Of a stretch of DNA of 36,933 nucleotides, positions 1 through 36,933 are shown in pieces. The notes beneath the pieces are model-generated. The model worked only from the letters and a program-made list of their open reading frames with translations. It had not been told where the DNA came from and did not search any database. The DNA lies in assembly GCA_003141245.1 (NCBI GenBank), contig PLLE01000028.1, positions 1 through 36,933 on the forward strand, in the 5' to 3' direction. How positions within the stretch are numbered: the first letter of the stretch is position 1; every line of letters starts with the position of its first letter. The stretch comes from Chloroflexota bacterium. Lineage in GTDB: Bacteria > Chloroflexota > Limnocylindria > Limnocylindrales > CSP1-4. A program made the translations under genes and the position numbers.

Positions 1-408
1 GGCCAGGGAGAGCTGCGCGACCTGGCCGCATCGGAGGCGCGCCAGCGGTCCGGGCTGCATCCCCTGCCTCCGTTCGGGGTCCTGGGGCTGGACGGCCATC
101 AGCGCCGCCCGATCGCCTCGCCGATCCTGGCACTCCTTGCAGCCCTGGCCGGGCGCGAGGTGGCGATCGTCACCGACCCGCCGCTGCTCGTCCTCGACGA
201 CCTGGACGTGCCGCTCCCGGAGCTTCCGCCGGATTGGGTGCGCGTTCGCAGCGGCCCGCGGGCCGGCCGCGAGGGTCGCTGGCTCGGTTCGGCCGGACTC
301 CATCGCTTCCGCGCCGGCATCCACCTGGAGGCCGCGAACGTCCGTCTCGGCGACGATCTGACCCCCACGGTGATCGCTCTCGCCGATCTGGAGCGCTTCA
401 TCTTCTAG
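1..408 (+). CDS. C-terminal part of an uncharacterised protein (5' end outside window)
   Basis: Frame 1 is open from base 1 to the TAG at 406-408 (...LALLAALAGREVAIVTDPPLLVLDDLDVPLPELPPDWVRVRSGPRAGREG...LADLERFIF). No family recognised. Confidence 0.55.
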   Translation, partial: GQGELRDLAASEARQRSGLHPLPPFGVLGLDGHQRRPIASPILALLAALAGREVAIVTDPPLLVLDDLDVPLPELPPDWVRVRSGPRAGREGRWLGSAGLHRFRAGIHLEAANVRLGDDLTPTVIALADLERFIF

Positions 409-482
409 TCGGACCGGCGGCGCCCGATCCGCCGGACGCACTGCGAGAGCCGGGCCGACACGCTTTCGGGTAACCTCCGAGG

Positions 483-1010
483 GTGATAGAAGGCCGGGCG
501 CTCGAACGCGTCGTCGAAACGCGAGATCCTGCGGGCACGCGCGCCCTTGCGGCGGCGCTGGCAGCAGCGGCGCGCCCGGGTGATCTGCTGAGCCTGGTGG
601 GGGAGCTGGGCGCCGGCAAGACCCAGTTCGCCAAGGGTTTCGGTGCCGGCTTGGGCGTGACTGACACGATCGTCTCGCCGAGCTTCGTGCTGATGGCCGA
701 GTATTGCGGACGCCTGCCGCTCTTCCATATCGACCTCTATCGGCTGGCCGACGCAGCCGAGGCACTGGCGGGCGGCCTGATCGACGAGCGCCAGGGCGAA
801 GGCGTCACCTTGATCGAATGGGCTGAGAGGCTGGCGGACGCCATGCCCGCCGGCCATCTCGACGTCCTGATCGAAGGCACGGGCGACGACCCGCGCCGGA
901 TCGTGCTCCGCGCCGCGGAAGCGACCTACTCCCGCTACCTGGACGCACTGTCGGGCGCATCGTCGGACGCCTCGCCGTTGGAATCGCCCGCGACGAAGGC
1001 CGTACGATGA
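483..1010 (+). CDS. tsaE: tRNA t6A biosynthesis ATPase TsaE
   Basis: P-loop GELGAGKTQFAKG, then SPSFVLMAEY and LFHIDLYRL; GTG start; upstream of tsaB. Confidence 0.93.
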   Translation: MIEGRALERVVETRDPAGTRALAAALAAAARPGDLLSLVGELGAGKTQFAKGFGAGLGVTDTIVSPSFVLMAEYCGRLPLFHIDLYRLADAAEALAGGLIDERQGEGVTLIEWAERLADAMPAGHLDVLIEGTGDDPRRIVLRAAEATYSRYLDALSGASSDASPLESPATKAVR

Positions 1011-1690
1011 GCGCAGGTCGGACCCTGCTCGCGATAGACACGTCCGGCACCAGGGCCCTGGTGGCGCTGGGCTCCGCCGATGGCGCTCTCATCGACGAGA
1101 GTCGATGGCAGGCCGGCTATCGCCACGGCGAAGAGCTTCTGGCCCGCACCGACGAGCTGCTGGTCGCCAACCGGGTAGTGCTCGCGGAACTGGGCGGGAT
1201 CGTCGTGGGCACCGGCCCCGGGGCGTTCACGGGGATGCGCGTCGGCATCGCGACCGCCAAGGCGCTGGCGTATGGGCTAGACGTCCCGATCGCCGGCGTC
1301 GCCACTTCCGAAGCGCTGCTGGCCGCCGCCCGAGCGGTCGTCGGAGCGCCGGAGTCACGCGCGGTCGCCCTGCTGCTGCCGGCTGGGCCATCGGACCGCG
1401 TACTGGTTCTCGGGGGAGTGGCGTCCCTCCTCCGAGGCGGCGAGGACCCGGCGCTGGACGCGGCGGCGCTGCTCGTCGCCGTCGACCTGCCGGATCGGGC
1501 GCCGGCTGAGGCGCTGGCGCTGGGCGCCCAGGCCGAGCAGGGGCTCTCGGCCGCCCTGCTTCGACTCGGCGCGAGGCACCTTGCCTCCGGCGGGGACGAC
1601 GTCGCCCGCCTGGTGCCCGAGTACGTGACCCTGCCGCGCGGGATCGCGTCGGTGAAGGGAGAGGTTCGATGGTCGCACGACCGCACCTAG
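1007..1690 (+). CDS. tsaB: tRNA t6A biosynthesis protein TsaB
   Basis: LLAIDTSGTRALVAL..., GIVVGTGPGAFTGMRVGIATAKALAYG; 4-bp overlap with tsaE. Confidence 0.93.
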   Translation: MSAGRTLLAIDTSGTRALVALGSADGALIDESRWQAGYRHGEELLARTDELLVANRVVLAELGGIVVGTGPGAFTGMRVGIATAKALAYGLDVPIAGVATSEALLAAARAVVGAPESRAVALLLPAGPSDRVLVLGGVASLLRGGEDPALDAAALLVAVDLPDRAPAEALALGAQAEQGLSAALLRLGARHLASGGDDVARLVPEYVTLPRGIASVKGEVRWSHDRT

Positions 1691-2316
1691 CGATCGTCAT
1701 CGACCGCATGACTGTCGACGATCTGGGGGCCGTCCAGGAGATCGAGGGTGAGAGTTTCACCACGCCCTGGCCGCCGCACGCCTATCGCTCCGAGCTCGAA
1801 ACCAACCGCCTGGCGCACTACATCGTGGCCCGCTACAACGACCGGCTCGTCGGCTTCGCCGGCATGTGGCTGATGGTGGACGAGGCCCATATCACGACCT
1901 TCGCGGTGCGCAAGACCTGGCGCCGCCAGGGAGTGGGGGAGCGGCTCCTGCTGGCCCTGCTCGATCTGGCTCAGGCGCGCGGGGCGCGCGAGGCGACGCT
2001 CGAGGTCCGGCCGTCGAACCATCCCGCGCGCAGGCTGTATGAGAAGTACGGCTTCGCGCTCGTCGGCGTCCGGCGGCGCTACTACAGCGACGACAACGAG
2101 GATGCCCTGATCCTGACCACAGACACGCTCGACGGTCGGGCAATGCGCGATCGAATCGCGGCGCTTCGGGCGGCCGTTGCCAGGCGACAGGACGTCGAGA
2201 TTGGGAGCGACGGGCTGCCGGTCGGTCGTCCGGACGAGGCCGAAGAGGGCTCCGAAGGCGGTCGAGCCATCGCCCCCGACATCCTTCGGCCGAGCGGCGT
2301 CAGGAGGCAGTCGTGA
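1669..2316 (+). CDS. rimI: Ribosomal protein S18-alanine N-acetyltransferase (GNAT)
   Basis: GNAT motif RRQGVGERLLLALLDLAQARGAREATLEVRPSNHPARRLYEKYGFALVGVRRRYY; position between tsaB and tsaD. Confidence 0.92.
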   Translation: MVARPHLAIVIDRMTVDDLGAVQEIEGESFTTPWPPHAYRSELETNRLAHYIVARYNDRLVGFAGMWLMVDEAHITTFAVRKTWRRQGVGERLLLALLDLAQARGAREATLEVRPSNHPARRLYEKYGFALVGVRRRYYSDDNEDALILTTDTLDGRAMRDRIAALRAAVARRQDVEIGSDGLPVGRPDEAEEGSEGGRAIAPDILRPSGVRRQS

Positions 2317-3359
2317 AGCGGGGCGGCCTTATCCTGGCGGTCGAATCCAGCTGCGACGAGACAGGCATCGCCGTGGTGGAGGATGGCCGCAAGATTCACT
2401 CCAACGTCGTGGCGAGCCAGGTCGCGATGCACGCGGCGACAGGTGGGATCGTGCCGGAGGTCGCGGCGCGGGCCCATTTGCGCTGGATCGTGCCGGTGCT
2501 GGATGAGGCGTGGTCGGCGGCTGGAGTCGGCTGGGACGACATCTCGGCCGTGGCCGTCACCGAGGGGCCCGGGCTGGCCGGCTCGCTGCTGGTGGGGATC
2601 AACTTCGCCAAGACGCTGGCCTACGTCCACGGCAAGCCGCTCGTTCCGGTGAGCCACCTGGAGGGCCACTTGTACGCGGCATGGCTGACCGACGAGGCGC
2701 GCGAGGTCCCGGAGCCGCTCTTCCCGCTCGTCGCGCTGATCGTGTCGGGCGGGCACACCTTCCTTGTCGAAATGCGCGATCACCTGCAATACCGGCTACT
2801 CGGCGAGACGCTCGACGACGCGGCCGGCGAGGCGTTCGACAAGGTGGGCCGGCTGCTCGGGCTGCCGTACCCGGGCGGGCCGGCGATCATGAAGGCGGCG
2901 GCCGCGGCGGTCCGGCATGACGTCGCCTTCCCGAGGGCCTGGCTCGGCGACTCGTTCGATTTCAGCTTCAGCGGCCTCAAGACGGCAGCTCGGCGGACGA
3001 TCGCGGTGGAGGCCGGCGGGGCGGAGATGCCGCTTCCCCAAGATCGAGTTGCCGAGCTGGCGGACGGCTTCCAGGAGTCCGTCGTGGACGTGCTCGTGAC
3101 CAAGACGATACGGGCGGCGAAGGCGGCCGGTGCCAGGTCCGTCGTGCTTGGCGGCGGCGTCGCCGCGAACCGGGTGCTGCGGGATCGGCTGGCTCAGGCG
3201 GCACGGGCCGCAGGGATGCCGCTCGTGGTTCCACGGCCGGCGTTGTGCACGGACAACGGGGCGATGATCGGGGCAGCTGCCGCTCGACGGTTCGAGGCGG
3301 GGACGCGGGCTGGGCTCGACCTCGACGCGAAGCCGTCGCTGCCGCTGGCTCGACGGTGA
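2313..3359 (+). CDS. tsaD: tRNA N6-adenosine threonylcarbamoyltransferase TsaD
   Basis: ILAVESSCDETGIAVV, VPVSHLEGHLYAAW, LIVSGGHTFLV, YPGGPAI, FSFSGLKTA, VVLGGGVAANRVLR. Confidence 0.97.
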   Translation: MKRGGLILAVESSCDETGIAVVEDGRKIHSNVVASQVAMHAATGGIVPEVAARAHLRWIVPVLDEAWSAAGVGWDDISAVAVTEGPGLAGSLLVGINFAKTLAYVHGKPLVPVSHLEGHLYAAWLTDEAREVPEPLFPLVALIVSGGHTFLVEMRDHLQYRLLGETLDDAAGEAFDKVGRLLGLPYPGGPAIMKAAAAAVRHDVAFPRAWLGDSFDFSFSGLKTAARRTIAVEAGGAEMPLPQDRVAELADGFQESVVDVLVTKTIRAAKAAGARSVVLGGGVAANRVLRDRLAQAARAAGMPLVVPRPALCTDNGAMIGAAAARRFEAGTRAGLDLDAKPSLPLARR

Positions 3360-4396
3360 GCCAGTCGCCCGGCGCAAAACAGGGGCCGCAGGACGCCCGA
3401 GCGGTTCGCGGTGGCGCGCCCGGTGACGGTGGCCGTGGGGTGGCCGCCAGGCGGCCACGGCTCGACCCGCTTGCCGTCCGCCGTCTCCTCCGCGACGAGG
3501 GCCTGAGGGCCCGCCACTCGCTCTCGCAGAACTTCCTGGCCGATCCCGACGTCCTGCAGTCGATTCTCGATCTGGCGGCACCTGAACCGGGGCGGCGCAT
3601 TCTGGAGGTTGGGCCGGGACTCGGGATCCTGACCGGCGGTCTGCTGGCCGGCGGTGCGGCAGTCACGGCGGTCGAGCTCGATCGAAGGCTGGCCGATCGG
3701 CTGAGCCGGGTGAACGAGGAGGCAATCGCCTCGGGCGCCCTGACTCTCGTCCAGGGCGATATCCTCGACCAGAAGGTGAGCGAGCTGATCCAGCCGCCGT
3801 TCGAAGTCGTGGCCAATGTTCCCTATCACATCACGAGTCCGATTCTGCATCGCTTCCTGGGATCGGCGCCGCGACCGAGCCGGCTCGTCCTGATGCTGCA
3901 GCGCGAGGTGGCGGAGCGCATCTCCGCCGCTCCCGGCGAGATGAGCTACCTCTCGGTCTTCGTCCAGTTCCACGCCGCCGTCCGCATCGCCTTCGTCGTT
4001 CCGCGCGAGGCTTTCGAGCCGGCGCCCGAGGTCGAGTCGGCGGTGGTCGCGATCGAGCCGATCGATCCGCTGGGCGAGCGGCCGCGTCTCTCGGCCGAGG
4101 ACGAGGAGAGCCTGTGGCGGCTTGTCCAGGCGGGTTTCCGCGAGCGGCGCAAGATGCTGCGCAACGTTCTCGTGCGCCAGCTGGTGATGCCGGGCGAGGC
4201 GATCGATCGGGCCCTGGATGCATGCTCGATCGTCGGGGAGCGGCGGCCGCAGACCCTCGCCGTCGACGAGTGGTTGGCCCTGCGGGCCGCGTTGGGACCG
4301 TTGCCGGCGGAGCGGGTCAGAGGGGCCACGGCGGCGCCCGCTTCGAAGACGGCCAGGGCGGCGAAGGCCGGGTCGCGCGCGGGGCCGCGACGATGA
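3356..4396 (+). CDS. rsmA: 16S rRNA (adenine1518/1519-N6,N6)-dimethyltransferase RsmA/KsgA
   Basis: LSQNFLADPDVLQSILDLA, ILEVGPGLGILTGGLL, VANVPYHITSPIL. The GTG at 3356 overlaps the tsaD stop (GTGA); the track ORF starts too early. Confidence 0.94.
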   Translation: MSQSPGAKQGPQDARAVRGGAPGDGGRGVAARRPRLDPLAVRRLLRDEGLRARHSLSQNFLADPDVLQSILDLAAPEPGRRILEVGPGLGILTGGLLAGGAAVTAVELDRRLADRLSRVNEEAIASGALTLVQGDILDQKVSELIQPPFEVVANVPYHITSPILHRFLGSAPRPSRLVLMLQREVAERISAAPGEMSYLSVFVQFHAAVRIAFVVPREAFEPAPEVESAVVAIEPIDPLGERPRLSAEDEESLWRLVQAGFRERRKMLRNVLVRQLVMPGEAIDRALDACSIVGERRPQTLAVDEWLALRAALGPLPAERVRGATAAPASKTARAAKAGSRAGPRR

Positions 4397-5571
4397 CTGC
4401 CAGGGCGCCGGCGCCGACCCGTGGAGCGGAGCCGACCCGTGGTGCGGAGCCGACCCGTGGTGCGGCCGGCGTTCGCGTTCTCCGTTTCGCGCCGGCGAAG
4501 ATGAACCTAACGCTGGCCGTCGTCGGGCGCCGCGAGGACGGCTACCACGCCCTGCATTCGGTGATGGTGCCGCTGGCGCTCGGCGACGTCGTGGCGGTCT
4601 CTGTGGCGCCCGCTGGAGCCCGCGACGGAGCGAGCGGCGGGGCGCGCGGCGACACCCTGCGGATCGCGGGCTTGCCGCTCCTGGCCACTGCCGACGACCT
4701 CGTCTTGCGGGCTATCGGCGCCACTCGCGCGGCCGTCCGAGATGCCGCCTGGTCCGGCGACCAGGCCGACCCGCCGCCCCTCGCCGCGCGCCTCACGAAG
4801 CGCATCCCCGTGGCCGCGGGACTCGGCGGTGGCAGCAGCGACGCGGCTACGTCGATCGCCGCCGCCATGGAAGCCTGGGGCACCTCGCTCCCTTCTGCCC
4901 GGGTCGCCAAGATCGCCGCCTCTCTCGGGTCCGACGTACCGTTCTTCCTCGCCGGGGGAGTGGCTCTCGTGACCGGCCGTGGCGAGTTCGTCGAACGGCT
5001 GCCCGATCTCGAGGGGGATGCTCCGGCCGTGCTGATCGTCACGCCCCGACTTCCCGTTTCGACGCCCGCCGTCTTCGCGGCGTATGGCGGCGGCGCGCGC
5101 CCAGCCGAGGCCGGGGTCGCGCTGGCCGTCTCCGAGCGTCTCGTCGCCGACCTTCGGTCCGGCCTGGCCACGCCCGATCTCCTCGCCAGGGCGGAGGAGC
5201 TCGCCGCCGCCAACGATCTGCTGCCGGCGACCCTCTCGGTCGCCCCGCCTCTCGCCGGATTCCGCCGTGCGCTCCAGCGCATCCTTGGCCGCCCCGTCGG
5301 CCAATCCGGCTCCGGCCCCACGGCCTGGGTCCTCTATCCGTCGCTCGTTACGGCCCGCAAGGCCGCCCGGATCGTTCGCCTGCGGATCCGCGACGGTAGC
5401 CTGCCACCGATCGGCGATGGTGCGCCGTTCGTCGCGGCGACTGCGATTCTCTCGCGCGGATCGACGACCTCCACAGTCCACCCCGCCGGGGCTCACAATG
5501 TCGGCACAACCGAATCAGATCGCAAGATGGGGCGCCCAACCCGTGGGCGTCTCGATCCGAAAGGGAGCTAG
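4393..5571 (+). CDS. ispE: 4-diphosphocytidyl-2-C-methyl-D-erythritol kinase
   Basis: FAPAKMNLTLAVVGRREDGYHALHSVMVPL, GHMP motif PVAAGLGGGSSDAATSI, LGSDVPFFLAGG, SGSGPTAW. ATGA overlap with rsmA at 4393-4396. Confidence 0.94.
   Translation: MTARAPAPTRGAEPTRGAEPTRGAAGVRVLRFAPAKMNLTLAVVGRREDGYHALHSVMVPLALGDVVAVSVAPAGARDGASGGARGDTLRIAGLPLLATADDLVLRAIGATRAAVRDAAWSGDQADPPPLAARLTKRIPVAAGLGGGSSDAATSIAAAMEAWGTSLPSARVAKIAASLGSDVPFFLAGGVALVTGRGEFVERLPDLEGDAPAVLIVTPRLPVSTPAVFAAYGGGARPAEAGVALAVSERLVADLRSGLATPDLLARAEELAAANDLLPATLSVAPPLAGFRRALQRILGRPVGQSGSGPTAWVLYPSLVTARKAARIVRLRIRDGSLPPIGDGAPFVAATAILSRGSTTSTVHPAGAHNVGTTESDRKMGRPTRGRLDPKGS
4413..4466 (+). repeat. 3 x 18-bp tandem repeat in the ispE N-terminal coding region
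   Basis: GCCGACCCGTGG[A/T]GCGG[A/C] three times (4413-4430, 4431-4448, 4449-4466); encodes PTRGAEPTRGAEPTRGA. Confidence 0.9.
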
Positions 5572-5577
5572 CCTTCG

Positions 5578-5961
5578 ATGACTCGCCAGGTGGTTTCGAC
5601 GGCCGGGGCGCCGGCCGCGATCGGCCCGTACAGTCAGGCCATCGCGATCGACGGTTTCGTGTTCTGTTCGGGCCAGGCGGGGCTCGACCCGATCACCGGC
5701 CAGCTGGTCAGTGGCATCGAAGACCAGACCGAGCGGACGATGCTCAACCTGGAGGCGGTACTGGCGGCAGCCGGCGTTTCGATGGCTGACGTCGTGAAGA
5801 CGACGATCTTCCTGACCGATCTGGCCAGCTTCTCGCTGGTGAACGCCATCTACTCCAGGCACATCGTGGGGCCGGCCCCGGCCCGGAGCACGGTCCAGGT
5901 TGCTGCGCTGCCTCGCAGCGCCCTGGTCGAGATCGAGGCGATCGCACGCCGCGCGAGTTGA
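5578..5961 (+). CDS. ridA: RidA family enamine/imine deaminase
   Basis: GAPAAIGPYSQAIAIDGFVFCSGQAGLDP..., FSLVNAIYSRH, ARSTVQVAALPRSALVEIEAIA. Confidence 0.95.
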   Translation: MTRQVVSTAGAPAAIGPYSQAIAIDGFVFCSGQAGLDPITGQLVSGIEDQTERTMLNLEAVLAAAGVSMADVVKTTIFLTDLASFSLVNAIYSRHIVGPAPARSTVQVAALPRSALVEIEAIARRAS

Positions 5962-6028
5962 TCTGCCCGGGTCTTCTGCGGCGCGCCGCCTCGCGCGGCG
6001 GCATAGTTCCGTGCTACCGTCCAGTGCC

Positions 6029-7426
6029 ATGAGTGAGTCCCCTGAGAGCGTCCTGCCGGTGGTGCTCGCCGCTGGGCTCGGGACGCGCATGAAGTCGAGC
6101 AAGCCCAAGGTTCTGCACGAGCTGTGCGGCCGCCCGATGCTGTCGTACGTACTCGACGCGGCAGAGGAGGTGGGCCACCGGCGGCCGCTCGTCGTCTACT
6201 CCCCGCATACGGCGGCAATCACCGAAGTCTTCGCGGATCGCGCCGATTTCGCCCTCCAGGAGGCGCCGCTGGGCACGGCGGATGCGGTCAAGGCGGCCCT
6301 GGCGCTCGCCCCCGCCGACGCTGGCGAGATCCTTGTCCTCTCCGGCGACGTGCCGCTCGTCGACCCCGACCTTCTGGCCGAGCTGATCGACCTGAGGCGG
6401 GCCCGCGGCGCCGCGATGGCTCTGGTCGGCGTCCACACTCTCGACCCGGAGGGCCTGGGCCGCGTGGTTCGCAGCGATGACGGCGGGCAGGTCCTGCGCA
6501 TCGTCGAGCAAAAGGACGCCACGCCCGATGAGCTGGAGATCGACGAGATCAACGCCGGGGTCTACGTTTTCGACGGCCCGTGGCTGCGCGGGCGGATCGG
6601 CGACGTGCAGGCCTCGCCCGTTTCGGGCGAATTCTACCTGCCGGCACTGGTCGTCCTGGCCCGCGAGGATCGCCGGCCGATCGTCTCGCTCGAAGTCGAA
6701 GATGACGGCACACTGGCCGGCATCAACGATCGCGCGCAGCTGGCCGAGGCCGAGCTCGATCTCCGGATGGCGATCAACGAGGCGCACATGATGGCCGGGG
6801 TGACGATGATCGACCCGAGCCAGACCTACGTCGACGCCTCGGTCGAGCTGGCCTCCGACGTCACGCTCGAGCCCAACGTCATCCTTCGGGGGAGCACACG
6901 CATCGGCGAGGGAACTCGAATCGGCGCGGGCAGCCAGATAATCGACACCGTGGTCGGTCGCAACTGCTTCATCTGGGCCAGCGTTCTCGAATGCTCCGAG
7001 GTGGAGGACGAGGTCCAGATCGGGCCCTTCTCGCACCTTCGGCCCAAGTCCTCGATCGGGCGCAGCGCGAAGCTCGGCAACTTTGCCGAGGTCAAGGCGA
7101 GCCGCCTCGAACCCGGCGTCCAGCAGCACCACTTCAGCTACATCGGCGACGCGGTCCTGGGCGAGAAGACGAACGTCGGCGCGGGCACGGTCACCTGCAA
7201 CTACGACGGCGTCCGAAAGCACAAGACGAAGGTCGGCAAGCGGGTCTTCCTGGGTTCGGACACGATGCTGGTGGCTCCCGTGGAGCTGGGCGACGACTCG
7301 CGCACCGGGGCCGGATCGGTCGTGACGAGGGACGTGCCCGACGGAATGCTGGCGGTTGGCGTTCCGGCTCGGGTCCGCAAGCCGCGGCAGCCCGGTGACG
7401 AGTCGCCGCTCGACAAGACCCAATGA
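6029..7426 (+). CDS. glmU: Bifunctional UDP-N-acetylglucosamine pyrophosphorylase / glucosamine-1-phosphate N-acetyltransferase
   Basis: VLAAGLGTRMKSSKPKVLHELCGRPML, hexapeptide-repeat C-terminus, VGAGTVTCNYDGVRKHKTKVGKRVFLGSDTMLVAPVELG. ATG 6029 is preferred over the longer track ORF. Confidence 0.96.
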   Translation: MSESPESVLPVVLAAGLGTRMKSSKPKVLHELCGRPMLSYVLDAAEEVGHRRPLVVYSPHTAAITEVFADRADFALQEAPLGTADAVKAALALAPADAGEILVLSGDVPLVDPDLLAELIDLRRARGAAMALVGVHTLDPEGLGRVVRSDDGGQVLRIVEQKDATPDELEIDEINAGVYVFDGPWLRGRIGDVQASPVSGEFYLPALVVLAREDRRPIVSLEVEDDGTLAGINDRAQLAEAELDLRMAINEAHMMAGVTMIDPSQTYVDASVELASDVTLEPNVILRGSTRIGEGTRIGAGSQIIDTVVGRNCFIWASVLECSEVEDEVQIGPFSHLRPKSSIGRSAKLGNFAEVKASRLEPGVQQHHFSYIGDAVLGEKTNVGAGTVTCNYDGVRKHKTKVGKRVFLGSDTMLVAPVELGDDSRTGAGSVVTRDVPDGMLAVGVPARVRKPRQPGDESPLDKTQ

Positions 7427-8778
7427 GCGATTTCATCCTGCAGCTGCTGGTCGTCCTCTTCCTCGTCCTCATCGAGGCGGTCTTCGTCGCGGCCGAAATC
7501 TCGCTGGTCAGCCTGCGCCACAGCCGGATCGATCAGCTCATCGACGAAGGCCAACGGGGCGCGCCTCGGGTCAAGCGGTTGGTCCATGACCCGGGCCGCT
7601 TCCTGGCCGTGGCCCAGATCGGCGTCACGTTCGTCGGCTTCCTGGCCTCGGCATACGCGGCGGTGAACCTGGGCGACCGGCTGGCGGTCGTCTTGCGCGA
7701 CGTTCCGATAGTCAAGGATGCCGCGGCGGGCGTCGCTCTCCTGACGGTCACGATCCTGATGTCCCTCTTCTTCATCATCTTCGGGGAGCTGGTGCCCAAG
7801 ACGCTGGCCCTGGCTCGGCCGGATCGTGTGGCGCTGGCGCTGGCCGGTCCGATCGACGTGCTCGGCCGGATCCTGGCTCCACTGGTGAGCCTGCTCACCT
7901 GGCTGACCCGCAAGATCGCCGGCGGGTTTGGCACGGACGTCGCCCAGCAAGCCCAGATCAGCTCGCAGGAACTGAAGCTGATCGTCGAGCGCGGCGGCGA
8001 GCAGGGGATCCTGGAGGCGGAAGAGGAGCAGATGATCAGCGCCGTCATCGAGCTGGGCGAGCGCCGTCTGCACGAGATCATGGTTCCGCGCACGGACATA
8101 AGCGCGTTGCCGGTCACGACCAGCCTGGACGATGCGATCGACACCATTATCCGCGAGGGTCACAGCCGCATTCCCGTATACGAGAATTCCATCGACGAGG
8201 TGTGCGGCATCCTCTACGCGAAGGACCTGCTCCCGGTGCTCAAGGGGCAAGAGAAGCGACCCGACCTGCGCGCGCTGCTCCGTGCGCCGCTCTTCGCGCC
8301 GGAGTCGATGTCGATCGACGATCTGCTCCACAAGCTGCAGCGGCGGAAGGTGCATCTGGCGATCGTGCTCGACGAGTACGGCGGCACCGCAGGCATGGTC
8401 ACGATCGAGGATCTGCTCGAGGAGATCGTCGGCGAGATACAGGACGAGTATGACGAGGAGGAGCCGATGACGGTGCGGCTCTCCGATGACGAGGCGCGTA
8501 TCGATGGGCGGGCATCGGTCGACGACCTGGGCGAGCTATTCGACGTCGAGCTGGCCGGCCTCGAGGATTCGGAGGAGTACGACACGGTCGGCGGGCTCAT
8601 CTACCACCGCATCGGCGGCGTGCCGCGACCGGGCGACCAGATCCGCCTCGAGGAGCAGGGACTGACGCTCACCGTGGAGTCGACCGACGGTCGTCGCGTG
8701 GGGAAGGTCCTGGCCGTCCGCGAACCGGCGGACCAGGACGGACGGGCGCCCTCCGACCAGGAGTCGGATCAGCGATAG
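7423..8778 (+). CDS. CorC/HlyC-type membrane protein (CNNM/DUF21 + CBS pair + CorC_HlyC domain)
   Basis: N-terminal TM segment ...[46 protein letters not shown]...[63 protein letters not shown] overlap with glmU. Confidence 0.94.
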
Positions 8779-8808
8779 AGTCCAGGCGCAGGGTCGTCGG
8801 GGCGAGGC

Positions 8809-9822
8809 TCAGGCCTTGATCAGTCCGACGATGATGTCGTGGAGCGACTCCAGCGCCTCGGCGTCGACGACGCCGGCGGCCTCCAGCTCGGCCAGGGCCC
8901 GGTCGCGATTCTGGCGGGCCTGGTCGCGGGTGTAGTCCCGGCCACCCAGCCGTTCGATCAGGGCGACCGCTTCGGCGACCTGGGTCTCCCCAGGCGAGTC
9001 GGTCCGCCAGATTGCCTCGAGCCGCGCCCGATCGTCGGGGCTGGCGTGTTCGAAGGCGTAGATGACGGGCAGCGTCATCTTGTGCCTGGCGACGTCAGTT
9101 GGCTCCTTGCCCGTCTTCGACTGCTCTCCCCAGATGCCGAGCAGATCGTCGTTCAGCTGGAAGGCGATGCCGAGGGCCCAGCCGAAGGCGCGGTATCGGC
9201 TGATTACCTCTTCGTTGTCAGTCGCGAGCACGGCGCCGGCCTCGACCGACGCCGCGATGAGGGCCGCGGTCTTGCGACCGATCATGTCGAAGTAGAGTTC
9301 CACCGACATCGGCTCGGAGCGCTCGCTGGCCCAGATGTCGAGGTACTGGCCCTCGCACAGCGCCAGGCAGGTCATGTCGTACAGGCGCATCAGTCGGAGG
9401 ACCTTGGCGTCCGAGAAGCCGAGGTCGGAGAGACGGTGGAGGGCGACGCGGCTCAGCGTGAAGAGCATGTCGCCGGCGTTGATGGCGTGCGGGATGCCGT
9501 GGATCGCCCACAGGGTCGCGCGATGGCGCCGCTCCCGGTCGCCGTCCTCGATGTCGTCGTGGACGAGACTGAAGTTGTGGCCCAGCTCCACGGCCGCGGC
9601 TCCGGGCAGCGCCGCGTGGTGGTCGCCCTTGATCGACGAATAAGCCAGCAGGCCCAGTAGCGGACGCATCCTCTTGCCAGACCAGCCGCTGCCGTCCAGG
9701 CCGAGGTGGTAACGCATCATCGCGTACAGGCCGGCTGTTGGGCCTTCGCGATCGGAAAGCAGGCGCAGGATCTCTTGCTCGGTGTCGGCGATCAGGTCGG
9801 GCAGAATGACGGAGCTTTGCAC
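8809..9822 (-). CDS. Polyprenyl (isoprenyl) diphosphate synthase family protein
   Basis: GKRMRPLLGLLAY, LVHDDIEDGDRERRHRATLW (first Asp-rich motif), FQLNDDLLGIWGEQSKTGKEPTDVARHKMTLPVIYA (second Asp-rich motif). Start is uncertain: GTG at 9822 or the upstream ATG at 9927. Confidence 0.9.
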   Translation of the reverse strand: MQSSVILPDLIADTEQEILRLLSDREGPTAGLYAMMRYHLGLDGSGWSGKRMRPLLGLLAYSSIKGDHHAALPGAAAVELGHNFSLVHDDIEDGDRERRHRATLWAIHGIPHAINAGDMLFTLSRVALHRLSDLGFSDAKVLRLMRLYDMTCLALCEGQYLDIWASERSEPMSVELYFDMIGRKTAALIAASVEAGAVLATDNEEVISRYRAFGWALGIAFQLNDDLLGIWGEQSKTGKEPTDVARHKMTLPVIYAFEHASPDDRARLEAIWRTDSPGETQVAEAVALIERLGGRDYTRDQARQNRDRALAELEAAGVVDAEALESLHDIIVGLIKA

Positions 9823-9889
9823 TGGCGAATCATAGCAACTCGCCTTCAGGAACCTGTCTGTCACGGCTCGCGCAACGCCGCCCACCCCA

Positions 9890-10567
9890 TCATGCGGTCC
9901 CGCCGAACCCTCGGCCCCTGCCGTCAAAGGCCCGGCCGACCGAAGCCGACGCGCGAACCGTCCGAACTCGGATCGGTCGCACGAAGGCCGAACCCGGAGC
10001 CTTCGGGTCTGAGTCGGCCGGACCCATCGGGCCGCCTGATCGAGCCTTTGCCTGAGCCTCCTCGATCTCGATCGCGATCAGCTCCATGCGCGTGAGGTCG
10101 TCGTCCGTAGCCGGCGCGTAATCCTGGGGGGTGTGCCGCCCCGGGAAGTAGCGTTCGGTGGTCGCGTCGAGGATGCGGCGCTTCCTGGTCAGGTCGGAGA
10201 CCCGGTGGCAGCGGCCGAAGACGACCACGCTGCGGTAGTTGGCCGAATGATCGGGCGCGGTCTTGGAGGCGACCAGGTCGTCGAGCAGGGCCACCGAAAC
10301 GGCAACCGGCCGGCCGTCTTCGAGGGTACGCAGCGTGCCGCTACCGGCGGAACCGTGGAGGTAGATGTGGCCGTCCTCGTAGTGGTAGAAGAACGGAACC
10401 GTGCGCGGCTCGCCGTCCTCGACATATGCGATGTGAGCGATCAGCCCCGCCCGCAGGAACTCCTCGATCCGGTCCGGCACGGCTCGATCGGGATGCCGGC
10501 GGATACGAGTCCGGTCGGTGCGGGGCTCCGGAACGGAGTTGTCGTGACGGGCGGTCTTCTCGTCCAT
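9890..10567 (-). CDS. Pyridoxamine 5'-phosphate oxidase-like / nitroimidazole-resistance-type flavoprotein
   Basis: IEEFLRAGLIAHIAYVEDGEPRTVPFFYHYEDGHIYLHGSAGSGTLRTLEDGRPVAVSVALLDDLV...NYRSVVVFGRCHRV. Confidence 0.82.
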   Translation of the reverse strand: MDEKTARHDNSVPEPRTDRTRIRRHPDRAVPDRIEEFLRAGLIAHIAYVEDGEPRTVPFFYHYEDGHIYLHGSAGSGTLRTLEDGRPVAVSVALLDDLVASKTAPDHSANYRSVVVFGRCHRVSDLTRKRRILDATTERYFPGRHTPQDYAPATDDDLTRMELIAIEIEEAQAKARSGGPMGPADSDPKAPGSAFVRPIRVRTVRASASVGRAFDGRGRGFGGTA

Positions 10568-10753
10568 GGCGCCAGCTTAGAGCGTGAGAGTGAATCGCAT
10601 CAGGCGGTGGGCGGAGGGCGCGATCCGAGCAGAGAGCCCAAAGATCGACATGACCTAGAATCCGTCCAGTTAGCGTCCACCGTCGTCACGGAAGTCGTCG
10701 CCGAAGTCGCCGGCATCAGGGCAGCCGCGCCACGAAGCGATCTCGGGAGTCGT

Positions 10754-11630
10754 GTGAAGCCAGTCATCGTCGCAGGTCACGTGTGCGTGGACCTCACGCC
10801 CGCCCTCGACGCGCCCCTTGCCATGGAGCCCGGCCGGCTGATGCAGGTCGGTCCTCTCGCCCTGTCGGCCGGCGGCTGCGTCGGCAACACCGGGCTCACC
10901 CTCGCGTCGCTCGGCGTTCCGACGCAACTCGTCGCGAGTGCAGGTTCCGACCAGCTCGGCCGCGTTCTCGTCGCGTTGCTGGCGACCTCATCGGCCGATA
11001 CCGCCGGCATCACCTGCCTCGACGGTCGAGGCACGTCGTACTCCATCGTCGTGGACGTCCCGGGTCGCGACCGAACGTTCTGGCACCACATCGGCGCCAA
11101 CGCCGCCTTCGACGGCAGCGGCGTGATCGACCGGATCGAGGCCGCGGCGCGGTTGCCAGGCGCGGGCATCGCCGCAGGGGCGCAGGACACCGTCCTCCAT
11201 CTTGGTTATCCGACGCATCTTGCCGGCGCTCTACGCCGACGGCGGCGCGGCTCTCGTCCGTCTCGTGGGCGCCGCGCGCTCCGTGGGCGCAACGGTCTCT
11301 ATCGACATGGCGGAAATCGACCCGACGTCGGAGGCGAGGGCTGTCGACTGGGAGAGTCTCCTGGCGCGGACCCTCCCTGGGGTCGACGTGATGAAGGCGA
11401 GCGTCGACGACCTCGACGCGATGCTGCCGCATGGCATCGGAATCGAACCGATCGCCTGGCCGGACGCGCTCGTGGAACTCGGTGCCGCGGCCGCCGCCCG
11501 CATATCCGGCCGCCCGATCGGCGAGGCGTACGAGCTGGTGGCAACGATCGAACTCCCGAAGGAGCCGCGATCCGGCTGGTCGATCGGGCCCGATCGCGCC
11601 TATCACGGACCACGCGACAAGGAGGTCTGA
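10754..11630 (+). pseudogene. PfkB-family carbohydrate kinase, frame-disrupted
   Basis: MKPVIVAGHVCVDLTPALD...GGCVGNTGLTLASLGVPTQLVASAGSDQLG...HLGYP in one frame continues as RILPALYADGGAALVRLVGAARSVGATVSIDMAEIDP...VDWESLLARTLPGVDVMKASVDDLDAML in the next (junction ~11210). No C-terminal GAGD-type catalytic motif is visible. Confidence 0.7.
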
Positions 11631-11637
11631 GAACGCC

Positions 11638-12186
11638 ATGTTGACCGCAGCGCAGACACAGCAGGCGCGTGATCGCGCCGCCAAGATGCTCGCCGCAGCC
11701 GGGATCGCGATCACGCCGGCCGAGAGAGCGGCCATCGAGGTAGCCGACTTCGGCCTGGACGACCTCGAACATATCGGCCTCGAGATCGTCGTCTACGTCA
11801 ACACGGAGCGCGTCTGCGCGAAGGAACTGGTTCTGTTCCCACACCAGACCTGCTCCGAGCACCGCCATCCGCCGTTCGATGGCAGCCCAGGCAAGGAAGA
11901 AACGTTCCGCGTCCGGACCGGCGTCGTGTACCTGCACGTCGAGGGCGGCGAGCCTACTCCGGATCCCAAGGCGCACCCGGTGCGCGCCGAGCGCGGCGTC
12001 TACACGGCGAAGCGCGAGATCGTGCTCCATCCCGGCGAGCAGTTCACCGTCCCGCCGAACACGAAGCACTGGTTCCAGGGCGGACCCGATGGCGCCGTCG
12101 TCTCGGAGTTCTCGACTCAGAGTCGCGACGAGCTCGACATCTTTACCGACCCCGAGATCAGCCGGATGCCCGTGTACACCGACTGA
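11638..12186 (+). CDS. D-lyxose ketol-isomerase (cupin-type sugar isomerase)
   Basis: CAKELVLFPHQTCSEHRHPPFDGSPGKEETFRVRTGVVYL...FTVPPNTKHWFQGGPDGAVVSEFSTQSRDELDIFTDPEISRMP; preceded by a strong SD AAGGAGGT. Confidence 0.85.
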   Translation: MLTAAQTQQARDRAAKMLAAAGIAITPAERAAIEVADFGLDDLEHIGLEIVVYVNTERVCAKELVLFPHQTCSEHRHPPFDGSPGKEETFRVRTGVVYLHVEGGEPTPDPKAHPVRAERGVYTAKREIVLHPGEQFTVPPNTKHWFQGGPDGAVVSEFSTQSRDELDIFTDPEISRMPVYTD

Positions 12187-12355
12187 CGTTCGCGTCCGTC
12201 CGGAGCGCCAGCTCCGGACCGGCAGGTGGTGCGCCCGTCAGGGAGAGGGGCGCAATCGTCGTAGGGCGACGCCGAACGGACCCGGGAACGCCAGGACGGT
12301 CGGGCGGCGGACGATGTCTGCGGAGCGCCGCCACCTGGCGTGGTAGCGTGGACTC

Positions 12356-13144
12356 GTGCCCAGCCCCCGCCTGTACGTGACCGACGCCATCGTCCTGACC
12401 CGCTTCGACTACGGCGAGGCGGACCGCATCATGACGCTCTTCACGCCGACCCACGGCAAGCTCAAGGCGATCGCCAAGGGGGTCCGGCGGACGAAGAGCC
12501 GGCTCGGAGGCAGCCTCGAACCTATGGCCGAACTCAGGGTCGCGCTTGCTCGAGGCCGAACCTTCGATGTCGTGACCCAGGTCCAGGTGAGCCACGCCTG
12601 GCTGCGTCTGCGCGACTCCCTGGAGTCGACCGCGACGGCCTGGTACCTCGCCGAGCTGGCGGACCGCTCCCTCGAGGAACGCCACGAGGCCGAGGGGCTG
12701 TACGCACTGCTGCGCCGCGCCTACGAGCTACTGGACGCGGGCATGGATTCGGGGCGAGTCGCCCGCTGGTATGAGATGCACCTGGCCGACGAGATGGGCG
12801 TCCGGCCGGAGGTGGACCGGTGCGTCGAATGCGACCGCATGATGGAGGCGGACGAGCAGTTCCGCTGGGTGCCACCGCTCGGCGGTTTGCTCTGCTCGCG
12901 CTGCCCGGGGCCGCCGGCGGATCGCGCCGGCCTGTCGCTCGAAGCGCTCAAGCTGCTGAAGGCCTACCAGCGCCTGGACGTGGAGGCGCTCGCCGGGCTG
13001 CGACTCCCACCCGCCGTCGAGCGCGAGGTCGAAGGCGCGATGCGCGACTTCCTGCGGGTCTCCCTCGAGCGCGACGCCCGCTCGCTGCAGTTCCTGGACG
13101 AGGTCAGGCGAGCAGGGGACCAGCTCACTGGAGACCGGGCGTGA
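12356..13144 (+). CDS. recO: DNA repair protein RecO
   Basis: YVTDAIVLTRFDYGEADRIMTLFTPTHGKLKAIAKGVRRTKSRLGGSLEPMAELRVALARGRTFDVVTQ; zinc-binding CVECDRM...LLCSRC. Confidence 0.93.
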   Translation: MPSPRLYVTDAIVLTRFDYGEADRIMTLFTPTHGKLKAIAKGVRRTKSRLGGSLEPMAELRVALARGRTFDVVTQVQVSHAWLRLRDSLESTATAWYLAELADRSLEERHEAEGLYALLRRAYELLDAGMDSGRVARWYEMHLADEMGVRPEVDRCVECDRMMEADEQFRWVPPLGGLLCSRCPGPPADRAGLSLEALKLLKAYQRLDVEALAGLRLPPAVEREVEGAMRDFLRVSLERDARSLQFLDEVRRAGDQLTGDRA

Positions 13145-13629
13145 GCGGCGAGTCGCCTGAGACACCCTATGTCCGCCACGCCGCTCGCGTCTTGCTCCTC
13201 GACGAGCAAGATCGGGTTCTGCTCATGCGCTTCGTCGATGGCGACTCTGCCTGGTGGGCGGCCATCGGTGGCGGTCTCGAGGCAGGCGAGACGCATGTCG
13301 ACGCGGCCAGACGTGAGGTCGAGGAAGAGGCCGGCTTGGCCGACGTGGAGATCGGACCTTGCGTCTGGCTCCGCGATCATCTCTTCGAGCTGCGTGGACG
13401 GTGGCTTCACCAGTTCGAGCGGTTCTTCGTCGCGCGGGTGCCAGGTTTCGAGCCGATCGCCGGCTATTACCCCGGGGTCGAAGGCGAGCTGTTCGGCGGC
13501 CTGCGCTGGTGGACCCTCCGGGAGCTAGAGACGACAGACGAGGTCGTCTCGCCGCGTCGATTAGCCGTTCTTCTGCGCGACCTGATCGAGACCGGCCCGC
13601 CTGCGGAGCCAATCGAAGTCGGCATCTAG
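13141..13629 (+). CDS. NUDIX hydrolase
   Basis: NUDIX box GGGLEAGETHVDAARREVEEEAGL; GTG start overlaps the recO stop (GTGA). Confidence 0.92.
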   Translation: MSGESPETPYVRHAARVLLLDEQDRVLLMRFVDGDSAWWAAIGGGLEAGETHVDAARREVEEEAGLADVEIGPCVWLRDHLFELRGRWLHQFERFFVARVPGFEPIAGYYPGVEGELFGGLRWWTLRELETTDEVVSPRRLAVLLRDLIETGPPAEPIEVGI

Positions 13630-13824
13630 CTCACGAGCTTCACCCGGCGCCGGTTGGGCGCCCGGACCTGCCGTGCGATCCAGACGGCGTCGCCTTCGGC
13701 TCACGTGCGCCCAGGCCGCGTGCGCCTGGCCGCGCGCGCGTGCGAGAATGGCGAGTCGACCGTTCCCCGCCCGTCCGAGATCAGCCCGCAGGAGGTTCGA
13801 CCGCCTGCGCCCGAGGAGACCGCA

Positions 13825-15237
13825 GTGACCGCCGCCAAGCCGACAGCGCCGCCCGACGACCCGGGGCCGTCCGTCGCCAACCTGGAGACCATCGTTTCGC
13901 TGTCGAAGCGGCGCGGCTTCATCTTCCCGAGCTCGGAGATCTACGGCGGCATCAACGCCGTCTGGGACTACGGGCCACTCGGCGTCGAGCTCAAGAACAA
14001 CGTCAAGCGGGCGTGGTGGCGGGCGATGGTCCAGGAGCGCGACGACATCGTCGGCCTGGACGCGGGCATCATCATGGCGCCCCAGGTCTGGGTCACCTCC
14101 GGCCACGTCGCCAACTTCAGCGACCCGCTCGTCGAGTGCCAGACCTGTCGGCGGCGCTATCGCCTGGACGAGCTGCCCGGCGCCGAGGACCTGACCAACA
14201 CCGAGCTGGCCGACCCGACCGTCGTCGAGCGCCTGGGCCTCAAGTGCCCCGCGGACGGCGGACCTCTCTCCGCCCCGCGCCGCTTCAATCTGATGTTCAA
14301 GACCCATATGGGCCCAGTCGAGGAGGAAGGCAACGAGGTCTACCTGCGGCCGGAGACGGCCCAGGGCATCTACGTGAACTTCCGCAACGTCCGCGAGACG
14401 AGCCGCAAGAAGCTGCCCTTCGGCATCGCCCAGATCGGCAAGGCCTTCCGAAACGAGATCAGCCCGGGCAACTTCGTCTTCCGGATGCGCGAGTTCGAGC
14501 AGATGGAGATGCAGTACTTCGTCAAGCCGGAGACGGCCGCTCAGACGTTCGAGGACTGGATGCCGCGGCGACTGGCCTGGTACGAACGCTACGGCGTTGC
14601 ACCCGAGCGACTGCGCTTCCGCGAGCATCGCCCGGACGAGCTGGCCCACTATGCCAGGAAGGCGGTCGACGTCGAGTATCGCTTCCCATTCGGCTGGAAG
14701 GAGCTCGAGGGGATCCACAACCGCGGCGACTGGGATCTCGGTCGACACCAACAGGCGACCGGCGAGAACCTCGAGTACTTCGACCCGGCGACCGAGGAGC
14801 GCTACATACCCTGGATCGTCGAGACTTCGGCCGGTGGCGACCGGGCGGCCTTCACGTTCCTCATCGACGCCTATCGCGAGGAAGAGGTCCGCGGCGAAAA
14901 GCGCGTGGTCCTGGGCTTCAACGCGGAACTGGCGCCGTACAAGGTGGCCGTCCTGCCGTTGCTCAAGAAGCGCGACGAGATCGTCGAGATCTGCCACAAG
15001 CTGCGCGACGACATCGCGAGAGACACGATGGCGGTCTACGACGACACGGCCGCGATCGGCAAGCTGTACCGGCGCCAGGACGAGATCGGGACGCCGTGGT
15101 GCGTCACGATCGATGTCGATTCGCTGGAGGACGGCAAGGCCACGATCCGCGACCGCGACTCGATGGAGCAGGTCCGGGTCGACATCTCGCAGGTGAAGTC
15201 GATCGTGCTCGAACGGCTGGCGACGGCGCGAGGGTAG
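13825..15237 (+). CDS. glyS: Glycyl-tRNA synthetase (single-chain, dimeric type)
   Basis: SLSKRRGFIFPSSEIYGGINAVWDYGPLGVELKNNVKRAWW, YLRPETAQGIYVNFRNV, FRNEISPGNFVFRMREFEQMEMQYF. Start uncertain; the ORF is open from 13654. Confidence 0.95.
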   Translation: MTAAKPTAPPDDPGPSVANLETIVSLSKRRGFIFPSSEIYGGINAVWDYGPLGVELKNNVKRAWWRAMVQERDDIVGLDAGIIMAPQVWVTSGHVANFSDPLVECQTCRRRYRLDELPGAEDLTNTELADPTVVERLGLKCPADGGPLSAPRRFNLMFKTHMGPVEEEGNEVYLRPETAQGIYVNFRNVRETSRKKLPFGIAQIGKAFRNEISPGNFVFRMREFEQMEMQYFVKPETAAQTFEDWMPRRLAWYERYGVAPERLRFREHRPDELAHYARKAVDVEYRFPFGWKELEGIHNRGDWDLGRHQQATGENLEYFDPATEERYIPWIVETSAGGDRAAFTFLIDAYREEEVRGEKRVVLGFNAELAPYKVAVLPLLKKRDEIVEICHKLRDDIARDTMAVYDDTAAIGKLYRRQDEIGTPWCVTIDVDSLEDGKATIRDRDSMEQVRVDISQVKSIVLERLATARG

Positions 15238-15279
15238 CCCGAAGCCGGGGTGGCGGCCGACTGACCGGGAGGTCGAACG

Positions 15280-16551
15280 ATGGCGGCTGAGGCGACCGAA
15301 CCGACCAAACCGACGGAGCGGTCAGGCGGTGGGTCGTCGGGCGGCGCTTTGTCGGGTGGCGCTTTGTCGGGCCGCCGGCCTCCTGTCGGCGTCGAGTCGG
15401 CGCTTCGAGTAGCTCCCGGGCGGGTTCGGCTGTGGGCCCTCGGGCTCTTCGCCATGGGCGTCGTCCCGGTCATCGGCGCGCCCTTCAACCACTGGCACGA
15501 CTGGGGGGCTTTGTGGGCGGCGGGCGCGACCGCCGGTGGGCCGGATCTGGTGGATGCCGCACGTCATGTCGCCTGGCAAGCCGCGCACGGGGTCTCGCAG
15601 GCCTTCTTCGCCTACCCGCCGGCTGCCGCGTGGCTCTTCTGGCCGTTCGCCCAGCTGCCCGTCGCCGTCGCCTTCTGGGTTCAGGCCGTCTTGCTGGTCG
15701 CGTGCATTGCGGCCGCGGGGTCCGTGGCCGCCCGCGTCTATGGCCTGACTCCGGGGCTGGCCGTGCTGGCAGCGCTTGCCTGGGCGCCGAGCACCGCCTC
15801 GATCGCGACCGGGCAGAACGCGCCGTTCGCGTTGCTGGTGGCGATCGTGGCGATCTGGGGCCTGGCGACTGGGCGATGGTGGGTCGCGGGCCTGGCGGTC
15901 GGAGTGCTGTGGTACAAGCCCACGCTGGCATTGGGGTTCGTGGCGCTGTTCCTCGTGCGCGGGCGGTGGCGCGAACTGGCCGTGACCGTCGCCGCCGGGG
16001 GAGTGGCGTATCTGCTTTCCGTGGCCGCGGCCGGCGGGGACTGGGGCTGGCCCGGGACGTGGCTGGAGGGGGCGCGTGTCTGGCTGCCCGCCGACGCGGC
16101 CAAGAACGCCGACAAGGCCATCAGCCTGCCGGGGCTGCTGGCGCGATTGCCGGTGCCGTGGTTCGTGCCGGTTCTCGGGGGAGTGGCTCTGGCCGTGGCC
16201 GCGATCCCGGCGCTGCGGCGGGCGGGGATCGTGGAAGCGGCATCGGCGGCGTGTCTGGTTGGCCTGGCGGCGGGCCCGCGGGCCTGGGGCTACGAAGCGG
16301 CGCTTGCCTTCCCGTTCGTCTGCTGGGCTATTGGTGGCGGGGTGGGGGAGCCGTGGCGGACGCGGCTGATCGTGGCCGCGTACTTCCTGGGCCTGCTATG
16401 GATCTTCTCCTTCGTCACGCAGATCAGCGCCGTCGCGGTGGTCGTCCTGGGGGCCACGCTGCTCTGGCTGTGGCGCTGGCGCAGGTTCGGGCTCCTGCCG
16501 CCGGCCGAGCCTGGGTCGATCCCCGAACGCCCGGCGACGGCGGGAGGCTAG
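15280..16551 (+). CDS. GT87/DUF2029-like polytopic membrane glycosyltransferase (paralog 1)
   Basis: Multi-TM; FFAYPPAAAWLFWPFAQLPVAVAFW, WAPSTASIATGQNAPFALLVAIVAIWGL, GVLWYKPTLALGF. Confidence 0.8.
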   Translation: MAAEATEPTKPTERSGGGSSGGALSGGALSGRRPPVGVESALRVAPGRVRLWALGLFAMGVVPVIGAPFNHWHDWGALWAAGATAGGPDLVDAARHVAWQAAHGVSQAFFAYPPAAAWLFWPFAQLPVAVAFWVQAVLLVACIAAAGSVAARVYGLTPGLAVLAALAWAPSTASIATGQNAPFALLVAIVAIWGLATGRWWVAGLAVGVLWYKPTLALGFVALFLVRGRWRELAVTVAAGGVAYLLSVAAAGGDWGWPGTWLEGARVWLPADAAKNADKAISLPGLLARLPVPWFVPVLGGVALAVAAIPALRRAGIVEAASAACLVGLAAGPRAWGYEAALAFPFVCWAIGGGVGEPWRTRLIVAAYFLGLLWIFSFVTQISAVAVVVLGATLLWLWRWRRFGLLPPAEPGSIPERPATAGG

Positions 16552-16556
16552 ACGCG

Positions 16557-17807
16557 GTGCCGGCCCAGCGCCCCGATGCGGCGGTCACCACGGTCCGGGG
16601 GTCCGAGCCAGCCTCGTCCCCGCGGAGGCCCGGATTCCGACTGCTCGACGCGGCCGTCCCGCTGCGGATCGGGCGAGGCCGGTTCTGGCTGTGCGGGATC
16701 GGACTCGCCATCTTCAGCATCGTCGTGATCGTCGGCTCGCCTCCGTGCGGGTTCGTCGATTTCCCGCAGTTCTGGGCGGCCGGCCACACTGTCGGAACCC
16801 AGAATCTCCTGGACCCGGCTCGCCACATGGACTGGCAGTCCGCGAACGGCATCAGGCCGGGATTCTTCGTCTACCCCGCGGGCTCGGCCTGGCTGTTCGC
16901 TCCGTTCGCGGCAGTTCCGCTGGCGGTCGGATTCTGGCTGCATGCCATCGTCATGACGGGCCTCGTGGCGGCAGCCGGCATCCTCGGAGCGCGCATCTAC
17001 GGGCTGGACCGGAGGGTCGGGCTGATGGCCGCGTTCGCTTGGGCGCCGTGCATGGCGTCGGCCATAACGGGTCAGAACGCCGCGCTGGGGCTCGTCCTCT
17101 CGCTGGTCGCGATCGAGGGCCTGCGGCGCGACGACGACGGCCTGGCCGGACTCGGCGTGGGACTGCTCCTTTACAAGCCCACTCTCGCCGCCCCACTGAT
17201 CGGACTGTTGCTGCTGAGACGGCGCCGGCGGGCGCTGCTGATCGTCACGGCCGCCGCGGGCGCCTGGTACCTCGCGGGGGTCGCGGCCGTCGCGGGCGAT
17301 TGGTCATGGCCTCGTCAGTGGCTGTCGGTCATGGGCGACTACTACGCCGCGGACACGGCGGGCAACGTGGTGCGGACGATCTCGATTCCAGGGCTGTTGC
17401 AGGGACACGGAGTGCCTTCCTACGTGGCCTGGGCGGTCGCCCTGGCCGTGGTCGCGCTGGCCATACCGCTGCTCCTGCGCCGGCCCATCGCGGAGGCGGG
17501 CGCAGGTGCCTGCCTCATCGCCCTGGCGATAAGCCCTCACGCGCTCAACTACGAAGGGGCGCTGGTCTTGCCGATCCTCATGTGGGCCCTCGGCGCGACC
17601 GCGACCGGCATCGCCGAGCCGGCGAGGACCCGACTGGTGGTTGCCGCGTACCTCGTGGCGCCGGAGTATCTGGTCTCGGAAACGGTCGGGCTGAGCAGCC
17701 TGGTCGTGGTTACGGCCGTTGCCGCCGCCATTTGGATCTCCGGCTGGCGACGGGTGGAGACGCCGCCGCCGGCAGGGGCAGGCGCCGCGACGCGGGAGCC
17801 GGCCTGA
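16557..17807 (+). CDS. GT87/DUF2029-like polytopic membrane glycosyltransferase (paralog 2)
   Basis: FFVYPAGSAWLFAPFAAVPLAVGFW, WAPCMASAITGQNAALGLVLSLVAIEGL, GLLLYKPTLAAPLIG; collinear with paralog 1. GTG at 16557; the 791-aa track ORF start is spurious. Confidence 0.8.
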   Translation: MPAQRPDAAVTTVRGSEPASSPRRPGFRLLDAAVPLRIGRGRFWLCGIGLAIFSIVVIVGSPPCGFVDFPQFWAAGHTVGTQNLLDPARHMDWQSANGIRPGFFVYPAGSAWLFAPFAAVPLAVGFWLHAIVMTGLVAAAGILGARIYGLDRRVGLMAAFAWAPCMASAITGQNAALGLVLSLVAIEGLRRDDDGLAGLGVGLLLYKPTLAAPLIGLLLLRRRRRALLIVTAAAGAWYLAGVAAVAGDWSWPRQWLSVMGDYYAADTAGNVVRTISIPGLLQGHGVPSYVAWAVALAVVALAIPLLLRRPIAEAGAGACLIALAISPHALNYEGALVLPILMWALGATATGIAEPARTRLVVAAYLVAPEYLVSETVGLSSLVVVTAVAAAIWISGWRRVETPPPAGAGAATREPA

Positions 17808-17841
17808 CCCGGGCTTCAGCCCTGCGTGACGATCGCCGCGG

Positions 17842-19326
17842 TCAGTGCGCCGGTATCTCCGCCTCGACCGGACCGGTCACCGGAAGCTCGCCGCGCAGGT
17901 ACGCATCGATGTTCCCGGCGGCCTTCTTGCCGTCGCCCATAGCCAGGATGACCGTGGCCGCACCGCGGACGATGTCGCCGCCGGCGAAAACCCCCGGCAT
18001 CGAGGTCTGGAGGTTGTCGTCGATCTCGATGTAGCCCCACTTGGTGACGCGCAGGTCCGGCGACGTAGAGGTGAGCAGCGGGTTGGACCTGGTCCCGATC
18101 GCCACCACGACCATGTCGCAGGGGAAGACGAACTCCGATCCGGGGATCTCGACCGGCCGCCGGCGCCCAGAGGCGTCGGGTTCGCCCAACTCCATCCGGA
18201 CGCACTTGATCCCTGAGACCCAGCCCTTCTCGTCGCCGAGCACTTCCACCGGGGCGGTCAGGAACTCGAAGCGGACCCCTTCCTGTTCAGCGTGGTGGAC
18301 CTCCTCGATGCGGGCCGGCAGCTCGGTGCGCGATCGGCGATAGACGCAAACCGACTCGGCGGCGCCGAGCCGTCGCGCGGTCCGGACGGAGTCCATGGCC
18401 ACGTTGCCGCCGCCCACGACCGCCACGCGCTGACCTCGCAGCACGGGCGTGTCGGAGTCGGGGTTGTAGGCGCCCATCAGGTTGACGCGGGTCAGGTACT
18501 CGTTGGCCGAGTAGACGCCCTTGAGGTTCTCGCCCGGGACGTTCATGAAGACCGGCAGGCCCGCGCCCACGGCGACGAAGACGGCATCGAACCGCTCGCG
18601 CAGCTCGGGCAGGGTGTAGGTCTTGCCGATGATCGAGTTCGGCTGGATCTCGACCCCGTCGGCGACCAGGCGATCGACTTCCTTCTGGACGATGTCCTTG
18701 GGCAGGCGGAACTCCGGGATGCCGTAGATCAGGACGCCGCCGGCCGCGTGGAAGGCCTCGAAGATCGTTACCTTGTGCCCCCGCTTGGTGAGCTCGCCGG
18801 CGGCGGTGAGTCCGGCCGGTCCGGAGCCGACGATCGCGACCTTCTTGCCCGAAGGGGCCGGATTGGCGCGCGTGAAGACGTCGGTGTGGGTGATCGCCCA
18901 GTCGGCGACGAAGCGCTCGAGGTAGCCGATTGCGACCGGCGTGCCGGTCTTGGCGCGCAGGCAGACCTGCTCGCACTGCGTCTCCTGCGGGCAGACGCGT
19001 CCGGTGACGCAGGGCAGGGCGTTGTCGCCGAGCAGCGAGTCGGCCGCGGCCTTGATGTTGCCCTCGCCCAGCAGGCGGATGAAGTTCGGGATGTTGACCG
19101 CGACCGGGCAGCCGTCTATGCAGTAAGGCTTGGGGCACTGCAGGCAGCGGTCGGCCTCGATGATGGCCAGCTGCTCGGTGTAGCCGAGGTTCACCTCGGC
19201 GAAGTTGCGGGCGCGGGCCATGGCGTCCTGCTCGGGCATAGGGCCGCGCTGGATCTTCATCCGCTCCTTCTTGGGGAGCGGTTCGCGGTTCTCCGCCGCG
19301 CGGCCGGAAAGGGTCAGGTCGCTCAT
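17842..19326 (-). CDS. NADPH-dependent glutamate synthase-like / SudA-NfnB-type flavoprotein
   Basis: CLQCPKPYCIDGCPVAVNIPNFI, CVTGRVCPQETQCEQVC, VAIVGSGPAGLTAAGELTKRGHKVTIFEA, GTRSNPLL, GVFAGGDIVRGAATVILAMGDGKKAA. Confidence 0.93.
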   Translation of the reverse strand: MSDLTLSGRAAENREPLPKKERMKIQRGPMPEQDAMARARNFAEVNLGYTEQLAIIEADRCLQCPKPYCIDGCPVAVNIPNFIRLLGEGNIKAAADSLLGDNALPCVTGRVCPQETQCEQVCLRAKTGTPVAIGYLERFVADWAITHTDVFTRANPAPSGKKVAIVGSGPAGLTAAGELTKRGHKVTIFEAFHAAGGVLIYGIPEFRLPKDIVQKEVDRLVADGVEIQPNSIIGKTYTLPELRERFDAVFVAVGAGLPVFMNVPGENLKGVYSANEYLTRVNLMGAYNPDSDTPVLRGQRVAVVGGGNVAMDSVRTARRLGAAESVCVYRRSRTELPARIEEVHHAEQEGVRFEFLTAPVEVLGDEKGWVSGIKCVRMELGEPDASGRRRPVEIPGSEFVFPCDMVVVAIGTRSNPLLTSTSPDLRVTKWGYIEIDDNLQTSMPGVFAGGDIVRGAATVILAMGDGKKAAGNIDAYLRGELPVTGPVEAEIPAH

Positions 19327-20159
19327 CGGTGGGCCTCCGCGTGGGCGGCCTGCCAGCGCTCGAGGGCGGCCTGTTCGAATTCCCGATAGGTGTTCAGCCG
19401 ATCGGCCAGCTGGCGGAAATCGACCTTGTGACCGTCGAACTCGGGGCCGTCGCAGCAGGCGTACTGGCTCTTGCCGTCGATGGAGACGCGGCAGCCGCCG
19501 CACATGCCCGTGCCGTCGATCATGATCGAGTTCAGCGAGACCGTGGTCTTGATGCCGTACGGGCGAGTCAGCTCGGAGCAGGCCCGCATCATCGGCACCG
19601 GGCCCACCGCGAAGACCTCGTCGATCCCACCGGCTTCGCACAGGTCCCTGAGGGCCTCGGTCACGAAGCCCGGGCGACCGTAGCTGCCGTCGTCCGTGCA
19701 CACGATCACCTCGCCCGCGGCGCGCAGCTCGTCCTCGCAGATGACCCACTCCTTGGATCGCCCACCGATGACGCTCGTCACCTTCACGCCATTGGCGGCG
19801 AGAGCCTGGGCGATTGGGTAGACCACCGCCGTGCCGACGCCGCCGCCGACGCACACCGCGTGCCCGCTCTCGAGGAGCTCGGTCGGATTGCCCAGCGGTC
19901 CTGCGATATCCGTGATCGCGTCGCCGACCTGCAGCGCGGTCAGCTCGTTCGTGCTCTTGCCGATCGCCTGGATCACCAGGGTGATGGTCCCGGCCGACCG
20001 GTCCACGTCGGCGATCGTCAGCGGGATGCGCTCCGCGCCGGGTCCGCGACGAACGATGACGAACTGCCCGGGCCGGCGGATCTCGGCGATTCGGGGAGCC
20101 TCGACGACGAGGCGGGTGACGTTGGGCGACAGCTGCGCCCTGGCGACTATCGGGTGCAT
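19323..20159 (-). CDS. Sulfide dehydrogenase/NfnA-type FAD/NAD-binding oxidoreductase subunit
   Basis: RRPGQFVIVRRGPGAERIPLTIADVD, CVGGGVGTAVVYPIAQAL, FAVGPVPMMRACSELT, SLNSIMIDGTGMCGGCRVSIDGKSQYACCDGPEFDGHKVDF. 4-bp overlap with the downstream SudA-like gene. Confidence 0.92.
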   Translation of the reverse strand: MHPIVARAQLSPNVTRLVVEAPRIAEIRRPGQFVIVRRGPGAERIPLTIADVDRSAGTITLVIQAIGKSTNELTALQVGDAITDIAGPLGNPTELLESGHAVCVGGGVGTAVVYPIAQALAANGVKVTSVIGGRSKEWVICEDELRAAGEVIVCTDDGSYGRPGFVTEALRDLCEAGGIDEVFAVGPVPMMRACSELTRPYGIKTTVSLNSIMIDGTGMCGGCRVSIDGKSQYACCDGPEFDGHKVDFRQLADRLNTYREFEQAALERWQAAHAEAHR

Positions 20160-20347
20160 CTCACTCCGGAGTGGGTGGTTTCGCGGGAATGTTGTCTGAT
20201 CCAGTATGAGTTATGGAAATGGTGCATGGGGGCGGCCCACGTCCACACGCCCAGTCTGCCCCAACGTGCGGTGCCGAAAGTCACATGTCGCACACCCGGT
20301 AGGGCAGGCGAGCGCCCTTGCCCACGGATGTGGGCTAGCATGAGCCC

Positions 20348-20692
20348 GTGCATGAGTTCTCCATTGCCGAGGCCCTGGCGGCCCAGGTGCTCGCACATGC
20401 CCCCGCCGGCGCTCGAGTGCGAGGAATAGAGATTGTGGTCGGCGCCCTGCGCGGCCTGGAACCCGACGCTCTGCGCACGTGCTGGGACGCCGTGACATTC
20501 GGCACCCCGATGGCAGGGTCCACTCTGGAAGTGGACCTGCGCCCGTGGTCTATCCGGTGCTCCAGTTGCGGCCGCGAATGGAGCAGCCCGGTTCCGTTCG
20601 TAGCCTGCCTCTGCGGCAACTCGACGCCGGCACCGGTGGGGGGCGACGAGCTCGACCTCGTCGCGATCACAGTCGACGAGGGCGGGACATAG
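20348..20692 (+). CDS. hypA: Hydrogenase maturation nickel metallochaperone HypA
   Basis: MHEFSIAEALAAQVLAHAPAGARVRGIEIVVGALRGLEPDALRTCWDAVTFGTPMAGSTLEV...CSSC...CLCG; GTG start. Confidence 0.92.
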   Translation: MHEFSIAEALAAQVLAHAPAGARVRGIEIVVGALRGLEPDALRTCWDAVTFGTPMAGSTLEVDLRPWSIRCSSCGREWSSPVPFVACLCGNSTPAPVGGDELDLVAITVDEGGT

Positions 20693-21394
20693 ATGAGCGA
20701 ACCGGCACGAACCCTTCGCCTGCCAATGGTGGAGCGGGTCCTCGAGGCCAACGATGAAATCGCGGATGAGACCCGCGACGAACTGGCGCGCCGCGGCATC
20801 TTCGCGATAGATCTGATCGGCGCGCCGGGGAGCGGCAAGACCGCGCTCCTGGAAGCGACCCTGCAGCTGCTCAAGGGCCGCCGCCGGCCGGCCGTCCTGG
20901 TCGGCGATCTGGCCACGCGGCGGGACGGCGATCGCCTGGCGCGCTGGTGCGACCAGGTCGTCCAGATCTCTACCGGCGAGGGATGCCATCTCGAGGCCAA
21001 CCAGGTTCGCGACGCGCTGCGCCAGGTGGACCTCGAGGGCGTGGACCTGCTCTTCATCGAGAACGTGGGCAACCTCATCTGCCCGGTCGGGTTCGATCTG
21101 GGCCAGACGGCCAAAGTGGGCATGTTCAGCCTGACGGAGGGCGACGACAAAGCCGCCAAGCACCCCTACCTCGTCACGGCCGCTGATCTCCTCCTGCTGA
21201 ACAAGATCGATCTTGCGCCCCATCTGTCGTTCGATCGGGTCGGCTTCGAGGCGGACGTGCGCCTGCTCAATCCGCGGGTGCCGATGCTGGAGGTCTCCGC
21301 GACGTCGGGCCAGGGCCTGGAACGATGGATCGCCTGGATCGACCGGGCGTCGGTGGCGCGGGCGTCTGCGGCGCGGGGCCAGGCGCTCGGCTAA
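20693..21394 (+). CDS. hypB: Hydrogenase nickel incorporation GTPase HypB
   Basis: IDLIGAPGSGKTALLEATL, STGEGCHLEANQV, LLFIENVGNLICPVGFDLGQTAKVGMFSLTEGDDKAAKHPYL, LLLNKIDL. Confidence 0.94.
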   Translation: MSEPARTLRLPMVERVLEANDEIADETRDELARRGIFAIDLIGAPGSGKTALLEATLQLLKGRRRPAVLVGDLATRRDGDRLARWCDQVVQISTGEGCHLEANQVRDALRQVDLEGVDLLFIENVGNLICPVGFDLGQTAKVGMFSLTEGDDKAAKHPYLVTAADLLLLNKIDLAPHLSFDRVGFEADVRLLNPRVPMLEVSATSGQGLERWIAWIDRASVARASAARGQALG

Positions 21395-21618
21395 TCCGGC
21401 GCAGCACGATCTGTCTCGGCAGGCCGAGAGTCCCGCCATTTCGGGCCGAAAGGACGCCCTCCCAGGGACCCGGGTACCGGCTCACGGTGCCTCTCGGACG
21501 CAAGGGACAATCCCGTGCAAAGGTACAATCTCACGGACACTGTGTGATCCCGTCGTTCGGGTGCTTCCCCGCCGCCGGCGGCGCGACAGCCTCCCGCATC
21601 CAAGGAGATAGAGACCCC

Positions 21619-24378
21619 ATGGTCGATACTGCTAAGAGCCACGTGGCCGCCAAGCGCTACATCTACGCATGGGGCGGCGGCCGGGCCGAGGGCAACGGCG
21701 GGATGAAGGATCTGCTCGGCGGCAAGGGCGCGGGCCTGGCCGAGATGACCAACGCGGGTCTTCCTACGCCCCCCGGCTTCACCATCACCACCGAAGCCTG
21801 CAACGACTACTTCTCCGGTGGGCAAAAGCTCCCGGGCGGCTTGTGGGACGACGTGCTCGCAGCCGTCAAGGTCGTCGAGCAGCAGACTGGCAAGAGCTTC
21901 GGCGACCCGAAGAACCCGCTCCTGGTCTCCGTCCGTTCCGGCGCCAAGTTCTCCATGCCGGGCATGATGGACACCGTCCTCAACCTCGGCCTCAACGAGC
22001 AGACCCTCGAAGGCCTCGTCGCCCTTACCGGCAACGAGCGCTTCGGCTGGGACGCCTACCGCCGCTTCGTCTCGATGTTCGGTCGCATCGTCCTCGGTGT
22101 GAAGCCCGAGCGGTTCGACGAGCCGCTCGACGAGCGCAAGGTCAGGCACGGCGCCAACGCGAAGGACACGGACCTGACGGTCGAAGACCTCAAGGCCCTC
22201 GTCGAGGAGTTCAAGGCAGTCGTCAAGAAGGATGCCGGGCGCGAGTTCCCGGTCGATCCTCACGAGCAGCTGGACCTGGCCATCAAGGCTGTCTTCGCGT
22301 CCTGGTTCGGCAAGCGCGCCAACGACTACCGCAACAGCCAGAAGATCGCCCACGACCTGGGCACCGCGGTCAACATCGTGACCATGGTCTTCGGGAACAT
22401 GGGTAACGACTCCGGCACCGGTGTCGCCTTCACCCGCGACCCCAACACCGGCGAGAAGGTCCTCTACGGCGAGTACCTGGTCAACGCCCAGGGCGAGGAC
22501 GTGGTCGCGGGCATCCGCACCCCGGCCAAGATCGCGGCCCTGGCCCAGGAGATGCCGGCCTCCTATGCCGAATTCAAGGCCATCGCCGAGAAGCTCGAGA
22601 AGCACTACCGCGACGTCCAGGACCTCGAGTTTACGATCGAGCGCGGCAAGCTCTACATGCTCCAGACCCGCAGCGCCAAGCGCACCGCCGCGGCTGCAGT
22701 GAAGATCGCGATCGACATGGTCGGCGAAGGACTGATCACCGAGGCCGAGGCAGTCGCCCGCATCGAGCCTGCCCAGGTCGATCAGCTCCTGCGCAACCAG
22801 TTCGATCCCAAGGCCCGAGCCGCGGCCATCCGCATCGCCAAGGGCCTCAACGCTTCGCCCGGCGCCGCGGTCGGCAAGGCCGTCTTCAACGCCGATACCG
22901 CGGTCGAGTGGGTCGAGAAGGGCGAGAAGGTGGTTCTCGTCCGCATCGAGACCTCGCCGGACGACTTCCACGGCATGGCCGTGGCGCAGGGCATCCTGAC
23001 CGCTCGCGGCGGCGCCACCTCCCACGCGGCGGTCGTCGCGCGGCAGATCGGCAAGCCCTGCGTGTCGGGCTGCGCCGAGCTGGTCGTCGACTACGGCGCC
23101 AAGACAGCCACCGCGAATGGCGTGACGTTCAAGCAGGGCGATCCGATCAGCGTCGACGGCTCGACCGGCGAAGTCTTCGTCGGCGCGCTGCCGACCGTCT
23201 CCGCCCGATTCGAGGATCAGCCGGAGCTCCAGACCGTCCTGGCCTACGCCGACAAGATCCGCCGACTGATGATCTGGACCAACGCCGACAAGCCGGAAGA
23301 GGCCGCTCAGGCCCGCTCCTACGGCGCCCAGGGCATCGGCCTGTGTCGCACCGAGCACATGTTCCGCGAAGGCGACCGCCTCGAGATCGTGCGTAGCGCG
23401 ATCCTCGTCGCCAACGTGGCAACGCGGGCCCAGGTGAAGCTTGCCGCCGGTGAGCAGCTCACCGCCGACGAGAAGGCCGATCTGGCCCAGTTCGACACCG
23501 CGATGGGCAAGCTCGAGAAGCTCCAGCAGGGCGACTTCGAGGGCATCCTCGCGGCGATGAGCGGCCTGCCGGTCGTCATCCGCCTCATCGATCCGCCGCT
23601 CCACGAATTCCTGCCGAACCTCGAGGATCAGCTCGTCAAGGTCACCAAGGCGGGCGACAAGGCCACGGCCGAGGACAAGGAGCTGCTCGCGACAATCAAG
23701 TCGATGCACGAGCAGAACCCAATGCTCGGTCTGCGCGGCTGCCGCCTCGGCCTGATGATCCCCGACTTCGTGAAGATCCAGACCCGCGCCATCCTGAACG
23801 CGGCTATCGCCGTCAAGAAGGCCGGCAAGGATCCGCGGCCGGAGATCATGATCCCGCTCGTCGGCCACGTGAACGAGCTCAAGGCCACGCGAGCGCTGCT
23901 CGACGCCGAAGCCGAGGCCGTCGTGAAGGCCGCCGGAGTCCGACCTGACTTCAAGTTCGGCACCATGATCGAGATCCCGCGGGCCTGCTGGGTCGCGGAC
24001 GAGATTGCCGAGCACGCCCAGTTCTTCAGCTTCGGCACCAACGACCTGACCCAGATGACGTTCGGCTACAGCCGCGACGACGCCGAGGGCGGGTTCCTTC
24101 TGAAGTACGTCGAGGAGAAGATCCTCCCGTACAACCCGTTCCAGTCCCTCGACCCGGTCATCGTCAAGGAAATGAAGATGGCCGTGGACCTTGGCCGCAA
24201 GACCCGGCCCGACCTCAAGGTCGGGATCTGCGGCGAACACGGCGGCGACCCGATGTCCATCGGCTTCTGCCACGACATCGGCCTCAACTATGTCTCCTGC
24301 TCGCCGTTCCGAGTGCCGGTGGCTCGCCTCGCGGCTGCGCAGGCGGCTCTCTCCGGCGCTGCGGAGCGTGACAAGTAG
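21619..24378 (+). CDS. ppdK: Pyruvate, phosphate dikinase
   Basis: YIYAWGGGRAEGNGGMKDLLGGKGAGLAEMTNAGLPTPPGFTITTEAC, SVRSGAKFSMPGMMDTVLNLG, GGATSHAAVVARQIGKPCVSG, FSFGTNDLTQMTFGYSRDD; SD AAGGAGAT upstream of ATG 21619. Confidence 0.97.
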   Translation: MVDTAKSHVAAKRYIYAWGGGRAEGNGGMKDLLGGKGAGLAEMTNAGLPTPPGFTITTEACNDYFSGGQKLPGGLWDDVLAAVKVVEQQTGKSFGDPKNPLLVSVRSGAKFSMPGMMDTVLNLGLNEQTLEGLVALTGNERFGWDAYRRFVSMFGRIVLGVKPERFDEPLDERKVRHGANAKDTDLTVEDLKALVEEFKAVVKKDAGREFPVDPHEQLDLAIKAVFASWFGKRANDYRNSQKIAHDLGTAVNIVTMVFGNMGNDSGTGVAFTRDPNTGEKVLYGEYLVNAQGEDVVAGIRTPAKIAALAQEMPASYAEFKAIAEKLEKHYRDVQDLEFTIERGKLYMLQTRSAKRTAAAAVKIAIDMVGEGLITEAEAVARIEPAQVDQLLRNQFDPKARAAAIRIAKGLNASPGAAVGKAVFNADTAVEWVEKGEKVVLVRIETSPDDFHGMAVAQGILTARGGATSHAAVVARQIGKPCVSGCAELVVDYGAKTATANGVTFKQGDPISVDGSTGEVFVGALPTVSARFEDQPELQTVLAYADKIRRLMIWTNADKPEEAAQARSYGAQGIGLCRTEHMFREGDRLEIVRSAILVANVATRAQVKLAAGEQLTADEKADLAQFDTAMGKLEKLQQGDFEGILAAMSGLPVVIRLIDPPLHEFLPNLEDQLVKVTKAGDKATAEDKELLATIKSMHEQNPMLGLRGCRLGLMIPDFVKIQTRAILNAAIAVKKAGKDPRPEIMIPLVGHVNELKATRALLDAEAEAVVKAAGVRPDFKFGTMIEIPRACWVADEIAEHAQFFSFGTNDLTQMTFGYSRDDAEGGFLLKYVEEKILPYNPFQSLDPVIVKEMKMAVDLGRKTRPDLKVGICGEHGGDPMSIGFCHDIGLNYVSCSPFRVPVARLAAAQAALSGAAERDK

Positions 24379-24400
24379 CCGTCCCTTGCTCGTAACGAGA

Positions 24401-24428
24401 ACGCCCGGCGGTTTTCCGCCGGGCGTTT
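24401..24428 (+). terminator. Rho-independent terminator downstream of ppdK
   Basis: CGCCCGGCGG-TTTT-CCGCCGGGCG-TTT: perfect 10-bp stem, TTTT loop, 3' T run, ~25 bp after the ppdK stop. Confidence 0.92.
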
Positions 24429-24499
24429 CGATTCGGGGCCACGTCAGCGTAAGGGAGAGTTGACCCTCCGCAGACTGTCGTCGAATGGCGCGCGCGAGA

Positions 24500-24790
24500 G
24501 GCAGTCGACGGCCATGGCCCCTCACTGTCGAGGCCCTCCAGCTTTTCTGCTGGGCTCCCGACGAGATCCTGCTGACGCGCTACGCGGCGCGAGCGCCCGA
24601 ACGGCACCCTGGGCACGTTGATGGCTCGATCCTCGAGGAGATCCGGACCCAGCTCGCTTCAGGGTCGCTGGCAGCCGCTCCAACTCCCCGGCGAGCTGGT
24701 GACGTTGGACACGCGCTCGTTCGAGTCCTTCGATCTCGAGACGATCGTCTCTCTGGCGGGCCGTCACCTGGTCCCGGCTCTCGGCGAGAC
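24500..24790 (+). pseudogene. Relic C-terminal portion of an ATP-binding P-loop (AAA_33-like) kinase
   Basis: VEALQLFCWAPDEILLTRYAARAPERHPGHVDGSILEEIRTQLAS in one frame continues as GRWQPLQLPGELVTLDTRSFESFDLETIVSLAGRHL in another (junction ~24660). No P-loop upstream. Confidence 0.5.
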
Positions 24791-24946
24791 GTCGGCCGCC
24801 CCGTTGCCGTCACCGCGAGATGGCGCGCCCACTCGGGAGAGATAGGTCTCACTGGGACCCGCCCCTACATTTCGTCGTGCCTCTGTTGCGACCCAAGTGA
24901 CAGCGGGATAGCCCGGGCGGGAGGGGGCACAGACCGCAAGAGAGTA

Positions 24947-24989
24947 CGTCGGGCCGAGGCGTTCCCCCCGAGGAGGCCTCGGCCCGACG
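24947..24989. other. Perfect 14-bp inverted repeat (hairpin), 15-nt loop
   Basis: CGTCGGGCCGAGGC (24947-24960) / GCCTCGGCCCGACG (24976-24989); no flanking T run on either strand. Confidence 0.85.
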
Positions 24990-25203
24990 ACATCAGCACT
25001 CGGCGGCGATCTCCACCAGGACCACCGAGCGGTTCGCCTACAAAACTCGTCAAGAGGAATTGTACCCGACGGCCCGAACATCGCAAGGCGATCATGCACG
25101 TAAGGGCTCCGGGCGGGCGGGAAGACCCGTGTCAGCCCAAATCGTGGTGCCGCCAGTCACCGGCTCGGATGGAACGCGGTCCGGTTCGACCGGCCGGCGA
25201 GCC

Positions 25204-26499
25204 TCAGGAAGCCGTGAGGGCCTCGCGCATCAGGGCGAAGGCGCGTTCGTGGTCGCCGGAGATCGCCAGCGCGTCAGCCCATTCCCGCAGCGCCTTGCGG
25301 ACCAGCATGGGGCCCCCGGCCGCTCTGGCCAGCTCGCCAGCCATCTCGTTCGCCGCCAGTCCTCCGGTGACGTCACCGAGTGCGTTCCGGGCCCGAGCGA
25401 TCGTCAGCAGGGCATCCACAGCGGCCTTCTTGTTTTCGGTGCGCCGGGCGAGTGCCAGGGCCTCGCCGGCCTGGCTCGCGGCTGCCTCGGCCTCGCCGCG
25501 GGCCATGGCGACGCGGGCCTGACTGTCCAGCACGAATGCCAGCCACCACTGGTCGTCGAGCCGCTCGAATCGAGCGTGAGCCGAGGCCGCCAGCTCGGCC
25601 GCTTTGGTCGTGTTGCCCAGTGCCAAGTAGGACATCGAGAGGTCGTTCTCCAGCGCACCGCTCTCGCGCTCGGCCTCGCCCCGCCGGAAAAGCTCCAGAC
25701 TGGCAATGCCGGCTCGAACGGCCGCCTCGAAGTCGCCGGTCTCCCGATAGTTGTAGGCAAGGTCGTACAGGTAAGAGGCGCGTCGCCGGTCGTCGAGATC
25801 CGCGGCCTGGCCACGTACCTCCTCCAGGTACGCCAGCGCGGCGGCGTGGTTGCCCTCGCGGGACTCGTTCGTCGAGAGGGCCATCAGAAGGCGGGCCTGG
25901 AAGTCGGGCTCGACATGGAGGCCGGTCCTCACGCGTGCCAGGATCGAGTGCAGGATCGCTTTGGCCTCGGCCGTGTTCTCGCGCTGGAAATGGGCCGCGG
26001 AGAGCCAGTACTCGGCCAGGGCCGCGTCGGCATCGCGACGTCCTGCGCGGAAGAGCTCAGCGGATTCGGTCGCCAAAGTGATGGCCTCCCCGACCTGGCC
26101 TGCGCGGACCAGCGCTTCGGCCAGGCCCCGCAGCAGTTCGGCCCGTGCGCCCGCAGAGGGAGAGGTCTCGAGAAGGTCGTGGTAGGCGTCGATGGCCTCG
26201 TGCCAGCGACCGCAGGCTAGGAGCAGGTCGGCTTCCAGCCGCGCCCACGCGGCCGGCTCGTCGTTGATGAGCTGACTCGCCGGAATGCCCAGGCGCGCCG
26301 AGAAGTGATTGAGGGCCGCCATCGACGGCCTGCTCAGGCCGTTCTCGAGGGCGCTGACGTACGCCTTTGTGTAGCGCGGATCGGCGAGTTGCGTCTGCGT
26401 CAGGCCGGCCGCCAGCCGGGCTTTCTTCAGGCGCTCGCCGATCTTGCGGGCGAGGGGGGAATCGTCGACTCGGGGACGGGTGCTGCTGACTCTTGCCAT
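25204..26499 (-). CDS. XRE-type HTH + TPR regulator (RRNPP-like architecture)
   Basis: HTH: IGERLKKARLAAGLTQTQLADPRYTKAYVSALENGLSRPSMAALNHFSARLGI; then ~350 aa of TPR-like helices (e.g. ALAYLEEVRGQAADLDDRRRASYLYDLAYNYRETGDFEAAVRAGIASLELFRR). Confidence 0.9.
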   Translation of the reverse strand: MARVSSTRPRVDDSPLARKIGERLKKARLAAGLTQTQLADPRYTKAYVSALENGLSRPSMAALNHFSARLGIPASQLINDEPAAWARLEADLLLACGRWHEAIDAYHDLLETSPSAGARAELLRGLAEALVRAGQVGEAITLATESAELFRAGRRDADAALAEYWLSAAHFQRENTAEAKAILHSILARVRTGLHVEPDFQARLLMALSTNESREGNHAAALAYLEEVRGQAADLDDRRRASYLYDLAYNYRETGDFEAAVRAGIASLELFRRGEAERESGALENDLSMSYLALGNTTKAAELAASAHARFERLDDQWWLAFVLDSQARVAMARGEAEAAASQAGEALALARRTENKKAAVDALLTIARARNALGDVTGGLAANEMAGELARAAGGPMLVRKALREWADALAISGDHERAFALMREALTAS

Positions 26500-26556
26500 G
26501 GCCGCAGTTTACGCCGTGTCTCAAGCAGTGGGAACAGGTGTCATTGCATGTGCGCC

Positions 26557-26583
26557 CAATGGTCAAGTAGCACTTGACCATTG
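26557..26583. promoter_or_regulatory. Candidate operator: perfect 12-bp inverted repeat with 3-bp spacer
   Basis: CAATGGTCAAGT-AGC-ACTTGACCATTG, between the divergent HTH-TPR gene and the mini-protein ORF. Confidence 0.85.
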
Positions 26584-26603
26584 CCTTCGGACGCTTCTAC
26601 GAT
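26574..26603 (+). promoter_or_regulatory. Candidate sigma70-type promoter for the mini-protein gene
   Basis: -35 TTGACC (26574-26579), 18-bp spacer, -10 TACGAT (26598-26603); the -35 lies inside the inverted repeat. Confidence 0.65.
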
Positions 26604-26672
26604 TCCCGGGCCGACCGAGCCGCGCCGGCCGGGTTTCCAGGCGGGCGATCACCTCCCGAAAGGAGTCGCTCG

Positions 26673-26792
26673 ATGTCTCACCGTTCCTTCAGCCTGCGCG
26701 CCTTCGTCCTGGCCTGGATCCTGGCAGTGGCTCTGGCATTGCTTCCGCTAGCGACTGTGCTTGCGGGCGCGGGAGTGACCATCTACCCCTGA
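26673..26792 (+). CDS. 39-aa exported mini-protein, putative signalling pro-peptide
   Basis: MSHRSFSLRAFVLAWILAVALALLPLATVLAGAGVTIYP*: basic N-terminus, hydrophobic core, VLA/AGA signal-peptidase-like sites. SD GAAAGGAG (26658-26665) lies 7 nt before ATG. Confidence 0.72.
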   Translation: MSHRSFSLRAFVLAWILAVALALLPLATVLAGAGVTIYP

Positions 26793-26949
26793 GGCAATGC
26801 CTCGCACGCACTAGAGCGAGGCTCGCCCGGAGTCTCGCACCGGAACCGCCCTTGCCCGCTCGGGAGTCCGAGCCGGGGCGGCTGTCGGCGAACCCCGGTG
26901 AAACCCGCGCGGCACATCGGGTGCGCCGCCGACGAGAGGAAACGGACCA

Positions 26950-28122
26950 TCAGTCGCGCAGCGCGTCTCCGCCTTCCGCTAGAGGGAAGCCCAGCCGTCG
27001 TAGATCGCGGCGCACCTGTTCGGCATTCTCGAAGTGGATCGCCTCGATCCCCAGTCCCCGGGCCGCGGCCACGTTCGCCGGGCTGTCGTCGACGAAGGCA
27101 ATCTCGTCCGCCTGGAGCCCAAACCGGGCCATGAAGTTGCGGAAGATGGCCGGATCGGGCTTGCCGACGCCCACGTCGCCCGAGATGACGATCCCCTCGA
27201 GCTCGTCCAGGAACGGGAAACGGCTCCGAGTCAGGGCGAACGTCTCCGCCGACCAGTTGCTCAGGGCGTAGACGGGAACGCCAGCTCCCCGCAACTCACG
27301 AACGACGGCGAGGGTTCCCTCGAAGACACCTCCGAGCATCTCTCCCCAGCGCTCGCGGTAGGCGTGAATGAGATAGGCCCGGTCCGGGTGCCGGCTCGCA
27401 AGCTCCTCGACGGCCTCCGCGAAGGGCCTTCCAGCGTCTATTCGGGCGTTCCATTCCGGGTTGCATACCTCTGAAAGGAAGTCTTCCATCGCCGCTTCAT
27501 TACCGCCGAAGAGGGTGCGGTAGAGGTGCCTCGGATTCCAGTCGATAAGGACGCCGCCAAGGTCGAAGACAACGGCTCGGAGTCGTGTGGACGTTCTCGC
27601 GGGATCGTAGTCCTGCTCCCCGCCGTCGCCAGGAGTCGGGGGATCGCCCGGATCGGTCGCCAGCGCGGCATCCAGGCGATCGAGCAGCGGCGTCTGCGCC
27701 TCCTTGATGCGGCGCCTGGCTTCCTCGGGCGTGAACCATTCGACTCGATCGATCTCGGGGTAGATCTTCATCCGGCCGGAGAACGGAGGCCATTCGAAGG
27801 AGAAAGTGTTGCTCGTCGCCATGGCGGGGTCGAGGTCTCCGTCGGCAGCCCACGCATAGACGACCTTGCCGCCCTTCTGCTTCACCGCGCCGAGATCGAT
27901 GAGAGGCCCGGCCGGTACTCGATGCCCGGTCTCCTCCTCGAACTCGCGTCTGGCCGTCAGCTCCAGGTCCACTTCGTCCGGGCTCGGCTCGCCCTTGGGA
28001 ATCGACCAGTTGCCCAGGTCCTTGCGGCCGAAGAACGGGCCGCCCGGATGCGCGAGCAGAACTTCCACGCGGCCTTCACGGCGGCGAAATAGGAGGATCC
28101 CGGCGCTTCTGCGACTGTTCAT
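26950..28122 (-). CDS. NUDIX hydrolase-HAD (IA-type) hydrolase fusion
   Basis: N-terminal NUDIX: SAGILLFRRREGRVEVLLAHPGGPFFGRKDLGNWSIPKGEPSPDEVDLELTARREFEEETGH. C-terminal HAD: LRAVVFDLGGVLIDWNPRHLYR...VYALSNWS...VGKPDPAIFRNFMARFGLQADEIAFVDDSPANVAAARGLG. One ORF. Confidence 0.9.
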   Translation of the reverse strand: MNSRRSAGILLFRRREGRVEVLLAHPGGPFFGRKDLGNWSIPKGEPSPDEVDLELTARREFEEETGHRVPAGPLIDLGAVKQKGGKVVYAWAADGDLDPAMATSNTFSFEWPPFSGRMKIYPEIDRVEWFTPEEARRRIKEAQTPLLDRLDAALATDPGDPPTPGDGGEQDYDPARTSTRLRAVVFDLGGVLIDWNPRHLYRTLFGGNEAAMEDFLSEVCNPEWNARIDAGRPFAEAVEELASRHPDRAYLIHAYRERWGEMLGGVFEGTLAVVRELRGAGVPVYALSNWSAETFALTRSRFPFLDELEGIVISGDVGVGKPDPAIFRNFMARFGLQADEIAFVDDSPANVAAARGLGIEAIHFENAEQVRRDLRRLGFPLAEGGDALRD

Positions 28123-28229
28123 CGCCAGAGGGTACGCGAGGCGAGCGGATGTCGTCCCGGAACGAAGGCTCCTCGCCCTAACGAGGCACAATTGCCGAAG
28201 CATCGTATCGCGCAATCGGAGGAGACCAG

Positions 28230-29231
28230 ATGGACACTCGCAAGCTCGGCACCAGCGGCCTGGAGATCACGACGGTCGGTTTCGGGTCGTGGGCCGTCGG
28301 CGGAGGCGGCTGGGCGTTCAGCTGGGGTCCGCAGGACGACGCCGCCTCCATCCGGGCCATCGTCCACGCGGTGAGCAAAGGAGTGAACTGGGTCGACACC
28401 GCGGCCATCTACGGCCTTGGCCACTCGGAGGAGGTCGTCGGCAGAGCGTTGACGGCGATTCCTGCCGCCGATCGGCCGCTGATCTTCACCAAGTGCGGCC
28501 TGATCTGGGATCCGGCCGATCGGCGTGCGCCGGCCAGGCGCATCGCCCGGCCGGAGTCGCTCCGGCGGGAGTGCGAGGCTTCGCTGCGCCGGCTCGGGGT
28601 CGAGCGGATCGACCTGTTCCAGATCCACTGGCCCGACGAATCCGGGGTTCCGGCCGAGGACTCCTGGGGCGAGATGGGCCGCCTGGTGGACGAGGGCAAG
28701 GTGCGAGCGATCGGCGTCAGTAACTACGACGTTGCCCTGCTGGAGCGTTGTGAGCGCGTCCGCCACGTGGATTCGTTGCAGCCGCCGTTCTCGATGATCT
28801 TTCGCGAGTCGGCCGGCGGCGTGATCCCGTGGGCCGCGGCGCACGGTACCGGCGTGATCCTCTACAGCCCCATGGCCTCGGGGATCCTGACCGACTCGTT
28901 CTCGGCGCAGCGAGTGGCGGCTATGTCGGACGAGGACTGGCGGCGCACGGCGCCCCACTTCAACGAGCCGGCGCTCTCGCGCAACGTGGCCCTGCGCGAT
29001 GCCCTGCGGCCCATCGCCCGGCGACACGGAACCACGGTCTCGGCGGTCGCGGTGGCCTGGGTCCTGGCCTGGCCGGGGGTGACGGGCGCGATCGTGGGCG
29101 CGCGTTCTCCCGAGCAGGTCGACGGTTGGCTCGGCGGCGGCTCGTTGAAGCTTGGAGCGGACGATCTGGCCGAGATCGCAGCCGCGGTGGAGCACACCGG
29201 CGCCGGTTCGGGACCGGTTCGGCCGGCCTAG
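28230..29231 (+). CDS. Aldo/keto reductase
   Basis: MDTRKLGTSGLEITTVGFGSWAVGG...GVNWVDTAAIYGLGHSEEVVGRAL...RIDLFQIHWPD...VRAIGVSNYDVALLERC; AIVGARSPEQVDGWLGG. Confidence 0.95.
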   Translation: MDTRKLGTSGLEITTVGFGSWAVGGGGWAFSWGPQDDAASIRAIVHAVSKGVNWVDTAAIYGLGHSEEVVGRALTAIPAADRPLIFTKCGLIWDPADRRAPARRIARPESLRRECEASLRRLGVERIDLFQIHWPDESGVPAEDSWGEMGRLVDEGKVRAIGVSNYDVALLERCERVRHVDSLQPPFSMIFRESAGGVIPWAAAHGTGVILYSPMASGILTDSFSAQRVAAMSDEDWRRTAPHFNEPALSRNVALRDALRPIARRHGTTVSAVAVAWVLAWPGVTGAIVGARSPEQVDGWLGGGSLKLGADDLAEIAAAVEHTGAGSGPVRPA

Positions 29232-29237
29232 CGGAAG

Positions 29238-30125
29238 CTAGCCTGCCAGCGCCACGCCGGCGGCCCGGCAATCCTCGGCGTAGCGGGCCTGCGTCTCGCG
29301 AGTGGGGGACTCGCAGGTCGGGAAGGCGACGAGCCGATCCAGGCCGAGCGCGACGCAGCGGCCGATGAAGTCGACCCGCTGCTGGCCCGGGGTCTTTGCG
29401 TCCCTATCGGCGCAGTACAGCGACAGACGGAGCGTGGCCGGATCGCGACCGATTTCCTCGCAGCGCTGGCGGGCGATCGGGATCAGCTCGGCCGCCTTCT
29501 CGGTCCCGATGAAGACCAGATTCAGCTCGTCGGCGAAACGGGCGGCCAGCCGGAAGGTCACGTCGCGGCCGTTGCCGCCGACGATGATCGGGGGCCGCGG
29601 CTTCTGGATCCCCTTGGGGACGTTGATCGCGTCCTTGACGCTGGCGTACTTGCCCTCGTAGGTGGCGTGGCCGGGGGCGAGCATCCGCGTGATCACCTCG
29701 AGCGCGTCGCGCAGGGCCGCCAGTCGGTCGGCGATCGGCGGGAAGCCGTAGCCGTAGGCGAGCCACTCGTCCTCCTTCCAGCCGCCGCCGATCCCGAGCT
29801 CGAAGCGCCCGCCGCTCGCCACATCCAGCATGGAAGCGAGCTTCGCGACCAGGGCCGGGTTTCGGAAGCCGGTGCAGACCACCATGTGGCCCAGGCGCAC
29901 GCGCGAAGTGACGCCGGCCATCGCGGTCAGCGTCGTGAACGACTCGAAGGTGATCTCATCGATCGGGTCGGGCACGGTGTGGAAATGGTCGAAGACCCAC
30001 TCCGACTCGAAGCCGAGGGCCTCGGCGTCGCGTGCCAGCTCGAGCGTGCGCGCCCAGGCGACGGCCGGGTCCCAGCCGTTGTACTCGTACTTCCAGCCCT
30101 GCGGGATGAGCAAGCCGACCTTCAT
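29238..30125 (-). CDS. LLM class (F420/FMN-dependent) oxidoreductase
   Basis: MKVGLLIPQGWKYEYNGWDPAVAWARTLELARDAEALGFESEWVFDHFHTVP...VRLGHMVVCTGFRNPALVAKLASMLDVASGGRFELGIGGGWKEDEW...RPPIIVGGNGRDVTFRLAARFADELNL. Confidence 0.93.
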   Translation of the reverse strand: MKVGLLIPQGWKYEYNGWDPAVAWARTLELARDAEALGFESEWVFDHFHTVPDPIDEITFESFTTLTAMAGVTSRVRLGHMVVCTGFRNPALVAKLASMLDVASGGRFELGIGGGWKEDEWLAYGYGFPPIADRLAALRDALEVITRMLAPGHATYEGKYASVKDAINVPKGIQKPRPPIIVGGNGRDVTFRLAARFADELNLVFIGTEKAAELIPIARQRCEEIGRDPATLRLSLYCADRDAKTPGQQRVDFIGRCVALGLDRLVAFPTCESPTRETQARYAEDCRAAGVALAG

Positions 30126-30220
30126 CGTGGCCTCCAGAGGTGAGTGCAGTCGGAACCGCGCGACGCGGACCAATGCTGCAACGAACTGCGATTACGCGCC
30201 AGGGCCAACTACGCGCCAGA

Positions 30221-31243
30221 TCAGTCGGGCACGAGCGCCCTCAGGAACGTGGTGGGTCGCTCGGCCGCCCGGACTTCATAGGCACCGGCCGCCCCGGCCA
30301 CCAGCGCCGTCTCGAATCGCCCCAGACGCACCATTTCTGAGCCGCAGGAGAGTTCGACGGCGCCTTCGATCACGGTCACGATGTGGAAGCTGCGGCCGCG
30401 CGTGTCCAGGGCGAGGGGAGTGGCCCCGACGCGGGCCAGGTCCAGGTGGAAGTAGGTGCAATCGGCCGCCTCGGCGATCCCGCCTGTGGCGGACGCCGTC
30501 GGTGACCTTCGTTCGCGCGGCCCGTCTGTCGTTGCGACCGCGACCGATTCCTCGATATGCAGCTTGCGCCCGGCCGACTGAGGGCGGCCCCAGTCGTAGG
30601 CGCGATACGTGGTGTCGCTGGCCTGCTGGATCTCATACAGCAGCAGGCCCGGACCCAGCGCATGGAGCGTCCCCGCCGGAATCAGGATCGCCTCGCCGCC
30701 GCGGACGGGGATCTCGGCCGCGACGTCCACGACCCGACCCTCGCGAATCGCGGCCGCCAGGGAGTCGGCGGTCGTATTGGGCCGCACGCCCACCAGGATC
30801 CTGGCATCGGGTGCGGTCTCGAGGAAGAACCATGCCTCGGTCTTGCCGAACTCGTCGGGCCCGACCATTCGCCTGGCCTGCTCGTCGTTCGGGTGGACCT
30901 GGATCGAGAGCCAGTCGGCGCAGTCGAGGAGCTTGACCAGGATCGGGAAGCGCGGTCCGAAGCGATCGGAGGCGGACGATCCCAGGAGAGCGGTGCCGTG
31001 CTCGGCCGCCAGGTCGGCCAGTCGGCGGCCGGCCAGTCGGCGGCCGACTGGCGGCCGCGACGAGACCACGCTCCCGCCGAAAGCGACCCAGGCCTCACCG
31101 ATTGGCGGATCTGAGGCGCGCAGACGCTGCCCGCCCCAAACCCGTTCGCGGAATTGGGGCTTGAGCACCAGCAGGTTCCGTCCGAGCGGTCGCTCGGACT
31201 CTGCCGTTTCCGTCAGCGCTTGGCTCTCCTCATGCCGGGCCAT
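30221..31243 (-). CDS. manA: Class I mannose-6-phosphate isomerase
   Basis: LVLKPQFRERVWGGQRLRASDPPIGEAWVAF, FPILVKLLDCADWLSIQVHPNDEQARR, KTEAWFFLETAPDARILVGVRP, ILIPAGTLHALGPGLLLYEIQQASDTTYRAYDWGR. Confidence 0.92.
   Translation of the reverse strand: MARHEESQALTETAESERPLGRNLLVLKPQFRERVWGGQRLRASDPPIGEAWVAFGGSVVSSRPPVGRRLAGRRLADLAAEHGTALLGSSASDRFGPRFPILVKLLDCADWLSIQVHPNDEQARRMVGPDEFGKTEAWFFLETAPDARILVGVRPNTTADSLAAAIREGRVVDVAAEIPVRGGEAILIPAGTLHALGPGLLLYEIQQASDTTYRAYDWGRPQSAGRKLHIEESVAVATTDGPRERRSPTASATGGIAEAADCTYFHLDLARVGATPLALDTRGRSFHIVTVIEGAVELSCGSEMVRLGRFETALVAGAAGAYEVRAAERPTTFLRALVPD
31016..31045. repeat. 2 x 15-bp tandem repeat within manA
   Basis: GGCCAGTCGGCGGCC twice (31016-31030, 31031-31045); encodes the duplicated GRRLA pentapeptide. 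Confidence 0.9.
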
Positions 31244-31268
31244 CGGCCAGAGCGTACACCGCGCCGCG

Positions 31269-32618
31269 CTAGGCGGCGGCCGACGGAACCACGGCGGGTG
31301 CCGGATCCTCGTCGCGTCGCCGTTCCACTACGGGGATCAGCATGAGCGCCCCGATGATGTAGCAGACAACCCCCAGGCCGAGCGCGGCGCGTGGCCCCGT
31401 CCCGTAGCCGAGCCAGCGGTTGACGTTGTCCATCACCACCGCGCCGCCGATGGCGAGCGTGAAGGTTCCGGCCGAGGCCGTGGCCACGTTGGAGATGCCC
31501 ATATATCGCCCCGTGGAGGCCTTCGGCACGAGATCGCTCATCAGGGCCCAGTCGACGGCCAGGAAAGCCCCTGCGGAGATCGCGAAGAGCGCGGCGCCGA
31601 GGAGCGCCACCGGCAGGACAGGGGCCACCGCGCCCAGACCCAACCCGACCGAGCCGAGGCCGCACGAGGCGTAGATCACGGGCTTGCGGCCGATGTGGTC
31701 GGAGAGGCGGCTGGCCGGCAGGACGGAGACGGTCAAGCAGACGGCCACGATCGCGAGCAGGACGAGCTTGGTGCCTCCTGTCTGGCCCGCGTCCATCCCG
31801 AAGACCTGGGCCAGGTAGAAGGTGCTGAGGGCCGGGAAGGCGGCAGCGCCGGCAAGGACGAAGAAACGCGACCCAACCAACCACAGGAAGCTGCGTTCGC
31901 GCAGGATGTCCGTGCCCCACGCCTCGCCCGCGATCTTCAGCCACGAGCGTCCGTTGCGCGACTTGGTTCGATGACCCTCGTGGACGGTCAGGACCACGCT
32001 CAGCATCGAGGTGAATTCGATCAGGCCCAGGCCCATCGTCCCGTACAGGAAGGCATTGGGGTCATGGTCGCTGAGGGCGACTGCCACGGCCGCAACGACG
32101 TACCCGCTGATGTTCCCGAGCGCCTGGAATAGGCCGATCAGCCCGGACGCGAGCCCGACCTGCTTCGCGGGAACCAGATCCGGCACGTAGCCCTGAAACG
32201 GGCCTTGAGAGAAGTTGGAGCTGAACTGGAGCAAAGCGACGAAGGCGGCGATCGCCGGCACCGTGCTGGAGGTGGCGACGCCCCACAGGAAGACCAAGTC
32301 CAGAGCCGAGCCGATGAAGATATACGGCTTGCGGCGACCCCAGCGGGTGATGGTGTAGTCGCTGATCGTGCCGACGGTTGGCTGCACCACGATCGCGATG
32401 CCCATGCCAAGCAGCGCGATCTCGAACGCGCCGATGCCCTCCCCACCCTTCGGGACGAGGCCGGTGAACTGCAGCCGCCCGTTGACGATATCGAGGATGC
32501 CGCTCCACACCGTCGAAATGCCGAGCCAGTAGAGCGAGATCCGGACCAGGTGGGACAGTGGAAGCAGGCCGGTGGGGCGACCTTGTGCATCGTGCGTCGG
32601 ATGCTTTGTGGTTTCCAT
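31269..32618 (-). CDS. MFS transporter (SLC45/GPH-like sugar-transporter subgroup)
   Basis: 12-TM-like; FSQGPFQGYVPDLVPAKQVGLASGLIGLFQALGNISGYVVA, ISDYTITRWGRRKPYIFIGS, SDHIGRKPVIYASCGLG. Confidence 0.88.
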   Translation of the reverse strand: METTKHPTHDAQGRPTGLLPLSHLVRISLYWLGISTVWSGILDIVNGRLQFTGLVPKGGEGIGAFEIALLGMGIAIVVQPTVGTISDYTITRWGRRKPYIFIGSALDLVFLWGVATSSTVPAIAAFVALLQFSSNFSQGPFQGYVPDLVPAKQVGLASGLIGLFQALGNISGYVVAAVAVALSDHDPNAFLYGTMGLGLIEFTSMLSVVLTVHEGHRTKSRNGRSWLKIAGEAWGTDILRERSFLWLVGSRFFVLAGAAAFPALSTFYLAQVFGMDAGQTGGTKLVLLAIVAVCLTVSVLPASRLSDHIGRKPVIYASCGLGSVGLGLGAVAPVLPVALLGAALFAISAGAFLAVDWALMSDLVPKASTGRYMGISNVATASAGTFTLAIGGAVVMDNVNRWLGYGTGPRAALGLGVVCYIIGALMLIPVVERRRDEDPAPAVVPSAAA

Positions 32619-32683
32619 CGGGCCAAGTATCGTCGGTCCGGCGGTTCACGCGTCGGCCGGGCCGGTGTCCGCGAGCCGGCATC

Positions 32684-32710
32684 ATCCCCGCGGGCATAAT
32701 CCCCGCGGGC
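32684..32710. repeat. Direct repeat of a palindrome-containing box upstream of the MFS gene
   Basis: ATCCCCGCGGGC at 32684-32695 and 32699-32710 (period 15). Confidence 0.8.
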
Positions 32711-32746
32711 GCCCCTTCTATGTTCGGGGGCACGCAAGCTCGCCAT

Positions 32747-32778
32747 GCCAGCCCGCCAGCGCGCCAGCCCGCCAGCGC
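32747..32778. repeat. 2 x 16-bp tandem repeat, intergenic
   Basis: GCCAGCCCGCCAGCGC at 32747-32762 and 32763-32778. Confidence 0.85.
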
Positions 32779-32799
32779 GCCACGCCGACCGTGACGAGG

Positions 32800-32830
32800 G
32801 GAAACCCGCCGACCACTGGATCGGCGGGTT
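32800..32830 (-). terminator. Probable intrinsic terminator downstream of the lipoprotein gene
   Basis: On the minus strand AACCCGCCGA-TCCAGTGG-TCGGCGGGTT followed by TCCCC: perfect 10-bp stem but weak T run; ~40 bp past the lipoprotein stop. Confidence 0.6.
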
Positions 32831-32869
32831 GCCGCTGCTGATTGGGCGGTCAGACCGCCAGTCGGGGCA

Positions 32870-33433
32870 TCAGTAGCCGCTCTGGCTCATAGCTGCGGAG
32901 GCTGACGCGCTTGCGGCCGCGCCGGCGGTCAGGGGAGCGACGTACCACTTACCGCTGAAGCCCTGGCCGGCGGTGTCGCCGGCTGCCGAGTCTCCCGCGT
33001 AGTAATACAGCGGCTGGTGGTCGTAGGCGACCTGCATCGTGCCGTCAGGCCGGCTGATCAGGCTGAAGATGCCTGCGGCGCCGGTCGGCCCGGCGATCGT
33101 GGTGCCGCCGGCGACGGTCAGGGCCGGCCAGTTGGTAGCGCACGTGCCGGTGCACGAGCTGGTGTCGGGTGTGTCGTTCTTGAAGATGTAGAGCGTCATT
33201 CCGTTCTGGCCCGTGAAGTAGGCACCCAGAGTGGGATCGTTCGTCGCGCCGATCGTGAAGCTGGTCGGCGCCTGGCTGGCGGACGGTGCGGTTGGCGTCG
33301 CCTTGGCTCCGAGCGCGGAGCCGGCGGGAGTGGCGGCGGCGGGAGTCGCGGCGGCCGATGTGCAGGCTGCGGCGACCAACATCGCGGCGGCCGCAATCCC
33401 CGCGAGAGAGATCAAGCGATTGTTGAGACGCAT
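32870..33433 (-). CDS. Secreted-repeat lipoprotein (COG4315 / PF03640-like)
   Basis: Lipoprotein signal MRLNNRLISLAGIAAAAMLVAAAC; repeats LGAYFTGQNGMTLYIFKNDTPDTSSCTGTCATNWPAL and FSLISRPDGTMQVAYDHQPLYYYAGDSAAGDTAGQGFSGKWYV. Confidence 0.92.
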   Translation of the reverse strand: MRLNNRLISLAGIAAAAMLVAAACTSAAATPAAATPAGSALGAKATPTAPSASQAPTSFTIGATNDPTLGAYFTGQNGMTLYIFKNDTPDTSSCTGTCATNWPALTVAGGTTIAGPTGAAGIFSLISRPDGTMQVAYDHQPLYYYAGDSAAGDTAGQGFSGKWYVAPLTAGAAASASASAAMSQSGY

Positions 33434-33460
33434 CTGTTTCCTTTCGGGATCGTCGTTCCC

Positions 33461-33807
33461 TCACGATGAGGGTTTGAAGGTAGTACGCACCGTCCTGCCG
33501 GGCGGGTTTCGATCGGCGGTGCTGTCCCAGCCTGCGATCCTGCGCAGATGCCGGTTGCCAAGCACGTAGCGCAGACCCTCGGCGATCTCCTGACGCGGAC
33601 TGGTGTGCGAGCCGTCCTCGGCTAGGCGGCGATCCGGCTTGGCCTCTGGCTTGCGCATGCGCCGACAGGCGGCGTGAAGACGATGAACGGCGCCATCTGG
33701 ACCGTGCCCAAGAGCGCCACCTCGAGCGGGCTCGATTGGGCTCGGGACGGCGGCCGGCTCCGCCAGAGGCGCGGCCGAGGGCACAGACGCCTCATCGCCG
33801 GACTCAC
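33461..33807 (-). pseudogene. MFS transporter relic (internal deletion and frameshift)
   Basis: SSPLEVALLGTVQMAPFIVFTPPVGAC in one minus frame and RQEIAEGLRYVLGNRHLRRIAG in another; both resemble separate conserved segments of MFS exporters. Confidence 0.6.
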
Positions 33808-33819
33808 CAGATCGGATAC

Positions 33820-34743
33820 TCACGCCAGGGTAGCGGCGTCACCTGTCCTGCTTCTGCCGGGTGGCCCTGGCTCCAGGCTACCTACCCGGCCGCAACCATC
33901 CGGACCAACTTGCGTCGGGTGGGAGTTGGGCCCGATCTGCGGGCTCGGCGGCCACTTCCGAGTCCCGTCCATCGCATTTCGGTCGACTCGCTGAGCGTGG
34001 TTGGCCGTCCCGGCTCCATCTCGCCACCGCGACACTCGCTGCCGTACCGAGAAGCCCTGCCCAATTACCGCTCCGGTGGAATCGGGCCAGAAGCAGATGC
34101 CAGACTCGGCGCCGCCCGCGGGATTGCGGAACAGAGGCCGCAGTGCCCGCCCGTCACGAGGCAGGGACGAGTGAAACAGGTTCCGGTGGGCTCCGACCCG
34201 CCTGCGGTTGGTACGCGAGTCGCCGACGATCAGCCAGACGCTCACCGAACGAGCTTTCCAGCCCCGCTCGGCAGCGATCCGGACAGCCAAACGTCGTTTG
34301 CGGTCGAGCGTGCCCAGGATTTCGTCGATGTCTACGATCGCCGTCTTGAGTTCGATAACGACAAGTGAGTCGGTGGCTTCGTGCCAGGCGAGCAGGTCGA
34401 CGACACCGCGCTCACCGTAGATCGCAAAAGAGACTTCGGCGACGACGCTCCACCCTGGCTGGCGGCCGATCCAGAAAGCCACACGTTCGCCGAGGGCCGC
34501 GTGTCGGGCACTCACCAGTCGATCCAGGTCGCCGCCTTGCCATCGAGCTACGAGATCCAGGCGGATGCCCACCTTGGCCGCAATGGCGCGAACTGCCCCG
34601 ACCGAGAGCCGCCCGAAGTCGCCGTGCTCGAGTCGTGAGACCAGCGAGTCCGAGACCCCGGCCATCTGCGCGAGATCCTGCTGACGCAGGCGGCGTCGAA
34701 TGCGCGCGGCCCGGAACGCATAGCCAAGTCGCATGTCATCCAC
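33820..34743 (-). CDS. HTH (XRE)-domain protein with PD-(D/E)xK nuclease-like core
   Basis: HTH: FRAARIRRRLRQQDLAQMAGVSDSLVSRLEHGDFGRLSVGAVRAIAAKVGIRLDL; nuclease-like core: ERGVVDLLAWHEATDSLVVIELKTAIVDIDEILGTLDRKRRLAVRIAAERGW. Start is GTG 34743 or ATG 34734. Confidence 0.8.
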   Translation of the reverse strand: MDDMRLGYAFRAARIRRRLRQQDLAQMAGVSDSLVSRLEHGDFGRLSVGAVRAIAAKVGIRLDLVARWQGGDLDRLVSARHAALGERVAFWIGRQPGWSVVAEVSFAIYGERGVVDLLAWHEATDSLVVIELKTAIVDIDEILGTLDRKRRLAVRIAAERGWKARSVSVWLIVGDSRTNRRRVGAHRNLFHSSLPRDGRALRPLFRNPAGGAESGICFWPDSTGAVIGQGFSVRQRVSRWRDGAGTANHAQRVDRNAMDGTRKWPPSPQIGPNSHPTQVGPDGCGRVGSLEPGPPGRSRTGDAATLA

Positions 34744-34874
34744 CCAAGAAGGATGAATGCCGGCCCTTATCCCCGACTTACACGCCGGTTCTCCAGCAGA
34801 GCCCGGAAGGGAAAGCGCGCGCCACGCGCTAGAGTTGCCCAAGAGCAGGGGCCGGACGCTCCGGCACGCGATCG

Positions 34875-34903
34875 GACATCACGGCATTCAGACATCACGG
34901 CAT
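34875..34903. repeat. 13-bp direct repeat immediately upstream of gad
   Basis: GACATCACGGCAT at 34875-34887 and 34891-34903 (period 16), abutting the SD AGGGAGG. Confidence 0.85.
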
Positions 34904-34918
34904 AGGGAGGCCAGTCGG

Positions 34919-36310
34919 ATGTTGGGTTCGAGCCACCGTCGGCGGCGCCAGGCCGAGCATCTCTCGGTAAACCCGCTCTTCGCCCAGGGTTCCGTCCTGG
35001 CGCCAATTCCCACCAGGCGCCTGCCCGACGGGGAGATGTCGTCCAGTGCGGCGTACCAGATCATCCACGACGAGCTGATGCTCGACGGCAACGCCCGCCA
35101 GAACCTGGCCACCTTCGTGACCACGTGGATGGAGCCGGAAGTGGGCATGCTCATGGCCGAGTGCCTGCCCAAGAATATGATCAACAAGGACGAGTACCCC
35201 CAGACGGCCGAGATGGAGCATCGCTGCGTCTCGATGCTGGCCGACCTGTGGAACGCCCCCGATCCCAGCCAGGCTCCCGGGTGTTCGACCGTGGGTTCGT
35301 CGGAGGCGTGCATGCTCGGCGGCCTGGCCCTCAAGAGGCGCTGGCAGCAGGCGCGCCGGGCGGCCGGCAAGTCGACCGCCAGGCCCAACATCGTCATGGG
35401 CATCAACGTCCAGGTCTGCTGGGAGAAGTTCGCCAACTACTTCGAGGTCGAACCGCGGCTGGTGGCGATGTCGGGCGACCGTTTCCACCTCACCGGCGAG
35501 GAGGCGGTGAAGCTTGTCGATGAGAACACGATCGGCGTGGTGGCGGTCTTGGGCTCCACCTTCGACGGCAGCTACGAACCGGTGGCGGAGATTGCGGCGG
35601 CGTTCGACCGCCTCCAGGAGCGGACCGGCCTCGACGTCCCGATCCACGTGGACGGCGCCTCGGGCGGGATGATCGCGCCGTTCCTGGATCGGGATCTGTC
35701 CTGGGACTTCCGCATTCCTCGGGTCGCCAGCATCAACACCTCCGGCCACAAGTACGGCCTGGTCTTCCCGGGCGTAGGTTGGGTCATCTGGCGCGATCGA
35801 ACGGCCCTGCCCGAGGAACTGATCTACCACGTCAACTACCTGGGCGGCGACATGCCGACCTTCGCCCTCAACTTCTCGCGTCCCGGCGCCCAGATCGTGG
35901 CCCAGTACTACATGTTCCTGCGCCTCGGACGCGACGGGTATCGCCTGGTTCACGCCGTCTGCCGCGACGTCGCCGGCGACATCGCCGCGAAGCTGGCCGA
36001 GATGGGCCCGTTTGATCTGATCACGGACGGCAGCCAGCTCCCGGTCGTCGCCTTCCGTGTGAAGGAGGGGATCGAGAACTTCACGGTCTTCGACGTGTCT
36101 CGGCGGCTACGGGAGCGCGGCTGGCAGGTGCCCGCCTACACGTTCCCGGCCAACCGCGAGGACCTGGCCGTGCTGCGGATCGTCGTCCGAAACGGCTTCT
36201 CGCACGACCTGGCGGCCCTCTTCCTGGCCGACCTGGAACGCCTCCTGCCCGAGCTCGAGGCGCAGCCGGCGCCGGTGGACAAGGCGCTGGCGGGCTCTTT
36301 CCATCACTGA
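34919..36310 (+). CDS. gad: Glutamate decarboxylase (PLP-dependent)
   Basis: LDGNARQNLATFVTTWMEPEVGMLMAECLPKNMINKDEYPQTAEMEHRCVSMLADLWNAP, STVGSSEACMLGGLALKRRW, PLP-lysine INTSGHKYGLVFPGVGWVIWRD, C-terminal FHH; ATG 34919 with SD. Confidence 0.95.
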   Translation: MLGSSHRRRRQAEHLSVNPLFAQGSVLAPIPTRRLPDGEMSSSAAYQIIHDELMLDGNARQNLATFVTTWMEPEVGMLMAECLPKNMINKDEYPQTAEMEHRCVSMLADLWNAPDPSQAPGCSTVGSSEACMLGGLALKRRWQQARRAAGKSTARPNIVMGINVQVCWEKFANYFEVEPRLVAMSGDRFHLTGEEAVKLVDENTIGVVAVLGSTFDGSYEPVAEIAAAFDRLQERTGLDVPIHVDGASGGMIAPFLDRDLSWDFRIPRVASINTSGHKYGLVFPGVGWVIWRDRTALPEELIYHVNYLGGDMPTFALNFSRPGAQIVAQYYMFLRLGRDGYRLVHAVCRDVAGDIAAKLAEMGPFDLITDGSQLPVVAFRVKEGIENFTVFDVSRRLRERGWQVPAYTFPANREDLAVLRIVVRNGFSHDLAALFLADLERLLPELEAQPAPVDKALAGSFHH

Positions 36311-36389
36311 GCGAGGGTAGGGCCGGGGATCGGGACTGGCGAGCCGGGCGGCCGAGAGGTGCACAGCGGAAGAGGACACTTGGTGGCCG

Positions 36390-36418
36390 TTACATTCGGA
36401 CCGCCGGGGAGCTAGGAT
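36390..36418 (+). promoter_or_regulatory. Candidate promoter for the zinc-ribbon gene
   Basis: -35 TTACAT (36390-36395), 17-bp spacer, -10 TAGGAT (36413-36418). Confidence 0.4.
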
Positions 36419-36526
36419 GTCTTTGGCTCAGGGTGGACCATGCCGCGGCCGAGACTTGAGCACCGCCGACTCGGACCGCGCTTCCGCCAATTTCCTGGGC
36501 GCGTGGAAACGAGACGGAGACTCGAG

Positions 36527-36933
36527 ATGACGACGGGATTCGGGTTCTGCTCCAACTGTGGGACACCGCGGATTGCAGCTGAGCAGAAGTTCTGCGCCGG
36601 GTGTGGCTCTACCATCTCTGCTGTGGCACCGCCCGCGCCGCCAGTGCTTGAGCCAGCTGCGTGGACGGCACCGGTTCCGGCACCGCCCGCACCCGAGCCA
36701 GAAGCAGCGATCCCCGCTCCGCCGGTACCGCCCGTCGTTCCGCCGCCCCCGCCCGCACCTGAGCCGGAAGCAGCGATCCCCGCTCCGCCCGCACCTGAGC
36801 CCGTCGTTCCGCCGGCACCCGAGCCGGAAGCAGCGATCCCCGCTCCGCCCGCACCCGAGCCTGTCGCCCCGCCTGTCTGGTCGATGCCGCCTGCCGGAGC
36901 ACCGACGGCTCCGCCCCCGTGGGCCACGCCGCC
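36527..36933 (+). CDS. Zinc-ribbon protein with Pro/Ala/Glu-rich repeat region (3' end outside window)
   Basis: ATG 36527: MTTGFGFCSNCGTPRIAAEQKFCAGCGSTISAV..., then repeated APEPEAAIPAPP blocks; frame open to the window edge, so absent from the ORF track. Confidence 0.75.
   Translation, partial: MTTGFGFCSNCGTPRIAAEQKFCAGCGSTISAVAPPAPPVLEPAAWTAPVPAPPAPEPEAAIPAPPVPPVVPPPPPAPEPEAAIPAPPAPEPVVPPAPEPEAAIPAPPAPEPVAPPVWSMPPAGAPTAPPPWATP

Follow-up and report, generated by a model that had tools for sequence, protein, structure and literature searches.

The DNA analysed here, referred to as the window, is a stretch of 36,933 nucleotides from a 2.54-Mb draft genome, 92% complete, of an uncultured soil Chloroflexota bacterium. 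It contains a gene for a protein with a helix-turn-helix (HTH) followed by tetratricopeptide repeats (TPRs), referred to here as the receptor, and a divergently oriented gene for a micropeptide, with 173 bp between the two start codons (26500-26672; Table 1). A sequence-only reading of this DNA had described the pair as an HTH-TPR regulator beside a short exported peptide, and its coordinates and sizes were right; we likewise see the Shine-Dalgarno (SD) sequence and the signal-peptide-like part that it reported.

Table 1. Features of the receptor-peptide locus and of two further genes in the window
Feature	Position	Strand	Basis
HTH-TPR receptor/regulator gene, 431 aa	25204..26499	-	ORF, Pfam, AlphaFold2 model, class-wide orthologues
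XRE-type HTH, residues 20-74	26278..26442	-	Pfam HTH_31/HTH_3, alignment
Nine TPR hairpins, residues 82-429	25213..26256	-	DSSP of model, column entropies
Probable receptor gene promoter, TTCCCA-17-TAAACT	26506..26534	-	Read from sequence, corresponding bases kept in relatives; inferred
Perfect 19-bp dyad GGTCAAGTagcACTTGACC, putative operator	26561..26579	.	Sequence; variants in relatives at same place
Peptide gene promoter, sigma-70-like, TTGACC-18-TACGAT	26574..26603	+	Promoter scan; kept in genus
Shine-Dalgarno AAGGAG, 7 nt before ATG	26660..26665	+	Sequence; conserved in relatives
Peptide precursor gene, 39 aa, MSHRSFSLRAFVLAWILAVALALLPLATVLAGAGVTIYP	26673..26792	+	ORF; relatives' orthologues, selection, class-wide recurrence
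Signal-peptide-like part, residues 1-31, ends VLA	26673..26765	+	Hydropathy scan; cleavage site inferred
Predicted mature peptide GAGVTIYP, 8 aa	26766..26789	+	Tail alignment; maturation inferred
NUDIX domain fused to HAD hydrolase, 421 aa	26950..28215	-	
Second HTH_31 ORF	33820..34842	-	
HTH of second HTH_31 ORF	34540..34728	-	

A divergent receptor-peptide gene pair

Pfam assigns HTH_31/HTH_3 and TPR_12 domains to the receptor, and its AlphaFold2 model (mean pLDDT 89.5) consists of the HTH and then nine TPRs. The stretch RYTKAYxSALE within the HTH is almost invariant in the alignment, while column entropies identify R87, D91, E128, and N285 as invariant and R132, Y164, and R203 as near-invariant positions of the TPRs. 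From the numbering of positions within TPR helix A, we infer that these conserved polar residues lie on helix A and face the groove. When the receptor profile was searched against solved structures, kinesin light chain and LGN ranked first through their TPRs; RRNPP proteins matched the same query through the HTH of PlcR (E 4.4e-8), the TPRs of RapH (2e-7), ComR (4.6e-5), and NprR (1e-4). A Foldseek search with the model also placed LGN on top, followed by the PlcR-PapR-DNA complex (5.7e-7), RapI, and Rap-CSF, the RRNPP structures being among the bacterial matches. Generic peptide-binding TPRs (i.e., LGN and kinesin light chain) outscore RRNPP proteins for this receptor. The Pfam model RNPP_C has no match in the window's genome; the same model detects only 1 of 14 control genomes. 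The NCBIfam model NsdA_fam_reg matches the receptor weakly (24.3 bits, cut-off 75). Matches in PADLOC and PHROGs are to HTH regulators only, and a role as a defence regulator was rejected given that the PADLOC matches cover just the HTH. The receptor at one other locus (L029, G003:C45) lacks approximately 40 residues in TPRs 6-7, with the peptide gene there intact. The genome contains 21 HTH_31 matches, including the second HTH_31 ORF of the window.

The 39-aa ORF has no match in Pfam, NCBIfam, or PHROGs. Its signal-peptide architecture, like that of the other precursors, was assigned by hydropathy and cleavage motif without SignalP, and we read the precursor as MSHRSFSLRAFVLAWILAVALALLPLATVLA followed by GAGVTIYP, referred to here as the tail. 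Cleavage after VLA is inferred from the (-3,-1) rule and from the constant tail length in relatives. The window's tail has 8 aa because its last codon is missing; a ninth residue is present in all close relatives.

The promoter of the peptide gene is the sole promoter match in 600 bp (mean of shuffles 0.0), and its -35 box lies inside the right half-site of a perfect dyad whose centre is approximately 40 bp before the inferred transcription start. The probable receptor promoter implies a nearly leaderless receptor mRNA. Variants of the dyad (GTTTANNAATACTTGACC) are kept at the same place in relatives. The perfect dyad occurs once in the genome, with 20 near-matches (<=3 mismatches) vs 16 in the control, and across 37 genomes a relaxed form allowing one mismatch had no copies away from receptor/peptide loci (none in the control). 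Because the perfect dyad is unique and the relaxed form is confined to these loci, no regulon or targets were found. With the dyad over the -35 box and its variants only at receptor/peptide loci, the putative operator makes it most likely that the receptor regulates the peptide gene; position alone cannot tell activation from repression.

Recurrence of the pair in Limnocylindria

Homologues of the receptor in the GTDB genome set come almost entirely from MAGs named 'Chloroflexi bacterium' from fens, soils, and groundwater, including CSP1-4 and the assembly QHBO01. The class Ca. Limnocylindria includes the lineages CSP1-4, QHBO01, and P2-11E (PMC10608941; PMC13212565), and we infer that the window's family (f1) is CSP1-4, that f4 is QHBO01, that f3 is P2-11E, and that f2 is Limnocylindraceae. 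Most genomes of f1 and f4 encode the receptor, and f3 has a distant version. A search of 19 f2 genomes did not find it; genomes of f2 are approximately 1.1 Mb. When 400 genomes of the phylum were searched, receptor matches at E <= 1e-36 outside the class were limited to four genomes. The homologues place the pair in Limnocylindria, and the non-Firmicutes background supposed in the sequence-only reading is upheld. One locus, L072, is labelled Steroidobacteraceae yet has a pair of the Limnocylindria type, with its receptor in the f4 clade; the contig was probably mis-binned.

We scanned the flanks of the receptors in six frames for micro-ORFs with fixed criteria (i.e., SD, hydrophobic core, basic N-terminus, and 28-59 aa). 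For 77 of the 105 distinct receptors a micro-ORF lay no more than 700 bp away, in 141 kb of scanned sequence, vs 2 in 210 kb of more distant control flank. A few of the 77 are probably spurious (e.g., L079 and L165), and since coding sequence is denser in the control flanks the contrast does not amount to a formal probability. Leaderless ORFs, a frame-shifted ORF at L030/L094, and convergent or tandem cases were found by reading the flanks; 58 receptor-peptide pairs were tabulated. The ORF at L030/L094 appears to be shifted by one base immediately ahead of PFPK, which is likely an assembly error. It had been proposed that short signal-peptide ORFs with a conserved C-terminus should recur divergently beside homologues, and that homologous loci lacking any small ORF would refute the pair. 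The recurrence was borne out and that refutation failed; pairs across the class are divergent, tandem, or convergent.

Within the genus (15 pairs, i.e., the window and 14 relatives), the ORF starts 162-176 bp from the receptor start. Neighbours encoding PPDK, the NUDIX-HAD fusion, and an aldo-keto reductase are essentially common to the genus only; elsewhere the neighbours differ and the pair persists. In many other f1 genera an HTH-only gene of approximately 95 aa overlaps the start of the receptor gene or directly adjoins it, with the peptide gene beyond the HTH-only gene (L023-L027, L030, L036, L058, and L110). Its product is approximately 35-47% identical to the receptor HTH and is perhaps a heterodimer partner of the receptor; most members of the window's genus lack the gene. 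No peptide gene was detected near some receptors, including one whole clade (L068, L073, L074, L078, and L105). On this evidence the clade could possibly consist of eavesdroppers, or its peptide could be encoded elsewhere; it resembles the 'eavesdropper' receptors described for RRNPPA systems (PMC9765709).

We next consider selection on the precursor. A very short ORF in GC-rich DNA may arise by chance or be mis-called. For the peptide ORF, pN/pS was 0.47 in frame vs 1.17 and 1.55 in the two alternative frames, and two other ligand groups gave 0.54 and 0.56 in frame vs 0.95-1.94 out of frame. Among the six closest species, pN/pS was 0.27 for the whole ORF and 0.68 for the tail, i.e., the tail evolves faster. 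Absence of purifying selection on the 39-aa ORF would have spoken against the pair, and that objection falls. Since orthologous ORFs lie at the same place, selection acts in frame, and micro-ORFs recur across the class, the 39-aa ORF is not a chance ORF. With the SD and promoter conserved as well, chance is refuted for the gene pair and retains practically no credence as an explanation.

Peptide tails and ligand forms

The tails are nearly always 9 aa long and follow an AxA-like end of the signal part, with the consensus xGGGxx[FWY]P[HRK]. Among 51 aligned tails, position 4 is mostly G, position 7 is aromatic or aliphatic, P occupies position 8, and position 9 is mostly H, R, or K. The alignment was anchored on P, which the ORF-finding screen did not use. 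Examples are DGGSTIFPH, GGGSTIYPH, GGGGTSYPH, DGAGVSFPR, and GSGGSPFPR. One f4 (QHBO01-like) clade has 12-aa ORFs that lack a signal peptide and keep the tail (MRSAHTGGGWPS, MRSATTGGGWPL, and MRQVTNGSGFPQ); a sister with a signal peptide ends in VTNGNGWPH. Leaderless precursors occur at L032, L033, L080, L083, L086, L091, L097, and L109 (12 aa, that of L109 longer), most with a strong SD. The precursor at L093 repeats its tail (DLAGAPWPK...DLAGAPWPR). The leaderless and repeated variants suggest, as far as sequence can, that the tail is the functional part of the precursor.

Several f4 genomes contain a second receptor with its own, different peptide, ending in ADNGKGSWP, ANKPPPGWP, or ADGQPPIPR; the gene for the ADGQPPIPR peptide lies 3' of its receptor gene in convergent orientation. 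The f3 precursor is encoded upstream of its receptor and in tandem with it, and two cysteines flank the tail (e.g., CDPEGSGGHC and CDPTDTGGLC), as in all 16 members of one f3 receptor clade (L153-L161 and L166-L172). These tails may be closed by a disulfide, or the Cys after the cleavage site may be lipoprotein-like. Second paralogues in f3 have further kinds of ligand, including PEDPGFGG repeats at L237. Neighbours such as MFRLFALIATVVAAVLAVADTLPGPR also accompany the four receptors from outside the class. Mapped onto the receptor tree, ligand form changes 14 times vs 43.7 times with shuffled labels; ligand form follows receptor clade. A partial Mantel analysis found no covariation between groove and tail once general receptor divergence was accounted for (partial r -0.03 vs 0.02 +/- 0.10 for random sets matched for entropy).

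These data bear on what the micropeptide does. It could be a secreted antimicrobial or membrane-active effector that the HTH-TPR protein controls through another ligand or partner. A secreted hydrophobic precursor apparently controlled by the adjacent regulator, an operator only at the peptide promoter, and the lack of groove covariation with the tails all fit such an effector. We nevertheless hold it to be unlikely; the tails have only 8-9 aa, tails are repeated or encoded alone in leaderless ORFs, ligand form follows receptor clade, and no immunity or export gene was seen to travel with the pair (only the window's neighbours were compared). A small membrane toxin silenced by an HTH-TPR repressor, as in a toxin-antitoxin module, would likewise place a short hydrophobic ORF by an HTH regulator with an operator over the ORF's promoter, and would agree with the restriction of PADLOC and PHROGs matches to HTH regulators. 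Conservation extends to the polar tail after the cleavage motif rather than to the membrane segment alone, however, tail-only ORFs exist, and nine conserved TPRs would have no place in a simple repressor. We consider such a module very improbable.

The peptide could also stay inside the producing cell and act on the receptor there, serving as a timer and not as a signal between cells. The QHBO01-like clade, in which a 12-aa precursor has the same tail and no signal peptide, speaks for such cell-autonomous feedback. Yet most precursors, including that of the window, keep the signal-peptide architecture under purifying selection, and the short streptococcal SHP and ComS precursors, which lack Sec signals, are still exported, by PptAB (PMC9765709). 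We think it quite unlikely that feedback is confined to the producing cell. The sequence-only reading of the locus as a peptide-receptor pair is supported by recurrence, the conserved C-terminus, and selection; the role of the peptide as ligand, its export and re-import, and RRNPP membership of the receptor by descent are inference.

A probable RRNPP-like signalling family outside Bacillota

The pair shares features with several known systems. As in PlcR/PapR, an HTH-TPR regulator lies beside a short precursor with a Sec signal (predicted here) and a C-terminal oligopeptide, and an operator (putative here) lies at the peptide promoter. Of the solved structures, PlcR comes closest to the receptor HTH, and PlcR-PapR-DNA is among the Foldseek matches. 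Unlike PlcR/PapR, the pair belongs to Chloroflexota rather than Bacillota and is usually divergent, the receptor has nine TPRs in 431 aa and no RNPP_C match, and the tails are Gly-rich and end in [FWY]P[HRK]. In Rgg/SHP and ComR/ComS the receptor also adjoins a tiny peptide gene and binds its promoter (putative here), and one Limnocylindria clade has some even shorter precursors without a Sec signal; in contrast to PptAB-exported SHP and ComS, which lack signal peptides, most precursors here have predicted ones. Rap lacks an HTH and targets response regulators, and both ligands and phylum differ from Rap/Phr and NprR/NprX. Shared with these systems are the TPR superhelix (RapI and Rap-CSF in Foldseek) and repeats of the predicted mature peptide in one precursor (L093 and L237), as known for NprR, Rap, and AimR precursors (PMC9765709).

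AimR/AimP (arbitrium) also combines an HTH-TPR receptor with an adjacent exported peptide, export being a prediction here. A phage arbitrium system was rejected, as there are no phage genes near the pair and its metabolic neighbours (PPDK, NUDIX-HAD, and aldo-keto reductase) are conserved in the genus. Generic HTH-TPR regulators, such as the NsdA family of Streptomyces, have the same domain order, but the receptor scores far below the NCBIfam cut-off, and we know of no conserved exported micropeptide partner of NsdA. The receptor traits of RRNPP(A) systems, a C-terminal TPR superhelix, usually with an N-terminal HTH (by Pfam and the model), and a small precursor gene immediately beside the receptor, are both present. 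RRNPP(A) ligands are linear C-terminal peptides of about 5-10 aa; the inferred mature peptides here would be of similar size, at about 9 aa, but those of the sister family f3 are Cys-bracketed. Hallmarks of RRNPP pairs include an adjacent precursor, a C-terminal pheromone, repeated pheromones, leaderless short precursors, and orphan receptors (PMC9765709). Every one of them has a counterpart in Limnocylindria; binding, transport, and response remain inferred. The system appears to work like RRNPP, and common descent with RRNPP is unproven.

We propose that the 39-aa precursor would be exported by Sec and cut after VLA by signal peptidase I, releasing a peptide of 8-9 aa (here GAGVTIYP) that would accumulate outside the cell and then be taken up by an Opp-type importer. 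Inside, it would bind the concave TPR groove of the receptor, which, probably as a dimer, would sit on the 19-bp dyad, covering the peptide promoter's -35 box. Peptide binding would change transcription of the peptide gene, most likely by positive feedback as in PlcR/PapR or Rgg/SHP, and the receptor might have further, unidentified targets. Signal peptidase I is present in the genome. That no importer is visible in the window, as observed earlier, is correct; three oligopeptide-binding proteins (SBP_bac_5) are encoded elsewhere in the genome. We consider it likely that the locus is a self-contained peptide-signalling cassette, with cleavage, export, import, binding, the sign of regulation, and density dependence all inferred. 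Weighing against this reading are the lack of groove-tail covariation, of a visible regulon, and of a detected peptide gene near some receptors, the missing ninth residue of the window's own tail, the higher scores of generic TPRs, and the failure of RNPP_C to match, although that model also misses most control genomes. Since the pair recurs across the class and the peptide endings change by lineage, the peptides are probably used to talk between bacteria. Our best reading is an RRNPP-like family of exported peptides and intracellular receptors outside Bacillota, for which binding, export, re-import, and outputs are inferred.

Surveys of RRNPP systems have been limited to Bacillota (Firmicutes), their mobile elements, and viruses (PMC10075063, PMC9765709, PMC12700828). 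Our literature search for RRNPP or peptide quorum sensing in Chloroflexota (Chloroflexi) yielded no report of such a system, with most subscription papers and all preprints outside its scope. We lean towards the view that Chloroflexota, chiefly Limnocylindria, have their own large peptide-receptor family, which arose or diversified independently of Bacillota RRNPP, has several ligand chemistries (i.e., Gly-rich linear nonapeptides ending in P[HRK], Cys-bracketed and possibly disulfide-closed peptides, tandem repeats, and leaderless 12-mers), and was lost in the genome-reduced planktonic Limnocylindraceae. Synthetic ligands such as GAGVTIYP, DGGSTIFPH, and GGGSTIYPH can be tested at once, and approximately 100 natural receptor-peptide pairs are already at hand for studies of specificity. 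The absence of the pair from genome-reduced planktonic relatives offers a way to ask whether its loss mirrors a lost social life. A comparable system in an abundant, mostly uncultured phylum of soil and sediment would extend intracellular peptide signalling beyond Bacillota and would bear on the origin of this form of signalling.
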